From NCBI RefSeq assembly GCF_030687835.1, contig NZ_CP117449.1:2542001-2606000 (forward strand): DNA of 64,000 nt, read 5' to 3'. Position numbers and translations under genes: made by a program. Under the pieces are notes generated by a model. It was given only the letters and a program-made list of their open reading frames with translations. It ran no database searches and was not told where the DNA came from. Shown here piece by piece: positions 1 to 64,000 of this stretch. Numbering within the stretch: the stretch's first letter is position 1; each line of letters begins with the position of its first letter. Origin of the DNA: Pseudomonas hefeiensis. GTDB lineage: Bacteria > Pseudomonadota > Gammaproteobacteria > Pseudomonadales > Pseudomonadaceae.

Positions 1-2
1 CT

Positions 3-695
3 ATGTCGGTGAGTAGCGACCCTTGGTTTACATATCCCTTGCCAGGAGTGTCGTGGCGATGGTTTGAGGCTTTTTTCAACAATCCTTTATGGATCAGTTC
101 AATAAAAAATAGCCTGATTATCGGAGTATGTACGACGTTGTTGGCTACCACGCTGGGAACTAGCGCTGCTATTGGTTTGATTAACCCAAAGTTTCCGTTC
201 AGAAACGCTGTCTTCGTTCTGATATTGACTCCTTTGATTGTCCCGGTAGTAGTCTCTGGGCTTGGCTTCTATCTGTTCTTCTCGAAGATTGGGCTGCTTC
301 ATAGTTTTCCTGGAATAATTCTCGCTCATACTGTTCTTGCTACGCCTTTCGTGGTTGTTACAGTAACGGCCACCCTGAGCCGATTTGACTTTAATCTTAT
401 GCGTGCGGCAACCAGTTTAGGGGCAAGTAGGCTAACAGCTTTTCGTACCGTAATGCTTCCACTGATCGCTCCAGGAGTGGTCGCAGGCGGAGTTTTTGCT
501 TTCATTACTTCGTTTGATGAAGTAGTCGCAGTTCTGTTTATAGCTGGCCCAGAACAAAGAACTTTGCCTAGGCAGCTGTTCAGCGGGATGAGGGAACAGT
601 TGGAGCCGACGATTATTTCGGCTTCCGTAATAGTGATTATATTAACTGTGGTTCTCATGCTGTTGGCAGGCCGCCTCCAGCGTCAAAAGGTCTGA
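3..695 (+). CDS. ABC transporter permease, PotC-like (5' end outside window)
   Basis: Inner-membrane permease of a spermidine/putrescine-type ABC importer. About 230 residues are visible with at least five hydrophobic segments, and the EAA loop that docks on the ATPase is readable around residues 135-160 (AATSLGASRLTAFR). PotC-type proteins are normally about 260-280 residues and begin with a membrane helix before the periplasmic stretch seen here, so the ATG at position 3 is probably internal and the true start lies left of the window. The FAD amine oxidase gene follows after 18 bases on the same strand, which suggests one operon for uptake and catabolism of an amine. The substrate is inferred from context only. 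Confidence 0.85.
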   Translation: MSVSSDPWFTYPLPGVSWRWFEAFFNNPLWISSIKNSLIIGVCTTLLATTLGTSAAIGLINPKFPFRNAVFVLILTPLIVPVVVSGLGFYLFFSKIGLLHSFPGIILAHTVLATPFVVVTVTATLSRFDFNLMRAATSLGASRLTAFRTVMLPLIAPGVVAGGVFAFITSFDEVVAVLFIAGPEQRTLPRQLFSGMREQLEPTIISASVIVIILTVVLMLLAGRLQRQKV

Positions 696-713
696 AGGGT
701 TGGTGGTGCTGAT

Positions 714-2027
714 ATGATCGATAAAAAGTTTTTGACTGCTGATTTTAGAGAACTACCATACTGGTGGGATAAAGCCCCCCTGACGCCTGAGTCCGTTAAT
801 GAGTTGCCTGCCAGTGCAGATGTCGCTGTAGTGGGTAGTGGCTTTTCCGGGCTTATGGCCGCGTTGACACTGGCCCGCGCCGGCAAATCAGTTGTGGTGA
901 TTGACTCAGAAAACTGTGGATATGGGGCTTCACGTCGAAACGCTGGGTTTTTGGGGCGAACTCTAAAGCGCAGCCATGAATGGCTATGCAAAGAGAAAGG
1001 GGAAAGTTACGGCGATGCTGTCTACGCTGAACTGAATAGCGCTCTGCACTTAGTAGAAGATATCGTAGACTCTGAAGGGATTACGTGTTATCGCAATACA
1101 TGCGGACGCTTCATAGGCGCTAACTCAATTGCTCACTATCGTCTACTTGAGAAGGAATTGGCTCGAAATCGGGCGGTTCTTGGGTCTGATTTCGAGATGA
1201 TCCCCCGCAGTGAGCAGCACCGCGAAATACAAACAGATGTTTATTTTGGTGGCGCTGTCATCCCAGATCTGGGAAGCATTCATCCTGGCTTATATCATGA
1301 CGGTCTCGTCAAACGCGCCCGCGAAGCAGGTGTTGTGTTCATATCGCAAACGAAGGTCAAGTCCATTGGCAAAAGTGGAGAGTTTCGCCAACTCGAGACC
1401 ACACGTGGTTCGATAAAAGCACGGGACGTCGTGGTAGGCACCAATGGCTATAGTGCTGAATTGATGCCTTGGCTTCAGCGACGGGTAATTCCTTTCACGG
1501 GCTATATGATTGCCACTGAAGAGCTGCCAGCAGGCAAGGTGGAAGAGCTGCTTCCTAACCGGCGAACATATCTAGAGACTGTGATGAATATCAATTTCAT
1601 CAGGCCCGCTCCAGATGCCAACAGAATCCTGTTCGGGGGCATGACAGGCCGAAATGTCCCAGGGCCAATGGATCTGGCAGGAGATTTGCGGAAGCTGTTG
1701 CTGACCATTCTCCCTGGCCTCGGTGACGACCTTGCACTGAGCCACGCATGGTCGGGTAAATGCGGGGGGACGTTCGATTTTATGCCTCATATAGGCGTTC
1801 AAGACGGGATCCACTATGCGGTAGGGTACAATTTTGCTGGTGTTCCTATGGGAACATACTTCGGAGTCAAAATGGCCCAAAAAATCTTAGGCATGAAAGA
1901 AGGGTATTCTGTGTTCGAGACCCAAGCCTTCCCAACCATGCCGTTGTATCGCGGGAATCCTTGGTTTGTACCGCTTACGATGAAAATGTTCGACGTAAAA
2001 GACCGTTGGATTTCGTTCGCCGGATAA
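714..2027 (+). CDS. FAD-dependent amine/amino-acid oxidoreductase (DAO family)
   Basis: A 437-residue flavoprotein of the D-amino-acid oxidase/glycine oxidase fold, closest in look to gamma-glutamylputrescine oxidases (PuuB/OrdL type). The dinucleotide-binding motif GSGFSG is at residues 41-46, followed by an acidic strand end (VVVID) and the ASRRNAG segment typical of this family. The expected reaction is oxidative deamination of an amine to an aldehyde with hydrogen peroxide or reduced acceptor; the exact substrate cannot be read from sequence. It lies between an ABC permease and an IclR regulator, with an aminotransferase downstream, which supports a polyamine-like or amino-alcohol catabolic role. 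Length is normal for the family. Confidence 0.85.
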   Translation: MIDKKFLTADFRELPYWWDKAPLTPESVNELPASADVAVVGSGFSGLMAALTLARAGKSVVVIDSENCGYGASRRNAGFLGRTLKRSHEWLCKEKGESYGDAVYAELNSALHLVEDIVDSEGITCYRNTCGRFIGANSIAHYRLLEKELARNRAVLGSDFEMIPRSEQHREIQTDVYFGGAVIPDLGSIHPGLYHDGLVKRAREAGVVFISQTKVKSIGKSGEFRQLETTRGSIKARDVVVGTNGYSAELMPWLQRRVIPFTGYMIATEELPAGKVEELLPNRRTYLETVMNINFIRPAPDANRILFGGMTGRNVPGPMDLAGDLRKLLLTILPGLGDDLALSHAWSGKCGGTFDFMPHIGVQDGIHYAVGYNFAGVPMGTYFGVKMAQKILGMKEGYSVFETQAFPTMPLYRGNPWFVPLTMKMFDVKDRWISFAG

Positions 2028-2055
2028 TTATTTTATAAGTTTTAGGGTGAATATT

Positions 2056-2880
2056 ATGGATAAGCCATTAGAAAGATATATTCGTACACTTGAGGTTCTT
2101 TCAGGTTTCCCTAATGGCCTTTCGCTTGCCCCTATTGCAGAGATTCTTGATTTGCCGAGAACTACAGTCCACAGGTTGCTGAAAGGACTTACTGAGACTG
2201 GGATGGTTGAAATCATTGATCGTGGCGCGATTTGTTATCAGATAGGCCCTCGGTGCATAAATCTTCTTTACATGGGAGCGACAGAAGAATGGGTGAGGAG
2301 TGTATGTCAGCCCATTCTTGAAGACTTGGCGATGCAGACGGGTCAGTCATGCTTCGTTGCAAAGCTGTCTGGAAATTTTGTGCGAAGCATTGCAATTATG
2401 GGGCCCGACACGCGGGTACGAGGGTATGTTTTGCCGGGAAGTGAAGTAGTTCTTCACGCTGCATCGTCAGCAAAAGCAATTCTTGCTTTTCACTCATTGG
2501 AGCGTGTATCACAGATTTTGCCTAATCCACTGCCAAAGCTAACGCCTAATACGAAAGTTGACATGGCCGAAATTATAAAGGAATACGAAGTTATAAGAAA
2601 ATCTCGAATGGCCTATTGCATAGGTGAGGATGTTGAGGGGTATGCCGGTATTGCATCGCCGATTGTTATTCCTGGTCAATCCGTTATCTATGCCATTGCG
2701 TTAACGGGAAGCATCGATTCTCTTATAAATCGTGGCCGTGACCTAAATGAGCGTCGTATAAAAATTTCTGCCGAGCGATTGGCTCAGGCACTTTCGTCCA
2801 AATTATCTGGGTTGTCTGACTCAATTCCCGGCGAGTCGGTTAATGCTACAACCGCCTACGATGGCGCACTGAAAAAATAA
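2056..2880 (+). CDS. IclR-family transcriptional regulator
   Basis: A 274-residue regulator with an N-terminal winged helix-turn-helix (about residues 5-65, with LPRTTVHRLLKGL as the recognition region) and a C-terminal IclR effector domain. I chose the ATG at 2056 over the in-frame GTG at 2047 because the AGGGTGA ribosome site just before it is well spaced for 2056 and would overlap the GTG. It sits between the oxidase and aminotransferase genes on the same strand, so it probably controls this module and may be co-transcribed with it. The effector is unknown. A second IclR gene closes the cluster. Confidence 0.87.
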   Translation: MDKPLERYIRTLEVLSGFPNGLSLAPIAEILDLPRTTVHRLLKGLTETGMVEIIDRGAICYQIGPRCINLLYMGATEEWVRSVCQPILEDLAMQTGQSCFVAKLSGNFVRSIAIMGPDTRVRGYVLPGSEVVLHAASSAKAILAFHSLERVSQILPNPLPKLTPNTKVDMAEIIKEYEVIRKSRMAYCIGEDVEGYAGIASPIVIPGQSVIYAIALTGSIDSLINRGRDLNERRIKISAERLAQALSSKLSGLSDSIPGESVNATTAYDGALKK

Positions 2881-2899
2881 GATTGTTCGCGAGGTATTA

Positions 2900-4231
2900 A
2901 TGAGCAAAATTCTCCATCGCACGTTGAATAGCACACTTTCTGTCTTATCTTCTGGTCGAGGGGTGTGGGTAACTGATAACAAAGGTAACTCCTATCTTGA
3001 TGCCTCCGCAGGTGGGGTTGCTGTCACATGCTTGGGCCATGGCAATGACCGCGTCATTGCTGCCATTGCCCGGCAGCTGAATGAAGTTAGCTATTTTCAC
3101 ACCTCGTTCTTTACCTCCGACGTTGCCGAAGAGCTGGCCGCGTCGCTTGTCGCTGAAGCTCCTGGTGATCTCTCCCAGGTGGTCTTTTCGTGTGGCGGAT
3201 CTGAAGCCGTCGAGGCCGCGCTGAAGTTGGCTAGACAGTATTGGGTGGAGAAAGGCGAACTAGGGAGAACTGAGGTTATTTCTCGCCACCAAAGCTATCA
3301 CGGCGGCACACTGGGTACTCTCGCTGTGGGTGGAAATATACCGCGTCGAGAAACCTATTCACCTCTACTATTCAGTGCGCACTTTATCACTCCATGTTAT
3401 CAGTACCGGCTGGCGGAAGACGGTGAAACTGAGGAGGAATATGGAATTAGGGCTGCTGCTGAGTTGGAAGGGAAAATCCTCGAACTCGGCCCGGAACGAG
3501 TTGCTATGTTCATTTGTGAACCCGTCGTTGGAGCAACGCTTGGTTGTGTGCCGGCAGCGAAAGGTTATCTCAAAGAAGTTCGCCGAATATGTGATGCATA
3601 TGGGGTTGTTTTGATATTTGATGAGGTGATGTGCGGCGCGGGTCGTACAGGTACCTACTTCTCTTGTGAATATGACGGCGTATTCCCTGACATCATGGCG
3701 ATTGCCAAAGGCCTGGGAGGTGGGTTTCAAGCAATTGGCGCCACACTTGTCTCGGAAAAAATCGCTGATGCCATCCAAAGTGGCACTGGATTACTTAAGC
3801 ATGGATTCACGTACATGGGGCACAACGCTTCCTGTGCCGCCGCATTGGAAGTTTTCAGAATAATTCATCAAGACGATTTACTTTCTAATGTGAGGGCGCG
3901 TGGGCATCAACTTAAAAGCGAGCTGGAACGAAATTTCGCTGATCATCCACATGTTGGAGACATTCGCGGAAGGGGGCTTTTCGTAGGGCTTGAATTGGTC
4001 GCCGATAGGAAAACCAAGAAATGTTTTTCTCCCACCTTAAAAGTTAATGGCAGTCTAAAGAAGCGGGCATTTGCAAACGGATTGTTGATTTATCCAAACG
4101 GCGGTACTGTCGACGGATCTCAAGGCGATCATGTTGTTTTTTCTCCCGCTTATACTGTATCAGAAGAAGAAATATCTCAGATTGTGAAGCGATTCAGTCG
4201 CAGTCTTGATCAGGTTTTTCATTATATTTAA
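2900..4231 (+). CDS. Class III pyridoxal-phosphate aminotransferase
   Basis: A 443-residue fold-type I aminotransferase of the omega-amino acid/GABA group. The cofactor-binding aspartate is in IFDEVMCGAGRTG (D241) and the Schiff-base lysine is K270 in AIAKGLGGGF. Such enzymes transfer the amino group of omega-amines or omega-amino acids to pyruvate or 2-oxoglutarate. The gene follows the IclR regulator after 19 bases and precedes a cupin gene by about 20 bases, consistent with one transcription unit. Together with the permease and FAD oxidase it suggests import and stepwise deamination of a diamine or amino alcohol; the actual substrate is inference. Confidence 0.88.
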   Translation: MSKILHRTLNSTLSVLSSGRGVWVTDNKGNSYLDASAGGVAVTCLGHGNDRVIAAIARQLNEVSYFHTSFFTSDVAEELAASLVAEAPGDLSQVVFSCGGSEAVEAALKLARQYWVEKGELGRTEVISRHQSYHGGTLGTLAVGGNIPRRETYSPLLFSAHFITPCYQYRLAEDGETEEEYGIRAAAELEGKILELGPERVAMFICEPVVGATLGCVPAAKGYLKEVRRICDAYGVVLIFDEVMCGAGRTGTYFSCEYDGVFPDIMAIAKGLGGGFQAIGATLVSEKIADAIQSGTGLLKHGFTYMGHNASCAAALEVFRIIHQDDLLSNVRARGHQLKSELERNFADHPHVGDIRGRGLFVGLELVADRKTKKCFSPTLKVNGSLKKRAFANGLLIYPNGGTVDGSQGDHVVFSPAYTVSEEEISQIVKRFSRSLDQVFHYI

Positions 4232-4251
4232 TATCTCTAAAGGTGAGTAGC

Positions 4252-4611
4252 ATGTCGGAAGTTGTCCACATCAAAAAAAATAGTATGGATTTTTCACCTT
4301 TCGGTGGCGCCGAGAATGAAGGTAAGGCTTGGCTGGCTAGGGCAGTGAATGGCGGTTTGAGCAAGACTATGGGGGCTGGCATCCTCCACCTCAATGGTTG
4401 CGATATTTCGTGGACTCTACGCTACGACGAAGTTTGTGTGGTCTTGTGCGGGAATTTCTTGCTACACGTGGGCATTGATTTGCTCTCAGCAGGCCCCGGT
4501 GACATCATTTGGATTCCCAAAAACACCACGGTCTCTTATAGTGGCGAAGGTGCAGAGGTCTTTTACGCTCTTTATCCAGTCGATTGGAGTACTCGCCCTA
4601 CAGATGCCTAG
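4252..4611 (+). CDS. EutQ-like cupin protein
   Basis: A 119-residue single-domain cupin related to EutQ (ethanolamine utilization) and similar small cupins. The beta-barrel pattern is visible: WTLRYDEVCVVLCG, then a glycine-rich turn, then GPGDIIWIPKNTTVSY. The start at 4252 is preferred over the GTG at 4243 because AAAGGTGAG lies at the right distance upstream. Its role in amine pathways is not well defined; some EutQ-like proteins have acetate kinase activity, but small stand-alone cupins like this are often of unknown activity. It ends the catabolic gene run before a second IclR gene. Confidence 0.75.
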   Translation: MSEVVHIKKNSMDFSPFGGAENEGKAWLARAVNGGLSKTMGAGILHLNGCDISWTLRYDEVCVVLCGNFLLHVGIDLLSAGPGDIIWIPKNTTVSYSGEGAEVFYALYPVDWSTRPTDA

Positions 4612-4663
4612 GCATTGGTAGATTGCCAACTTCAATCAAAATATTTATTGTATTTGGCGCAAT

Positions 4664-5449
4664 ATGCAAAATAACAATCAGATTTCTCCGGCTCCAAGCG
4701 ACTCTTACGCTCAATCATTCGCGCGCGGGCTTTCCGTGATCTTGGCGTTTGGGCCTTCGACACCATTAATGACGTTGACCGAAGTCGCAGGTGTAACGGG
4801 TTTGACCCGCGCAGGAGCACGGAGGATTTTGCTCACACTGGAGTATTTGGGTTACGTAAGTCAGGAAAATAGAAAGTTCTCACTTACTCCAAAAATTCTG
4901 GATCTCGGATATTCTTACCTTTCGGCGAACCCGCTATGGGAGTTGGCCACCCCTTACATGGAGGAAGTTGTTCAGCAAACAGGGGAGACTTGTACCATAT
5001 CCGTTTTAGAGGGCAACGATATTGTTTATATTATGCGGGTTGCCACTCATCGTATAATGTCGGTTAATTTGTCCATTGGTTCAAGATTGCCGGCTTGGGC
5101 TACATCTATGGGGCGAATTTTGTTGGGGGGAGTTACGGAGAAGCAGCTGGATAGTATTCTTTCAACGAGTAATATCATAGGTTTCACACCTAGAACTGTC
5201 ACGGATATTGAGTCCCTTAAAAATATTATTGCGCTTTCTAGACAGCGTGGTTTTTGCTTCGTCAACGAAGAGTTAGAGGAGGGACTGCAATCAATCGCAG
5301 TGCCAATCTTCGGTCGAGATGGTCGAATTATCGCGGCCATGAACGTGGGTGGTCATGCAAACCGAGTTAACAGGGCAGGGTTGCTCGAAATTGTTCTTCC
5401 TCATTTGCAGAATGCTGCTTTCAAAATCAGTCAGTTATTGAAGGTCTAA
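4664..5449 (+). CDS. IclR-family regulator, PcaR/PobR-like
   Basis: A 261-residue IclR-family protein. The winged helix spans about residues 20-75 (LTEVAGVTGLTRAGARRILL) and the GAF-like effector domain follows, with features resembling the PcaR/PcaU branch (LSIGSRLPAWATSMGRILL). Such proteins usually respond to aromatic or short carboxylic effectors. It lies 52 bases after the cupin gene on the same strand, separated by an AT-rich gap that can hold its own promoter. Two different IclR regulators in a 5-kb module suggest two inducers or a cascade. Effector and targets are unknown. Confidence 0.85.
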   Translation: MQNNNQISPAPSDSYAQSFARGLSVILAFGPSTPLMTLTEVAGVTGLTRAGARRILLTLEYLGYVSQENRKFSLTPKILDLGYSYLSANPLWELATPYMEEVVQQTGETCTISVLEGNDIVYIMRVATHRIMSVNLSIGSRLPAWATSMGRILLGGVTEKQLDSILSTSNIIGFTPRTVTDIESLKNIIALSRQRGFCFVNEELEEGLQSIAVPIFGRDGRIIAAMNVGGHANRVNRAGLLEIVLPHLQNAAFKISQLLKV

Positions 5450-5885
5450 CGGGCGTTACCGATATCGCCTTTTCTGCGTCTTTCTGTGACACCAAGCCGC
5501 AAAGGTGAGTGAGCCGCTCCATTGAATGATCCTAGCGTGCACAGTTGCGGTACGGTCAGACCCCATGGCGCGGTAGAAGTGGCCCATCCTGAGGAAGGTT
5601 TGTAAGCTGCCGTCCAATGCCGCTACCTAGATTTATGCTCACGGTGTAGGCGCCGACGCCGAATCGACCCACGTGCGATGCAAGAATGACCTACCTCAAA
5701 ATCGGCATTAATCTGGAGCGGACAATAGTTTGCGAGGAATCAGACGGGTAGTGATCTCTGCAAAATCACCCGTCCCCACCACCACCACAACTCACGAACA
5801 TGCGGGGGCGCAATAACGAGAGACCGCGCTATCGTTTTCGTCGGTTCAACTCCTGAAAACCGTGACGTTTCTAGCCATCGATAAA
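5450..5885. other. Intergenic region, no gene recognised
   Basis: About 435 bases between the IclR gene and the ExbD-like remnant. No reading frame with recognisable protein content was found on either strand, and no tRNA or clear terminator could be made out. Since element debris begins at 5886, the boundary between host DNA and the former conjugative element may lie here. Confidence 0.5.
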
Positions 5886-6040
5886 CTACTTCGCTGTAAT
5901 CACCGAAAGCTTGGTAATCCCCGCTCGCTCGATGGACGCCATGGTCCGGGCCACTTCGCCATAGTTCACTCCGTTGTCGGCCTGAAGTTGCACGCGAACT
6001 TCGGCGTCTTTGGTCTTGGCCGCCTTCAGGGTGTGGTAGT
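5886..6040 (-). pseudogene. ExbD/TolR-family C-terminal fragment
   Basis: On the minus strand about 50 codons, ending in a proper stop at 5886-5888, read as the last part of an ExbD/TolR periplasmic domain: AEVRVQLQADNGVNYGEVAR followed by TMASIERAGITKLSVIT. In this family this is the terminal beta-alpha segment of the proton-channel partner that energises TonB or Tol. The membrane helix and the rest are missing. Further upstream the frame enters unrelated sequence that overlaps, in another frame, the end of a conjugative-element gene, so the fragment is a recombination remnant and not functional. Confidence 0.55.
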
Positions 6041-6045
6041 CATGC

Positions 6046-6279
6046 TCATGGCGAGGGCCCCACGGGCGGCGTGTCGAGGCGGTAGTCGCCGACCAGTTCC
6101 GCGGGGTCGCGTGGTTGGGCGCGGGAGGGGGACAGGTAGCCCTGTAGCCCTTGGCGGATGCGCTGGAAATCCTGAGCCAGGCGGGGGTAGTCGAAGCGAT
6201 AGCGCGCGTCGGGTTCAGCCGTGCTGGCGGTCTCGGCACGGGTGGCAAGCCGTTCGATTGTGTCGAGCTGCCGCAGGAC
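6046..6279 (-). pseudogene. RAQPRD-family integrative conjugative element protein, C-terminal fragment
   Basis: The minus strand from about 6279 to a stop at 6046-6048 encodes roughly 77 residues beginning VLRQLDTIERLATRAE and containing the diagnostic SRAQPRDPAELVGDYR block. The RAQPRD family is a small conserved component of the type IV secretion gene set of ICEs related to PFGI-1 and ICEclc. The N-terminal part with the signal peptide is missing: upstream of VLRQ the frame becomes unrelated sequence. The stop lies immediately beside the ExbD/TolR-like fragment, so two unrelated gene ends are abutted. This supports a decayed ICE here, together with the topB gene at 8.6-10.5 kb. Confidence 0.7.
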
Positions 6280-6907
6280 TAGCTTCGTCGAACGGGTAAC
6301 GAAAGATGATGATCGCTTGGCTCAGGCTGTGTGAAAATACATACACCGTTTTGTAGTCTGAGTTGCTACGTAAAATCTACCAGCGTCTGATTAATCCTCA
6401 GACCTAAAACTTTCATGGGCCCGCGACTTTCGTTCCAGTCCTGACTGTCAAACCTGCCCTAAAATGTTTTCACACTACCTCGATCGTTTTCCGCCGGTCG
6501 CGACAGCCAGAAACCGGCCGATTGTGTTGAAAAGTCGACCTGGCTTGGCTAGCCATACATTGAGTGGTGAAAACGCCGCTTTTGCACGCTGCTACGTCAA
6601 ATCTGAGCCCTGAACTTTCTGCGCAACACATGGATTTCAATCTCGGACGCGTATTTTTTCTACCGTGGAAATCGAAGCTGACTGTTTTCAACTGAATCGA
6701 CCCAAGCGGCCTGTGCGAAGCCAGCCAAAGGCCATAGCTAATTGGCGGAAATGGCAGGTAGCAGATCCGCCTTTTCGGCTGTGAAGTGCGCTTCGATACA
6801 CAAGGTTGGCGCCAGGCCATGGGTTACAGCAATATGGACATCCAATGCATGGACAAACGTCGGTCCGATATTCAACTACGTTCAGCGTGGCATTCAAACG
6901 GGACATA
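6280..6907. other. Non-coding stretch with element-like repeated fragments
   Basis: About 630 bases without a credible gene. Two segments (near 6370 and near 6590) share the word GCTACGT(A/C)AAATCT and lie close to TGTGAAAA-type words. This resembles the intergenic debris often seen beside insertion sequences in Pseudomonas, but I could not define element ends. Reading frames here are short and without family signatures. Confidence 0.35.
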
Positions 6908-7342
6908 TCACTCTCCGCGAATGTACTTTTGAAGGTGTTCAATAAGATCTCGTTGTTCAGTAATAATTTCTTTGACCAAGTCTCCTATGGAGACAATACC
7001 AATGACCTTGTCGTCTTCTACAACGGGAAGATGACGTATATGACCTTGTGTCATCAGTTGCATGCAGCGTTGCGTGGATTCCTTTGGCGTGACCGTAATG
7101 ACCGGAGTGCTCATGATGGCGCTCACCGGCGTCGCCACTGATGCGCGACCGAGCAGGACCAATTTTCGAGCATAGTCGCGCTCACTGACGATACCGACGA
7201 GATGGTCGAGCTCCTGGACGATGAGTGCCCCCACATTCTTTTCAGCCATACGACTTATGGCTTCGAACACTGTGGCGTCAGGAGAGATTGAATGAGTTTT
7301 TTCTTGTGCCTTGGCGGCGAGAGCTTGTGCAACGATTCTCAT
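6908..7342 (-). CDS. CBS-domain pair protein
   Basis: A 144-residue soluble protein made almost entirely of two CBS domains (about residues 10-65 and 75-130; LVGIVSERDYARK and VIGIVSIGDLVKEII are the typical ends of each). CBS pairs bind adenosine nucleotides or related ligands and act as energy or redox sensors. The ATG at 7342 is preceded by AGGAAA at good spacing. It is a complete stand-alone gene between mobile-element remains. Similar proteins are common in pseudomonads, but their partners are usually unknown, as here. Confidence 0.85.
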   Translation of the reverse strand: MRIVAQALAAKAQEKTHSISPDATVFEAISRMAEKNVGALIVQELDHLVGIVSERDYARKLVLLGRASVATPVSAIMSTPVITVTPKESTQRCMQLMTQGHIRHLPVVEDDKVIGIVSIGDLVKEIITEQRDLIEHLQKYIRGE

Positions 7343-8577
7343 GTTAGTTTCCTAGTCTATGCACATCGACTGTCCTTCCAAACAATAGGTCTGGCGGCCT
7401 CTTCGGTGCTTGCGCAGAGAGCCTCGGAGCGAGGCAGAATCAGCCCCGATCCATGGCGTTTATCAATTGAGTCGGCGGTTCGTGAAATCCTGCACCGAAA
7501 TGTCAACCACCGACTTGACTCGTGGTTATTCAGCACGCGTCGATAGTTCAGAATGCTGACTCCGTCAGGCGGATGATTCAGATGTCACAGCCGATATCAG
7601 CGTGCTTCGGCATAACGCTGATGGCTTCTTGGGGTTGGTTGGCGTGGGCCATGATGGTTTCTCCTGTTACATGGGAAAACGGCGACACACACTCCCTGGA
7701 CGGGGAAGTGAGCCCCCGTCAGGGTGGGTAACGTAAAAGTCAGCAACGAACGACCCGTCAGCGGCAAGCCGATGACGAGCAGGATGCTGCACCTGGGGAA
7801 TAGCGGTACGGTCGAAGAGCGTCCGCGGGAAAAGTCCGAGGACCTGGGGGAGTGGGCATTCATCACCGCTGAAACGGTAACCGTGCGCGCCTCCGAACGC
7901 TGATCGCACTTGGGTCAACCACCACGAACGTGGCGTAGCCTTAAAGGTTCTGGCTACCTGGGCTGGGCCGTCAACGACAGCGAACCACCCCCTTTCTATA
8001 AACCTGGCAACGTCGCGCGTCAAGGCGCTGCAAGCCGATTGTTGACACCTGGAATACAGCGGCAATTAGAGGACTGAATAAAGTGAAGAGGGGCCCGGCG
8101 GGGGCCAGGCGAGGAAGAGAAAAACCACCTTTGACGGTCTTGCGCAGTCGAACGGCTCCTCGCAAAGCTTGATTCACTGCGTCATGATTCGCCAACCGAC
8201 CCTTGTCGTGGCCTGGGTCGGAACCTACTGGCACGCATCCGCGCACAAAGGGCGCCCAGTATTTACCCGATGGGCGCCGGGGCTGAATATGAGCGTCGAA
8301 GCGGATGACCGCTATTGCCTGGCAGAGGCAACAGGGTGCATCCGCCACCACGATCAGGTCGAGCATGTAGTGGGGAAATTGTTCCACTGAGAAGAAGGCC
8401 CCGAACTCTGAGAGTCCGACCGAGCTACCCGGCGCTTATCGGTCTTGGGTCGCCATTGGCGATGCACCGAAACTACTACAGCAGAGACGGCGCGCCAACG
8501 TCAAGTCTGAGCTCAACGCCTAGGTACTGCCGAGCAGGGCACTTTGCGCAAGAGAAATCCTGATGTCTAGGCGGCCA
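7343..8577. other. Long region without confident genes beside topB
   Basis: About 1.2 kb in which no reading frame shows a recognisable family. One 24-codon frame on the minus strand (7652 down to 7578) has a good AGGAG ribosome site and starts MAHANQPQEA, possibly the truncated start of an ICE accessory gene. Other frames look like shadows with basic, low-complexity composition. Given its position next to the ICE-type topB, it probably represents decayed conjugative-element DNA. Confidence 0.4.
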
Positions 8578-10542
8578 TCACTGTCGATGCGTCTCTTTTT
8601 TGAGGGGCAAAGTCCCCTTGCATGCCGGGTACCGGGAGCACGACCAGAACAGGCCCGACTTCCCTGTACGCTGAAGCATCGTGTTGTTGTAAACCGGACA
8701 CCTCTGACCGGCTACGACAGGCGCCGCCAAGCTGAGCGTGCCACAGTGTTCGATCAATTGCGCAATCCAGCTTGCCTGCTTGGCGACGAACGCCTCGAGG
8801 GTCAGACGTCCTGCTTCGATTTCGTCCAGAGCCTGTTCCCAGATCGCGGTCATTCCCGGATCGGCGACTGCGGCCGGTACCGACTCGATCAGAGTATGGG
8901 CCGCTGCCGAAGCCTTTAGGGCGCGTTTGTTCTTCAGTAAATAACCACGGTCGATCAAAGCCTTGATGATGCTGGCGCGGGTGGCTTCGGTGCCGATGCC
9001 GGTGGTATCCCGCAGTTTCTGTTTCAGGCGGGGATCGCTGACAAGTTTGGCCACGTTTTTCATGGTCTTAATCAGCTCGCCTTCGGTGAGTGGTTTGGGG
9101 GCGGTGGTGCGCCGGTCCTTGAGTTCGACATCGCTCACGGTGCATTGCGTACCTTGTTGTACGGCGGGGAGTACCTGGGACTGTTGGCTCGGCTCATCGT
9201 CTTTGGTTCCGTCGTCGTCGAGCAAACCTTTCCAACCGTGGACCAGAATCTGTTTGCCCACCGCGGTTAGCCGTTGGCCGCCACACTCCAATTCGACCTG
9301 GGTCCGATCAAACTCATGATGCGGCAGAAATTGCGCCAGGTAATGGCTTCGGATCAGTTCGTAGACTTGGCGCTCGGGTTCGGACATCCGTGCCAGGTTC
9401 GCTGGCTCAGTGGTGGGGATAATGCCATGGTGCGCGGTAACTTTGGCATCGTTCCAGGCCCGTGAGCGCAACGAGCGATCAAGTCTGCCGAACGCGCTTT
9501 GCAAGGCTGGATCGGTGGTGAGCAGGGCCTTGAGCACTGCAGGTACCTCGTCGAACATATTCTCGGGCAAAAAGCGGCAATCGCTGCGCGGGTAGGTGGT
9601 GGCTTTGTGGGTTTCATACAGGGCCTGGGCGATATTCAGGACTTCCTGAACACCGAACCCCAGTTTGCGCGAGCAGACTTCCTGCAGCGTGCTCAGGTCG
9701 AAGGGCAGAGGCGGTGCTTCGCGGCAATGCTCAGTCTGCAACGAGAGCACTGTGGCGATCTTGCCGCCAGTGATCGCTTGGAGTGCCTGACGGGCAAGTG
9801 TCTGCTGCAGGCAACGACCTGCCTCATCCCGTCCTGAGCTGGGCGGTAACCACGACGCGATGAAACGCTGACCCATCGAGGACAGGTTCACCTCCACGTC
9901 CCAATAAGGCACCGGGACAAAACTGGCAATCGCACGATCCCGATCGACCACCAAGCGCAGGGTCGGGGTCTGCACCCGTCCCACCGACAGCACCCCGTCG
10001 TAACCCGCACGCCGACCGAGAGGGGTAAACAGCCGACTCAGGTTCATGCCAATCAGCCAGTCGGCGCGGTTGCGGGCGAGGGCTGCATGGTAGAGCGGAA
10101 AGGTCTCCTCGCCGGACTTCAGTACGGCCAGGGCTTTGCGAATCGATGCCTCGTTGAGCGCGGACAACCAGAGGCGCTGAAGGGGCCCTCGATAGTGGCA
10201 GAGCTCCAATAATTCACGGGCAATCATCTCACCTTCGCGGTCGGTGGCGATCACGACGCTGGAGGCTTCGCTGAGCAGGCGCTTGATGACCTTGAACTGT
10301 GCGTTGGTCTTGGGTTTGATCTCGACTTTCCATTGTTTGGGAATGATGGGTAGCTGATCCAGCGACCAGTTCTTGTACTGCTCGCCATAGGCTTCGGGAG
10401 GGGCGGCCTCGAGCAGGTTGCCGATGCACCAGGTGACTGTTGCATCACTGCCAATTAGGCAACCCTCACCGCGCCGGGTGGCGCCCAGTACTTTGGCGAT
10501 GTCTCGACCTTGTGGGGGTTTTTCGCAGAGGGATAGACGCAT
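8578..10542 (-). CDS. topB: DNA topoisomerase III, ICE type
   Basis: A 654-residue type IA topoisomerase. The start at 10542 gives MRLSLCEKPPQGRD, the usual first strand with the Toprim glutamate; the acidic Toprim motif is ATDREGE and the catalytic tyrosine lies in TTYPRSDCRF. A single C-terminal zinc-finger-like block (cysteines in RCPVYNN and FWSCSRYPACKG) is present. The protein relaxes and decatenates DNA by single-strand passage. The sequence style (YDGVLSVGRVQTPTL) fits the TopB copies carried by PFGI-1/ICEclc-like elements and not the housekeeping enzyme. The gene appears intact although the rest of the element does not. Confidence 0.9.
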   Translation of the reverse strand: MRLSLCEKPPQGRDIAKVLGATRRGEGCLIGSDATVTWCIGNLLEAAPPEAYGEQYKNWSLDQLPIIPKQWKVEIKPKTNAQFKVIKRLLSEASSVVIATDREGEMIARELLELCHYRGPLQRLWLSALNEASIRKALAVLKSGEETFPLYHAALARNRADWLIGMNLSRLFTPLGRRAGYDGVLSVGRVQTPTLRLVVDRDRAIASFVPVPYWDVEVNLSSMGQRFIASWLPPSSGRDEAGRCLQQTLARQALQAITGGKIATVLSLQTEHCREAPPLPFDLSTLQEVCSRKLGFGVQEVLNIAQALYETHKATTYPRSDCRFLPENMFDEVPAVLKALLTTDPALQSAFGRLDRSLRSRAWNDAKVTAHHGIIPTTEPANLARMSEPERQVYELIRSHYLAQFLPHHEFDRTQVELECGGQRLTAVGKQILVHGWKGLLDDDGTKDDEPSQQSQVLPAVQQGTQCTVSDVELKDRRTTAPKPLTEGELIKTMKNVAKLVSDPRLKQKLRDTTGIGTEATRASIIKALIDRGYLLKNKRALKASAAAHTLIESVPAAVADPGMTAIWEQALDEIEAGRLTLEAFVAKQASWIAQLIEHCGTLSLAAPVVAGQRCPVYNNTMLQRTGKSGLFWSCSRYPACKGTLPLKKETHRQ

Positions 10543-10817
10543 AACACTGCTCCAGATGGGGTCCAGAGCAGTGTCGAGGGAAACAGCAGAGGCGGGCAAT
10601 GAGAAACCTGAATACCAGGCTCACCACATTTTTCATGCCGGGAAGTCCGGAACCGTAGGGTGGCCTTCAGGCTCACCCGAGGCGCACCTTGCAGGCAGTC
10701 GCCCTTCGCTTTTGGGTTGATTACGCCTTGCGCTTCCTGGATTTTGCGGCTGCTGAAGAACCCTGGCTATTCGCCCGGGCTGTACTGTGTTCGCCGCGTT
10801 TCTCAGGCGCCGCCTGT

Positions 10818-11393
10818 TCACTGGATGTGTTCGCTACGCTCGCTAAGCGGCCTCTGCTCCAGAGCTACTGCTTTTCGTTCAGACATTTGGCGTTGCAACT
10901 TAGTGCATTCTTGCAAGAGGGCATCACGCTCGGTCTGGAGGGAAAGGTAAGCTGCCGGCTTGATGTTTGCGTGGGTGTCGTCGTCTGAATCGAAGAGAAA
11001 TTCAGGTCGTTGATCTGGGGAGTGACGTTGCATCCAGAGGCGTAAGTCAGCATGGCGTACTGTTAACGAAACAGACTCCAATGGAGTTCCCATCGGCACT
11101 GAAACACCGAAGTGGCCATAGGGCAACTCCCCGTTACGCATCGCATCATAAAGTCTTTCAAGATTGGCCTGAAGGCAGGGCCATTGGGGGAATAAGCTCC
11201 CGAGCCTCTTCGGGCAGTACCAGTCGGCTTTTACTATTTCGGCCTCGTATTGCACGAGCTCGCACCATCGCAAGGCGGCATCGATTGGTCGATAGAAGAT
11301 TTTAGCTAGCGGATTGAAATTGTCGGCGTGCATGTACGGAAGGACCTCCATTTCTATGGATGGGCCTCCCATGGAACATCCTGCATCACTCAC
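10818..11393 (-). CDS. Hypothetical protein, probably ICE-associated
   Basis: A 191-residue soluble protein on the same strand as topB, about 275 bases upstream of it. I do not recognise the family. It has a tryptophan- and proline-rich middle (KADWYCPKRLGSLFPQWP), a VSLTVRHADLRLWMQRH segment, and a C-terminal helix rich in Leu, Glu and Gln that may form a coiled coil (about residues 150-175). The long frame begins with GTG at 11393; the ATG at 11372 is an alternative start. Position suggests a cargo or accessory gene of the same element, but this is inference. Confidence 0.55.
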   Translation of the reverse strand: MSDAGCSMGGPSIEMEVLPYMHADNFNPLAKIFYRPIDAALRWCELVQYEAEIVKADWYCPKRLGSLFPQWPCLQANLERLYDAMRNGELPYGHFGVSVPMGTPLESVSLTVRHADLRLWMQRHSPDQRPEFLFDSDDDTHANIKPAAYLSLQTERDALLQECTKLQRQMSERKAVALEQRPLSERSEHIQ

Positions 11394-11834
11394 CGCGAGG
11401 AACTGCTGGCAGTGGTTGCTTAATCGGTTTTTAAATTCGGTGAGGCCATTCCATTTATCTACGACCCTACGTGGTTGGCTTTAACCTTAATCCTACCTAT
11501 TTCCTTGGTTCTCACAGCAGGTCTCTGCGTGCCCGATCGGGTCCGGAAAGGCAGATATTTTACCTGTCGATGCCATGGCATCCTCTGTGACGATAGCCGG
11601 TTTCAGGCTGAGTTCAACCCGGTAGCCGAGAATTGAGATTCCGGCGCATCGCGGTTGCCGACAATGACGTTCTGCTCGGTGACTGAGCGCAGTAACCCAG
11701 GCTGAATTATTGAACCGTCTGATAGGGTCTGTTCCTCCTCCGAGGATTCGCTAAAGAGCCGCGAGCGCAGGCTGCACACCAGCGCTGGTGTGAACATGTT
11801 GTTCCAGGCACCTAGACAGGAAGCGCCGGTGAGC
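11394..11834. other. Intergenic region upstream of the ben-type promoter
   Basis: About 440 bases with no credible gene. In Pseudomonas a benR (AraC/XylS-type) gene often lies upstream of benA, but I cannot find AraC-family sequence here, so the cognate regulator is either elsewhere or lost. Confidence 0.45.
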
Positions 11835-11897
11835 TGCATGCAGCGGATACAAGTCTGCACCCCACGGATAGTCCGTCTCATTGCCCCGTCCTAGCAT
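11835..11897 (+). promoter_or_regulatory. BenR/XylS-type operator pair and promoter
   Basis: Two direct copies of the XylS/BenR half-site pattern TGCA-N6-GGNTA are present: TGCA at 11835-11838 with GGATA at 11845-11849, and TGCA at 11856-11859 with GGATA at 11866-11870. They are separated by six bases, giving the 21-base period of the Pm/Pb promoters. A plausible -10 hexamer TAGCAT lies at 11892-11897. This is the known arrangement for benzoate-induced activation of ben and xyl genes, and it directly precedes the benA-like start at 11935. Confidence 0.82.
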
Positions 11898-11934
11898 GCC
11901 CCCTGCCTGAATAATAACAACGGAGGCGGCGGCC

Positions 11935-12180
11935 ATGGCCCTACGATCCGAATATCGTCACTCCCTGCTTGAAGGCGACCCTGCCCAAGGCCTTTATCGC
12001 TGCAAGCGCGAGATGTTCACCGACCCGCGCCTGTTCGATCTGGAGATGCAACACATCTTTGAAGGCAACTGGCTGTACTTGGCCCACGAAAGCCAGATCC
12101 CCAATATCAATGACTTCTACACCACCATGGGGCGCCAGTCGATCTTCATCGCGCGCAACAAGGACGGTGTGCTCTCCAGC
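11935..12180 (+). pseudogene. benA: Truncated benzoate 1,2-dioxygenase large subunit (benA start)
   Basis: The first ~80 codons match the N-terminus of BenA/XylX-type ring-hydroxylating dioxygenase alpha subunits: FTDPRLFDLEMQHIFEGN, then WLYLAHESQIPN and GRQSIFIARNKDG. The start ATG has a GGAGG ribosome site. After codon ~82 the frame loses similarity, before the Rieske iron-sulfur CxH...CxxH segment, and runs on to a stop at 12318 with unrelated residues. All catalytic parts and benBCD are absent; the efflux operon lies immediately downstream in the opposite direction. The gene is therefore dead, yet its promoter looks intact. Confidence 0.8.
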
Positions 12181-12323
12181 CATTGCGGGCTGTTTTCCTG
12201 TATCAGGCGCGGGAGGCGCAGTTGCAGTTTCAGGTTCACCTTGAAGATATTGAGGGGAATGGTTTCATTGCTCCTGATCAGACTTCTTGCTGGGTTGGAA
12301 TGCCCAATCGGGTGGTAAAACGA

Positions 12324-13454
12324 TCAGGCCATCCGGCTGATGGTTTTTCGAAAGCGTGCCAACGAGAACGCGAACAGCACCAGGCCGATCACGGTCAGCG
12401 CCAGAAACTGCGGCCAGACCACGTCGATGCCGGCGCCCCGAAACAAGATGGCACCACCGAGCTTCACGAAGTGTGTTGTCGGTGCGGCCTGCATGACCGT
12501 CTGCACCGCCACGGGCATGCTCTCGAACGGCGTGCTGCCACCCGAGAGCATTTGCAGCGGCATCAGCGTCAACACCGTGAGCATGCCGAACTGCGGCATG
12601 TTGCGCGCGATGGTGGCCATGAAGATGCCCAGCGAGGTAGTGGCGAACAGCACGAGCGCCGCGCCTGCGAAGAACAGCCCTAGCGAGCCTGCCACCGGCA
12701 CACCGAGCGCACCGCGTACGACAATATTCAGCGATAGTGCGGCGGCGACAAGCACAACCAGCCCCATCGACCAGACCTTGGCCAGCATGATCTCCGCCGG
12801 TGTTACCGGCATAACCAGCAGGTGTTCGATGGTGCCGTGTTCTCGCTCGCGGATCAGTGCGGCACCGGACAGGATGATGGAGAGCATGGCGATCTGGTTG
12901 ATGATCTGAGTCAATCCACCGAACCAGCTTTTATCCAGCGACGGGTTGAAGCGCGCGCGCAAGGCCAGCTCAACCGCCGGCGCGTTGCTGCCGCGATAGC
13001 GCTGGACGAACTCGTTGATCTCGCCCATCACGATCTGCTGCACGTAGCCGCTGCCGGTGAAGGCCTGCGTCATGCGGGTGGCGTCGGTGTTCAGCTGGAT
13101 TTCGGCCCGCCGGCCCGCCAACACGTTGCGCTGGAAGTTGGGCGGGATGATCAGCGCGAAAGTGTAGTCGCCCGCGTCCATGCCCGCATCGACCTGCGAC
13201 TGGTCGATCATGATCGGAGGCGTGAACTCGGGCGGGTAGAAGGCAGAGACGATGCGTTGCGACAGTTGCGACTGATCCTCGTCGACGATGGCAATCGGTG
13301 CATTGTTCAGCGTTTCGGGCGCGGAACTGGCCGAGGAATACACCGCGAATGTGAACACGAACAGGATCAGCACCAGCATCACCGGGTCACGCCAAAGACT
13401 CCACAGTTCCTTGACGCCGAGTCGGTAGATGTTCTCGATCTTTCTGCGCAGCAT
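12324..13454 (-). CDS. ABC-2 type transporter permease (YhhJ-like)
   Basis: A 376-residue inner-membrane protein with one helix near residues 28-45, a long periplasmic region, and five or six helices from about residue 180 (ABC2_membrane type; the REREHGTIEHLLVMPV motif marks this family). The ATG at 13454 lies two bases after the stop of the RbbA-like gene, so translation is probably coupled. In enterobacteria the corresponding yhiI-rbbA-yhhJ set forms a drug-efflux-type ABC system. This is the last gene of the operon that starts with the outer-membrane channel at 18851. Substrate unknown. Confidence 0.85.
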   Translation of the reverse strand: MLRRKIENIYRLGVKELWSLWRDPVMLVLILFVFTFAVYSSASSAPETLNNAPIAIVDEDQSQLSQRIVSAFYPPEFTPPIMIDQSQVDAGMDAGDYTFALIIPPNFQRNVLAGRRAEIQLNTDATRMTQAFTGSGYVQQIVMGEINEFVQRYRGSNAPAVELALRARFNPSLDKSWFGGLTQIINQIAMLSIILSGAALIREREHGTIEHLLVMPVTPAEIMLAKVWSMGLVVLVAAALSLNIVVRGALGVPVAGSLGLFFAGAALVLFATTSLGIFMATIARNMPQFGMLTVLTLMPLQMLSGGSTPFESMPVAVQTVMQAAPTTHFVKLGGAILFRGAGIDVVWPQFLALTVIGLVLFAFSLARFRKTISRMA

Positions 13455-13456
13455 CT

Positions 13457-16195
13457 TCAACTCTCCTGTTTCTTGAGCAGCAGAATGGCCAGACCCAAAA
13501 TGACGGGCACCGCCAGCAGCAGGGGCCAGAACGAGGCCGACAGGTCGCTGAACCCGAGCGCCTTGTTGAACACCCCGCGACTGATGGCGAAGATGTGGCT
13601 GGCCGGGTAGATCTCGCCGATGATGCGTCCGCTTCCCTTCAGAGACGACACCGGATCGATCATGCCGCCGTACTGCATGGCCGGGATCAACGTGCCGATC
13701 ATGGCGAAGAACATCGCCGCGATCTGACTCTTGGTCACCGCCGAAGCGAGGAGGCCCATGCCCGTGGAGATGAAGCAAAAGAGCAACGAAGCAGTGGCCA
13801 GGGTGAGGAAGCTGCCGGTGATCGGAACGTCGAACACGGTCACCGCCAGCAGCGTCATCAGCAGGAAGTTGAGCATCGCCAGACCCACGTAGGGCAGTTG
13901 CTTGCCGAGCAGGAACTCAGTGCGCGTGACCGGGGTGACGTAGAGGTTGATGATGGAGCCCATTTCCTTCTCTCGTACCACGGCCAGCGCGGTGAGCATG
14001 GCCGGCAGCATCAACAGCAGGATGGGGATGACGGCCGGCACCATCGCTGGCAGGCTCTTGACGTCGGGGTTATAGCGAAAGCGGTTTTCCACAGAGATGT
14101 TGCCGAGTGCCGCCTCGCCGTACTGCCGACGCGCCTGTTCGGACAGCCAGTGCTGGTGCATGCCCTGCAGGTAGCCCTGCACGGTCTCGGCGCGCTGGGG
14201 CATCGCACCGTCGAACCAGGCGCCGATGGCCACCGGCCTGCCGCGCGCCACGTCCCGGGCGAAGCCGGGCGGGATCTCCAGTGCCATGGCCAACTCACCG
14301 TTTTTCATGCGCCGGTCCAGGTCTTCGTAGCTGGTGAGCGGTGGTTGTTCGAGAAAATAAGTGGAGCCGGCGATGTCGAGTTGGTAGTTGTGGGACAGCG
14401 TGGTCTGGTCGAGGTCGAGCACTGCGTAGCGCAGATCGTTGACGTCGGTGCCGATGCCAAATCCCATCACCACCATCAGGATCAGCGAACCGCCCAGTGC
14501 CAGCGTGGCGCGCACCGGGTCGCGCTGCAGTTCTAGCGCCTCTCTCCAGGCGTAGCTGAGCAGGCGCTGCAGACTGAAACGTTGACGCACATGTGCCGGG
14601 GGCTCGCTGGGAGTGTCGGCGCTGGCAGTCGCTTCCTTCTTGTCTGCCGGCGGCGTGCCGCCTCCCGCATCGAGCAGATAGCCGATGAAGGCTTCTTCCA
14701 GGTTCTTTGCGCCGCGCTTTTCCACCAACTTCGCAGGCACGTCGCTGTCGAGAACCTTGCCCGCATGCATCATGGACATGCGGTCGCAGCGCTCGGCCTC
14801 GTTCATGAAGTGGGTGGATATGAAAATGGTCACCTTGTCGCGTCGCGACAGTTGCACCAGCAATCGCCAAAAGGCATCGCGGGCAACCGGGTCCACGCCC
14901 GAGGTCGGCTCGTCCAGGATCAGCAGCTCCGGCTTGTGCACCATGGCTACCGCCAAGGACAAGCGCTGACGAATGCCCAGCGGCAGCGACTCGGGCAACT
15001 CGTGCAGTACCTTTTCCAGACCGAAGCGCTCGACCATTTCCTGCACGCGCGCAGGAATGTCCGCCGCGGGCACATGGAACAGACGCGCGTGCAGGTCCAG
15101 GTTCTGGCGCACGCTCAGTTCGCTGTACAGCGAGAAGGCCTGCGACATGTAGCCCACGCGTCGGCGCGTGTCGAGGTCATGCGGATCGATCTCGTGGCCG
15201 AACAGCCAGGCCTGACCTTCGCTGGCCGGCAGCAGGCCAGTTAGCATCTTCATGGTGGTGGACTTGCCACAGCCGTTGGAGCCCAGAAAACCAAAGATCT
15301 CGCCCCGGCGGATACGGAAGCTCACGCTGTCGACGGCGACGAAATCGCCGAACCGCATCGTGAGGTCCTTCGCTTCGATGGCGATATCGTCTTCGTCGGC
15401 CTCCAACGGTGGAATCACCACCGGTGCATGGCCACGCTTCTTTTCCTCGGGCAGCAGCGCGACGAATGCACTTTCCAGCGAATCACTTCCGGTTCGCTCC
15501 AGCAGCTCGGCCGGGGTGCCTGTAGCCAGAATCTGGCCGTCATCCATCGCCACCAGCCAGTCGAAGTCCTGTGCCTCGTCCATGTAGGCGGTAGCCACGA
15601 TGACGCTCATGCCGGGGCGATCGACGCGAATGCTACCGATCAGCTCCCAGAACTGCGCGCGTGCAAGCGGATCGACGCCGGTGGTGGGTTCATCAAGAAT
15701 CAGCAAATCCGGGTCGTGGATCAGCGCGCAGCACAGGCCGAGCTTTTGTTTCATGCCGCCAGAGAGTTTTCCCGCCGGGCGAGTCAAGAACGTCTGCAAT
15801 CCAGTCGCCTGAGTCAGTTCATCGATGCGCCGGCGCCGCTCGGCCTCGCCGTGTCCGAACAGGCGGGCGAAGAACTGCAGGTTCTCCTCGACCGAGAGCG
15901 TGGGATAAAGGTTTTTGCCCAGGCCCTGCGGCATATAGGCGATACGCGAGCAGATCTCCTTGCGGTGATGGCTACTGGCCATGTCGCCGCCCAGCACCTC
16001 GACGCAGCCGTCCTGCACCGCCCGCGCACCCGACACCAGCGACAGCAAGCTAGACTTGCCCACGCCATCGGGCCCGATCAGGCCCACCATCCGGCCTACT
16101 GGGATGTCCAGATCGATTCCGGCCAGGGCTTCGACCTTGCCGTAGTGCAACCGCACGCCCTGCAGGCGCACGGACGGTGACGAGTCGTTGCGCAT
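13457..16195 (-). CDS. rbbA: RbbA-type fused ABC protein (two ATPases plus permease)
   Basis: A 912-residue protein with two ABC ATPase domains followed by an ABC-2 membrane domain. ATPase 1: Walker [10 protein letters not shown], signature LSGGMKQKL, Walker [13 protein letters not shown]. ATPase 2: Walker [11 protein letters not shown], a weak signature LPLGIRQRL, Walker [13 protein letters not shown]. The membrane part begins near residue 545. This is the RbbA/YhiH architecture; RbbA was first described as ribosome-associated, but its setting beside HlyD and ABC-2 permease genes argues for transport. Three bases separate it from the upstream HlyD gene and two from the downstream permease gene. 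Confidence 0.9.
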
Positions 16196-16198
16196 GCC

Positions 16199-17278
16199 TT
16201 ACCTTCCGACGTTCAAGGTCAGCGAGGCGGGCCACTGCGCCTCGGGGTCGAGCTTGATCCATGCCTCGCCGGGCACGCCGGTCTTGACCTGTTCCAGGTG
16301 CTCGCGCAGCAACTCGGGTGCAATCTTGGCGCGAACGCGGAACATCAGTTTCTGGCGCTCGCTGGCGGTTTCCACCGTCTTGGGCGTGAACTGGGCCTGG
16401 CTCGCAACAAAAGACACGGAGGCGGGGATCACCACACCAGGCGCGGCATCGAGCACCATGCGCACCTCGCTGCCCAGCGCCACGCGCCCCGCGACGGTCT
16501 CGGGCACAAAGAAAGTCATGTAGACATCAGAAACGTCCAGCAAATTGAGCACGCGGCCGCCGGCAGCGAGCACTTCGCCGGGTTGTGCGACGAGGAACTG
16601 CACGCGTCCATCGCGCGGCGACTTCAGTTCGCTGTCGCGGATGTCCGCTTCGATCCGATCGATCGTGGCCTCTGCAGCCTGGACTGAGGCGCGGGCCCCC
16701 ACCACCTGCGCCTTGGCTGCGGACACTGCCGCCTGCGCGGCGGTCACTTGAGCACGGGTCGCTGCCAAAGCCGCTTCGGCACCGCGCGTACGGGCCTGAT
16801 CGTCATCGAGTTCCTGGATGGAGGCCGCGCCCTCGATGGACAGAGTCTTGGAGCGTGCCAGACGCCGCTTGGCGGCGTCCAGCTCTGCCTCTCGTTGGGC
16901 GACCAGCGCCTGGGCCGCCGCGACATCGCTTTCTCGCAGCACCACCTGAGCCTCGTCGGCGGTGGCGGAGTGCAGGGCCTGATCGCGACCGGCCTGCGCT
17001 TCGGCGCGCTGTGCCTCCAGCGACTCCAACTGCATGCGGGCCACGGGCTGCCCTGCTTTCACGAACTCGCCCTCGCGCACCAGTACGTCGACGACACGCC
17101 CCGGCAGTCGTGCAGCGACGTCCACTTCGGTGGCTTCGAGTCGGCCATTGCCACTGACGAAGCCTGCGCTAAGATCCTCTTGGGTGTAGTACGACCAGGC
17201 CCACCAACCGGCGACAGCCGCGATGGCAATGACGGCGACAGGCAGGAGTTTCTTCTTCAGGGCGGGAGAGATAGTCAT
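16199..17278 (-). CDS. HlyD/EmrA-type membrane fusion adaptor (YhiI-like)
   Basis: A 359-residue periplasmic adaptor anchored by one N-terminal helix (about residues 10-28). A lipoyl/barrel-sandwich half (LPGRVVDVLVREGEFVKAGQ) is followed by a long alanine- and glutamate-rich coiled coil and the second lipoyl half (DGRVQFLVAQPGEVLAAGG). It should bridge the RbbA/permease inner-membrane complex with the TolC-like channel encoded just upstream. The longer open frame to 17515 is extension; ATG 17278 gives the proper membrane anchor. It starts 11 bases after the upstream gene's stop, so it is in the same operon. Confidence 0.88.
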   Translation of the reverse strand: MTISPALKKKLLPVAVIAIAAVAGWWAWSYYTQEDLSAGFVSGNGRLEATEVDVAARLPGRVVDVLVREGEFVKAGQPVARMQLESLEAQRAEAQAGRDQALHSATADEAQVVLRESDVAAAQALVAQREAELDAAKRRLARSKTLSIEGAASIQELDDDQARTRGAEAALAATRAQVTAAQAAVSAAKAQVVGARASVQAAEATIDRIEADIRDSELKSPRDGRVQFLVAQPGEVLAAGGRVLNLLDVSDVYMTFFVPETVAGRVALGSEVRMVLDAAPGVVIPASVSFVASQAQFTPKTVETASERQKLMFRVRAKIAPELLREHLEQVKTGVPGEAWIKLDPEAQWPASLTLNVGR

Positions 17279-17288
17279 AGTGCAAGCC

Positions 17289-18851
17289 TTAACGGGGAGA
17301 TGCGGAAGTCGGCGCGGCGGTGTCTTGCGCGGTGGATTGTGTTCCCCCACCGAGAGCCGCATATAGCGCGACTTGGTTCGACAACAAGGCGCTGCGGGCT
17401 TGTACCAGTTGCTGCTCGGTCGAGAGCAACTCGCGCTGGGCGTCGAGTACTTCCAGGAAGGGGGCCGAGCCGCTGTCGTAGCGTAGTTGCGAGAGGCGGG
17501 CACGCTCCTGCGCAATAGTTAGAGCCGTGCGCTGCAAGTCGCGTTGCTCGGTCAGCCAACGGCGTGCGGACAAGGCATCGGAGACCTCGCGGAAAGCGGT
17601 CTGGATGCTTTTCTCGTATTCCGCCACGGCGATGTGGCGACGTACTTCAGACAACTCCAGATTGGCCTGCCTCAGCCCACCGTCGAAAATGGGCAGCGAG
17701 ACGACCGGCACAAAGGACCAAGCCCTGCTGCCGGAAGAGAACAGGCCATCGAGTTCGGCGCTGACCGTACCCACGTTGCCGGTGAGTGCGATACGGGGAA
17801 AGAAGGCGGCACGCGCGGCACCAATGTTGGCGTGTGCTGCGATCAGGCGGTGCTCTGCGGCCTGGATGTCCGGGCGAGCTGCCAACAGTTCTGAGGGCAA
17901 CCCCGGCGCCAGATCGGCCAGCACCAAGGTTTCGTCAAAGGGTGCCGCCTCGGGCAAGGGGCCGGGATGGGCACCAATCAGCAGGCCTAGGGCATGGATC
18001 TGCGCCGCGTAGGCCTGTTCCAGTTGCGCCAGCAGCGTCTGGGCTTGGTTCAACAACACCTGGACCTGGGTCAGCTCCAGCTTGGACGCCGATCCCACCT
18101 CGAAGCGTCTGCTAAAGATGCGGAAGGATTCCTGGCGGCTCTCGACGGTGTGCTGAGTAAGTGCTACCCGCTCGCTCAAGTCCCGAACGCCCAAGTAGGC
18201 GTCGGCGACCTGGGCCACCAGGGCCGTATGCGCCGCCTGGCTGCCGGCCTCGGTGGCCAGCCACTGCTGCAACGCCGAGTCATTCAGGTTGCGCACCCGG
18301 CCCCAAAGATCGAGCTCCCAACTGCTCACACCGATCTCGGCACGGTACTCCCCGCTGGTCACCGGGTTGCCGCTCATGTTCAAGTCGCCCGGAACGCGAG
18401 CCCGGGCTCCCTGCGCGCCCGCGTTGACCTGCGGAAACAGGTCGGCACGCTGGATTTGGTGCGCGGCACGCGCTTCCTCTACACGCAGCAAGGCCACGCG
18501 CAGGTCCCGGTTGTTGTCCAGCGCGGTCTGAATCAGCTGTTGCAGCAGAGGATCGGTGAAATAGTCGTTCCACGCGAGGGAAGGTGCGGGACGCCCCTGT
18601 AAATCTTGAGCAGTGTCTAACCAGGCGGCCGGCACGGGGGAAGGAGGCGCTTCATACTGCGGGGCCAGCGAAGTACATCCCGAGCAAAGAGCAACCACGA
18701 CCACAGCGACGATCGCATGTCGCCAGCCAGCATCGATACTCTGGACGCCGGGTGCGGAATCGGCCTCTTCTAAAGGGCCGCCCCCCGCCCCCCCCGAGGA
18801 CGCAGCACTTCCAAGGTATCCAGTAGGACAACTGACAGGCAAAAAACTCAT
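17289..18851 (-). CDS. Outer-membrane efflux lipoprotein (NodT/OprM-type, TolC family)
   Basis: An outer-membrane channel of the RND/ABC efflux type. A lipoprotein signal (VVVVALCSGC) precedes SLAPQYEAP, and the two internal TolC-fold repeats follow (QLIQTALDNNRDLRVALLRV and the ARPDIQAAEHRLIAAHANIG block). From the ATG at 18851 the protein has about 520 residues, with an unusually long 45-residue glycine/serine-rich leader before the signal peptide, so the true start is uncertain. It is the first gene of a four-gene efflux operon and is divergent from tetR, with operator palindromes in between. Confidence 0.85.
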   Translation of the reverse strand: MSFLPVSCPTGYLGSAASSGGAGGGPLEEADSAPGVQSIDAGWRHAIVAVVVVALCSGCTSLAPQYEAPPSPVPAAWLDTAQDLQGRPAPSLAWNDYFTDPLLQQLIQTALDNNRDLRVALLRVEEARAAHQIQRADLFPQVNAGAQGARARVPGDLNMSGNPVTSGEYRAEIGVSSWELDLWGRVRNLNDSALQQWLATEAGSQAAHTALVAQVADAYLGVRDLSERVALTQHTVESRQESFRIFSRRFEVGSASKLELTQVQVLLNQAQTLLAQLEQAYAAQIHALGLLIGAHPGPLPEAAPFDETLVLADLAPGLPSELLAARPDIQAAEHRLIAAHANIGAARAAFFPRIALTGNVGTVSAELDGLFSSGSRAWSFVPVVSLPIFDGGLRQANLELSEVRRHIAVAEYEKSIQTAFREVSDALSARRWLTEQRDLQRTALTIAQERARLSQLRYDSGSAPFLEVLDAQRELLSTEQQLVQARSALLSNQVALYAALGGGTQSTAQDTAAPTSASPR

Positions 18852-18960
18852 GAAGGCGAAGTCCCTTTGAAATTGGCAAATCGAATACATCGCATCGGCG
18901 CGAGCGTAAGTGGCATGAGATCTGCCTAACGTCCCGCAAGTCTTAGGCATTGCGATACAC

Positions 18961-19018
18961 TATCGACCCGGCGGTCGATAACCGCATCATGGCATATTAT
19001 CGACCCGCGGGTCGATAA
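18961..19018. promoter_or_regulatory. Two palindromic TetR operators
   Basis: Two related palindromes lie between the divergent efflux operon and tetR. Site 1 (18961-18980) has 8-base arms TATCGACC and GGTCGATA around a 4-base centre. Site 2 (18997-19018) is a perfect 22-base palindrome with half TTATCGACCCG. Their centres are 37 bases apart. The position and symmetry fit binding of the adjacent TetR-family protein to control both directions. Confidence 0.8.
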
Positions 19019-19071
19019 TGTTGAGAGAATTACTATCCTTTTGAACCGTTTTCCGAGTTAGGCAGCCATCT

Positions 19072-19752
19072 ATGACTAGTCCCCCTCGCTCTGCCAGTAG
19101 CCGTTCGCGCACCCGCTTGACACCAGAGGTGCGCTCGGAAAAGATCCTCGAATCGGCGCTCGCCGAGTTCTCCAGACAGGGATTCATCGCCACAAGGATT
19201 GAGGACATTGCGCGAGGCGCCGGCTTAGCCAAGAGTGGCTTCTACGGACACTTTCGCAGCAAGGAAGAGGTCTTCGAGACGTTGCTTACGCGCTTGATGG
19301 TCTCGGGAGAGGTGATCGCCTTCGCGGAAACCGACACCGTGGTCGATTTCGTTGATCGTTTCATCGACTTTTGCTACACGCATCTGCTCGATACTCGTCG
19401 ACAAGCCGTCCTTCGGTTGCTGCTTGTCGAGATGCACCGAATTCCGGCGCTGATCCAGCAATGGCGCCGCGAGGTTGCCGATCCGCTGCTCAATGCCCAA
19501 GTAGAGGTTTTGCACGCGGCGGTTGCTCGCGGCCAGTTGGCTGACGGACCCATACTGAAGAATTTTCGACTGGCCTATGCGCCCGTGCTCTATTGGGTGC
19601 TGGCAAACCGGCCGCAGGCGCAGGACGATGCACCTACGCTTGGAGATCTGGACACCCACCGTCAGATTCACCGGCAAATGATGCTGGGCCTGTTATGTGA
19701 GCCCGCAGCAACGAAAGGTACTACATGCTCAAGATCTGGTTCCTCATCATGA
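19072..19752 (+). CDS. TetR/AcrR-family repressor of the efflux operon
   Basis: A 226-residue regulator. The DNA-binding domain spans about residues 20-66 (ILESALAEFSRQGFIATRIE, then AGLAKSGFYGHFRSKEEVF), followed by a helical ligand domain. It is divergent from the efflux operon, with two matching palindromes in the intervening DNA, so it very likely represses the pump and itself. Its last codons overlap the start of the phospholipase-D-like gene by 28 bases, suggesting translational coupling. The inducer is unknown. Confidence 0.87.
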   Translation: MTSPPRSASSRSRTRLTPEVRSEKILESALAEFSRQGFIATRIEDIARGAGLAKSGFYGHFRSKEEVFETLLTRLMVSGEVIAFAETDTVVDFVDRFIDFCYTHLLDTRRQAVLRLLLVEMHRIPALIQQWRREVADPLLNAQVEVLHAAVARGQLADGPILKNFRLAYAPVLYWVLANRPQAQDDAPTLGDLDTHRQIHRQMMLGLLCEPAATKGTTCSRSGSSS

Positions 19753-21263
19753 TGATGGGATGGCTGTCGGCCTGCACCCCGCTACCATCATTGGAGGGGC
19801 GAAATGTGTCCGAGGCCTTGCTCTCCCAGGACGGAGCAGACACCCAACTGGGACGCGGACTAGCGCCGCAGGTGGAACGGCATCCGGGGCTGTCCGGCGT
19901 GGCGTCGTTGTCGGACCCGCTAGGCGCATTCGCCGCACGCATGGTGCTGATCACGGCCGCGCAACGTACCATCGATGTCCAGTACTACATCTGGCGCGAT
20001 GACACCACTGGCAATCTGATGTTGCACGCTCTGCATGAGGCGGCCAAGCGGAAGGTCCGCGTCAGAATGTTGATTGACGACAACGGAACATCCGGACTCG
20101 ATGAAAAGCTTGCTCTGCTCAACGCGCAGGAGAACGTCGAGGTTCGGTTGTTCAATCCATTCCCCCAACGTCGTTTCAAGTCAATGGGATTCCTGACGGA
20201 CTTCGGGCGCCTGAACCGCCGCATGCACAACAAGTCACTCACCGTTGATGGACAAGTCACGGTGGTCGGCGGGCGCAACATCGGCGATGAGTACTTCGGT
20301 GCGACCCAGGGCATCGCTTTCGCAGACCTGGATGTGTTAGTCGCCGGGACGGTTGTCGATGACGTCTCCAAGGATTTCGACCGCTACTGGAACAGCCCGT
20401 CGGCTTATCCCGTGGAAACGCTCGTGGCCTTGCCGGATGGACAGCGCTCAGAACAGTTGCACGAGGAGGAATCAGCCAGTGCCATCGGTTCGCGGGCAAA
20501 AGCCTATGTCGATGTCATCACGCAGTCCCAATTCGTAGAAGATCTCACCAGGGGACAGATGGCCCTCCAATGGGTACCGGTGCGCATGGTGAGCGACGAT
20601 CCCGGCAAGGTGTTGGATGAGGCACCGCCACAGACCCTGCTGCTGTCGCGCCTGACCGAACTGCTTGGCAGGCCAGCAGAGTCGATAGATTTGATCTCCC
20701 CATACTTCGTTCCCACGAAACACGGCGTGGAGGCGTTCGGCGCGCTCGCCGATGAGGGGGTGAGGTTGCGCATATTGACCAACGCCATGGAGTCGACGGA
20801 CGTCTTGGCGGTGCATGCAGGCTATGCAAAATCTCGTGCCCCACTACTCAAGAAAAGCATCGAGCTCTTCGAGATGCGGCATCAGAGCGCCCCAGACGCA
20901 CCCAAAGAAAAGGCCGGACCCTTCGGCAGTTCGGGGGCCAGCCTGCACGCGAAGACCTTTGCGGTAGACGGCAAGCGGGTGTTCGTGGGGTCGTTCAACT
21001 TCGATCCCCGCTCGGCCAGGTTGAACACCGAGCTGGGTTTCGTGATCGACAGCGAGCCGATGGCGCGAGCAATTGCCAAGGCGTTTGATGACGCTATATT
21101 CGATCACGCCTATCAGCTCGAACTGGACGAGGACGACAAGATCGTCTGGCTGGAGAGGAGTCCGCAAGGGGTGAAGCGGCTGAGTGAGGAGCCATCAACG
21201 TCCTTGTGGCGGCGCTTATATCTGAGGCTGTTGTGGTGGCTTCCCCTTGAACCACTACTCTAG
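19725..21263 (+). CDS. Phospholipase D-like/cardiolipin synthase-like lipoprotein
   Basis: A 512-residue PLD-superfamily protein with both HKD catalytic motifs: HNKSLTVDG (H168, K170) followed by GGRNIGDEYF, and HAKTFAVDG (H408, K410) followed by GSFNFDPRS. A lipoprotein signal (GWLSAC) indicates anchoring to the periplasmic face of a membrane. Such enzymes hydrolyse or transfer phosphatidyl groups, as in cardiolipin synthases. Its start lies inside the end of tetR, linking it to the efflux regulator; lipid remodelling alongside efflux is an inferred link to solvent or detergent stress. Confidence 0.87.
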   Translation: MLKIWFLIMMMGWLSACTPLPSLEGRNVSEALLSQDGADTQLGRGLAPQVERHPGLSGVASLSDPLGAFAARMVLITAAQRTIDVQYYIWRDDTTGNLMLHALHEAAKRKVRVRMLIDDNGTSGLDEKLALLNAQENVEVRLFNPFPQRRFKSMGFLTDFGRLNRRMHNKSLTVDGQVTVVGGRNIGDEYFGATQGIAFADLDVLVAGTVVDDVSKDFDRYWNSPSAYPVETLVALPDGQRSEQLHEEESASAIGSRAKAYVDVITQSQFVEDLTRGQMALQWVPVRMVSDDPGKVLDEAPPQTLLLSRLTELLGRPAESIDLISPYFVPTKHGVEAFGALADEGVRLRILTNAMESTDVLAVHAGYAKSRAPLLKKSIELFEMRHQSAPDAPKEKAGPFGSSGASLHAKTFAVDGKRVFVGSFNFDPRSARLNTELGFVIDSEPMARAIAKAFDDAIFDHAYQLELDEDDKIVWLERSPQGVKRLSEEPSTSLWRRLYLRLLWWLPLEPLL

Positions 21264-21270
21264 GTAAAAA

Positions 21271-22260
21271 TCAGGGACGCATCACGATTGAACCGGCTGT
21301 CGATCTTGCTTCCGCCATGCGGTGGACCGCGCTCACTTCGTCAAGGGAAAGTCGTGCCGCAACAGACGCGCGTACGAACCCGCGGTCCATCGCCGCAAAC
21401 ACCTCGGCTGCATTGGCCCTCATGACACTCGCATCGGCATTGTGTGGGAACACCGAGGGTCGCGTGAGAAAGAGGCAGCCCTTCTTGTTCAGCAACTCCG
21501 GCTGAATCTCAGGCGCGGGGCCTGACGCGGCGCCGAACAGCACTACAAGTCCAAACGGCGCCGCGCAGTCAAGCGAGCCCATGAAGGTGTGCTTAGCCAC
21601 CGAGTCATATACAACTCGGGCTTTTCGGCCACCGATCGATGCAATCACCTGGTCCACCCAGTCAGGTTGCGAGTAGTCAATCGCCGCTTCGCATCCTGCA
21701 GAGCGTGCAATCTCGCACTTCTCAGAGGACCCTGCCGTGCCAATTACCGTTGCTCCGAGTCCCCGCGCCCATCGGCAAAGGATTTGTCCCACACCGCCAG
21801 CCGCGGCATGCACAAGCACGATGTCACCGGCCTCCACGCGGTATGTCCGGCGCAACAAATACTGCGCTGTCATAGCCTTGAAAAACACTGCTGCGGCATC
21901 TTCGTCGGAGACCGATGAGGGAAGCTTGACAAGTTTCGTGGCATCGACGTTCCGATGGCTCGCATACGCGCCCACACCCGCATTCATGTAAACCACGCGA
22001 TCACCGATGACAAGGTCTTGCGGCCCATCGCCGAGCTTTTCGACAACGCCGACAGCTTCATGTCCGAGACCCGTGGGAAGAGGCAAAGGGTACTTTCCAG
22101 ACCGCTGGTAGACGTCGATATAATTGAACCCGATCACCGTTTGGCGTAGCTGAGCTTCACCCGCAGCAGGAGGCGGCAGTTGGACCTCCTGCAGTTCCAT
22201 TACCTCCGGCCCACCGAATGTGGTCAGGCGGACGACGCGGGCGTCGGTAAAGTTCTTCAT
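21271..22260 (-). CDS. Quinone oxidoreductase (zinc-independent MDR family)
   Basis: A 329-residue medium-chain reductase of the QOR/zeta-crystallin type, NADPH:quinone reductase by family. The nucleotide-binding stretch VLVHAAAGGVGQILCRWARG and the N-terminal FGGPEVMELQEV are typical; catalytic zinc ligands are not evident. It faces the PLD-like gene tail to tail with seven bases between the stops. Upstream on the same strand is a broken LysR gene that may once have regulated it. Complete length. Confidence 0.87.
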   Translation of the reverse strand: MKNFTDARVVRLTTFGGPEVMELQEVQLPPPAAGEAQLRQTVIGFNYIDVYQRSGKYPLPLPTGLGHEAVGVVEKLGDGPQDLVIGDRVVYMNAGVGAYASHRNVDATKLVKLPSSVSDEDAAAVFFKAMTAQYLLRRTYRVEAGDIVLVHAAAGGVGQILCRWARGLGATVIGTAGSSEKCEIARSAGCEAAIDYSQPDWVDQVIASIGGRKARVVYDSVAKHTFMGSLDCAAPFGLVVLFGAASGPAPEIQPELLNKKGCLFLTRPSVFPHNADASVMRANAAEVFAAMDRGFVRASVAARLSLDEVSAVHRMAEARSTAGSIVMRP

Positions 22261-22299
22261 GGTTTGATTCTCGGGAAAGAACGGAACAGAGGTATTTTA

Positions 22300-22782
22300 T
22301 CAGGCCGCTGGGTCTGGATCCAGCAATGAGGATTCTTCAGTGTTCGCCGAACTCAAAAGGTCCTCAGCGGCCGGAGCGGCAACCAAGCTGCGCAACGTCT
22401 CCAGGAATGCACGGGCGTTGGATGCCAACGAGTGGCCACGACGAGCTATCACGCAGATGTCACGCTGCACCACGGGCTCCTCCAGCGTACGTGCCACTAG
22501 GCCTATGCCGGCCAGATCACCCGACATGATGGAATGCAGAATGGCGGCGCCGATTCCACTTGCCGCCATCCAGAGAGCCGGTGGCAGGTAGGCTACTTCG
22601 CCGGCCACAAGAAGTTCGACGTTCGCACGAGCTGCGGCGGCATCGATCAGGCGTCTCGCCCAACTGCCAAGCCTGACGATGACGATGACGACCGGACGGC
22701 CAGCGAGTTCACGCAACCGAACGACCTCGCCCAAAGCAAGAGGATAATCATGCAGGCGCTTATCGTCGGCGCGCTGGTCATG
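22300..22782 (-). pseudogene. LysR-type regulator, C-terminal remnant
   Basis: About 160 codons on the minus strand match the effector-binding half of a LysR regulator (LHDYPLALGEVVRLRELAGR, then AYLPPALWMAASGIGAAIL and RRGHSLASNARAFLETL). Reading upstream the frame is closed by a stop near 22783-22785, and no LysR helix-turn-helix is found beyond it. The gene therefore lacks its DNA-binding domain and should be non-functional as a regulator. It lies upstream of, and in the same direction as, the quinone oxidoreductase. Confidence 0.7.
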
Positions 22783-23145
22783 TTAGAAGAGGATCTTCTG
22801 TCATGTAGCTCGACCCGGTTTCTGGGCGCTTCCGCACTACCTGTGGCACGTTTGCGCGACTTCCCGCTGTCCATCAATGGATGGTCCACATGGAGACGCT
22901 GATGCAGGCGAAGCAGGACTTCGTGTTGGCGTATGAGCACCTACCAGCCTCAGGTGAATAGGGCGATCCTGATGGGTTGTGGCTGAAAACTCACCGCAGA
23001 GTCTTCGAGACGCATTACCTAGGCTTGGTATTGATGTGCGAATACGCCAATGCCTTATCGGCGTTGCAGGGCATACTGGACCAACTAGAAAGGTCTATCG
23101 TGTGCCGGCTTGTGTGGCCTGTTCGGCCGACGAGACCCAAGCCCA
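22783..23145. other. Gene-poor stretch left of the IS30 element
   Basis: About 360 bases between the LysR remnant and the IS30 left end. Small frames exist on both strands but none shows a recognisable family. It probably contains deletion scars. Confidence 0.4.
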
Positions 23146-24693
<1,548 letters not shown>

Positions 24694-24878
24694 CCACTAC
24701 AAAAGTGGTGCTAGAGCTCAAGGGTTTATACTGGGAATAAAATGCTGTGACGGTCTTTCCACAGAGCGCTGCGAACTGTTGTCGGAACATTTTGACAGTG
24801 CAGTGGAGCAGAGATTGAAGTCGCTGACATTGGGGCTGTAACGTCAACTGGATAGTAGGAACTGAAAAGGGGAAATGA

Positions 24879-25370
24879 ATGAAGTACGTTACTTCTCTTT
24901 TAGCACTTACTCTAATGGCGAGCTGCAAATCGATACCCGCTCCGGAAGAGACTACCACTGTCCCCGAAACGAGGCTTTGGGGCTCTACGAAATAATCTGA
25001 TGCCCATCTCGTCGTCGTGAGCGAGGCCTCATTAAGAGGTGAATGCACGATCCGTATTTCAGTAGACGGAAAACCGACCGCTGACTTTATTAGTGCAGAA
25101 GTAGCCCTCTTCGGGCTCACGTTCGGGTCACATACCCTTTCGGCGCGCACTTTGGAGGGGGGGGCTAGCCGATGGATACAAGAGATCAGAGTTAGCGTCA
25201 AAACTGGCGATGCCTTGTATCCGTCCGGCCAAGTCATCTACTCAGTCCCGTATAACCATGGTAGCGCCCCGCCCAATACAACCAATTGGGCGACCAACAC
25301 ATTTGGGTTGTATGCCCGTGGTTGGCTTAAGACGCCGTTAGCTTATCTCGCCCTATCTCGTGGGATGTGA
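24879..25370 (+). pseudogene. Small lipoprotein gene interrupted by an in-frame stop
   Basis: From ATG 24879 (ribosome site AAGGGGA) the frame reads MKYVTSLLALTLMASCKS, a clear lipoprotein signal peptide, then stops at TAA 24993-24995 after 38 codons. The same frame stays open for another 124 codons and reads like the body of such a protein: LVVVSEASLRGECTIRISVD, then a GSHTLSARTLEGG turn reminiscent of PEGA-like folds. The most economical explanation is one point mutation in a ~160-residue lipoprotein. The 3' end overlaps the end of the convergent transporter gene by 44 bases. The protein family is not named with confidence. Confidence 0.6.
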
Positions 25371-26298
25371 AGAGCATTCGGATGGCCAGCATTGCGCCTG
25401 TTAACACTGCCGTAATACCTAGGGCTTCATACAGCGTTGGTAAACGTTGTTCAAAAAGCAATCCGAATAGGGTCGCGAAAAGGGATTCGAGAGCAATTAG
25501 TTGCCCCGAAAGCACCATGGGTAAATACCGAGACGCTTTGTTCCACGCCCACGCTCCCAATACGGACGACAAAATTGCAATTAGAAATGCCCACACATAA
25601 AGGTCTCCAGCGTTGGCAAAGCTGGCGCCTTGAGAGGGCATTTCAAAAAGATTAAATGCATACCCCAAGGGCATCACCAGAAGCATACCCAGCGCGCTCC
25701 CGACCATCATGAGTCCTGTCCACGCGCTTGTTGAATGTGCTGGGATTTTGCTCAGACCTTTTTGGTTCAGCACACTGAACGCTAACCAAAACGCCACGGC
25801 ACAAACAGAAAAAAACACCCCGAACACGGCGGCGCCTTGCGAGGCGAGTGGGGTATCGTTAGCCATAATATTGATGAGCAGCAGGCCGAACACCAGCATG
25901 GATAAAGGCAATGCCAGTTTTCGCCAGGCCAATACCTTGTTTTGCGCATTTCCAAGCAGAGCCAGCAGCACAGGCACCACCGCGATGAATGCTGGCGTCA
26001 GCACGGGGCCGCTGATCTTAACACCGCATGCAATGCAGACGCTGTACCCTAGATAACCTATGGCTCCCAGCGTCAGCGCCACCGTCCGCATAGAAAGTGT
26101 CAACTCTCGAACATTGGTGCGGTCGACGATCATCCAAACGACACCGATTACTCCAACGATCATGAATTTAACTGCTAGAAAGTCAAATATGCTGTAGTTC
26201 CCAGTGACGTAAGGAACTATAAAATTCGAACCCCAGCATAATGTTGCAAATACCGCAAAAAATACGCCGAGGGCAAAAGGATGAGCTGATGTGTTCAT
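25327..26298 (-). CDS. DMT-superfamily (EamA-type) transporter
   Basis: A 323-residue inner-membrane protein with about ten helices in two EamA repeats (first beginning FFAVFATLCWGSNFIVPY, second around AVAFWLAFSVLNQKGL). These are exporters of amino acids or metabolites by family. The start at 26298 has GGAGT upstream. It is divergent from a LysR regulator gene with an 85-base gap, so the LysR protein probably controls it. Substrate unknown. Confidence 0.85.
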   Translation of the reverse strand: MNTSAHPFALGVFFAVFATLCWGSNFIVPYVTGNYSIFDFLAVKFMIVGVIGVVWMIVDRTNVRELTLSMRTVALTLGAIGYLGYSVCIACGVKISGPVLTPAFIAVVPVLLALLGNAQNKVLAWRKLALPLSMLVFGLLLINIMANDTPLASQGAAVFGVFFSVCAVAFWLAFSVLNQKGLSKIPAHSTSAWTGLMMVGSALGMLLVMPLGYAFNLFEMPSQGASFANAGDLYVWAFLIAILSSVLGAWAWNKASRYLPMVLSGQLIALESLFATLFGLLFEQRLPTLYEALGITAVLTGAMLAIRMLFTSHEIGRDKLTAS

Positions 26299-26383
26299 AG
26301 GCGACTCCAAGGCTGGTAATCGCAAGTTTGAACGCTTCCGGATGTATGCTACAAATGAGTTCTCAGCCCTCAATGCATAATCC

Positions 26384-27304
26384 ATGGTTATGAATTTACT
26401 CGGCAAGTCACTTCCTCCACTCGCTAGCTTGTTGTCTTTTGAAGCGGCCGCCCGCCTGGAAAGCTTTTCACGAGCTGCTGACGAACTCCATATCACTCAA
26501 GCAGCAGTAAGCCGACAGATTCGTGGGCTGGAGGAGGATCTTGGTGTAGCACTCTTCGACAGGCGCAATCGTGCGGTCTTTTTAACGCCAGAAGGACGGC
26601 AGCTTGGGCTTGTCGTGAATGCTGCGTTAAACCAAATAAGCTCAGTCGCTGAGAGCTTGCGAGGCAGTGCCCGCAGGCATCAGGTTGTATTGCTCTCACA
26701 GCTTTGTGAAGCGTTCTACTGGCTGATGCCGCGCCTTTCTCGCTTCCATCAACGCCATCCGGATATCGAGATTCAAGTCGTTACCACTACCCGACCGTTG
26801 ACGGAGTTCGGTGGTCATTTCGACGTTGCTCTCCAGAGCACGGGTCGAGCAAGCGGATTAAATCACCTGTTATTCACGGCCTCTGACAAAGTGTTCCCCG
26901 TGTGCAGTCCCGATTATCTCAATAAACAAGAGGGAGCGTTGAAAGTCACAGATCTGGTACATCACACGCTCTTGCACCACCGGGCTACGCCTCCTCATTT
27001 GATGGAGTGGGACAGTTGGCTAGCCGAGTTCGGCATCGCTCTGGATGGCCGCACCAAAAATCGTTATTTCGACAGTTACCCGATGATGCTTCAAGCCGCA
27101 GTGGAAGGACATGGTATTGCCGTCGGCTGGGCTCGAACTGCCGGGAGACTGGTTGAAAGCGGAGACTTGAGAAAGCCTTGCGCTGAAAGCGTGTTTTTAC
27201 CGCAAGCGATATCTGTTTTTAAACGCCCTGTTATTACCGAACGAAGAGAAACTAACTCCCTGATAGAGTGGCTCAGGATTGAACTGTTAGAAGCGATAGA
27301 TTAG
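26384..27304 (+). CDS. LysR-family regulator (GcvA-like)
   Basis: A 306-residue LysR protein. The winged helix-turn-helix occupies residues ~8-66 (SLLSFEAAARLESFSRAADE, LHITQAAVSRQIRGLEE) with the TPEGR linker end, then the periplasmic-binding-like effector domain. The SLLSFEAAARL start is typical of the GcvA branch. Divergent to the DMT transporter, it probably regulates that gene. Its end lies only 29 bases from the stop of the IS66 tnpC gene, so the element entered just downstream. Confidence 0.87.
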   Translation: MVMNLLGKSLPPLASLLSFEAAARLESFSRAADELHITQAAVSRQIRGLEEDLGVALFDRRNRAVFLTPEGRQLGLVVNAALNQISSVAESLRGSARRHQVVLLSQLCEAFYWLMPRLSRFHQRHPDIEIQVVTTTRPLTEFGGHFDVALQSTGRASGLNHLLFTASDKVFPVCSPDYLNKQEGALKVTDLVHHTLLHHRATPPHLMEWDSWLAEFGIALDGRTKNRYFDSYPMMLQAAVEGHGIAVGWARTAGRLVESGDLRKPCAESVFLPQAISVFKRPVITERRETNSLIEWLRIELLEAID

Positions 27305-27333
27305 GCGCACGAGTTCCCTGATCGAAACGCGAC

Positions 27334-28867
27334 CTATTCGACTACCGGTTGCCACCTATGCGGTAGCAACTCGGAAATTTCACTCGTCCGTTGCGTCGGC
27401 AGGCGCGTGAGGACGTCCTTCAAATAAGCATACGGCTCATGCCCGTTGAGTCGCGCCGACTGGATCAAACTCATGATCGCCGCTGCCCGTTTTCCGCTGC
27501 GCAGTGATCCTGCAAAGAGCCAGTTCTTGCGTCCAAGAGCCCATGGTCGGATCTGGTTCTCTGCCCAGTTTTTGTCTATGGGTACGGCCCCGTCATCGAG
27601 GTAACGCGACAGCGCTGCCCAACGTTTCAGGCTGTAATTGAGTGCTTTGCTGATGGCTGAGCCGTCGGGCACGAGGTTACGCTGGACGCTTATCCAGGCA
27701 TGTAGCATGTCCATCACCGGGACGGCTTTTTCTTGCCGTATTCGGCGCCGTAAATCCGGCTCCAAGTCGCGGACTTCGCTTTCGATTTCGTACAACAACT
27801 GGATATAGCGCAGGGCTTGCTCAGCAAGCGTGCTTTTATTCGTAGCGTGCAGTTCAAAGAACTTACGCCGTGCATGGGCCATGCAGCCGATTTCGGTCAC
27901 GCCAAGTTCGAAGCTGGCCTTGTAGCCACCAAAATCATCGCAGACCAACTTGCCTTTCCAGCCTTGCAGGAAGTTGCGAGCATGCTCTCCAGCACGGCTG
28001 GAGCTGAAGTCATAAACCACCGCTGTCACGTCCGAGAACTGGCTGGTGACGTAGGCCCAAACATAGGAACGGTGAGTTTTCTTTGTTCCGGGCATGAGCA
28101 TTTGCACGGGTGTTTCATCGGCATGAATAACCTGCTGCCCGAGCACCATGTTGCGCAGCGCATCGACCAGCGGCTGCAACTGAACCCCAGTCACGCCAGC
28201 CCATTGAGCCAAGGTTGAGCGTGGAATCGCCAGGCCCGCTCGACCGAAGATCGACTCTTGACGGTAAAGCGGCAGGTGGTCGGCAAACTTGGCGATCATC
28301 ACGTGGGCCAGCAGCCCGGCGGTTGGGGTGCCCTTATCGATGACCTGCGCCGGAACGGGTGCCTGGATCAGCGTTTCGCAGTCATTGCAGACCCATTTGC
28401 CACGCACATGGCGTTCGACGGTAAACACGCCGGGCGTGTAGTCCAGTTTCTCGCTGACATCCTCGCCGATGCGCTTGAGGGCGCAGCCGCATGGGCAGTG
28501 AGTATTATCCGGTTCGTGATGGATCAACGTGCGAGGAAACTCAGCCGGCAATGCAGTGCGCTTGGGCTTCTGCTTTTTCTCGGTCGCCGCTGGCGCGGTT
28601 TGCAAGGCTTGAAGCTCTGCTTCAATCGCTGCGATATCAGTATCTATCAGGTCATCGAGCAAACTGGCCTGCTCAGAATTCATCTACTCGCTGCGCTTGG
28701 CAAACTTCAAACGTTTGAGCTGCGCGATCTCGAAGGTTAGCTTCTCAATCACCGTCTGATCGGCGGTTGATCTTCTTGCCCATTGTTTCGACTTGTGAGA
28801 GCAACTGCGCAGCTAAGGCACGCAGTTGGTCGAGAGTCATTTGGTCGAGATTGGGCGAAGAGGTCAT
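27334..28867 (-). pseudogene. tnpC: IS66 transposase TnpC with frameshift and nonsense mutation
   Basis: The main open part (28683 to 27334, 449 residues) is an IS66 DDE transposase: zinc-ribbon region HCPCGCALKRIGED, HADETPVQML (first D), VCDDFGGYKA (second D), IDKNWAENQIRPWALGRKNW (catalytic E). Family members start with a leucine-zipper segment; this is found further upstream as MTSSPNLDQMTLDQLRALAA from 28867, then the frame shifts by one base after KKINRR, and the continuing zipper (VIEKLTFEIAQLKRLKFAKR) ends in a TAG exactly before the MNSEQ start. Both lesions would have to be reversed to restore the gene. Confidence 0.85.
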
Positions 28868-28928
28868 GCACCGGATTTTGCCAGAGCAGGCTCTTCGCGG
28901 CGATAGACCTATAGGCTAGTGGAAGCCG

Positions 28929-29264
28929 TTAAAGCAGTATGATTGATCCGCCGGAGCCTGCGCGTTGCCATGGCAGACCCAGCACCAATGCCTGAAGTTG
29001 CTCGGTATCCAGTTCCACTTCAGAGCCATGGCGAATGCCAGGCCAGTGAAACTTGCCTTGGTTCAAGCGGCGCGCCGCCAGCCATATTCCGAAGCCGTCA
29101 TGCACCAGAACTTTCATGCGATTGGTGCGGCGATTGGCGAACAGATAAGCACAGTGCGGCTGCGCCGCACCGAATACCGCAATCACCTTGGCTAACGCCG
29201 TATCGGTGCCTGCGCGCATGTCCATAGGCTCGGTGGCGAGCCAGATGGAGTCGATGCGAATCAT
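28929..29264 (-). CDS. tnpB: IS66 accessory protein TnpB
   Basis: A 111-residue protein of the IS66 Orf2 family, recognised by the pattern DMRAGTDTALAKV, CAYLFANRRTNRMKVLVHDG and WLAARRLNQGKFHWP. The start at ATG 29264 matches the family N-terminus IRIDSIWLATEPMDMR. It lies between tnpA (overlapping in another frame) and tnpC. Its role in IS66 transposition is required but biochemically unclear. Appears intact. Confidence 0.9.
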   Translation of the reverse strand: MIRIDSIWLATEPMDMRAGTDTALAKVIAVFGAAQPHCAYLFANRRTNRMKVLVHDGFGIWLAARRLNQGKFHWPGIRHGSEVELDTEQLQALVLGLPWQRAGSGGSIILL

Positions 29265-29592
29265 CGCAAAGGTCTCGAAGAAAGGTCGCGCAGGCAGTAG
29301 CACTTTCAGTGGGCCAGTTCACTGTGAGGGTTCCGCGCGAGTGCTGTATTTCAATGCAGATATTCGATGATGATGCGTTGGACTTTGCCCCGGCCAGCGG
29401 CAGGGGCAACGGAATAAATGCAGGTTGCAGCGCTGTGCTTTTCTGCGCTTGCAGGCGAATCCATTTGTGGACGAGGTTTGCATTGAGGTTATGGCTGAGC
29501 GCGACGCTGGCAATCGAAGCGCCGGGCTGGGCACATTCTTGTATGACTTGGGCTTTGAAGGACTTGGAATAGGAACGGCGTGTTGGCTGCAT
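29098..29592 (-). pseudogene. tnpA: IS66 accessory protein TnpA with altered 3' end
   Basis: From ATG 29592 the protein begins MQPTRRSYSKSFKAQVIQEC and contains a helix-turn-helix (PGASIASVALSHNLNANLVH) typical of IS66 Orf1. Normally this protein of about 110 residues stops where tnpB starts, with overlapping stop and start codons (FLRDL followed by a stop). Here after CATFLRDL the frame continues through tnpB in another frame to a stop at 29098-29100, consistent with a one-base change at the junction. The extra tail is probably meaningless. Confidence 0.75.
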
Positions 29593-29814
29593 GAAGTACC
29601 CGCTTAAAAGTAAGCGGGTGGCGAATACATCTTTTCGACTTTCAGACAAAGATGTTTGTGTGTAACCGTATGACAAAGTCACCTGCCCGATCCCAGCAGT
29701 ATCTGCCAGAGCTATGCAAGGTGACTCAGGCAGACGCTTACTCATGAGCGGTCAGGTTCGCATATCGGTAGATAGGCTGTGTAACATCGCAAGGTCGACA
29801 GAGCAGGGGGGGAC

Positions 29815-29884
29815 ATGGGAAATCCAGACAAACGAATCGTTATTGTCGGTGCAGGAATCGTGGGCGCGTCTCTGGTTTTGGCGC
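29815..29884 (+). pseudogene. 5' stump of an FAD-dependent oxidoreductase gene
   Basis: The plus strand from ATG 29815, with a purine-rich ribosome site, reads MGNPDKRIVIVGAGIVGASL, an evident flavin-binding N-terminus with GAGIVG. After about 24 codons the frame continues as the antisense of a MerR gene and loses all sense. The oxidoreductase was thus cut off by the same event that removed the 3' part of the MerR gene. The right boundary is approximate. Confidence 0.65.
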
Positions 29885-30144
29885 TTGTCGTCGACTGCCT
29901 GGTTGGCCAACGCCAGCGGAAAGGATTTCAACTTGTTTTTTGCGGCAATCAGCGGGTTCATCTCTGCCAGCTTGAACCCGGCAGTTTGCGCTTTGCGGAT
30001 CAGGTGGACGATTTCCAAGTGATGAGCATTGTAGAGGCGATACCGCCCCTCACGCTCCGGCTCGCTGATCAGGCCCATTTGCTCGTACAGTCGAATGGCT
30101 TTTGGGGTGCAGCCGGTCAGTTCGGCGAGTCGTCCAATGAACAT
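29880..30144 (-). pseudogene. MerR-family regulator, 3'-truncated
   Basis: The minus strand from ATG 30144 (ribosome site AAGGAA) encodes a MerR DNA-binding domain: MFIGRLAELTGCTPKAIRLY, EQMGLISEPEREGRYRLYN, then the start of the dimer helix up to ALANQAVDDKR. Beyond this the frame runs to a stop at 29752 with residues that are antisense of the oxidoreductase stump. The helical/effector end of the protein is therefore replaced. Whether the ~88-residue domain still binds DNA is unknown. Confidence 0.65.
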
Positions 30145-30278
30145 CTGTCAATTCCTTGTGTGAGACAGCAAAGTACAAGTGTTTCTTTGATCGTAAGAGC
30201 TGCAAAAGCCGTCACATGAAAATCAGAAAAATGGCTGTGCTTCACTGTTCAATGGCGTGCTCAGGCGCCTGATTAATT

Positions 30279-30298
30279 GAAGGTCATTATCATTTAAT
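30279..30298. promoter_or_regulatory. Possible Fur box upstream of the FecI-like gene
   Basis: GAAGGTCATTATCATTTAAT lies about 40 bases before the sigma-factor start. It contains the ATTATCATT core of Fur sites but matches the full 19-base palindrome only partly. Iron repression would suit the FecI-FecR-receptor cassette downstream. Assignment by eye only. Confidence 0.45.
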
Positions 30299-30334
30299 AT
30301 ACTCTCGCCGTTCTTCCTCGCTTGAGTCGCTTGC

Positions 30335-30841
30335 GTGTCCTGGCCACCCGATCCTCATTCCGCCGACGGCCAGTTCGAGAGTCATTCGAACGAACTGCTG
30401 CGCTTCCTCACACGGCAGGTGAAGTGCGCAGAACTGGCGGCCGACCTGCGTCAGGAGACTTGGTTGCGCTTTCGCCGGCGCGAGTCCGGGACGGAGATCG
30501 GCAATCTTCGCGCTTTCCTCTATCGCATCGCGCGCAACCTGATCATTGACTACCGCCGTCAGCAAAAATCGCGCCCTGTCGAGGAGGAGATATCCATCGA
30601 ATTGGTCAGTGCCCAGCCTGGTCCGGAGCGAGCGGCAAGCGACGCCCAGCGCCTGGAGCTACTGCAGCGCGTAGTCCAGGGTTTGCCACCGCATCTGCGT
30701 CAGGCGTTGTTGTGGAGTCGCCTGGACGGGCTGACCCAGCGTGAGATCGGCGAGCGTCTGGGTGTCTCGGAAAGCATGGCCGGACGCTATATTTTGAAGG
30801 CCCTCGAACACTGCCAGCAGCAGATGGACCCGCAGCCGTGA
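30335..30841 (+). CDS. FecI-like extracytoplasmic-function sigma factor
   Basis: A 168-residue ECF sigma factor of the iron-starvation group. Region 2 is visible as LRAFLYRIARNLIIDYRRQQ and region 4 as LTQREIGERLGVSESMAGRY. It probably directs transcription of the TonB receptor two genes downstream when released by the FecR-like protein. The start used is GTG at 30335. Its stop overlaps the fecR start by four bases, so the two are translationally coupled. Confidence 0.88.
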   Translation: MSWPPDPHSADGQFESHSNELLRFLTRQVKCAELAADLRQETWLRFRRRESGTEIGNLRAFLYRIARNLIIDYRRQQKSRPVEEEISIELVSAQPGPERAASDAQRLELLQRVVQGLPPHLRQALLWSRLDGLTQREIGERLGVSESMAGRYILKALEHCQQQMDPQP

Positions 30842-31764
30842 CTCATCCGTCGATTCTCGATCAGGCCCGGCAATGGCACGTGCTGCTGCATTCTGGTCGC
30901 GCCACCGCTGCCGATCGCGATGCCGCGCAGGCCTGGCGCCAGGCGGCGCCGGAGCACGAGCAGGCGTTGCGTGAGGTGGAAGGGCTGTGGTCGTTGCTCG
31001 GCCAGATAGAACGTCCGGCCGAGCAGCCCCAGGTGCGCGTGATGCGTCGCCATCGACGCTGGGCGACTCCGCTGGCCTGCGCCGCGGTGCTGTTGCTCGC
31101 CCTGTGGCTACCGCGCGGTACCTGGATTGGCCTGTATGCCGATATCAGCACCCAGCCGGGCGAGGTGCGCGAGTTGCGTCTGGCAGATGGTTCGCTGTTG
31201 ACCCTCAACGGCGATTCGGCGCTGGACTGGCAGTTTGTCGACGGTCGCCGCGAGGTCAAGCTGTACCGCGGCGAGGCGGATTTCCAGGTAGCCCATGACC
31301 CGACTCGGCCGTTCACTGTCAGTGCCGGCGAGGCGCGCATACGCGTCACCGGCACGCGCTTTGATGTGCGTCTGGAGGAGGGCGGTGTCGACCTCGCGGT
31401 AAGTGAGGGCCGAGTGTTGGCCTCCAGCGAGGGGCGCGAGCCGCTGCCGGTGGTCGGCGGGCAGCAGGTGCAGTGGCGCGGCGGGGAGCTGCAGGCGCCG
31501 CAGGCATTGGATGCGCGCCAGCGCTTGGGCTGGCAGCGCGGCAAGCTGATATTCCGCGACCGGCCACTGGAGCAAGTGTTCGCCGAGCTTGAGCGCAGCC
31601 AGTCTGCGCGAGTGCTGTTTGTCGACGAAGCCGCTCGCAGGGTGCAGGTGACCGGCGTGTTCGCCCTTGACGATCCACAGGCGGTATTAAGGGCAGTCGA
31701 AACCACCTTGCCTGTGCGTCTGGTGCGCCTGCCGGGGTTGATTCTGGTCGCGTCACGTCGCTGA
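30838..31764 (+). CDS. FecR-like anti-sigma/sigma regulator
   Basis: A 308-residue membrane regulator. The N-terminal cytoplasmic domain contains AAQAWRQAAPEHEQAL (DUF4880-type, expected to bind the sigma factor), then one membrane helix (about residues 76-92, PLACAAVLLLALW), then the periplasmic FecR domain (GEVRELRLADGSLLTLNGDS and RFDVRLEEGGVDLAVSEGRV). It should receive the signal from the STN domain of the receptor downstream and activate the ECF sigma factor. Complete, operon-linked with the sigma gene. Confidence 0.88.
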   Translation: MTHPSILDQARQWHVLLHSGRATAADRDAAQAWRQAAPEHEQALREVEGLWSLLGQIERPAEQPQVRVMRRHRRWATPLACAAVLLLALWLPRGTWIGLYADISTQPGEVRELRLADGSLLTLNGDSALDWQFVDGRREVKLYRGEADFQVAHDPTRPFTVSAGEARIRVTGTRFDVRLEEGGVDLAVSEGRVLASSEGREPLPVVGGQQVQWRGGELQAPQALDARQRLGWQRGKLIFRDRPLEQVFAELERSQSARVLFVDEAARRVQVTGVFALDDPQAVLRAVETTLPVRLVRLPGLILVASRR

Positions 31765-31895
31765 GACCCGCGCCGCGCCTGGGCTTTCAAGAAAACAGAA
31801 AATATTTAGGCGGAGATGGTTCAGAAATCATCGGCGCCTTCGTCTTCTGTTCCTGCAAATGCGACTTCTTCGCATTGGAAGCCAAGGACATCAGC

Positions 31896-34295
31896 ATGCG
31901 GTCGACCCCCTTCCTCGCGGCGCTAGCCGTTCTCCCCCTGGCCATGGCTGCCGCACAGGCGCAAGCCGTCGAGCTCGACGTGCCTGCCCAGCGGCTCGAC
32001 GCGGCGCTCATCGATTTCGCCGAGCAGGCCGATGTGCGTCTGCTCTACGACGCCGGCCTGACCCGTGGCAGCGGCGTGGCGCAGGCGCTCAAGGGCGACT
32101 ATTCGGTGGTCGACGGCCTGCAGCGGTTGTTGAAGGGCAGCGGTCTGACCTTTCAGGCCGGCGACGACGGCACCATCACTCTGGTGCCGCTGCCCGAGCA
32201 AGGTGTGTTGGAGCTGGGCTCGACCACCATCAGCGGGCTCGCCAACGGCCGTGTCGACCTACCGGCCGAGTACGCCGGTGGGCAGACGGCGCGGGGTGCC
32301 CGCATCGGCGTGCTGGGCAACCAGGACATGCAAGATGTGCCCTTCGCCTTCTCCAGCTACACCTCCGAGCTGATTAAGACGCGTCAGGCGCAGACCCTGG
32401 CCGAGGTGCTGGCCAGCGATCCGGGCGTGCGTCAGTCGTTCGGCTTCGGCAACTTCTCCCAGGTGTTCGTCGTGCGCGGGTTCCAGCTGTTCAGCGACGA
32501 TATTGCCTTCAACGGGCTGTACGGCGTTCTGCCGCGACAGATCATCTCCACCGAGTCGGTCGAGCGGGTCGAGGTGTTCAAGGGGGCCAACGCCTTTGTT
32601 AATGGCGTGTCGCCGTCGGGCAGCGGTGTCGGCGGGGCGATCAACGTGGTTTCCAAGCGTGCCGAGGACACCCCCACGCGCAGCGCCACCCTGAACTATG
32701 CCAGCGACAGTCGAGTGGGCGGGCACCTCGACCTGGGACAGCGCTTCGGCGAGGAAAACCAATTTGGCGTGCGGGTGAACCTGGCCCAGCGCGAGGGCGA
32801 GACAGCGCTGGACGATGAGCACTCGCGCTTCAGTCTGGCCACCCTCGGCCTGGACTACCGCGGCGACCGTCTGCGACTGTCTGCGGATCTCGGTTACCAG
32901 AAGCAACGGGTCAATGAGGGGCGCTCGGTGGTTTATCTGACCACGACAGGGCCTACCAGCACACTCAACGGCAAGACGCCGTCGGCACCAGACTCCGACC
33001 ACAACTACGCGCAACCCTGGAGCTGGTCGCAGCTCGAAGACACCTATGGCATGTTCAGCGCCGAGTACGACCTGTCGCCCACTTGGACCGCATACCTGAG
33101 CGCAGGCGGCAAATACACGCGGGAGAATGGTATCTACGCCTCCAACTACGTCTACGGCGCGAACGGCGACGCACGTATTGGTCGCCTCTATTCGCCGCTG
33201 GACCAGCAGACCCTGAGCGCCGTCACGGGGCTGCGCGGTGAACTCACGACCGGGCCGGTCAGCCACCGCATCAACCTGGCCGCCAACGGCATCTGGCAGG
33301 AGAAGCGCAACGCGTTCGAGTCCACTGCGGCGGGCAGTCGCGGCTTCGGCAATCTGTATGAGGGCCAGCCCATCGCCGAGCCACCGGCCACCAGCATCTC
33401 CGGCGATATCCACGACCCGGACACCACCGCCAAGGTGCAGAACCGCAGCCTGGCGGTGTCCGACACCCTGGGCTTGCTCGACGACCGCGTACTGCTGACC
33501 CTGGGCGTGCGTCGCCAGTCCATCAGCTCCGATGCCTGGAGCGCGGCCAGCGGTGCCCGCACCTCCAACTATCAGGAAAGCATCACCACGCCGGCTTATG
33601 GGCTTGTGATCAAGCCCACCGAGTTCCTGTCGCTCTATGCCAACCGCGTCGAGTCCCTGCAGCAGGGGCCGACCGCGCCGGCCGCCGCGCTCAACAACGG
33701 CGAGATGTTCGCGCCCTATCGCTCCAAACAGACCGAGATGGGCGCCAAGCTCGACTGGGGCACCTTTGGCGGCAGCCTCAGCCTGTTCCGCATCGAGCAG
33801 CCGCAGGGCGTGCTCGGCGGCGACGGCTACTACCGGGTGGATGCCGAGCAGCGCAATCGCGGCGTGGAGCTGAGCCTGTTCGGCGAGCCGCTGGACGGCC
33901 TGCGCCTGCTGAGCGGCGCCACCTGGACCAAAGCCGAGCTGCGCGGCACCGCCGGCGGCCGCGACGATGGCAACCAGGCGGTGGGTGTGCCGCAATTCCA
34001 GTTCAATCTGGGCGCCGACTGGGATGTGCCCGGTTTGCCCGGGCTGAGTCTGAACGGCCTGCTGTTGCGCACCGGCGGCCAGTTCGTCGACAGCGCCAAC
34101 GAATACAGCATCCCCGCCTGGACCCGTGTCGACCTTGGCGCGCGCTATCGGACGCAACTGGAGGGCCGCGCGCTGACCTTCAACGCGATGCTGGAGAACG
34201 TCGCCGACGAGAACTACTGGGCCTCGGCCAACGGTGGCTATCTGACCCAAGGTGCGCCGCGCACGCTAAAAGTGTCGGCCACTGTTGATTTCTGA
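31896..34295 (+). CDS. TonB-dependent siderophore receptor with STN signalling domain
   Basis: A 799-residue outer-membrane transducer. Signal peptide MRSTPFLAALAVLPLAMAAA; STN domain about residues 30-105 (LDAALIDFAEQADVRLLYDA); plug domain about 140-260 (TLAEVLASDPGVRQ, RGFQLFSDDIAFNGL, ERVEVFKGANAFVNG); then the 22-strand barrel ending in SATVDF with a terminal phenylalanine. The gene follows FecI and FecR genes, forming the classical cell-surface signalling cassette for ferric siderophores. Start ATG 31896 is chosen because it gives the signal peptide and has AAGGA upstream. Which siderophore it takes is not readable. Confidence 0.9.
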   Translation: MRSTPFLAALAVLPLAMAAAQAQAVELDVPAQRLDAALIDFAEQADVRLLYDAGLTRGSGVAQALKGDYSVVDGLQRLLKGSGLTFQAGDDGTITLVPLPEQGVLELGSTTISGLANGRVDLPAEYAGGQTARGARIGVLGNQDMQDVPFAFSSYTSELIKTRQAQTLAEVLASDPGVRQSFGFGNFSQVFVVRGFQLFSDDIAFNGLYGVLPRQIISTESVERVEVFKGANAFVNGVSPSGSGVGGAINVVSKRAEDTPTRSATLNYASDSRVGGHLDLGQRFGEENQFGVRVNLAQREGETALDDEHSRFSLATLGLDYRGDRLRLSADLGYQKQRVNEGRSVVYLTTTGPTSTLNGKTPSAPDSDHNYAQPWSWSQLEDTYGMFSAEYDLSPTWTAYLSAGGKYTRENGIYASNYVYGANGDARIGRLYSPLDQQTLSAVTGLRGELTTGPVSHRINLAANGIWQEKRNAFESTAAGSRGFGNLYEGQPIAEPPATSISGDIHDPDTTAKVQNRSLAVSDTLGLLDDRVLLTLGVRRQSISSDAWSAASGARTSNYQESITTPAYGLVIKPTEFLSLYANRVESLQQGPTAPAAALNNGEMFAPYRSKQTEMGAKLDWGTFGGSLSLFRIEQPQGVLGGDGYYRVDAEQRNRGVELSLFGEPLDGLRLLSGATWTKAELRGTAGGRDDGNQAVGVPQFQFNLGADWDVPGLPGLSLNGLLLRTGGQFVDSANEYSIPAWTRVDLGARYRTQLEGRALTFNAMLENVADENYWASANGGYLTQGAPRTLKVSATVDF

Positions 34296-34473
34296 AGTTG
34301 CCACGATAAAAAAGGCGCCGTCGCAAGCTGTGTGAAAACGCGTAAAAGGCGATTTCCCCAAACGCTCCGAGAGGCTGCATTCGGCTAGAGGCAGCCACTC
34401 GGTCTGGCCGACGAAACCGATGGCAACTGGAGCGTCAAAATTATTCTCATCTATTGCATTGATATATCGCTAA

Positions 34474-34832
34474 ATCTCGATATTCTAGGCGCATGGAACT
34501 GATCGAAATATTCAAAGCCCTCTCAAACCCTACGCGCCTTCAAATCCTGAAAGGTTTGAAGGACCCCGTAAAGAACTTCCCTCCGCAGGATGAAGGGGAC
34601 GTTCTCACGGTCGGCGTCTGCGTCAGCAGTATTCAAGAGGGTATCGGACTGTCGCAGTCAACGGTGTCCGGTTATCTTGCCACGTTGCAGCGAGTGGGCC
34701 TGGTCGAAGTCAGGCGCATCGGTCAGTGGACCTACTACAAGCGCAATGAAGCAGCCATCAACGCGCTTGCCGAGATCATAGGGAAAGATCTGTAATTTTT
34801 TTACCGTAACATATCTAGATATCTCGATATTC
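34474..34832. promoter_or_regulatory. Repeated ATCTCGATATTC operator candidates around the ArsR gene
   Basis: The 12-base word ATCTCGATATTC occurs at 34474-34485, just before the ArsR gene, and again at 34821-34832, just before the quinone reductase gene; the second copy is preceded by the palindrome ATATCTAGATAT (34810-34821). Presence of the same AT-rich word in both leader regions suggests binding by the ArsR-type protein and joint autoregulation. By-eye inference. Confidence 0.5.
34493..34795 (+). CDS. ArsR-family winged-helix regulator
   Basis: A 100-residue regulator with the ArsR winged helix: FKALSNPTRLQILKGL, then IGLSQSTVSGYLATLQRVGL and the wing VRRIGQWTYYKRNEAAIN. The middle contains VGVCVSSIQ, a cysteine that might act as a redox or electrophile sensor, but no metal site is obvious. 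It lies immediately upstream of a quinone reductase and a monooxygenase-like gene on the same strand and shares an operator-like word with their leader, so it is probably a local repressor. Confidence 0.87.
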   Translation: MELIEIFKALSNPTRLQILKGLKDPVKNFPPQDEGDVLTVGVCVSSIQEGIGLSQSTVSGYLATLQRVGLVEVRRIGQWTYYKRNEAAINALAEIIGKDL

Positions 34833-34857
34833 CATTTTATAGATGCGAGGATTTACC

Positions 34858-35832
<975 letters not shown>

Positions 35833-35869
35833 CAGTACTTAACCGTTTAAGTCATTTTTGGAGGACGCC

Positions 35870-36235
35870 ATGATCTATGAAATCGCTCTGCTCCCCGTTC
35901 ACAAAGAACGCATTGAAAGTTTCAAACGTGCATTTGCCGACGTCGAACCGTTGCTCAAACGCGCAACGGGTTACGGCGGCCACATGCTCGCGCAAGGCAT
36001 CGAAACGCCTCAGGTACTCAACCTCATCGTGCGCTGGCGCTCGCTCGAGGACCACACGGGCTTCGAAGCGAGTGAAGACCATCAGGTGTTCATGGCAGGT
36101 TTAGAGGAATATTTTTCGGAAGAACCAAAGGTCTACCATATTGAGGGGGCAGCTTTCAGGACTGACGAGCATGATGATTCCAACAATACCGTCGGCATGG
36201 GTGCTGCCGGCGCCTTGGGAGGCTTGTGGCCTTAA
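35870..36235 (+). CDS. Antibiotic biosynthesis monooxygenase (ABM)-like small protein
   Basis: A 121-residue protein with a dimeric ferredoxin-like fold pattern of the ABM/YgiN kind: a first strand MIYEIALLPV, helix SFKRAFADVEPLLKR, then strands around VLNLIVRWRSLEDHTGF and the helix in EDHQVFMAGLEEYF. YgiN-type members act on quinols, which fits the quinone reductase immediately upstream. It starts with a strong GGAGG site. The C-terminal 25 residues are glycine-rich (MGAAGALGGLWP) and unusual. Confidence 0.75.
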   Translation: MIYEIALLPVHKERIESFKRAFADVEPLLKRATGYGGHMLAQGIETPQVLNLIVRWRSLEDHTGFEASEDHQVFMAGLEEYFSEEPKVYHIEGAAFRTDEHDDSNNTVGMGAAGALGGLWP

Positions 36236-36290
36236 AGCAAATAGTTGTTGTCGGAAACAGACGTTTGTGACCGGGAACTTTCGACCCTAA

Positions 36291-36312
36291 GCTGCCCTTC
36301 GCGAAGGGCAGC
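36291..36312. repeat. Perfect 22-base palindrome (intergenic repeat family)
   Basis: A perfect palindrome with half GCTGCCCTTCG lies between the ABM-like gene and the dehydrogenase gene. The same core, in degenerate form (GATTGCTGCC...CGAAGG), recurs at 37503-37529 and 38145-38171. It can form a hairpin, without a following T run. It is probably a dispersed Pseudomonas intergenic repeat. Confidence 0.6.
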
Positions 36313-36377
36313 AGTCGGCCAAAAGTGGACGATTAATTTCGTTATTTCGCGTAATTAGAAAACACAAGGAAACCCCT

Positions 36378-37388
36378 ATGAGCAGCAAAGCAATCTTCGT
36401 CCAACCCGGTGGCGGCTATGAAAAGGTTGTCGTTGGCAGCAGCGAAGTCCGAGCCGCAGCGCGTGGCGAAATCACCGTACGCCTTCATGCCAACTCGCTC
36501 AACTACCACGACTTCGCGGTGGTCAGCGGTATGTGGGGCCCTAGCGAAAAACGTATCCCCATGGCCGATGGTGCAGGTGAAGTCATTGCTGTCGGCCCAG
36601 ATGTCACTGAATTCAAGGTGGGTGACTCGGTCGTCAGCACCTTCTTCCCGGAGTGGATCAGCGGTGCACCACTGGTTGAAGGCTTCGTCAGCGTGCCAGG
36701 TGATGGCATTGACGGCTACGCTCGTGAGCAAGTGACGGCCAAAGCGACATCGTTCACCCTCGCGCCGACTGGATACAGCCACGCTGAAGCTTCGACGCTT
36801 ACCACAGCTGGCCTTACTGCATGGCGCGCCCTGATGGCCGATGACTCACTCAAGCCGGGCGACACCGTGCTTGTTCAAGGCACTGGTGGCGTCTCAATTT
36901 TTGCCCTGCAGTTTGCTAAAATGGCCGGCGCTACCGTCATCGCTACCTCTTCAAACGACGAAAAACTTGAACGTCTGAAAGCGCTAGGCGCTGATCATGT
37001 GATCAATTACCGCAAAGACCTTAACTGGGGCGAAACTGCACGCGCTCTAACGGGTGGCCGTGGTGTTGACCACATCATCGAGGTCGGCGGCCCTGCGACA
37101 CTTGAGCAATCGATGATTGCAATTCGGGTTGCTGGTCACATCTCCGTCATCGGAATATTGAGTGGCGTAAGCGGCGCAATGAATTTTGTACCGGCACTGA
37201 TCAAGCAAGTGCGTCTGCAGGGTGTGTTGGTGGGTAGCCGCAGCCAGCAGCAAGACATGATTCGAGCCATCAATGCTAATGGCATGCGCCCGATTATTGA
37301 TCGTCATTTCCCTTTGAGCGAGATTGTCGAAGCGTTCAAGTATCAGGAAACCAACCAGCATTTCGGCAAAATTTGCCTGGATATCTAA
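36378..37388 (+). CDS. Zinc-type alcohol dehydrogenase-like MDR protein
   Basis: A 336-residue medium-chain dehydrogenase/reductase. Key segments: SLNYHDFAVVSGMWG, the GAGEVIAVGPDVTEFKVGD turn, the cofactor stretch GDTVLVQGTGGVSIFALQFA, and ATSSNDEKLERLKALGADHV. It resembles NAD(P)-dependent alcohol dehydrogenase/quinone reductase members lacking clear catalytic zinc ligands. Good AAGGAAA ribosome site. It stands alone between a palindrome on the left and an IS66 scrap on the right. Confidence 0.85.
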   Translation: MSSKAIFVQPGGGYEKVVVGSSEVRAAARGEITVRLHANSLNYHDFAVVSGMWGPSEKRIPMADGAGEVIAVGPDVTEFKVGDSVVSTFFPEWISGAPLVEGFVSVPGDGIDGYAREQVTAKATSFTLAPTGYSHAEASTLTTAGLTAWRALMADDSLKPGDTVLVQGTGGVSIFALQFAKMAGATVIATSSNDEKLERLKALGADHVINYRKDLNWGETARALTGGRGVDHIIEVGGPATLEQSMIAIRVAGHISVIGILSGVSGAMNFVPALIKQVRLQGVLVGSRSQQQDMIRAINANGMRPIIDRHFPLSEIVEAFKYQETNQHFGKICLDI

Positions 37389-37394
37389 GCACGC

Positions 37395-37481
37395 ATGAAT
37401 GGGCATGATCCGTATGCCTATCTCAAAGATGTGCCGACACTGCTGCCGACGCAGCGGGCGAGTTGGATTGGGCCATTGCTG
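37395..37481 (+). pseudogene. IS66 TnpC C-terminal scrap
   Basis: Twenty-nine codons read MNGHDPYAYLKDV followed by PTLLPTQRA, matching the end of the TnpC encoded at 27.3 kb (LNGHEPYAYLKDVLTRLPTQ) with several differences. No other part of an IS66 element is nearby. It is a solo remnant in the opposite orientation, from a related but different element copy. Confidence 0.7.
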
Positions 37482-37502
37482 TCTGTCGCAACCGGCAGCA
37501 AT

Positions 37503-38171
37503 TGGCCCGATTGCTGCCTGTCACGAAGGTCTGTGATCGACCCAAAGCTGGCGGTTGGACTGACTCAGATTTAGCTTGAGCAAGCCGGTCGCTCGCCCAG
37601 CCGTTCTACCAACCTTACAAGGTAACCATCGTCATCCTGGACGATGAACTCGCGCTGGCCAATTTCTAAGTCTTCAGCCCGATACCAGGTGTCTTTGCAT
37701 TCTCGATAGAGGGGAAATCCAGCCTGCTCAAGTTTTTGGATGATGGGTGCGACAACCTCAACATCAATCTGTAGGTTGATGCCCCTTCCAAACGGCCTAG
37801 TCAACGGCGCAGTCAGCCATTGACCCGCGTCTGAATCAACCTGCTCAAGCATTATTTGAGCACCATTTAAATCAAGGTATGCAAACCCATCTTCCGGGCG
37901 TTGATAAGCTACTTTGAACCCTAGGCAAGAAACCCAAAAAGCTAAGCTGCTATCCAGGTTGGTTACCATTAATTCCGGAACCAGTTTGTTACGTTCGAAC
38001 ATGAGATGACTTCCATTTCACGAGGCTCATTTTTGCCGGCGGCAGGTTCTACACTTATGACTTCGATGCCACGATAGGATCGTGGCGAGCATGATTGATG
38101 CACGGTCAGGAGGGAATTATCGAGTCGCGTTGAGTGGCTGCTTCTGGCCCGATTGCTGCCCGTCGCGAAGG
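37503..38171. repeat. Pair of 27-base intergenic repeats flanking a VOC gene
   Basis: The 27-base word at 37503-37529 (TGGCCCGATTGCTGCC...) recurs in the same orientation at 38145-38171 with 25 of 27 identities. The two copies flank the VOC-family gene on both sides and are related to the palindrome at 36291-36312. Direct repeats like these could mediate loss of the gene between them. Confidence 0.6.
37571..38002 (-). CDS. VOC-family protein (bleomycin-resistance/glyoxalase fold)
   Basis: A 143-residue vicinal-oxygen-chelate protein: LVPELMVTNLDSSLAFWV...LGFKV at the start and REFIVQDDDGYLVRLVE near the end, as in bleomycin resistance/dioxygenase-type members. Ligand-binding or metal residues cannot be assigned with certainty. 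It may bind a toxic small molecule. The gene lies alone between two direct repeats. Confidence 0.82.
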   Translation of the reverse strand: MFERNKLVPELMVTNLDSSLAFWVSCLGFKVAYQRPEDGFAYLDLNGAQIMLEQVDSDAGQWLTAPLTRPFGRGINLQIDVEVVAPIIQKLEQAGFPLYRECKDTWYRAEDLEIGQREFIVQDDDGYLVRLVERLGERPACSS

Positions 38172-38301
38172 ACCGATAGCGCCCCCTTAGCCAGTCATCC
38201 ATATCAACTGAACCCATGGTGTCTTTCTTTGCTCAAGCTTGAGACGAAAGCCACCCTGGGTTTCAGCAGTGTTCAGACGGTCTTCGGCTCGTGCTGTTAC
38301 A

Positions 38302-39198
38302 TCACGATGGGCATCGGTCAGATCGCTTGAGCAACGCACTGAGGACGCGCTGTCCATATAAACCGACACCAAGACCCGACACGATGAGCACGACTGCAAC
38401 GATTTTGTTAAGTGACAGGGTCTCATTGAAAATCATGACTGAACCGAGCAGGCCGAATACCGGCACCAACAACGACAATGGCGCGACGGTAGACACTGGA
38501 TATCGTTTCAGAAGTGAGTTCCACACCCAGTAGCCGAACAGTGTATTGGGGTATACCTGGAACAGGATCGACAGGACGGCGTGGTAGTCGAGTTGATTCA
38601 GCAATGTGCTGTACCCCGTCGCGCCGTTAACAACGTAATCAAGCGCGAAAAGAGGAATGGGCGAAAACGCGCTCGACCACACCAGGAAAGCGAAGACCTG
38701 CGTGGTCTTGGCTTTTTTGTTGATCACGTTGGCCGCACTCCAGGCGACCGCTCCCAGCAGCACCAGAATCAGCCCGGCCGTTGTTACTGTCCCATCAACG
38801 ATGGAGACGATGCTCAACAAACCACACAGAGCGAGACCCATGCCTGCGTACTGAAAGCGGGAAATGGTTTCCTTGAATATCCATGAACCCAGCAGGATGG
38901 TGAAAAACGCGCTGAACTGAAGCACCAGCGAAGCGATGCCTGCTGAAAGACCAGACTTGATGCCAAGGTTAACGACGCCCCAAAGTCCGATACCGAAGAC
39001 CAGGCCGTAACCGATGATGTAGCGCCACTGCACATCAGGTTTCGGAATGAAAAAGATCGCTGGGAGCGCGCATAGCGTGAAGCGAATGCCGGCAAGAATG
39101 AATGGGTCAACGGTGGTGAGTCCCAGTTTGATAACCGAGAAATTCGCGCCCCATATGGCAGTAATCGAGATTGCGAGTAGTAGGTGCCTGGGTTTCAT
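38302..39198 (-). CDS. DMT-superfamily (EamA-type) exporter
   Basis: A 298-residue inner-membrane protein with ten predicted helices in two EamA repeats (LLLAISITAIWGANFSVIKL at the start; AVAWSAANVINKKAK opening the second). The start ATG 39198 has AAGGAA upstream and overlaps the stop of the MFS gene (TGA within ATGA), so the two transporters are translated together. It resembles YdcZ/RhaT-like metabolite exporters in general terms; substrate unknown. Confidence 0.85.
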   Translation of the reverse strand: MKPRHLLLAISITAIWGANFSVIKLGLTTVDPFILAGIRFTLCALPAIFFIPKPDVQWRYIIGYGLVFGIGLWGVVNLGIKSGLSAGIASLVLQFSAFFTILLGSWIFKETISRFQYAGMGLALCGLLSIVSIVDGTVTTAGLILVLLGAVAWSAANVINKKAKTTQVFAFLVWSSAFSPIPLFALDYVVNGATGYSTLLNQLDYHAVLSILFQVYPNTLFGYWVWNSLLKRYPVSTVAPLSLLVPVFGLLGSVMIFNETLSLNKIVAVVLIVSGLGVGLYGQRVLSALLKRSDRCPS

Positions 39199-40490
39199 GC
39201 TGATCTTCCTTGATTGGTCGTTGGAAAATGAAACGTGAGAAACCATAGAACCAAGGCAGTAGCGCTGATCAAGGCACCCAGTAGGCTTACCGCCATCCAG
39301 CCCCATAGCGCATAAACCTGGGTTGCGGCTGCGGCTCCCAGCGCGCTACCGACCGAGTAGAAGCACATGTATGCGCCGACCATGCGACTTTGGGCGTCGG
39401 GTCGTGCAGCAAAAATGAGGCTCTGGTTGGTGACGTGTACCGCTTGCACCGCGAAGTCGAGCAGGACTACGCCGCAGACCAGCGCGATCAGGGACGTCTC
39501 GGCAAACGTGATGGGCAACCAGGACAGCGTCAGGAGCCCCAGCGAAATGCCGGTCACACGTTGCCCCAGGCCTTGATCGGCCCAGCGACCGGCTCTACTG
39601 GCAGCAAGGGCACCGGCGATGCCAGCCAATCCAAACATGCCGATGGCGGTGTGTGAAAGCGACAGCGGCGGGGCGCTCAACGGCAGCACCATGGATGTCC
39701 ACAGCACGGAAAAAGCGGCAAAGATCAGTAAGGCCAGAAGGCCCCTGATGCGTAAAGTGCGTTCGGTGATGAACAGTTTGAAGAGTGAGCTTATAAGCGC
39801 CAGGTAGGAGTCTTGGTGCCTTGGCGTCGCCGTGACAGGAACCACTTTCCACAGCACCGCCGCGATGGTCAGCATCAATCCTGAGGACACGAAGTAAACG
39901 GCGCGCCAGCCTGCGATGTCCGCAATCAGGCCAGAGGTAAACCGCGCCAGAAGAATGCCCAGGACAATTCCACTTGTTACCGTCCCCACTGCATGCCCGC
40001 GTTGTGATGGCGTTGCCAACACGGCGGTATATGCCACGAGTACTTGAACAACCACTGCCAGTAAGCCCATCACGATCATGGCGCCCAACAGGGCCAGCCA
40101 TTGCTGTGCTGCGCCGACCGCCGTGAGTGCGATCGCAGACAGCAGTACCTGAGTCAGAATCAGCCGCTTACGGTTTACCAAATCGCCCAGTGGGACGATG
40201 AACAGCAACCCCAGCGCGTAACCAACCTGAGTAGCAGTCACGACAACTCCGATCATTGATGAGGCCACACCCAGGCTCTGAGCCATTGAATCGAGTAACG
40301 GTTGTGCGAAATAAACGTTGGCTACTGCCAGCGCGCAGGTGACGGAAAACAATAACGTGAGCGACGGGGAAAGCCCTGGAATCCGGTCAGTCCTGCTGTT
40401 TTCTCCGGTATCCGAATGCAGCAATCCCGAAGGCTGTCCGGAGAACCGTTTGGCGGCTGAGTCGGCATCTGCTGTCATGTACGCCTCCAT
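39195..40490 (-). CDS. Major facilitator superfamily transporter
   Basis: A 431-residue MFS protein with 12 predicted helices; the family loop LGDLVNRKRLIL between helices 2 and 3 is visible. The first ~40 residues are a polar tail. It resembles drug-proton antiporters of the DHA1 type. An alternative start is the ATG at 40478. It is divergent from an HxlR-type regulator gene with about 125 bases between starts and is coupled to the DMT exporter gene, so the pair is probably regulated by HxlR. Confidence 0.85.
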   Translation of the reverse strand: MEAYMTADADSAAKRFSGQPSGLLHSDTGENSRTDRIPGLSPSLTLLFSVTCALAVANVYFAQPLLDSMAQSLGVASSMIGVVVTATQVGYALGLLFIVPLGDLVNRKRLILTQVLLSAIALTAVGAAQQWLALLGAMIVMGLLAVVVQVLVAYTAVLATPSQRGHAVGTVTSGIVLGILLARFTSGLIADIAGWRAVYFVSSGLMLTIAAVLWKVVPVTATPRHQDSYLALISSLFKLFITERTLRIRGLLALLIFAAFSVLWTSMVLPLSAPPLSLSHTAIGMFGLAGIAGALAASRAGRWADQGLGQRVTGISLGLLTLSWLPITFAETSLIALVCGVVLLDFAVQAVHVTNQSLIFAARPDAQSRMVGAYMCFYSVGSALGAAAATQVYALWGWMAVSLLGALISATALVLWFLTFHFPTTNQGRSA

Positions 40491-40615
40491 GGCGTTAAGC
40501 TGGTTTCAATTAAGCACTAGATTCAATTGTTGCTGTAACAGGTTTTAAATTGCAACTACATTGTGCCGGGCTGGTGGACAGTCTCGGCAACTCCACATTC
40601 AGCAAGGTCAAAAAG

Positions 40616-41074
40616 ATGGTCGAAGACGCCTCACCACACAGCAGCGAATGTCCGGTAGCAAGAACACTGGAGGCGATTGGGGATCGTTGGTCGCTCATGA
40701 TCATTCGCGACGCTTTTGACGACATTCGCCGATTCAGCGAATTTCAAAAGAGCTTGGGCGTGGCCAAAAACATTCTGGCATCGCGACTGAAGACCTTGGT
40801 TGAGGTCGGGGTTTTCGACGTTCGACCGGCGTCAGATGGCAGCGCCTACAAGGAGTACGTCCTTACGGAAAAAGGACGGGAGATCTTTCCGGTTGTGGTC
40901 AGTATGCGGCAGTGGGGCGAACGTTTCCTGTTCAAGCCGCAGGAGACGCGTTCTGTGCTGATGGACAACGAGTCCGGCCAGCCTCTGATGCTGATTGATG
41001 TTCGCTCATCAAGCGGTCAAAAACTTGGACCGTCTGACTGCCACAGAGTGAGACTTGTTGACGGCGAGTCGTGA
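40616..41074 (+). CDS. HxlR-family regulator
   Basis: A 152-residue winged-helix regulator: CPVARTLEAIGDRWSLMII is the family signature, followed by RRFSEFQKSLGVAKNILASR and the wing YKEYVLTEKGREIFPVV. The start at 40616 is chosen because it gives the typical short lead before the conserved cysteine; longer starts (TTG 40550) are possible. HxlR proteins often sense aldehydes or oxidants, and the N-terminal cysteine is conserved here. It is divergent from the MFS-DMT transporter pair, the likely target. Confidence 0.85.
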   Translation: MVEDASPHSSECPVARTLEAIGDRWSLMIIRDAFDDIRRFSEFQKSLGVAKNILASRLKTLVEVGVFDVRPASDGSAYKEYVLTEKGREIFPVVVSMRQWGERFLFKPQETRSVLMDNESGQPLMLIDVRSSSGQKLGPSDCHRVRLVDGES

Positions 41075-41256
41075 ATCGACAGCAGCCTGCCAACATCGAT
41101 TATGTACAGCAGCGTTACGAGGAAACTCGCTTCGAAAAGTCGGGGATGCCGTTGCCGGCACAAACCATCAGCTTTAAAACGGACATCGATGGCTGTGAAA
41201 TGCAGGCTCACAAGCGCTTTGAAGAAGCGCTGGCAAGGGCAGGTGACGTTACCCGT

Positions 41257-42150
41257 TTACATCCGGTGATGTTCCAGCAAGAAGTCCACGAACAACCGCA
41301 CCCGCGCCGGCATTGCCGAGCCACCTACGAACACCGCATGAATCGGTTCCTGGTCGCCGGGGTTCCAGGCTTCCAGCAGCGGTACCAGATCGCCGCGCCG
41401 CAGGTCCTCGGCTACGGTGAATTCGCCGATACGTGCAATGCCGGCACCTACTCGCGCGAGTTGTGCCAGCGCTTCGCCACTGCTGCATTCGATGTTGCCG
41501 CTGACCTTCAGGGAAAACTCCCTTCCGTCGCGGATGAACGGCCAGTTGGGTTCGGCACGTCGGAAGTTGAAGCGCAGGCAGTTGTGCCGTAGCAGGTCTT
41601 CCGGTTCCTGGGGGACGCCGTGGCGCTGCAGATACTCGGGCGATGCCACCACGACCTGGCCGGTGTCACCGATCCTGCGTGCGGTCAGCGGGCTGTCGGG
41701 CAGATGGCCAAAGCGTATCGCCACGTCGGCCTGGCCGCCGAGAATGTCGACCACTTCGTCGCCGAGGGTGAGGTCGACGACGATGTTCGGGTAGCGGGCG
41801 CTGAATGCTGCCACCAAGGGAACGATGGTCTGCCGCCCATGGCCGAGGGCGGCACTGACCCGCAAACGACCCTTGGGCACACCTTGGTCGGCGATGGCTT
41901 CTTCGACCTCGGCCATGTCGGCCAGGATACGCCGGGCGCCGCGCAGGTAAGCCTCGCCCTCGGCGGTGAAGGTGATCGCTCGGGTGGTGCACAACAGCAG
42001 GCGGGTGCCAAGACGTTGTTCGGTACGCGCGATGATCCGACTGACCGCCGAGGGTGTCAGCCCCAAGGCACGCGCGGCGGCTGACAGGCTGCCTTCCTGC
42101 GCCACGGTGGCGAACACGCTCATTTCACCTGACCTGCCGTTGAAGTCCAT
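41257..42150 (-). CDS. LysR-family regulator
   Basis: A 297-residue LysR protein: DNA-binding domain at residues 5-64 (MSVFATVAQEGSLSAAARAL, LTPSAVSRIIARTEQRLG), then effector domain (GRLRVSAALGHGRQTIVPLV). It belongs to the broad CrgA/PtxR-like group. It is divergent from an MFS transporter gene with 94 bases between starts, so it probably controls that gene. Complete. Confidence 0.88.
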   Translation of the reverse strand: MDFNGRSGEMSVFATVAQEGSLSAAARALGLTPSAVSRIIARTEQRLGTRLLLCTTRAITFTAEGEAYLRGARRILADMAEVEEAIADQGVPKGRLRVSAALGHGRQTIVPLVAAFSARYPNIVVDLTLGDEVVDILGGQADVAIRFGHLPDSPLTARRIGDTGQVVVASPEYLQRHGVPQEPEDLLRHNCLRFNFRRAEPNWPFIRDGREFSLKVSGNIECSSGEALAQLARVGAGIARIGEFTVAEDLRRGDLVPLLEAWNPGDQEPIHAVFVGGSAMPARVRLFVDFLLEHHRM

Positions 42151-42244
42151 TTGTGCTCCCTACGCAAAGGTGATTGCCAGAAATGCTATCTACCGCCTGA
42201 AAAAGTTGGATCGTAGCATTGGCGGCATAGATAAGGAGCCTTCC

Positions 42245-43411
42245 ATGCGTATCAATCCACCGCTTGTCGCACTCGCCATTGGTGCTTTTGGCATCGGCGT
42301 TACCGAGTTCGCCCCCATGGGCATGTTGCCGGGCATCGCTGCGGATCTCGGCGTTTCCATTCCCGCCGCAGGTTTGTTGGTCAGTGCTTACGCCCTGGGC
42401 GTACTGCTCGGCGCGCCGCTGATGACCCTGACCACCGGCAGGATTCCCCGGCGCTATTTGCTGATCGGACTCATGGCGATTTTTACCCTGGGTAATCTGA
42501 TGTCAGCCCTGGCGACCGATTACTACAGCCTCATGGTCGCCAGGGTGGTGACCTCACTGAACCATGGCGCGTTCTTTGGCGTTGGCTCCATTGTCGCCGC
42601 TAGCGTAGTCGCCCCGGAGAAACGCGCCGGGGCGGTTGCGGCCATGTTCATGGGCCTGACCCTGGCCACCATCGGCGGCGTGCCGCTGGCCGCCTGGTTT
42701 GGCGAACTGTTCGGCTGGCGCACCGCATTCTGGGGTATTACCGGCCTCGGCGTGGTGGCCATGACCGCATTGTGGTTCGCGCTACCGAACCTGCAGGCGC
42801 CACCAAGCGTCGGTGTACTGGCCGAAATTCGGGCACTGGGCCGTGGACGGGTGCTGGGGGCATTGGCTCTGACCGTCGTCGGCTCGGGTGCAATGTTTAC
42901 CGTCTTCACCTACATTGCGCCGATCCTCAGCAGCGAGACCCATGCATCCACTGCCTACATCACCGCCATGCTGGTGCTGTTCGGTGTGGGATTGACGCTG
43001 GGCAACATGTGGGGCGGCAAGGCCGCCGACCGCTCGATAGATCGCACCCTGATCGTTTCGCTGAGCGTGCTGATTCTCGTCTTGTTGGCATTCACCGTGC
43101 TGATGCGTTGGCCGCTGCCGGCCGCCGTTGCCATTCTGATATGGGGTATCGCCAGCTTCGCCCTGGTGCCGCCGTTACAGATGCGCGTCATGGAAGCTGC
43201 CAAGGACGCACCCAACCTGGCCTCGGCGGTGAACATCGGAGCCTTCAACTTAGGCAACGCGATTGGTGCGGCGCTGGGCGGAGCGGTGATCAATGCCGGG
43301 CTGGGTTATCCGGCGATTTCCCTGGCTGGAGCGGCAATGGCGGGTCTGGGGCTGCTGATGGTGTTGGCTTTTGCCTGGCGTTCCAGAACGGTCGCAACTG
43401 CGATGGTGTGA
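42245..43411 (+). CDS. MFS transporter, DHA1/AraJ-like
   Basis: A 388-residue MFS exporter with 12 helices. The N-terminus reads ALAIGAFGIGVTEFAPMG, the hallmark of the AraJ/YdhP-like drug or sugar efflux group, and LTTGRIPRRYLLIGLM is the loop after helix 2. The start ATG 42245 is set by AAGGAG upstream. It is regulated most likely by the divergent LysR protein. Substrate not determined. Confidence 0.88.
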   Translation: MRINPPLVALAIGAFGIGVTEFAPMGMLPGIAADLGVSIPAAGLLVSAYALGVLLGAPLMTLTTGRIPRRYLLIGLMAIFTLGNLMSALATDYYSLMVARVVTSLNHGAFFGVGSIVAASVVAPEKRAGAVAAMFMGLTLATIGGVPLAAWFGELFGWRTAFWGITGLGVVAMTALWFALPNLQAPPSVGVLAEIRALGRGRVLGALALTVVGSGAMFTVFTYIAPILSSETHASTAYITAMLVLFGVGLTLGNMWGGKAADRSIDRTLIVSLSVLILVLLAFTVLMRWPLPAAVAILIWGIASFALVPPLQMRVMEAAKDAPNLASAVNIGAFNLGNAIGAALGGAVINAGLGYPAISLAGAAMAGLGLLMVLAFAWRSRTVATAMV

Positions 43412-43497
43412 CGATGATGTGAGGGGGCTGTGACTGACCGATAAGTGACGGTTGGTGCCCCATCGCAGCCATTCGCGAATGCTCAGCATGCATGCGC

Positions 43498-43528
43498 TTG
43501 ACTTAGAGCGCGCTCTAACCAATAGCCT
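43498..43528 (+). promoter_or_regulatory. MerR-type promoter with 19-base spacer
   Basis: TTGACT (43498-43503) and TAGCCT (43523-43528) are separated by 19 bases, longer than the usual 17. The spacer region holds a perfect palindrome TTAGAGCGCGCTCTAA (43503-43518). This is the layout of promoters activated by MerR-family proteins, which twist the DNA to align the two boxes. The carboxymuconolactone-decarboxylase-like gene starts 60 bases downstream, and a MerR gene follows it. Confidence 0.75.
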
Positions 43529-43587
43529 CCTTGTTGCACCGCCAAAACGGCCAGGTCCGTTGCGCGGCTTAAACAAGGAGATAGGTC

Positions 43588-44061
43588 ATGACATTAAAAA
43601 AACTGAGCGTTGCAACCGGGCTCGTGCTTTCAGCATTCGCAATTCCGGTGTCGGCAACTGAAGCCGATAGTCGACGAGTGAAAGGGGTCCAGACCCTGGA
43701 AAGAATCACCGGGACCGCCGGCAACAACGTGGTCAAATCGCTTAGCGATATCTCTCCCGAACTGGGTGAATGGATAGTCGATTTCGCCTATGGTGATGTG
43801 TTTTCCAGGCCAGGTGTCGCTCTGTGCACACGCGAGCTGGCAACCATCGCGGCCCTCACCGCATTGGGAAACGCGCAACCTCAACTCAAAGTGCATATAG
43901 AGGGCGCGCTGAATGTCGGTTGCAAACCTGAGGAAATCGTTGAAATCATCATCCAGATGGCGGTGTATGCTGGTTTTCCAAGCGCGTTGAATGGCATCAG
44001 CGCAGCGCGGGAAGTGTTTGCCAAACGAGGCATTAAAGTTGTTGCTGCACCTCCCGAGTGA
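43588..44061 (+). CDS. Exported carboxymuconolactone decarboxylase-family protein
   Basis: A 157-residue protein with a cleavable signal peptide (KKLSVATGLVLSAFAIPVSA) and a CMD fold domain: LCTRELATIAALTALGNAQP, then VGCKPEEIVEIIIQMAVYAG, GFPSALNGISAAREVF. The cytoplasmic AhpD-type CXXC pair is absent, only single cysteines remain, so peroxidase activity is doubtful. Periplasmic members of this family are of unclear function. A MerR-type promoter lies upstream and a MerR regulator gene 46 bases downstream, suggesting a small stress-responsive operon. Confidence 0.83.
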   Translation: MTLKKLSVATGLVLSAFAIPVSATEADSRRVKGVQTLERITGTAGNNVVKSLSDISPELGEWIVDFAYGDVFSRPGVALCTRELATIAALTALGNAQPQLKVHIEGALNVGCKPEEIVEIIIQMAVYAGFPSALNGISAAREVFAKRGIKVVAAPPE

Positions 44062-44107
44062 ACGGGATTAGTGCATGACCGAACACCGATGGCCAAGGAT
44101 TGTGCTT

Positions 44108-44485
44108 ATGAACGCCTACCAGACGATTGACCAGGTCGCCAAGCGCACTGGCCTTACGGCCTATACCCTGCGCTACTACGAACGCATCGGCCTGTTGGCT
44201 CCGGTCGCCCGTGCGGCCGGCGGGCAACGGCTTTATGCGCCGACTGATATGGCGTGGCTGGAATTTCTGCTGCGTTTACGCACCACTCACATGACCATCG
44301 GCAAAATGCAAACATTCGCCAAGCTGCGCAGCGCCGGGGATTCAACGATTGCCGAGCGCCGCCAGATGCTGGAGAGCCATTTACAGGATGTAGAGGCCGA
44401 AGTTGCTGCCATGCAAAAGGCCGTTGCTGCACTGCAAGTCAAGATTGACCACTACCGTATGCTTGAGGCTAAGGAGGATGTTTAG
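44108..44485 (+). CDS. MerR-family regulator
   Basis: A 125-residue MerR protein: YQTIDQVAKRTGLTAYTLRY with the YERIGLL turn, the wing GGQRLYAPTDMAWLEFLLRL, and a C-terminal coiled coil (SHLQDVEAEVAAMQKAVAAL). The start at 44108 has AAGGA upstream; the frame also allows 44075. There are no cysteines in the C-terminal part for metal binding, so an organic or redox signal is more likely. It lies after the CMD-like gene on the same strand and is the obvious candidate for the 19-base-spacer promoter. Confidence 0.87.
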   Translation: MNAYQTIDQVAKRTGLTAYTLRYYERIGLLAPVARAAGGQRLYAPTDMAWLEFLLRLRTTHMTIGKMQTFAKLRSAGDSTIAERRQMLESHLQDVEAEVAAMQKAVAALQVKIDHYRMLEAKEDV

Positions 44486-45002
44486 CATCTGCTCTGTTGG
44501 TCGACTCCCGCCCATCGCGACAAGCAGGGTCCTGCTGAAATCCTTCATGGCCGCGAGCGAAGCGGGCACCTTGAGACTATGCTCATTGCCACTGCAGGCA
44601 ATGTATTGATTTCAATTGTCAGCCGCCAAGGAAAGGAGTCTGTATGTCTCTGGTTCGTCATGCCCGGTTCTATGTTTGGAATGACCGAATGAGCAATCTG
44701 GTAACCGGGGTCCATGGGCGCAGCTTGATCAATGGGCAACACCTCGTCAGTTCGTGAGCATTTGCGCGAGAGTCTCGGTCTGGTCGCTACAGGCTGCCTG
44801 ACTGCGAGCTCAAGCTGGCGGGAGTGGTGACGGCAGCGCAACAGGGTATTGCCAATAACTCGGGCAACTGCCCAAGCATTCTCAGGATCGACGATCTCCA
44901 ATCTGAAGGCCGACTTCTCCAGCCAGGTCGAGCAGTCGATCCAGGCTGTCGGCAAGTGCAGGTGGATTACTTTTGGTAAATCCCAAGGAAGTGGAGAACA
45001 GT
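44486..45002. other. Intergenic region with one possible 37-codon frame
   Basis: About 500 bases between merR and the periplasmic binding protein gene. A short plus-strand frame beginning at ATG 44644 with an AAGGAG site (MSLVRHARFYVWNDRM...) ends after 37 codons and matches nothing I know. No terminator or repeat was recognised. The region probably contains the promoter of the TorT/TorS-like pair. Confidence 0.4.
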
Positions 45003-46103
45003 ATGAACGCTAAACCGATCCACAAAATCCTATGGCGCCTCGCCGGCTGCGTGACCGGGCTGGCGATGGTTGCCGCCAATCCAGCCCAAGCTGCCGACGG
45101 CGGCATCGCCAGCGGCCCTGCCTCAAGCTATAGCATTGCCTTCAGCAACTCCTACGCGGGCAGCGATTTTCGCAAAGTGATGGTGCGCAACTGGCAGGAG
45201 GTTGCGGCCCAAGCGCAAAAGGATGGCTTGATCCGCGAGGCTCCGGTGGTCAGCGCCAATAACTCGGTGGCGGAACAAGCGGCCCATATCCAGGACATGA
45301 TCGTCAAGGGCGTGAACGCCATCGTCATTCTTGCCGCGTCCGACACGGCCCTCAACGGCGTGATCCGCGATGCTTGCAACGCCGGCATCGTGGTGGTCGT
45401 CATGGCCAGCCTGGTCACCGAACGCTGCGTCTATACCGTGGACTACGACTGGTCCGCCATGGGCCGCGTGGAAATGGATTATATCGCCGAGCGCCTCAAG
45501 GGGAACGGAACGCTGCTGGAGATCCGCGGCATTGCCGGCGATGCCACCGATAAAAACATCAGCGACGGCATTCGCAAGGCCGCCAGCGACTATCCGGGCC
45601 TGAGGTTCGCCAAGACCGTGTACGGGAACTGGACAGCGTCCGTCGCACGCAAGGAGGTGGCGCTGGCGCTGCCGTCGCTGCCCAGCATTGATGCCGTCGC
45701 GACTCAGGGAGGCGACGGCTACGGCGCGGCCATGGCGTTCAAGGCGGCGGGGCGCCCGTTGCCGATCATCGTGATGGGGAACCGTCAGGACGAACTTGCC
45801 CTGTGGAAACAGGAGCGCGATGCCAATGGCTACGAGACCGTCTCGGTCTCGGCCTCCCCAAGCGTCTCACAGGTGGGGTTCTGGGTGGCCCAGCAGATTC
45901 TGGCGGGCAAGCAGGTGCCGAAGTTTGTCGAGGTGCCGCTGGTACGCATCGATGCGAAAGACCTGGACGCCTGGCTCGCCACGATGCCGGTGGGCGGCGC
46001 CGCCAATCCTTTCTACACCCAGGCTTCCGTTGCGGCGATGATCGACGCGGCCATCAACCATACGGCGCCTCCGGCGCCTTTGCCGGAGGTGACGAAGCAG
46101 TAG
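45003..46103 (+). CDS. Periplasmic binding protein, TorT/RbsB-like
   Basis: A 366-residue exported protein. Signal peptide about residues 1-31 (GCVTGLAMVAANPAQAA) then a type I periplasmic-binding fold: SYSIAFSNSYAGSDFRKVMV, AAHIQDMIVKGVNAIVILAA, DGIRKAASDYPGLRFAKTVY, and QGGDGYGAAMAFKAAGRPLP. No ABC permease or ATPase is nearby; instead a large hybrid histidine kinase follows after 31 bases. This is the arrangement of TorT, which binds a ligand and signals through the TorS kinase. The ligand is unknown. The long frame's earlier TTG start (44973) is rejected in favour of ATG 45003. Confidence 0.85.
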   Translation: MNAKPIHKILWRLAGCVTGLAMVAANPAQAADGGIASGPASSYSIAFSNSYAGSDFRKVMVRNWQEVAAQAQKDGLIREAPVVSANNSVAEQAAHIQDMIVKGVNAIVILAASDTALNGVIRDACNAGIVVVVMASLVTERCVYTVDYDWSAMGRVEMDYIAERLKGNGTLLEIRGIAGDATDKNISDGIRKAASDYPGLRFAKTVYGNWTASVARKEVALALPSLPSIDAVATQGGDGYGAAMAFKAAGRPLPIIVMGNRQDELALWKQERDANGYETVSVSASPSVSQVGFWVAQQILAGKQVPKFVEVPLVRIDAKDLDAWLATMPVGGAANPFYTQASVAAMIDAAINHTAPPAPLPEVTKQ

Positions 46104-46134
46104 TGGCGGGCGGGGAGCGAGGAGGCGCGGCGCC

Positions 46135-49100
46135 GTGTTGACATTCAGACCCACCACGGACAGGCCCATTGCCGTCAGGATTGGGCTGGCGGTCGCCGCA
46201 CTGGTGTTCTTGATGCTGGCGGTATCGCTAGTGAACCTCTACGGCCTGCGAGGCATGGTTCGTGCGGTGGATTCCGCCAGCCATTCCGCGGAAATTCTGG
46301 CCTCGGTTAACGGGGCCTCCGAGCGGGTGGAAAACTTCATCGCCACCCGCGACCAGGAAAAGCCTGTCCCAAGCCGAAGACATGGTGGCGACGGCTATCG
46401 CCGGCCTCAGCGCCATTGCGGTGGCAGAGGCACAATCGCTCAAGGGCGGTCTGGACAGGCTCGCCGCGGCGATCGTTGCCTTGCGAGCGGCGACCCTGAC
46501 CATGGATGGCGAAACGGAGAACATGACAGCCCACTACGGCCGGATGCGAGAAGCGACGATCCTCGTCGAACAGGGCATCGCCGATGGGCTGAAGGGGCTT
46601 GACTCCCGCACCGCTGAGCACGAGGCGCGGGTAAGCAATATTGAAAGCGCCCATCGCATCCTGGATATCCTGCGCAACGGCGAACGGATCATCACCGCCC
46701 ATGTGGCCAAGATACTGGTGAGCGGTGATAGGGCGGCCGCCACCGCGGCGCGCAACGCCTGTGCGGCACTCCCGCCCGTGGTCGAGCAATTGCGCGAGGT
46801 GATGGGGGCGCCGCAGGAGAGAGAGAGCCTGGACCAGTTGGCGACGGCGGTCGTTGCTACCTGCGTGACGGTAGAGCACCTTGGCGAGGCGCCCAGGTTG
46901 CGGGGAGGCGAGGCTTTACGGCAGCTCGCCGTCGTCGAGGAAGTGGTCGAGCGCCTCGAGGCAATATTGAGTGAGGTGGATGGGCACGTTGCTCATGACG
47001 CAAGCGACATTCAGGCAGCCACCGGTTTGCTGCACAATGCAGCCGCGTTGTCCAAGCGTTTCGCCGAGCGTGTCGCCACCCTGGAGGCACAGACGTTGTC
47101 GTTTCGCCTGTCTCCGTCGGCCGAGGTCGCCAGCTCTGTTGGCTACATCCTGGACGAGCTCTCCCGTCTCTCTCGCGTTCTCCCTTCGTCCGTGGGGCTG
47201 CAGACCAAGGCTACGCCCCTGACTGTCAGCGATCAGATTGCCGGCTACCGGGCGGCATTCGCCAGGTTTCATCAGGCGAGTAACGCGTTGAGCGACGCAC
47301 GCGACCAGGTTCGCGACGAGGCACGCAGCGCTGGCCTGTTGGTTGCGCGCTTCGCTGGAGAGGCGCGCTCCGACGCCTTGGTCCACAATGATCGCGGCAT
47401 GCTTGCGACGATAGTTGCGGGTACCGTCGCCATCCTGCTAGCCGGCGCCATCGCCTGGAGCACGTCGCGATTTATCGCCCAGCCCATCGTGGCCCTGGCC
47501 TCGGTCATGCGCCGGCTTGCGGCTGGCGACCTGAATGCCGAGATCGCCAGCGCCGAACGCGGCGACGAGATTGGAATCATGACCCGCGCCGTACGGGTGT
47601 TCCAAGAGAATGCCCTGCGCATCCGGGTGCTGGAAGCTGAGGCCGAAGCCGAACGACAGCAAGTCCAGGCCTCTTTGGAGAGAATGGTCGCCGAACGGAC
47701 CGACACGCTGCACCAACAGACCGAGGTGCTGGAGGCGCAGGCCATCGAACTCATTCAGGCGCGCAACCAGGCCGAGACGGCCAACCAGGCAAAAAGCGAT
47801 TTTGTTGCCACAGTCAGCCACGAACTGCGTACCCCCCTGACCCTCATTCTCGCCCCCTTGGAGCAGCTCTCGGCGGCGACCACTGCGCCGGCGGACTGGC
47901 GTGTGCAAGTCGACCGCGCCCAACGCAACGCGCTGCGCTTGATGAACCGGGTGAATGACATTCTCGATTTCTCCAAGGCCGAAGCGGGCAAGTTTGAGCT
48001 GTGTCCGGCGCCAATTGACTTGAACAAGATGGTGGGTGTGCTGGCCGAGGATGCCGCCATGGTGGCCGAGGGCAAAGGCTGCACCTTAACCAGCAGCATC
48101 GATCCTGCGCTCGGTACGGTGTTCCTGGACCCCCAGCACTTCGAGAAGATTCTTCTCAACCTGGTGAGCAATGCCATCAAGTTCACGCCTGCTGGTGGCA
48201 CCGTGCACCTGGCAGTGACGCCCATTGATGGCGAGCGATTTGAACTCGCGGTGCAAGACTCGGGGATCGGCATTGCGCCTGACAAACTGCCGTTGCTGTT
48301 CCAGCGTTTTTCCCAGATCGACAACTCCGCCACGCGCCACTACAGCGGTACAGGCATCGGTCTGGCCCTGGTCAAGGATCTGGCCGAACTGATGGGGGGC
48401 GAAGTCGGCGTCAACAGCGAGCCCGGAAAGGGTTCGTGCTTTTTTGTTCGACTTCCGCTGGGGACTGAGCCAAACAGCGTGCCGACCGAAGCCAGCACCA
48501 TGTACGAGCGATCGTCACCCAGCGCAACAAGCACTATTGAGCAGCGCCACCTGCGTTTCGATGACGGCCGCCAAGGCAGTCGCAACGACCACGCTTCGAC
48601 GCAAGGCGCAGACGACGAGCTGCACCCGGAACACGCCTTGCGATCCAGAGTGCTAGTGGTCGACGACAGCCCGGAAATGCTCAGCTACCTCAGCGAACTT
48701 TTGCAAAACGATTACATCGTCGCCACCGCCGTTGATGGCGAGCAGGCTTGGGCACTCCTGCAGCGTCGACCCATCGACGTTGTCGTTTCGGATGTAATGA
48801 TGCCGAAGCTCGATGGCTTTGGCCTGACAGCCAGAATCAAAGCCAGCGCCGGTTTTGCCCATTTACCCGTGATTCTGGTGACCGCGCGCGGCGGTAGCGA
48901 AGCCTGCGTCTCCGGGCTGGAGAGCGGCGCCGATGACTATATCGCCAAACCCTTCTCGCCGCTGGAGCTCAAGGCTCGCGTACGCGCGGCGCTGCGTATG
49001 AGCCAAGTGCAAACCGAACTGCATGCAAAGTCCCGTCAGGCGGGCATGGCCGAAATCGCCACTACTGTGCTGCACAACGTCGGCAACGTCCTCAACAGCG

Positions 49101-49855
49101 TGAATGTATCGGCAGAACTGGTCACCAGCCAGATGCGCACCTCCAAAGCCCAGGGGCTGGGCAAGGTGGCTCAACTGATGAACGAGCACGTGCATGACCT
49201 GAGCGATTTTCTCACCAGAGACCATAAAGGAAAAATGCTGCCCGACTACCTGCTCAAGTTGGCGAAAGTGGTGACCGCAGAGCAACAGAGCATCATCGAA
49301 GAACTCGGGCAACTCACCAAGGGCATTGACCACATCAAAACCATTGTTGCCGCCCAGCAGTCCTATGCCGTTGCCGTCAGTATCATCGAGACAGTGCCGG
49401 TCCCTGAGTTAATCGATGATGCCTTGCGCATGAGTGCCGGATCACTGGCGCGCCAGGAGGTGATGGTGGTCAAGGAAATCGCCGACTTGCCCCTGCTGTC
49501 GCTGGATCGGCACCGGGTACTGCTGATTCTGGTGAACCTGATCAGCAATGCCAGGCAGGCGTTGGACGGCGTGATTGATCGCAGCCCATGCATCACGTTC
49601 GGCGCCTCTCTCGCGCAAGGGCCCGTATTGCGTATCACGGTGGCCGACAACGGCAATGGGATTGCACCAGAGCACCTGGCGCGGCTCTTTTCCCATGGCT
49701 TCACTACGCGCAAAGACGGCCACGGTTTCGGCCTGCACAGTTGCGCGCTGGCCGCGCAGGAAATGGGTGGCAGCTTGACCGTGCACAGCGATGGGGCCGG
49801 ACAGGGCGCGACCTTCACCCTCGATATTCCCCTCGATGTTCCGCAGATTAAGTGA
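46135..49855 (+). pseudogene. TorS-like hybrid histidine kinase, split by a one-base frameshift
   Basis: The gene starts at GTG 46135 (AGGAGG upstream) and encodes a first membrane helix (VAALVFLMLAVSLVNLYGL) and ~50 residues of the sensor region, up to FIATRDQE. At 46358-46361 (AAAA) the frame must shift by one base; from 46361 the second frame continues SLSQAEDMVATAIAG to the stop. Repaired length is about 1239 residues: TM1, ~350-residue helical periplasmic domain, TM2 (IVAGTVAILLAGAIAW), HAMP, HisKA with SHELRTPL, HATPase, receiver (VLVVDDSPEM, SDVMMPKLDG), then a second kinase-like part with VLHNVGNVLNSVNVSAELV and HATPase motifs DNGNGI and GFGLHS. It is either a recent mutation or a sequencing error in a homopolymer. 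No response-regulator gene adjoins. Confidence 0.8.
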
Positions 49856-50026
49856 TGAACACCGAACCGGCTCTCATCAGGGGTCGAGCGGCTGAGGTTG
49901 GTCAGCGGCTGCGTAAGACCTGGGTGGCTGATGACTTGAAGTCGCATGGTGTTCCAAGCCGTTAATATGAATGTCATGGCATTAAGCAACTATTGAATAC
50001 CTGAATCACTGCCAAGGAGCCTTTCC

Positions 50027-50491
50027 ATGACTACCGTCACGCCTTCAAGCGGCGCAACGCCTTCATCGCAGAACAATTCCGCCTCTGCATTCGATGCTAA
50101 ATTGGACATCGCCAAATCCAGTCGGATTCTGGCCGATTACATGAAAGAAAAAGGCAAGGGCGCGATCAGCGGTAATGAACTCTCGTCGCTGGCCAACGCT
50201 TCGTCCAAAGAGGTACCTGCCGAAGTGTCGGCAGCCGCAGAGTACATGACGCGCCATTCAGACGTCTTCACCGCCATCGAAACTCACGATGTGGCCGGTG
50301 CCGACAACTACAGCGGCGCGTGGAACTTCGAATGGGCAGCAGACGGCGGCCTCAAGGGCACTGCCACCGAAGCGCTCGCCAATATGAGCGATGTGTTCGA
50401 CTCCGCCATTGCCAAGTCAGCTCAAATTACTGAGTTGACCACCGTTGCCAAAACCGAGCTGGATTCTTCCAAACAGCGCCCTCAGAACTGA
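50027..50491 (+). CDS. T3SS-associated small protein with HrpF-like module and pilin-like tail
   Basis: A 154-residue acidic protein without signal peptide or membrane helix. Residues ~25-105 (ILADYMKEKGKGAISGNELS, then AAEYMTRHSDVFTAIETHD) resemble the EF-hand-like modules of HrpF/NolX/HrpK translocators, also present in the large protein downstream. The last ~35 residues (FDSAIAKSAQITELTTVA and LDSSKQRPQN) are nearly the same as the tail of the 53-residue protein at 54576. I infer a secreted component of the needle, pilus or tip. Start ATG 50027 follows an AAGGAG site. Its own stem-loop lies 15 bases after the stop. Family not named with confidence. Confidence 0.65.
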   Translation: MTTVTPSSGATPSSQNNSASAFDAKLDIAKSSRILADYMKEKGKGAISGNELSSLANASSKEVPAEVSAAAEYMTRHSDVFTAIETHDVAGADNYSGAWNFEWAADGGLKGTATEALANMSDVFDSAIAKSAQITELTTVAKTELDSSKQRPQN

Positions 50492-50505
50492 TTCCTTCTA
50501 TCCGT

Positions 50506-50527
50506 CAGCCTGGCTCCTGCCAGGCTG
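50506..50527 (+). terminator. Stem-loop after the 154-residue gene
   Basis: Perfect 8-base arms CAGCCTGG (50506-50513) and CCAGGCTG (50520-50527) around a 6-base loop. The hairpin is GC-rich but followed by GGCCCTTCC and not by a T run, so it may stabilise the transcript end or attenuate and not act as a strong intrinsic terminator. Confidence 0.6.
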
Positions 50528-50799
50528 GGCCCTTCCGTACATCCGCCTGACCTTTCGAATGCCCATCCGGCCCTGATTGACGGGCATTGCGGTGACTGGC
50601 GCCTACGTTTTGTTGTAACACTCCGCGGCGATACTCACCTTTCATGATGTTGGCGCATGCAGATTCCATCATCCAGTCAATACCCTGCTAATGGCACATT
50701 TATGCGTATTCACGCTGGCTGATCTGTCGCGAGTGTTGCGTCCCGTACGGGCTCGCACCGCCGCTGCACTCATTCATGCCCTAAGAAAAGGAGTCATCA

Positions 50800-53700
50800 A
50801 TGTCCGTTCAAGATGTCAGTTTTGTAGGCATAACATCCAAGCCGCAAGACCCCAGGCTTGCCGAGGCCTGGGATCAGGCGATCAAGCAGGCCAAGGAGGC
50901 GGGCATTGAATGGGAGCGGCCAAAAGGCGACAACCGCTCGGCTCAAGACATCATTGACGACACGCCGGTGCTCAAGAACCTGGGCAACCAGAGCGATGTG
51001 AAGGAAAACCTCAAGGACCGTGTCGGCGATTTCGAGACTGACCCGGATGCGGCTTATCGCGCCAAGCAGGTGCTTGAGCACGTCGAAAAATATAATGAAG
51101 GCGGCGAACGGATCGCCAGCAAGGACATCGACAACGGTCGGGTCGACGGCTTCACGAGGGGCGGTGATGCCAGGCACGGAACCGAGGCGGGGCGCCTGCA
51201 AGACTTCGGCCGACAAGGTTTCTCGCACCTTAAGGGCGAGCTCAAGGATCTGTCCAAGCCCGGCGATGATCCCCAGGCTCGTGAACAAGCCGAAGCCCTG
51301 GGTATCAAGTGGGAGCGCCCTGACGGGGATGATCGTTCCGCGCAGGACATCATCAATGACAATGCCTTGCTCAAAAACCTGGGCAACCAGAGCAGCGTCA
51401 AGGACATGCTCAAGGAGCAGGTCGGCGATTTCGAAAATGACCCGGACGCCGCCTATCGCGCGACCCAGGTGCTGGAACACATCGAGACCCTCAATAGCGA
51501 GGGTGGCAAGATTGCCGGCAAAGACGTCGACAACGACCGCGTCGATGGTTTCACCAAAAGCGGTGAAGCGAAGAATGGCACTGAAGCCGGTCGCCTGCAG
51601 GACTTCGGCAAGAAGGGTTTCTCCGCCCTCAAGGGTGAGCTCAAGGATTCGTCGGCGGCTGGCGACAACAAGGAAGCCCGCGAGCTGGCCGAAAAGGTCG
51701 GCATCGTGTGGGTGCGCCCGGAAGAGGATAAACGTTCGGCGCAAGACATCATCGAAGACAATCCGCTGCTCAAGAACCTGGGCAACCAGAGTGGCGTCAA
51801 GGACATGCTCAAGGACCAGGTCGGCGATTACGAGAGCGATGCCGATGCCGCCTACCGGGCTGCGCAGGTCATGGACCGCATCACCATGTTCGATGACAAG
51901 GGCAATGCCCAGTCCGGTGGTGATGTGTTCAATAGCAGCGTGGACGGTTTCACCAAGAGCGGCGAAGCCAGGCACGGCACCGAGGCCGGCCGCCTGCAGG
52001 ACTTCGGCAAGGAAGGTTTTTCAACCCTGCCAGAACTCAAGAAAACCGAGGACATCGCCAGCTACAAGGATTACCTCAAGACCAACAAGGATGCCGATCC
52101 GGCGTCGCAGCAGGTCGCCAAGTACGCAGCGATCCTTGATGAGAACTTCGAGGCAATCAAGGGCAAGACCGGTGCGGGCAAGTACCTGACTGCCGACGAC
52201 ATCAAGGAGTACACCAACCAGAACTCACAACTGAGCGAGGAAACCCGTCAGGCACTGGATTTCTGGTCTCAGCCAGGTGCTTTCAAGGTCATCGACAATG
52301 CCAAGAACCCATTGGACAAGAATCCTGATGGCGAACTGAGCAGGGGCGATATTCAGGGCTGGCTCAAAAGTGCCAACGTACCCAAGGATGCAACGTCCGT
52401 TATCACATTGCTCTCGGGGATTGCCGGCAACAATGCCTTGGCCAGGGTTGATACCGCAGGTTTGAACAAGGACGTGTTCGATAACCCGGACAAATATTCG
52501 GCAGAGGAAAAAGCTGCGGTTCTACAGGATCTCAAGGCCGCCCAGCAACTGATTATCCAGGGCAGCGCCGCCGGGATGTGGAGGGATGACAAGTCGCAGG
52601 TCACGATCGCCAACAAGGTGCGCAGTCATCCCGATGCCCAGAAGCTGCTTGATGATGTCAACAAACACATTGGGATCTTGCAAAGTGACCCTGCGGTCAG
52701 TCAATACATGAGCGAGCATGGCTCCAATGAATTGACCAAGCTGGTGGAAGATAACAAGGGGCTCAAGGAGTCCCTGCAAAAAACCTACGACGACGAAGTC
52801 AAGTCCGGCAAGTCACTCGACACGCAGTGGGAGGCCAAGTCCAAGGATGGCAAGTTCACTCACACGGAAATTCTTGCCGAGTTCTTTGGTACGGCGCAGA
52901 CCCTTCAGGGCGCGCTGGGTATCAATAATGCCGGTGAGATCCAGGCCGCCGTCAAAGGCTCCAAGGCCAATGCCGAGCTGGAAAGCTATTACGAGAAGTC
53001 ACTGGCTTCAGGCGATCGCCTGAATGAACTGCTCAAGGAGCATACCCCTGACGAAGCCATGAGTGCTTTCAGCCTTGAAGTCGCGCTGTACAACTCGGCG
53101 CTGGACCCCGAGTTCACCGGCAAGCTGGACACACAGCTCAACGATAACTTCACCAGGATCGCCAAGGACAATGCCTTCAAGGATGCGTCCTTCGACGATA
53201 TAAAGGCGGCCTTCGGCGTCAATGGCGGTAGTGAGCTGGATGAGGAGAAGGTCAAGAAAATCATCGAGCAGATCAGCGAGGAAAACCCGCAGATGCTCGT
53301 CAATGCCGACGGCACCGTCGCCACGCCAGACCAGATCCTGGCTAACTTCCGGGGGGACTGGGACCTGCTTCGCCAGGGCACCAAGACCCTGGATTCGCTA
53401 GGTGTATTCAGCAAGGACTCGTCGCTCAAGGACGCTCAGAGCAAAGGCGTCATGCATGGTGTGAGCGGGCTGTTCATGGCCGGCGTTACCATCGCCAAAG
53501 GCGCCAACAACGCCGGCAAGCTGACCGAGCGGCAGATTGTCGATATCGCCACCGGTTCGGTGCAGGCCGCCACGCTCCTGGCTGAAGGGGGTCTGAAAAA
53601 CTATCAGGATTATCTCAAGGATGTGAAAGGCAAGCTGACAGGTGATCGGCTCGGCGACCTGGGCAAAAAGTTGGACGATCCGCTCAAAAGCGTGACCGCC

Positions 53701-54156
53701 AACCTCAAGGGCATGGAAAACGCGGCCAAGGGGGTCGGTGGCATTGCGGCTATCACTGCCGGCGCCTATGGCATTTTCGATGGCGTCAAGGCGCTCAGGA
53801 AAGGCGATACGGTAGCCGGTGGCATGAATATCACGGCCGGTTCGCTGGGTATCATGGCGGGCCTGGCTTCGGTGGCTGAAGTGGGCGCCAGCGCGCTGAG
53901 CGTTTCGGCGATTGCCGCCTCGCGGATCGCGATGGTGGCGGGTGGCCTAGGCTTCGCGGCGGCGGGTGTGGCTGCGCTGGCATTGCTGGTTCCGGGCCTG
54001 ATCGAGGAAGTCAAGCAAGAGAAACGGGTGGGTAAATTCGCGGATGCCCTGAGCGATTACCTGACTCAGTATGAAATCGACGGTGTGCCGCAAGGCGATA
54101 TCTGGGATATCCCTGACGAGGAGTGGCCGGGGGAAGAGAGCACCGTTGGTTCATGA
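50800..54156 (+). CDS. Large repeat-containing HrpF/NolX/HrpK-like putative T3SS translocator
   Basis: A 1118-residue acidic protein without a Sec signal. Residues ~22-420 are three tandem 133-residue repeats (each containing RSAQDII, LKNLGNQS, VGDFE/YE, DGFT, GTEAGRLQDFG). The middle (~430-560) has calcium-loop-like pieces (DKNPDGELSRGDIQGWL) as in HrpF/HrpK modules. The C-terminal third has hydrophobic segments (GIAAITAGAYGIFDG; AGSLGIMAGLASVAEVGASA; MVAGGLGFAAAGVAALALLV) suited to membrane insertion. Known HrpF/NolX proteins carry N-terminal repeats and C-terminal hydrophobic helices and form the translocon. Assignment is by architecture; a toxin-like effector is the alternative. AAGGAG site; terminator downstream. 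Confidence 0.65.
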   Translation: MSVQDVSFVGITSKPQDPRLAEAWDQAIKQAKEAGIEWERPKGDNRSAQDIIDDTPVLKNLGNQSDVKENLKDRVGDFETDPDAAYRAKQVLEHVEKYNEGGERIASKDIDNGRVDGFTRGGDARHGTEAGRLQDFGRQGFSHLKGELKDLSKPGDDPQAREQAEALGIKWERPDGDDRSAQDIINDNALLKNLGNQSSVKDMLKEQVGDFENDPDAAYRATQVLEHIETLNSEGGKIAGKDVDNDRVDGFTKSGEAKNGTEAGRLQDFGKKGFSALKGELKDSSAAGDNKEARELAEKVGIVWVRPEEDKRSAQDIIEDNPLLKNLGNQSGVKDMLKDQVGDYESDADAAYRAAQVMDRITMFDDKGNAQSGGDVFNSSVDGFTKSGEARHGTEAGRLQDFGKEGFSTLPELKKTEDIASYKDYLKTNKDADPASQQVAKYAAILDENFEAIKGKTGAGKYLTADDIKEYTNQNSQLSEETRQALDFWSQPGAFKVIDNAKNPLDKNPDGELSRGDIQGWLKSANVPKDATSVITLLSGIAGNNALARVDTAGLNKDVFDNPDKYSAEEKAAVLQDLKAAQQLIIQGSAAGMWRDDKSQVTIANKVRSHPDAQKLLDDVNKHIGILQSDPAVSQYMSEHGSNELTKLVEDNKGLKESLQKTYDDEVKSGKSLDTQWEAKSKDGKFTHTEILAEFFGTAQTLQGALGINNAGEIQAAVKGSKANAELESYYEKSLASGDRLNELLKEHTPDEAMSAFSLEVALYNSALDPEFTGKLDTQLNDNFTRIAKDNAFKDASFDDIKAAFGVNGGSELDEEKVKKIIEQISEENPQMLVNADGTVATPDQILANFRGDWDLLRQGTKTLDSLGVFSKDSSLKDAQSKGVMHGVSGLFMAGVTIAKGANNAGKLTERQIVDIATGSVQAATLLAEGGLKNYQDYLKDVKGKLTGDRLGDLGKKLDDPLKSVTANLKGMENAAKGVGGIAAITAGAYGIFDGVKALRKGDTVAGGMNITAGSLGIMAGLASVAEVGASALSVSAIAASRIAMVAGGLGFAAAGVAALALLVPGLIEEVKQEKRVGKFADALSDYLTQYEIDGVPQGDIWDIPDEEWPGEESTVGS
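50863..52059 (+). repeat. Three tandem 399-base coding repeats
   Basis: Equivalent codons recur at exactly 399-base spacing: the WERP/WVRP codon blocks start at 50908, 51307 and 51706. The repeats remain in frame and are diverged, so they arose by old duplication. Each encodes about 133 residues of the translocator-like protein. Confidence 0.85.
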
Positions 54157-54575
54157 GTCTGAGTGTGTCGATCGCTGAGGCGGGTTGACGCGCGCAGATG
54201 GCCCCGTTAATTGAGTGTAACTCCTCAGTTGCGCTCTTTTTTCGGTGGCATCGGACGTCAAATAACTTACGTAGAGTTGATCGCAACTGGCCATCAATCA
54301 TTAGTTGGTGGTGAGGGGACTTTTATTCGGAGAAAGTTCCACGGATATTTATGTTTATTTGATCATTCCGTTGGGCTTTTGCTTGGGGCGGGCAAGTCTG
54401 TCCGGCACTTTGGTTTGAGCTGCAAGAGCATCCGGTTCAATCGGAATAATGTTCGGCTTTTGGATTAAAACAGTTGTTGGGCGTTGAACTGTAATGTTCA
54501 GCCCTTAGTCTTTGTTGGCAACATTAGTTTGCCACTTGACGGCACACCTACTTCTCACCGATCAGGAGAACCAAC
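54157..54575. other. Intergenic region with terminator and probable promoter of the pilin-like gene
   Basis: About 420 AT-richer bases between the large repeat protein and the 53-residue gene. It begins with an intrinsic terminator and presumably contains the promoter for the sctD-sctV operon. No convincing sigma-54 (-24/-12), HrpL or tts-box site was identified by eye; the best -24/-12 candidate, near 54402, lacks the GC of the -12 element. Confidence 0.45.
54213..54242 (+). terminator. Rho-independent terminator after the translocator-like gene
   Basis: Ten-base arms GAGTGTAACT (54213-54222) and AGTTGCGCTC (54227-54236), pairing throughout with two G-U pairs, a 4-base loop, and a run of six T at 54237-54242. 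It ends the transcript of the large repeat protein 57 bases after its stop. Confidence 0.8.
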
Positions 54576-54737
54576 ATGAGCGAGACTACCCCAGTAAGTT
54601 CCGGCAACGCTGACGCGGCTATCGCAAAAATGGAAGCCACCTTCAACATGGCGATCGAAAAGTCGGCCAAGATCACCGAGCTGTCCACCGCCAAGAAAGC
54701 TGAGCTCGACGCTACCAAACAACGGCCTCAGAACTGA
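54576..54737 (+). CDS. Candidate T3SS needle/pilin subunit (53 residues)
   Basis: A 53-residue protein with an AGGAG site. After a short flexible start (MSETTPVSSGNADAA) nearly the whole chain is amphipathic helix (AIAKMEATFNMAIEKSAKIT ELSTAKK) ending in DATKQRPQN. No cysteine, no signal peptide. Small helical proteins encoded beside sctD are typical T3SS needle or pilus subunits (SctF, HrpA, NopA), usually highly expressed. The tail is shared with the 154-residue protein 4 kb upstream. A very stable hairpin immediately after the stop would fit strong expression relative to sctD downstream. Function is inferred from size, context and helix content. Confidence 0.6.
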   Translation: MSETTPVSSGNADAAIAKMEATFNMAIEKSAKITELSTAKKAELDATKQRPQN

Positions 54738-54744
54738 TGCCGTC

Positions 54745-54771
54745 ATGCAGGCAGCCCTCGGCTGCCTGCAT
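54745..54771 (+). terminator. 12-base-pair hairpin after the pilin-like gene
   Basis: Perfect arms ATGCAGGCAGCC (54745-54756) and GGCTGCCTGCAT (54760-54771) with a 3-base loop, seven bases after the stop. There is no T run, so it is more likely a 3'-end stabiliser or partial attenuator between the abundant small protein and sctD. Confidence 0.75.
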
Positions 54772-54829
54772 ACCTGTTCGTCAGGCCTCATAGGTATCTG
54801 TCCGCACGCCTCACTCCGGTAATACAGCC

Positions 54830-55774
54830 ATGACAGCCTTGACTTTCTTCGCGGCTCCAGCCGCAGCTGCCACGGGCAAGGCTCTGCCAGTGCTTGGTAT
54901 CACCCACGGTCTGCACCAGGGGGTATGCCTGCCCTTGGACCAGCCCGTCTACATTCTGGGCAGTGCCGCAAATGCTGATCTGTTACTCAGCGATGCCGGT
55001 ATTGTCGAGCGTCACATGGCGCTGCGTTTCACCGATGGCCAGGTGGCCATTGAAGCGATCGGCGGCGATGTGTTCGTGTGCGCCAGCCATGCCCGGGAGA
55101 TCCTCATTCCCGCGGGCAAAGGGCATCGTGCGCACTTGCCCGTGGATATCCGCCTCGGCGAAGCCCGCCTGACCCTCAGTCGTGGCGCCGTATGCCTGGA
55201 GCCGATAGCGGCTGTGGCGATAACACCCTCCTGGCAGCGCAAGTCGCGCTGGATCATCGCCTTATTGCTGATGTTCCTGTGCGTGGGCGCCTTTGCCTTT
55301 CGGGGCGAGCCGGTTTCGCCGCTGGCGTTGAGCACCGTCGACAAGGCCGCCGCGCTGGCTGCGCACGATGCACCGAAAAACACCGTCGTGCAGGCCAGGG
55401 TCTGGCTCGAACAGCAGCTTGCCACGTTAGGTCTGCACCAAATCAAAGTCAGCGAAGTCGACGGTCAGCTCAGCGCCCATGGGTCCTATGGCCCGACCCA
55501 GAAGGGCCAGTGGCTTGGCGTGCAGCAAGCCTTCGATGGCCGGTTTGGCCAACAGGTGATGTTGCTTTCCGGTGTGGTGGCACGCAACGAAATCGCCAAG
55601 CCCCGCGTGCGCTTTCAGGCTGTGTGGTTCGGTGATAACCCATACGTGATCAACGACAACGGCGAGCGCCTGTTTCCGGGGGCTGTGCTGAACGATAACT
55701 GGCTGCTCGAACGCATTGAGAACGATGAAGTGATTCTCGCCCGAGGTGAAGAGCGGTTCACGCTCACCTTATGA
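54830..55774 (+). CDS. sctD: T3SS inner-membrane ring protein SctD
   Basis: A 314-residue bitopic protein. Residues ~12-110 form an FHA-like cytoplasmic domain (GVCLPLDQPVYILGSAANAD, LLSDAGIVERHMALRF). One membrane helix at ~143-160 (WIIALLLMFLCVGAFAF) is followed by a periplasmic part with a ring-building-like motif (VVQARVWLEQQLATLGLHQI). This is the SctD (YscD/PrgH/HrpW) layout, somewhat short. It is the second gene of the run and overlaps the next gene by four bases. Confidence 0.82.
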   Translation: MTALTFFAAPAAAATGKALPVLGITHGLHQGVCLPLDQPVYILGSAANADLLLSDAGIVERHMALRFTDGQVAIEAIGGDVFVCASHAREILIPAGKGHRAHLPVDIRLGEARLTLSRGAVCLEPIAAVAITPSWQRKSRWIIALLLMFLCVGAFAFRGEPVSPLALSTVDKAAALAAHDAPKNTVVQARVWLEQQLATLGLHQIKVSEVDGQLSAHGSYGPTQKGQWLGVQQAFDGRFGQQVMLLSGVVARNEIAKPRVRFQAVWFGDNPYVINDNGERLFPGAVLNDNWLLERIENDEVILARGEERFTLTL

Positions 55775-56133
55775 GAATCGATCCGGGGGCTCCCTTACCA
55801 ACAACCGCCGAGAGAACCCCGGCGGTAGAAAGCATCCAGCCGGCCAAGGCGCGCCAGGGTGGACGCTTCGAAGCGGTGTTGGGTAAGCGTGCGGTGTCGG
55901 CACGTCGTTCGCTGCGTGCCGACATCGAACAATCGGGCATCGTCGAAGGCATGACAGCTGAGTTGTTCGGCAGTCGCCGTTCGATGGAAATTCTTGAGTA
56001 CGTCTTGGACAACGTGATTCCCACCCTGGATGCCGAGCCCGAAATCAAGGCGTTGGCCCATGAGCTGATCAGCGAAGAAATCGCCTTGCGGTGTTTGCTC
56101 GAAGAACAACGTGCCCAGGTGGTCGAGTCATGA
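55771..56133 (+). CDS. Unknown small T3SS-operon protein
   Basis: A 120-residue protein starting within the stop of sctD and ending within the start of the TPR gene, so it is coupled on both sides. The first ~35 residues are proline- and charge-rich, then helices follow (SLRADIEQSGIVEGMTAELF, MEILEYVLDNVIPTLDAEPE, LISEEIALRCLLEEQRAQV). No signal peptide or membrane helix. It could be a chaperone, a sorting-platform part or a short gatekeeper relative (SctW/HrpJ type), but I recognise no motif for any of these. Confidence 0.7.
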   Translation: MRIDPGAPLPTTAERTPAVESIQPAKARQGGRFEAVLGKRAVSARRSLRADIEQSGIVEGMTAELFGSRRSMEILEYVLDNVIPTLDAEPEIKALAHELISEEIALRCLLEEQRAQVVES

Positions 56134-56465
56134 ATCGCCAGGAACAGGACTGCGTCGATCTGCTCAAGGGCATGGGCGAGCTGTATCGCCGTAGTGGTCA
56201 GTCGCAGCGCGCCTTGGTGCTGCTATTGATCGCCGTCCAGATGGCACCCGGTGACGCTACGCTGCTGCGCAATCTGGTCATGGCTTTTACCGACAGCGGC
56301 CAGGCCGAGCGAGCCCTGTCGGCGCTGGACCGTCTGGTCGAGCTGGAGGGCGAGTCCTCTGGCCTGTGGCTGTTGCGCAGTCGCGCGCTATGGAGTGGCG
56401 GGCGCAAGGACGAGGCGCGTCAGTGCTTCAAACGTTATCTGACTGCCCGCAGAGCCGCGCAATAA
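56130..56465 (+). CDS. TPR protein between sctD and sctV
   Basis: A 111-residue helical protein with about three tetratricopeptide repeats (LYRRSGQSQRALVLLLIAVQ, LVMAFTDSGQAERALSALDR, SGLWLLRSRALWSGGRKDEA). Rhizobial T3SS clusters have a small gene (y4yS) next to rhcV, and LcrH/SycD-type chaperones have the same fold, so a chaperone role is plausible. Start ATG 56130 overlaps the previous stop (ATGA) and its stop overlaps the sctV start (TAATG). Confidence 0.78.
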   Translation: MNRQEQDCVDLLKGMGELYRRSGQSQRALVLLLIAVQMAPGDATLLRNLVMAFTDSGQAERALSALDRLVELEGESSGLWLLRSRALWSGGRKDEARQCFKRYLTARRAAQ

Positions 56466-58600
56466 TGTTTCTCGACCGCCTCAACGCATTGGCTCGCATG
56501 GCCGCCCAGCGTAGCGACGTGATCGTCGTTATCTTCATGCTGATGGCCATCGTGATGATGATTATCCCGCTACCCACCTGGCTGGTGGATACGCTTATTG
56601 GCCTGAACATCTCGCTGAGCATCCTGATCCTCATCGTCGCTTTCTACATCAAGCACTCGGTGGAGTTCTCGGCGCTGCCGCCCCTGATCCTGCTAAGTAC
56701 TCTGTTTCGTTTGTCCCTGTCGATCACCACCACACGCCTGATTCTGCTCGATGGCAACGCCGGGCACATCGTCAAGGCGTTCGGTGATTTTGTCATCGCC
56801 GGCCAGGTCGTGGTCGGTCTGGTGGTGTTCCTGATCATCACCGTGGCCCAGTTCGTGGTGATCACCAAAGGTGCCGAGCGGGTGGCCGAGGTCGCGGCGC
56901 GCTTCACCCTGGATGCCATGCCGGGCAAGCAGATGAGTATCGACAACGACTTGCGCAACGGCGATATCGATCAACATGAAGCTCGCCGTCGCCGCTCGCG
57001 TCTGGAGCGTGAAAGCCAGATGTTCGGCGCGATGGATGGTGCCATGAAGTTCGTCAAGGGCGATGCCATTGCCAGCCTGGTGATTCTGGCGGTCAACCTG
57101 CTGGGCGGCATGATGATTGGTATGGTCGAGCGGAATATGTCGTTTGCCGATGCGGCGCACACCTATTCGCTGCTGACCGTCGGCGACGGCCTGATCGCCC
57201 AGATCCCGGCCCTGCTGATCTCGGTCGCGGCCGGTATGGTGGTGACTCGGGTCAACAGTGGTACTACCGAAGGCAACCTGGGCAGCGAGATCCTTCATCA
57301 ACTGGGTTATAGCGCCCAGGCCCTGGGCTTGACTGCTTTGATCCTGCTGGGCGTGGCGCTGTTGCCGGGCTTCCCGGCCATTGTATTTATCGGGCTGTCG
57401 GCGTTGCTGGGCGTTGCCGCGTTCATGATCTATCGCCGCGACAAAGCCCCCGAGACCGAGGTGGTCGAAGGCGTCAGCGAGGTCGCGGTGCCCGAAGACC
57501 AACCGTTCGAGCCGGGCGAAACCCTGGCTAAGCCACTGGACAGCCGCGTGCTGCTGAGCATCGGCCTGGAACTGGCCCAGGCGGCGCCTGAACTGCCGTT
57601 GCGCCAGCGCATCGAGGCTTTGTGCCATGAACTTCGCGGTGACTTGGGGATTGAGGTGCCGGTGCCGGACATCTACATCGACCACAGCCTTCCCGCCAAC
57701 GGCTACACGGTCGAACTCGAGGGCGTGCCGATCAGCGAGGGCGAGATACCGCTCGGTTGCCTGATGCTCAAGGACGATCTGGTGCACGTCCAGTTGCTGG
57801 AGATCCATGCGCTGGAGGCGCCGTCGCCGCTGCACAGTCGCCCGGCGCAATGGATCGAGCGCACCCACCAGGCGCTGCTGGAGGAGGCCGGTATCGGTTT
57901 TCTCAGTGCTGCCGAAGTCCTGCGAGCCATCCTCGAGCGCAGCCTGCGCCGCAATGCCGCGACCTTTCTGGGCATTCAGGAAACCCGCAGGATTCTGGAG
58001 CGCATGGAAGCCAGCTATGACGAGTTGGTCAAGGAAGTGATGCGCAGCGTGCCCTTGCAGCGCCTGGCCGAAACCTTGCGTCTGTTGATCGCCGAGGGCG
58101 TGTCGATCCGCAACCAGCGTGCCTTGCTCGAAGCCATGGTCGAGTGGGGCGCCCGCGAGCAGGATGCCGCGCGTCTGGCCGATCACTTGCGCGCCAGTCT
58201 GGCTCGGCAGATCAGCCACCAGTACGCCGACCGTAACCGTGTGATCACCGCTTTCGTGCTGACCCCCGCGGTGGAAGAACAGCTGCGTGCGTATCTACGC
58301 CGTGCCGACAATCCGCGCGAGTTGCTCAACGAGCATGCCAGCCGTTCATTGCTGACTCAGTTGCGTGCCGTTTGCGGGCACCTGGCCGAGGACGATCGCA
58401 CCGTTCTGCTGGTACATCCCGAGTTGCGTCGCAGCTTGCGTCGGCTGGTGGTGCGTGGCGAGCTGGAGTTGGCGGTGCTGTCGTTCCGCGAACTGGCCGG
58501 TGAGTACAACCTGCAGGCCATCGGCTCCATCAGTCTGACCGAAATTACCGACCGCCGGGCAACCGGCGATGCTTCCCTTACTTCAATGGCGACTGCGTGA
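56465..58600 (+). CDS. sctV: T3SS export gate protein SctV
   Basis: A 711-residue inner-membrane protein of the FlhA/HrcV/RhcV family. Eight N-terminal helices (first at MAIVMMIIPLPTWLVDTLIG) include the conserved LSITTTRLIL and the FHIPEP-like cytoplasmic loop with TLDAMPGKQMSIDNDLRNG; the C-terminal ~370 residues are the cytoplasmic ring domain. It forms the nonameric export gate. The start at 56465 overlaps the previous stop by one base, and the stop overlaps the secretin start by one base. Full length and very conserved, the firmest T3SS marker in the window. Confidence 0.96.
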   Translation: MFLDRLNALARMAAQRSDVIVVIFMLMAIVMMIIPLPTWLVDTLIGLNISLSILILIVAFYIKHSVEFSALPPLILLSTLFRLSLSITTTRLILLDGNAGHIVKAFGDFVIAGQVVVGLVVFLIITVAQFVVITKGAERVAEVAARFTLDAMPGKQMSIDNDLRNGDIDQHEARRRRSRLERESQMFGAMDGAMKFVKGDAIASLVILAVNLLGGMMIGMVERNMSFADAAHTYSLLTVGDGLIAQIPALLISVAAGMVVTRVNSGTTEGNLGSEILHQLGYSAQALGLTALILLGVALLPGFPAIVFIGLSALLGVAAFMIYRRDKAPETEVVEGVSEVAVPEDQPFEPGETLAKPLDSRVLLSIGLELAQAAPELPLRQRIEALCHELRGDLGIEVPVPDIYIDHSLPANGYTVELEGVPISEGEIPLGCLMLKDDLVHVQLLEIHALEAPSPLHSRPAQWIERTHQALLEEAGIGFLSAAEVLRAILERSLRRNAATFLGIQETRRILERMEASYDELVKEVMRSVPLQRLAETLRLLIAEGVSIRNQRALLEAMVEWGAREQDAARLADHLRASLARQISHQYADRNRVITAFVLTPAVEEQLRAYLRRADNPRELLNEHASRSLLTQLRAVCGHLAEDDRTVLLVHPELRRSLRRLVVRGELELAVLSFRELAGEYNLQAIGSISLTEITDRRATGDASLTSMATA

Positions 58601-59934
58601 TGATGTGTTTTGCGCTGTTGCGCGTGCTTGTGTATTTCGGTTTCTGGATCGCTGCCGTGTCAGCCTTGCTGCTGCCGCAACTGGTCAGTGCGCAGACCAT
58701 TGCTTCGGGCAGCAGGGCGACCCTGGACCTGGCCCAAGGCGAAGGTCGCATCCTGCACTTCCAGGACCCGGTCGAGTCGGTACTGGTCGCAGAGCCTGGC
58801 ATTGCGGACCTTCAGGTGGTTTCGCCGGGTGTGATCTACGTGTTTGGCAAGAGGCCCGGACAAACCAGCCTGATTGCCCTCAGCGCTGAGGGGGAGGAAC
58901 TGGCCAGCCTGAACCTGGCGGTCAATAGCGGCGCCCAGGCAGTGACCCGCCCGTTTAAAGAGCTGCACCCCGCAAGCCATGTCCAGGTGACCGGTGCTGG
59001 TAATCGCATGGTGGCCAGGGGCGTGGTCAACAGCGTTGGCGAAGCAACCGACCTCAACAGCCTGCTCAATACCGAAGGCCAGGGTTTCGGCTCGGCCCTC
59101 AACACCGCCTCCTACTCGGGTTCGGCCCAGGTCAACCTGCGGGTGCGCTTCGCTGAAGTCTCGCGCTCGGAGTTGCTGCGCTACGGTGTGAACTGGAATG
59201 CCCTGTTCAATAACGGCACCTTTTCCTTTGGCCTGTTGACGGGCGGTGCCCTGGCATCCGACGCGGCTTCCGGCGCCTCCAACGTGATCAGCGCCGGACT
59301 GGCCTCGGGCAACGTCAACATCGATGCGATGCTCGAAGCGTTGCAGAGCAACGGCATCCTGGAAATCCTCGCCGAACCCAACATCACCGCCATGACCGGT
59401 CAGACCGCCAGCTTCCTGGCCGGAGGTGAGGTCGCAGTGCCGGTGCCGGTCAACCGCGACACCGTCGGGATCGAATACAAACCTTACGGTGTGTCGCTGC
59501 TGTTCAACCCGACCCTGCTGCCCAACGGCCGCATCGCTCTGCAAGTGCGCCCTGAAGTCAGCAGCCTGATGGGCTCCAGTACCGTGGCGGTCGGCGGCTA
59601 CCAGGTGCCGTCGTTCCGGGTGCGGCGCGCCGATACCCGTGTCGAGGTCGGCAGTGGCCAGACCTTCGCCATTGCCGGGTTGTTCCAGCGCGAGAGCACC
59701 CAGGACATCGAGAAGGTGCCGATGCTGGGCGAGATGCCGATCCTGGGCAATCTGTTCCGCTCCAAGCGCTTCCAGCGCAACGAAACCGAACTGGTGATCC
59801 TGATCACTCCGTACCTGGTGGAACCGGTCCGCACGCGCACCCTGGCCACGCCGCTCGATGCCCGGCCCATGGGTGCGAGCAACGCGCCCGGCGGACCGCG
59901 CAGCAGCGACATGTTCGGCTTCTACCTCAATTGA
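58600..59934 (+). CDS. rhcC2: T3SS secretin C-terminal part RhcC2 (CpaC-like)
   Basis: A 444-residue secretin. The signal peptide region is VLVYFGFWIAAVSALLLPQL. The first domain (LVAEPGIADLQVVSPGVIYV, FGKRPGQTSLIALSAEG) is the BON/pil_N-type domain found in Tad-pilus CpaC/RcpA secretins. The secretin core follows: LRVRFAEVSRSELLRYGVNW, LEALQSNGILEILAEPNITA, GVSLLFNPTLLPNGRIALQV, VPMLGEMPILGNLFRSKRF. In rhizobial T3SS the secretin is split into RhcC1 and RhcC2; the other half is at 61335. ATG 58600 overlaps the sctV stop; GTG 58597 is possible. Confidence 0.9.
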   Translation: MMCFALLRVLVYFGFWIAAVSALLLPQLVSAQTIASGSRATLDLAQGEGRILHFQDPVESVLVAEPGIADLQVVSPGVIYVFGKRPGQTSLIALSAEGEELASLNLAVNSGAQAVTRPFKELHPASHVQVTGAGNRMVARGVVNSVGEATDLNSLLNTEGQGFGSALNTASYSGSAQVNLRVRFAEVSRSELLRYGVNWNALFNNGTFSFGLLTGGALASDAASGASNVISAGLASGNVNIDAMLEALQSNGILEILAEPNITAMTGQTASFLAGGEVAVPVPVNRDTVGIEYKPYGVSLLFNPTLLPNGRIALQVRPEVSSLMGSSTVAVGGYQVPSFRVRRADTRVEVGSGQTFAIAGLFQRESTQDIEKVPMLGEMPILGNLFRSKRFQRNETELVILITPYLVEPVRTRTLATPLDARPMGASNAPGGPRSSDMFGFYLN

Positions 59935-59947
59935 ACCAGGAGCGAGC

Positions 59948-60373
59948 ATGAACCCACAATCGTCCCATCTGTCCCTGGCCATCCTGCTGTTCGGCGCGCC
60001 CTGGCTGCTGAGCGCTTGCAACACCCAGCTTGAGCCGGTGAGTTATTCGCCGGATTACCAGGCGTTCACCCATGCCGATGGTCGCGTTGAGTGGACGCCA
60101 GTGGCTTGCCTGGAGCCATCGGCCGAAGACAACTTCCATACCGATGAACAGACGTACGTGCGCCTGCTGCCACCGGGTTGTGCGAATAACCTGACACTGC
60201 AGCAGATGGTTGAGAAGCGTTCGGATCTGATCGAGGGCCGGACGAGCGGCCCAACCATGGCCGCGCCGGTTGGCCGGGCGGCCCAGGTTTACATCGAAGG
60301 TTATGATCGTGAAGAGCTGCATCGCCGCCTGGCCGAACAGCAGGCCAAGGCCGACAAGCAGGAGGGCCAATGA
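59948..60373 (+). CDS. CpaD-like outer-membrane lipoprotein
   Basis: A 141-residue lipoprotein: signal ILLFGAPWLLSAC, then a domain whose C-terminal half (RLLPPGCANNLTLQQMVEKR, SDLIEGRTSGPTMAAP, AAQVYIEGYDREEL) resembles the conserved end of CpaD, the lipoprotein that works with the CpaC/RcpA secretin in Tad pili. It lies 13 bases after rhcC2 in the same operon and is probably its pilotin or partner. Two cysteines, C59-region (ACLEP) and the GCANN cysteine, could pair. The longer open frame to the left is an artefact. The family match is from memory. Confidence 0.65.
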   Translation: MNPQSSHLSLAILLFGAPWLLSACNTQLEPVSYSPDYQAFTHADGRVEWTPVACLEPSAEDNFHTDEQTYVRLLPPGCANNLTLQQMVEKRSDLIEGRTSGPTMAAPVGRAAQVYIEGYDREELHRRLAEQQAKADKQEGQ

Positions 60374-60384
60374 AGCCTTCTGAC

Positions 60385-61167
60385 TCAGCGGCTGTCGACC
60401 AGCCCCAGCTCCCTGGCCTGCGTCGCGGGGTCTTGGATAGCCTTGATGCGTCGGGCCTCGGTCAGCAACCGGGCGTATTGCCTGGGCGTGACATCCTCCA
60501 GGCTCTGGGTCTTGAGGTCTTCCTCGCGGCCGGTCAATACCATGACGAGCAGGGCGTTGCGCTGGTGACTGGCCTGGACGCGAGGCGACTCGCTCACCGT
60601 CTTGATGGTTTGCAACGCCCGTTGCGATTGGCCACCCAAGGCGTAAGCCAGTGCCAGGTTGCATTGGGTATCCAGGTTGGTGGGGGCCAGGACCAGACTT
60701 TGGGTGAAGGCCACCTGGGCCGCCGCTGGCTGGCCTCGCAGCATCTGCGCCACACCCTGGCGGTTGAACGCTTCGGGGTGGTCGTTGCCCGCACTGGCCA
60801 GGGTCAGAGAGGTGATAGCCCGATCCAGTTTGCCCTGACGCAGTTGGGCAGTGCCCACGCCGAGCAACGCCGCGGTATTGTCCGGCATGCGTTCCAGCGC
60901 TTGCAGGTAGGCGCGCTCGGCGGCCCGTGCATCGCCGCTGGCCAGGCGCGCCTGGCCCAGCTTCAACCAGGCCTCGATCCGGGCGTCCGGTTCCTGGGTG
61001 GCTTTTTCGTACAGCGCGGCGGCAGATCCCGTATCACCACCTTTTTGCAGGTCGCCGGCCAGTTGCATATAGCGCTGGTAGCTGCCATCGGAAACCGGTT
61101 GGTTGGAGCAGGAGGCGAGGGTGATGGTGGCGAGCAACAACGGTGTGCAGGCAAAACGACTTGTCAT
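60385..61167 (-). CDS. TadD-like TPR lipoprotein
   Basis: A 260-residue lipoprotein (signal TPLLLATITLASC) with about five tetratricopeptide repeats (AAALYEKATQEPDARIEAWL, RAAERAYLQALERMPDNTAA, PEAFNRQGVAQMLRGQPAAA, LALAYALGGQSQRALQTI). The layout is that of TadD/PilF, which help secretins assemble in the outer membrane. It is the only gene on the minus strand in this T3SS block, convergent with the CpaD-like gene (11 bases between stops) and divergent from rhcC1. Start ATG 61167 is chosen since it yields the lipoprotein signal. TPR genes near split rhc secretins are known in Rhc-type systems. Confidence 0.82.
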   Translation of the reverse strand: MTSRFACTPLLLATITLASCSNQPVSDGSYQRYMQLAGDLQKGGDTGSAAALYEKATQEPDARIEAWLKLGQARLASGDARAAERAYLQALERMPDNTAALLGVGTAQLRQGKLDRAITSLTLASAGNDHPEAFNRQGVAQMLRGQPAAAQVAFTQSLVLAPTNLDTQCNLALAYALGGQSQRALQTIKTVSESPRVQASHQRNALLVMVLTGREEDLKTQSLEDVTPRQYARLLTEARRIKAIQDPATQARELGLVDSR

Positions 61168-61334
61168 GAACAGAACTCTTTCGATGAATTTTGCAGTGGG
61201 CAAAACCAAGGAGTGTTGACCACTCAGACCCGACAGGTTGACCGACGTTTAAGTCATCTTCTTGACATGATCCGTAAAAATGAGCGTTTTTTGGCTGGAG
61301 TTGCGTCATCCGTCCGGCCACGGGGAGCCCTTGC

Positions 61335-61934
61335 ATGCGCAGCGTGACACTGAGCGCTATCGGTCTGGCGCTGGTGATGACCGCTCTTGACCTGGCCGCC
61401 GCCAATCAAACGGAAGCGGACCCGGCTAGCCGGCAGCCGGACTGGTTCGATCGGCCCTATGCCTATGTGCTGGTGGAGCAGGATGTACGCGACGCGCTGG
61501 AAGAGTTCGGCCACAACCTGGGCCTGACCGTGGTCATGTCGGACAAGGTGCGCGGCCAGTCGCGCAGCCGGGTACGCGCCGAATCCGCTGGGGATTTCCT
61601 GGAGGCGCTGTGCGACTTCAACGGCCTGACCTGGTACTTCGACGGCAATGTGCTTTACCTCACCGCCGCCTCTGAAACCGATACGCGACTGTTCAAGGTC
61701 CGGGGTCGGCAGTTGGAGCAGTTACAGGATTACATCGTCAGCCGGGAGGTCTATGGCAAGCATATTTCAGTGCGTGCCGGGCCCGATGGCAATGAGTTGT
61801 TCGTCTCCGGACCGCCGGCCTGGCTGGCCATGATTGAGCAGCATCTCGACCAGCAGCCTGCGTCAACACCGACCGCGGCGACCCGCGAGCGCGGCGTGCG
61901 TGTGTTCAGAGGCGCAGCAGTGACACAAGAGTGA
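61335..61934 (+). CDS. rhcC1: T3SS secretin N-terminal part RhcC1
   Basis: A 199-residue exported protein with signal peptide (LSAIGLALVMTALDLAAA) and N0/N1 domains of a T3SS secretin (YVLVEQDVRDALEEFGHNLG, VVMSDKVRGQSRSRVRAESA, DFLEALCDFNGLTWYFDGN, SVRAGPDGNELFVSGPP). It has no secretin pore domain; that is encoded by rhcC2 1.4 kb upstream. A separate RhcC1 is the hallmark of rhizobial-type T3SS. It is divergent from the TPR lipoprotein gene and 65 bases before the next T3SS gene. Confidence 0.88.
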   Translation: MRSVTLSAIGLALVMTALDLAAANQTEADPASRQPDWFDRPYAYVLVEQDVRDALEEFGHNLGLTVVMSDKVRGQSRSRVRAESAGDFLEALCDFNGLTWYFDGNVLYLTAASETDTRLFKVRGRQLEQLQDYIVSREVYGKHISVRAGPDGNELFVSGPPAWLAMIEQHLDQQPASTPTAATRERGVRVFRGAAVTQE

Positions 61935-61999
61935 AAGCACTCGCCTGTAGGCTCGATTATCCGTTCGATCGTTCATCAACCCAGTAAAGGAGAACCACC

Positions 62000-62212
62000 A
62001 TGTCAGTTACCCCCATCGGCGAAAATACGCCTGTTACTGCCACCTCCGAAGCGCAGTTCAATGCAGCGGTGGACAACGCCAAGAGTGAGCTGAGCGATGA
62101 CGAACTCACCGATGCCCTGATCACCCAGGCCGTCACTATCGGTGGTCAGTTCATCATCATGCCTCGTGCCCAGGAAATCCTGAACGAAGCCCAGTCGGAC
62201 GACGACGAATAG
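62000..62212 (+). CDS. Small T3SS-operon protein, 70 residues
   Basis: A 70-residue acidic protein with a GGAGA ribosome site: flexible threonine-rich start (MSVTPIGENTPVTATSEAQF), then helices (NAAVDNAKSELSDDELTDAL, ITQAVTIGGQFIIMPRAQEI) and an acidic tail. No signal peptide. Size and location, nine bases before sctI, fit a small export substrate or an early-assembly protein; it is an alternative to the 53-residue protein as the needle subunit. No motif allows a firm name. Confidence 0.65.
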   Translation: MSVTPIGENTPVTATSEAQFNAAVDNAKSELSDDELTDALITQAVTIGGQFIIMPRAQEILNEAQSDDDE

Positions 62213-62221
62213 GCCCACGCC

Positions 62222-62674
62222 ATGACTGTAAGTCTCGCAGCAACAGCCACGGCGGCGCTGCCGCCGTCAGGGGGGCAGGTCGATTTGCAGGCCTCCCAGA
62301 ACCTGTTCGAACACATGACTGACAGCGCCAAGGGCATGCCTGCCGGCGTCAGCCCGCATCAGATCGGCGAAGGCTTGATGGAGCGCCTGAACGGCTTCAT
62401 CGACCGTTCGCAAAGCTTCGCCAAGCGTGCCGATGCGCTGACCAATGGCCCTCTGGCGGGCAACGCCGTGGCCCCTGGCGGCGCGCAACAACTCGCTTCG
62501 CTACCCAAGGGGGCGGCGGCGGGCGAGCCGGTAAAAAAGGTCGGCGATCAACAGGTCGATCAGATCGTCCAATCGTTGGGCCGCATGTTCGATTACTCCA
62601 TTGAAACTCAGATGGTCGTTCGTGGCGCGACGCAGATATCCGGCGCAGCCAACACGCTCTTGAAAGGTCAATAA
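62222..62674 (+). CDS. sctI: T3SS inner rod protein SctI (NolB/HrpB-like)
   Basis: A 150-residue protein with low-complexity N-terminus and a C-terminal helix pair (QQVDQIVQSLGRMFDYSIET, QMVVRGATQISGAANTLLKG) typical of SctI/HrpB/NolB inner-rod proteins, whose extreme C-terminus ends in L-L-K/R-G-Q. The position directly before sctJ agrees with nolB-rhcJ order in rhizobia. It starts nine bases after the previous stop and ends four bases before sctJ. Confidence 0.78.
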   Translation: MTVSLAATATAALPPSGGQVDLQASQNLFEHMTDSAKGMPAGVSPHQIGEGLMERLNGFIDRSQSFAKRADALTNGPLAGNAVAPGGAQQLASLPKGAAAGEPVKKVGDQQVDQIVQSLGRMFDYSIETQMVVRGATQISGAANTLLKGQ

Positions 62675-62678
62675 AGCC

Positions 62679-63461
62679 ATGTTCCGCCGTTGCCACGCCG
62701 TGCGTCTGATGCTTGTCCTCGCCTTTGCCAGCTTGCTGCAGGGCTGCGATATCGACCTGTACACCAACCTCAGCGAACGCGAGGCCAATGCCATGGTCGC
62801 AGTGCTGTTGCGCGAGGGCGTGCCGGCCTCTCGCAAGGTCCAGGAAAACGGCCAGCTCACCGTGGTGGTGGACGAAAAGCGCTTTGCCGAGGCTATGAGC
62901 CTGCTCGACGAGGCCGGCTTGCCGGGCCAGACTTTCTCCAACATGGGGGCGGTGTTCAAGAATAATGGCCTGGTGTCTTCCCCCGTGCAGGAGCGGGCGC
63001 AGATGGTCTATGCGCTCAGCGAGGAACTCTCCCACAGCGTTTCGCTGATCGACGGCGTGGTCTCGGCCCGGGTGCATGTGGTGCTGCCCGACAATGACCT
63101 GCTCAAACGGGTGATTTCCCCGTCGTCGGCTTCAGTGCTGGTGCGCTACGACCCCAATACGGATATCAATCCGTTGATCCCGCAGATTAAAACCCTGGTG
63201 GCCAACGGCATCTCCGGCTTGAGCTACGAAGGCGTCTCTATCACTGTGATCAAGGCCGCCACCGGCAGCCGCCGCGTCGATGCACCGCCGCGTCTGGCGA
63301 GCTTCCTGGGCATATGGATGCTCGAAGACTACCTGCCCCGTGCCCGGATGCTGTTCGGCGTTCTGCTGCTGGCCACGCTGTCGATGGTCGGTGTGTTGGG
63401 CTGGCAGTACTGGCAACGACGCTCCTCCAGCGCCTTGTATGAACTGGAGGACGTGAAATGA
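62679..63461 (+). CDS. sctJ: T3SS inner-ring lipoprotein SctJ
   Basis: A 260-residue lipoprotein of the YscJ/HrcJ/RhcJ family. Signal ending LLQGC (C25 lipid site) followed by DIDLYTNLSEREANAMVAVL; the linker domain FAEAMSLLDEAGLPG; the second ring domain with ARVHVVLPDND and SASVLVRYDPNTDINPLIPQ; and a C-terminal membrane helix (LFGVLLLATLSMVGVLGW). It builds the 24-mer inner-membrane ring with SctD. The stop overlaps the start of sctK (ATGA). Confidence 0.95.
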   Translation: MFRRCHAVRLMLVLAFASLLQGCDIDLYTNLSEREANAMVAVLLREGVPASRKVQENGQLTVVVDEKRFAEAMSLLDEAGLPGQTFSNMGAVFKNNGLVSSPVQERAQMVYALSEELSHSVSLIDGVVSARVHVVLPDNDLLKRVISPSSASVLVRYDPNTDINPLIPQIKTLVANGISGLSYEGVSITVIKAATGSRRVDAPPRLASFLGIWMLEDYLPRARMLFGVLLLATLSMVGVLGWQYWQRRSSSALYELEDVK

Positions 63462-64000
63462 GTTGCGCCGCATTGCAACAGTGGCAAAGCCTGATCGAGC
63501 AGCCGCTGGATTTCGTCGGCAGGCAACCTCTTGCGGCATGCTTCCCGGATAACCCCGGCAGCGCGCAACTCGACGCATTGCGCAAACAGTCGAGGTTCCA
63601 GGCGCGGTTGATGCGTTTGCTGCTCAGCCGTCACGATCTGCAAGCTCCGGGTAGCTTGCCTCTGCCCGATGCCGTCGATCTGCCGGTTCTGCTGCTGCCG
63701 CCCAAGACCTTCAAGCGCCTGCCGCGCCTATGTGGTGCGATTTTGCATAGCAGCACCCTGAGCCGCGAGATCCGTGGCGATGTGGTCAATCAGTTGCGTG
63801 ATTTGCTCGGCAGCGATGTATTTGCCCTGGCGTTGGCACACCGTGCCCTGGGCAGCAGTGCCGACTTGCTGCGTCAGCCAACCGAACTGCTGGAAGCCAT
63901 CGACCTTGATGGTGCCCGCTGCATCGCCGCCTGGCTGCACGCCCAGCCAGCACCTTTGCGGCCCTGGCTACGACTGCGCTTTGCCGAGCTCCAGACTGAG
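63458..64000 (+). CDS. sctK: T3SS SctK (HrpD/NolU-like), 3' end outside window
   Basis: From ATG 63458, overlapping the sctJ stop, 181 codons are open to the window edge. The N-terminus MSCAALQQWQSLIEQPLDFV, the LLLPPKTFKRLPRLCGAILH segment and SREIRGDVVNQLRDLLG resemble SctK/HrpD-type sorting-platform proteins. The gene order sctI-sctJ-sctK matches nolB-rhcJ-nolU. SctL and the SctN ATPase genes are expected next, outside the window. Confidence 0.75.
   Translation, partial: MSCAALQQWQSLIEQPLDFVGRQPLAACFPDNPGSAQLDALRKQSRFQARLMRLLLSRHDLQAPGSLPLPDAVDLPVLLLPPKTFKRLPRLCGAILHSSTLSREIRGDVVNQLRDLLGSDVFALALAHRALGSSADLLRQPTELLEAIDLDGARCIAAWLHAQPAPLRPWLRLRFAELQTE

Follow-up and report, generated by a model that had tools for sequence, protein, structure and literature searches.

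The region 58600-61934 of the window (the whole 64,000-nucleotide stretch of Pseudomonas hefeiensis DNA analysed here) is likely to comprise a Tad-type secretin, a lipoprotein that corresponds to CpaD in the C-terminal half of the latter, a TPR lipoprotein resembling TadD, and a separate N0-N1 chain of T3SS type; together these are predicted to make up the outer-membrane channel of a subgroup II Rhc (Rhc-II) T3SS (Table 1). The relationships of these proteins, their conserved gene order, the common C-terminal tail of the secretin, and the missing N-terminal domain of CpaD are read from sequence, and the rest is inferred: the TPR lipoprotein would carry RhcC2 to the outer membrane, gripping the GFYLN tail in its TPR groove in the way TadD grips RcpA; the short CpaD-like lipoprotein would rest on the barrel of the secretin while lacking the putative peptidoglycan-binding domain; and RhcC1 would bridge RhcC2 to SctD, as Abby and Rocha proposed (PMC3459982). 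The set would likely have been taken from a Tad locus of alphaproteobacterial type, and the corresponding Rhc-I set possibly from another Tad locus in a second event.

Table 1. Features of the proposed outer-membrane set and neighbouring T3SS genes, in window positions.
Feature	Position	Strand	Evidence
rhcC2 (hrcIIC2), Tad-type secretin, 444 aa	58600..59934	+	PF13629, PF00263; best PDB match RcpA 8odn_A; in Tad clade 100/100
pil_N (BON-type) N-terminal domain of RhcC2, residues 40-109	58717..58926	+	PF13629 E 4.6e-19
Secretin domain of RhcC2, residues 247-408	59338..59823	+	PF00263 E 1.7e-44
RhcC2 C-terminal tail GFYLN, predicted pilotin-docking peptide	59917..59931	+	Motif counts; RcpA-TadD analogy
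CpaD-like lipoprotein, 141 aa, lipobox-type Cys24	59948..60373	+	Pfam CpaD, family alignment, profile-profile match
CpaD C-terminal module in the short protein, about residues 54-118	60107..60301	+	Alignment; hhalign vs Tad CpaD, 75 columns
TadD-like TPR lipoprotein, 260 aa, lipobox-type Cys20; predicted pilotin	60385..61167	-	TPR repeats, cap models
Post-TPR cap common to TadD, about residues 179-242	60442..60633	-	Cap-only HMM, hhalign
rhcC1 (hrcIIC1), T3SS secretin N0-N1 region as separate chain, 199 aa	61335..61934	+	TIGR02516; PF21304, PF03958 weak
sctV (context)	56465..58600	+	TIGR01399 above cut-off
sctD, Y4yQ-type (context)	54830..55774	+	PF23893, PF16697
sctJ (context)	62679..63461	+	TIGR02544 above cut-off

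The window is part of a 6.45-Mb single-contig genome. Judged by RhcC2, the named organisms closest to it are Pseudomonas (P. karstica at 91% identity), and 21 of the 199 genomes of the genus searched, including this one, encode an RhcC2 homologue at E <= 1e-100. The genes around the finding run sctD, a SctY-type TPR gene, sctV, rhcC2, the CpaD-like gene, the antisense TPR gene, rhcC1, a NolB-like gene, and sctJ; the NolB-like gene, between rhcC1 and sctJ, is a weak match (E 0.011). SctV groups with Rhc systems in its tree, the secretin is split into rhcC1 and rhcC2, and an HrpK1 domain is present, features that identify the locus, at the level of sequence, as a subgroup II Rhc T3SS. The same genome also carries another T3SS, whose secretin is a classical SctC, and a Tad locus encoding RcpA and a TPR protein matching TadD (8odn_B, E 3.9e-41). 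Among the 329 open frames of the window, CpaB, CpaF, TadB, and TadC have no match at E <= 0.01, and the genes around rhcC2 are T3SS genes, by which we judge RhcC2 to be Tad-derived and not a component of a Tad pilus.

RhcC2 carries both the pil_N (PF13629) and secretin (PF00263) domains of Tad secretins, the former at its start as had been predicted, and its closest solved structure is RcpA (E 4.8e-53). A secretin tree, named beforehand as a check, was built from 65 cores (18 Rhc-II and 9 Rhc-I, both hand-picked for spread, 21 Tad, 8 SctC, and 9 PilQ/GspD): the Tad, Rhc-I, and Rhc-II secretins lie on one side of a 100/100 branch, RhcC2 thus falling with Tad CpaC, and the SctC secretins form a separate 100/100 group. 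Classical T3SS secretin (SctC) was rejected as an identity for RhcC2, whose secretin domain groups apart from SctC in the tree. RhcC1 matches positions 2-152 of the 463-position TIGR02516 profile (E 8e-24), a fragment scoring below that model's cut-off, and so bears out the expectation of a separate chain with T3SS-type N0/N1 domains. The tree repeats the result of Abby and Rocha 2012 (PMC3459982), who describe RhcC2 as being of Tad origin and RhcC1 as a retained N-terminal linker. The original prediction that the outer-membrane part was built from a Tad module and a separate adaptor is partly borne out and sound in substance, with the amendment that this building may have happened more than once.

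The gene following rhcC2 had been likened to CpaD. CpaD is the sole Pfam family matched by its product, at E 0.0029 and 17.8 bits against a cut-off of 31.1, over positions 151-198 of the 200-position profile (PF09476). The same cut-off is missed by the Rhc-II proteins of loci L044 and L045 and passed by the Rhc-I proteins of loci L047 and L048. Chance resemblance between small lipoproteins, which we consider highly improbable, would fit this score below the cut-off, and would also fit a scan of the protein's own genome, where its CpaD match (E 0.020) is no better than that of another frame (E 0.021). Evidence from the family argues otherwise. Of 87 homologues found, 38 were picked for a Pfam scan; 31 of these match CpaD at E <= 0.01 (best 5.7e-7), and none of the 38 matches any other Pfam family. 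A precomputed CpaD label is attached to 7 of the 87. The profile comparison with CpaD that had been suggested in advance found the similarity: when 25 Rhc-II rows are compared with 59 Tad CpaD rows in hhalign, 75 columns at the C-terminal end align at 97.5% and E 6.6e-12, and none of 40 column shuffles of the 25-row profile exceeds 1.2%. Seventeen Pseudomonadaceae rows alone reach 95.7% (E 1e-8), and nine Rhc-I Y4xK rows 99.7% (E 4.7e-26, 180 columns). Also against chance are the position of the gene after a secretin gene, as cpaD follows cpaC, and the full-length CpaD of locus L171, described below. The family-level matches settle the kinship with CpaD; the single-sequence evidence is thin.

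The likeness extends to the C-terminal half of CpaD only, which narrows the original claim. In the alignment, the Rhc-II module has invariant Cys54 and Cys78, followed by GCA, VE, D, GR, and PVGRAAQ, and it carries the CpaD C-terminal pattern of a cysteine pair with GCA...NL...MV...DL..GR. The N-terminal OmpA-like domain of CpaD is absent: 29 residues separate the lipobox Cys24 from Cys54, and the Pfam match begins at profile position 151. AF2 gives a weak model of the protein (pLDDT 72, pTM 0.41). A study of Caulobacter (PMC13170226) predicts an OmpA-like, peptidoglycan-binding N-terminal part for CpaD, and in its AF3 model CpaD surrounds the CpaC barrel. By sequence comparison the Rhc-II protein is a CpaD relative, and we infer that the half it retains is the secretin-binding one.

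The antisense gene had been called a TadD-like TPR lipoprotein, a description that gains from a likeness extending beyond the repeats. Its lipobox-type Cys20 is conserved in at least 90% of 45 rows, and a full-length profile of 45 homologues matches nine Tad-locus TPR proteins at 99.9% (E 2.5e-37). TPR repeats match many families, however, and the structure matches of this protein are tied between PilW, PilF, MamA, and OGT, as would be expected if it were a generic TPR protein (a chaperone or regulator) and no relative of TadD. The full-length TadD model does not discriminate: a 579-aa TPR frame of the same genome (L181) scores 89.5 bits, inside the Rhc-II range of about 78-122 bits, and two Rhc-II proteins score below it (L046, 51.6 bits; L050, 40.3 bits). 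Gazi 2015 describes subgroup II as having no y4yS, which also fits a generic protein, and raises the question of what need there is for a pilotin specific to the system. Against a generic protein we set a model restricted to the cap that follows the TPRs, derived from nine Tad-locus proteins and searched against 9481 frames. Ranks 0-8 are the training proteins, rank 9 is a Tad-locus protein (L089), rank 10 is L171, and ranks 11-42 are Rhc-II TPR lipoproteins, some of them copies of one locus; the window protein is found at E 0.005, and the genome's own PilF is not among the best 75 of the 9481. Several Rhc-II proteins are not significant singly (L084, E 0.52; L037, E 0.68), and those of L044 and L046 are not among the best 75. 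A cap profile matches TadD at 92.7% (E 4.2e-7; shuffles at most 1.4%). In the TPR tree, from which the genome's own Pseudomonas TadD was left out, the Rhc-II and L171 proteins lie among Tad-locus TadD. With lipobox, TPR array, and TadD-type cap all present, and with the conserved place beside RhcC2, a generic TPR protein is very unlikely; we predict that the Rhc-II TPR lipoprotein is a pilotin candidate.

That place was examined in 43 loci: the window, 32 from genome contigs, and 10 others. L083 and L097 are almost copies of each other. The CpaD-like gene lies directly after rhcC2 in all 43 (42 by script, L171 by coordinates); L050, L083, and L084 were fetched for their CpaD match, so the bias-free count is 40/40. 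Every stretch (43/43) contains a TPR gene bearing a lipobox-like motif; it adjoins the CpaD-like gene in 40 and lies elsewhere in the stretch in L046, L050, and L171. rhcC1 was found in 41 of the 43, and the window's order (rhcC2, CpaD-like gene, opposite TPR gene, rhcC1) recurs in 35, window counted. In Rhc-I, y4xK directly follows rhcC2 in 10/10 loci, five of which came from a CpaD search and two of which (L085, L086) have identical secretins. Tad loci show the order cpaC-cpaD, several with a TPR gene after tadC.

The tail of RhcC2 suggests how the secretin may be held. Nearly all Rhc-II RhcC2 proteins (41/42, the exception being L084) end in G[FY]xx[DEKNQR], as do 8/9 from Rhc-I, 63/69 Tad CpaC proteins, and the L171 secretin (GFIID, 1/1); the motif is found in 0/8 SctC and 0/26 PilQ/GspD proteins, with a background of 9/7560 other open frames. 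RcpA of the window's own genome ends in GLSQ, outside the motif. In P. aeruginosa, according to Tassinari et al. (PMC10499894), the groove of TadD holds RcpA residues 412-416, and both TadD binding and assembly require the final four residues of RcpA. By analogy, the RhcC2 tail may be gripped by the TPR lipoprotein as RcpA is by TadD. A reason for caution is that NopA secretion persists, at a lower level, in an M. loti strain whose RhcC2 bears a C-terminal tag (Mercante et al. 2015, PMC4311626), so that a free C-terminus is not strictly needed there. The tail may instead bind the CpaD-like lipoprotein, as it may bind CpaD in Caulobacter, with the TPR protein an accessory; in Caulobacter, CpaD is reported to be needed and the TadD orthologue CpaO to be dispensable (PMC13170226), yet the CpaC tail is as common among Tad loci as counted above. 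The strictly constant place of the CpaD-like gene, compared with 40 adjoining TPR genes, points the same way. We consider this arrangement rather unlikely, however: a TPR homologue is present in all 43 loci, and M. loti has less RhcC2 when its TPR lipoprotein is missing (PMC4311626). Docking of the tail on the TPR lipoprotein is the reading we keep.

Locus L171 bears on how the set was acquired. It is a T3SS locus with SctV, SctN, SctJ, and RhcC1, in a genome of the class of G035, taken for Alphaproteobacteria, and it combines a TadD-like TPR protein with a full-length CpaD above the Pfam cut-off (39.2 bits, profile 5-196). It is sister to Rhc-II in the secretin tree (100/100) and the TPR tree (93/77), and by sequence appears as an intermediate between the Tad set and the reduced Rhc-II set. 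The Rhc-II and L171 secretins group with CpaC of another Tad locus (L152/L205, genome G840; 96/95), as does the L171 CpaD (98/94; 95/97 with CpaC and CpaD joined), and that locus contains CpaB, CpaF, TadB, TadC, and a TPR gene. Rhc-I RhcC2 groups with CpaC of Azospirillum and Skermanella (97/84). In tblastn against plasmids, a collection rich in Azospirillum plasmids, 27 rhizobial records taken for Rhc-I head the list for Rhc-I CpaD, and the next 20, weaker records comprise 13 Azospirillum, 4 Sinorhizobium, 2 Skermanella, and 1 Shinella; with Y4yS, Azospirillum TPR genes, one of them in a Tad locus (L099), are among the best 40 of 92 records.

The secretins of Rhc-I and Rhc-II thus lie apart though the T3SS cores group together (SctV Rhc clade 99/98, with one Rhc-I row; SctN with Rhc-I beside Rhc-II and L171, 92/87), which hints at two recruitments and does not settle the matter. 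Our tentative reading, to which we give somewhat less than an even chance, is that Rhc T3SSs captured a whole Tad set (CpaC, CpaD, and TadD) at least twice, from two Tad loci of alphaproteobacterial type, and then reduced it in opposite ways: Rhc-I would have kept a full CpaD and cut TadD to Y4yS, Rhc-II would have kept a full TadD and cut CpaD to a secretin-binding stub, and RhcC1 would be the common adaptor that makes pilus pores interchangeable components of injection machinery. Alternatively, the ancestor of all Rhc systems took a Tad set once (Abby and Rocha 2012), Rhc-I and Rhc-II diverged, and the differences between trees reflect weak signal. Forcing the Rhc secretins into one clade costs 18.4 log units with 48 rows (AU p 0.018), which speaks against a single event, as do the separate Tad partners of the two secretins and of the L171 CpaD, and the non-T3SS plasmid relatives of Rhc-I CpaD and Y4yS, which are largely or partly from Azospirillum and Skermanella. 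One clade is not firmly rejected, however, with 68 secretin rows (cost 12.8, AU p 0.30), with CpaD of Rhc-I and L171 only (17.2, p 0.14), or with secretin and CpaD joined (26.6, p 0.067); the place of Rhc-I in the CpaD tree is poorly supported (82/0 and 66/66), its tie to Azospirillum and Skermanella falls to 91/65 in the joined tree, and the T3SS cores are one family. We consider a single recruitment somewhat less likely than not; the trees and AU tests favour two recruitments and do not show them.

That a T3SS can have a Tad-derived outer-membrane set is known in general terms, and for Rhc-I down to its components. Where the pore came from had likewise been reported before, and the present locus suggests that the pore was likely taken over as a set from the pilus machinery. 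The suggestion that the CpaD resemblance was undescribed fails for Rhc-I, where Mercante et al. 2015 (PMC4311626) describe the CpaD-homologous lipoprotein mlr8762 and RefSeq/GenBank records name the gene CpaD family pilus assembly (lipo)protein; for the Pseudomonas or Rhc-II protein, we found no mention of it in open-access papers. Nor did we find in such papers the Rhc-II pilotin candidate, the shortened CpaD, the common docking tail, L171 as an intermediate, or the separation of Rhc-I and Rhc-II secretins despite joint T3SS cores. The locus offers a candidate pilotin gene for a subgroup said by Gazi 2015 to have no y4yS, and the five-residue docking tail of RhcC2 is a testable prediction. 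Two further suggestions follow: a T3SS may have an outer ring that is replaceable, with RhcC1 as the joint, and roles may pass between two lipoproteins of the outer membrane.

Among known systems, Rhc-I of rhizobia (RhcC1, RhcC2, Y4xK/mlr8762, and Y4yS) shares the Tad-type secretin, the separate N0-N1 chain, the CpaD relative after rhcC2, and a TPR lipoprotein, Y4yS being described as TadD-like with its loss lowering RhcC2 (Mercante et al. 2015, PMC4311626). It differs in both lipoproteins: it has a full-length CpaD (the two scanned cover profile positions 1-200 and 2-200) where that of Rhc-II is short, and Y4yS of NGR234 is short (182 aa) and without the TadD cap where the Rhc-II TPR protein is full length and capped. 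P. syringae T3SS-2 (PSPPH_2521 to 2524, Gazi 2012) has the same cluster type and order, with an opposite TPR ORF between hrcIIC1 and hrcIIC2. Gazi 2012, however, describes the secretin as a split HrcC; in the available part of that paper the TPR ORF of subgroup II is noted and given no place in the outer-membrane complex, and the terms Tad, CpaD, and lipoprotein do not occur in its main text. Classical SctC resembles RhcC1 in its N0-N1 region, whereas the secretin domain of RhcC2 groups apart from it. The Tad outer-membrane complex (Caulobacter CpaC-CpaD and P. aeruginosa RcpA-TadD) shares the secretin class, the C-terminal tail, and the neighbouring CpaD and TadD relatives; unlike it, the set in the window serves a T3SS, has a shortened CpaD and an added RhcC1, and lies in a window without CpaB, CpaF, TadB, or TadC.

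The T3SS on the Paracoccus plasmid pKON1 (L050; NZ_KP294352.1, 27846-51980) includes a TPR lipoprotein, a CpaD-like gene and a Tad-type secretin, yet neither its SctV nor its SctN belongs to the group formed by Rhc-I, Rhc-II and L171, the T3SS locus with full-length CpaD. This locus perhaps represents an additional recruitment, or else its placement may be that of a long branch.

A conjugative Klebsiella pneumoniae plasmid (L046; NZ_CP035384.1, 13903-51171) harbours T3SS genes of the Rhc-II type as a cluster, in which the secretin is Tad-type and the CpaD-like gene is short, and two further Klebsiella plasmids (H16 and H17) have matches resembling it.

In the window, the N-terminal part of the HrpK1-domain protein contains, on inspection of the translation by eye, three similar repeats of about 130 residues each.

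Features of the window and of NGR234
Feature	Position	Strand	Remark
Periplasmic-binding-domain protein	window 44973-46103		adjoins the sensor kinase; upstream of T3SS cluster
Hybrid sensor kinase, large, with receiver domain	window 46262-49855	+	T3SS cluster downstream
HrpK1-domain (translocator-like) protein, 1118 aa	window 50800-54156	+
Y4yS, NGR234	L095:9080-9628	-	C-terminal end directly after TPRs

The P. hefeiensis genome also carries another T3SS, whose SctC is of the classical kind and made as one chain (L102, C1:6053450-6054931), so that two outer-membrane solutions occur within one genome. Among the TPR lipoproteins, Y4yS of NGR234 is without the TadD cap, the opposite of the reduction in Rhc-II.
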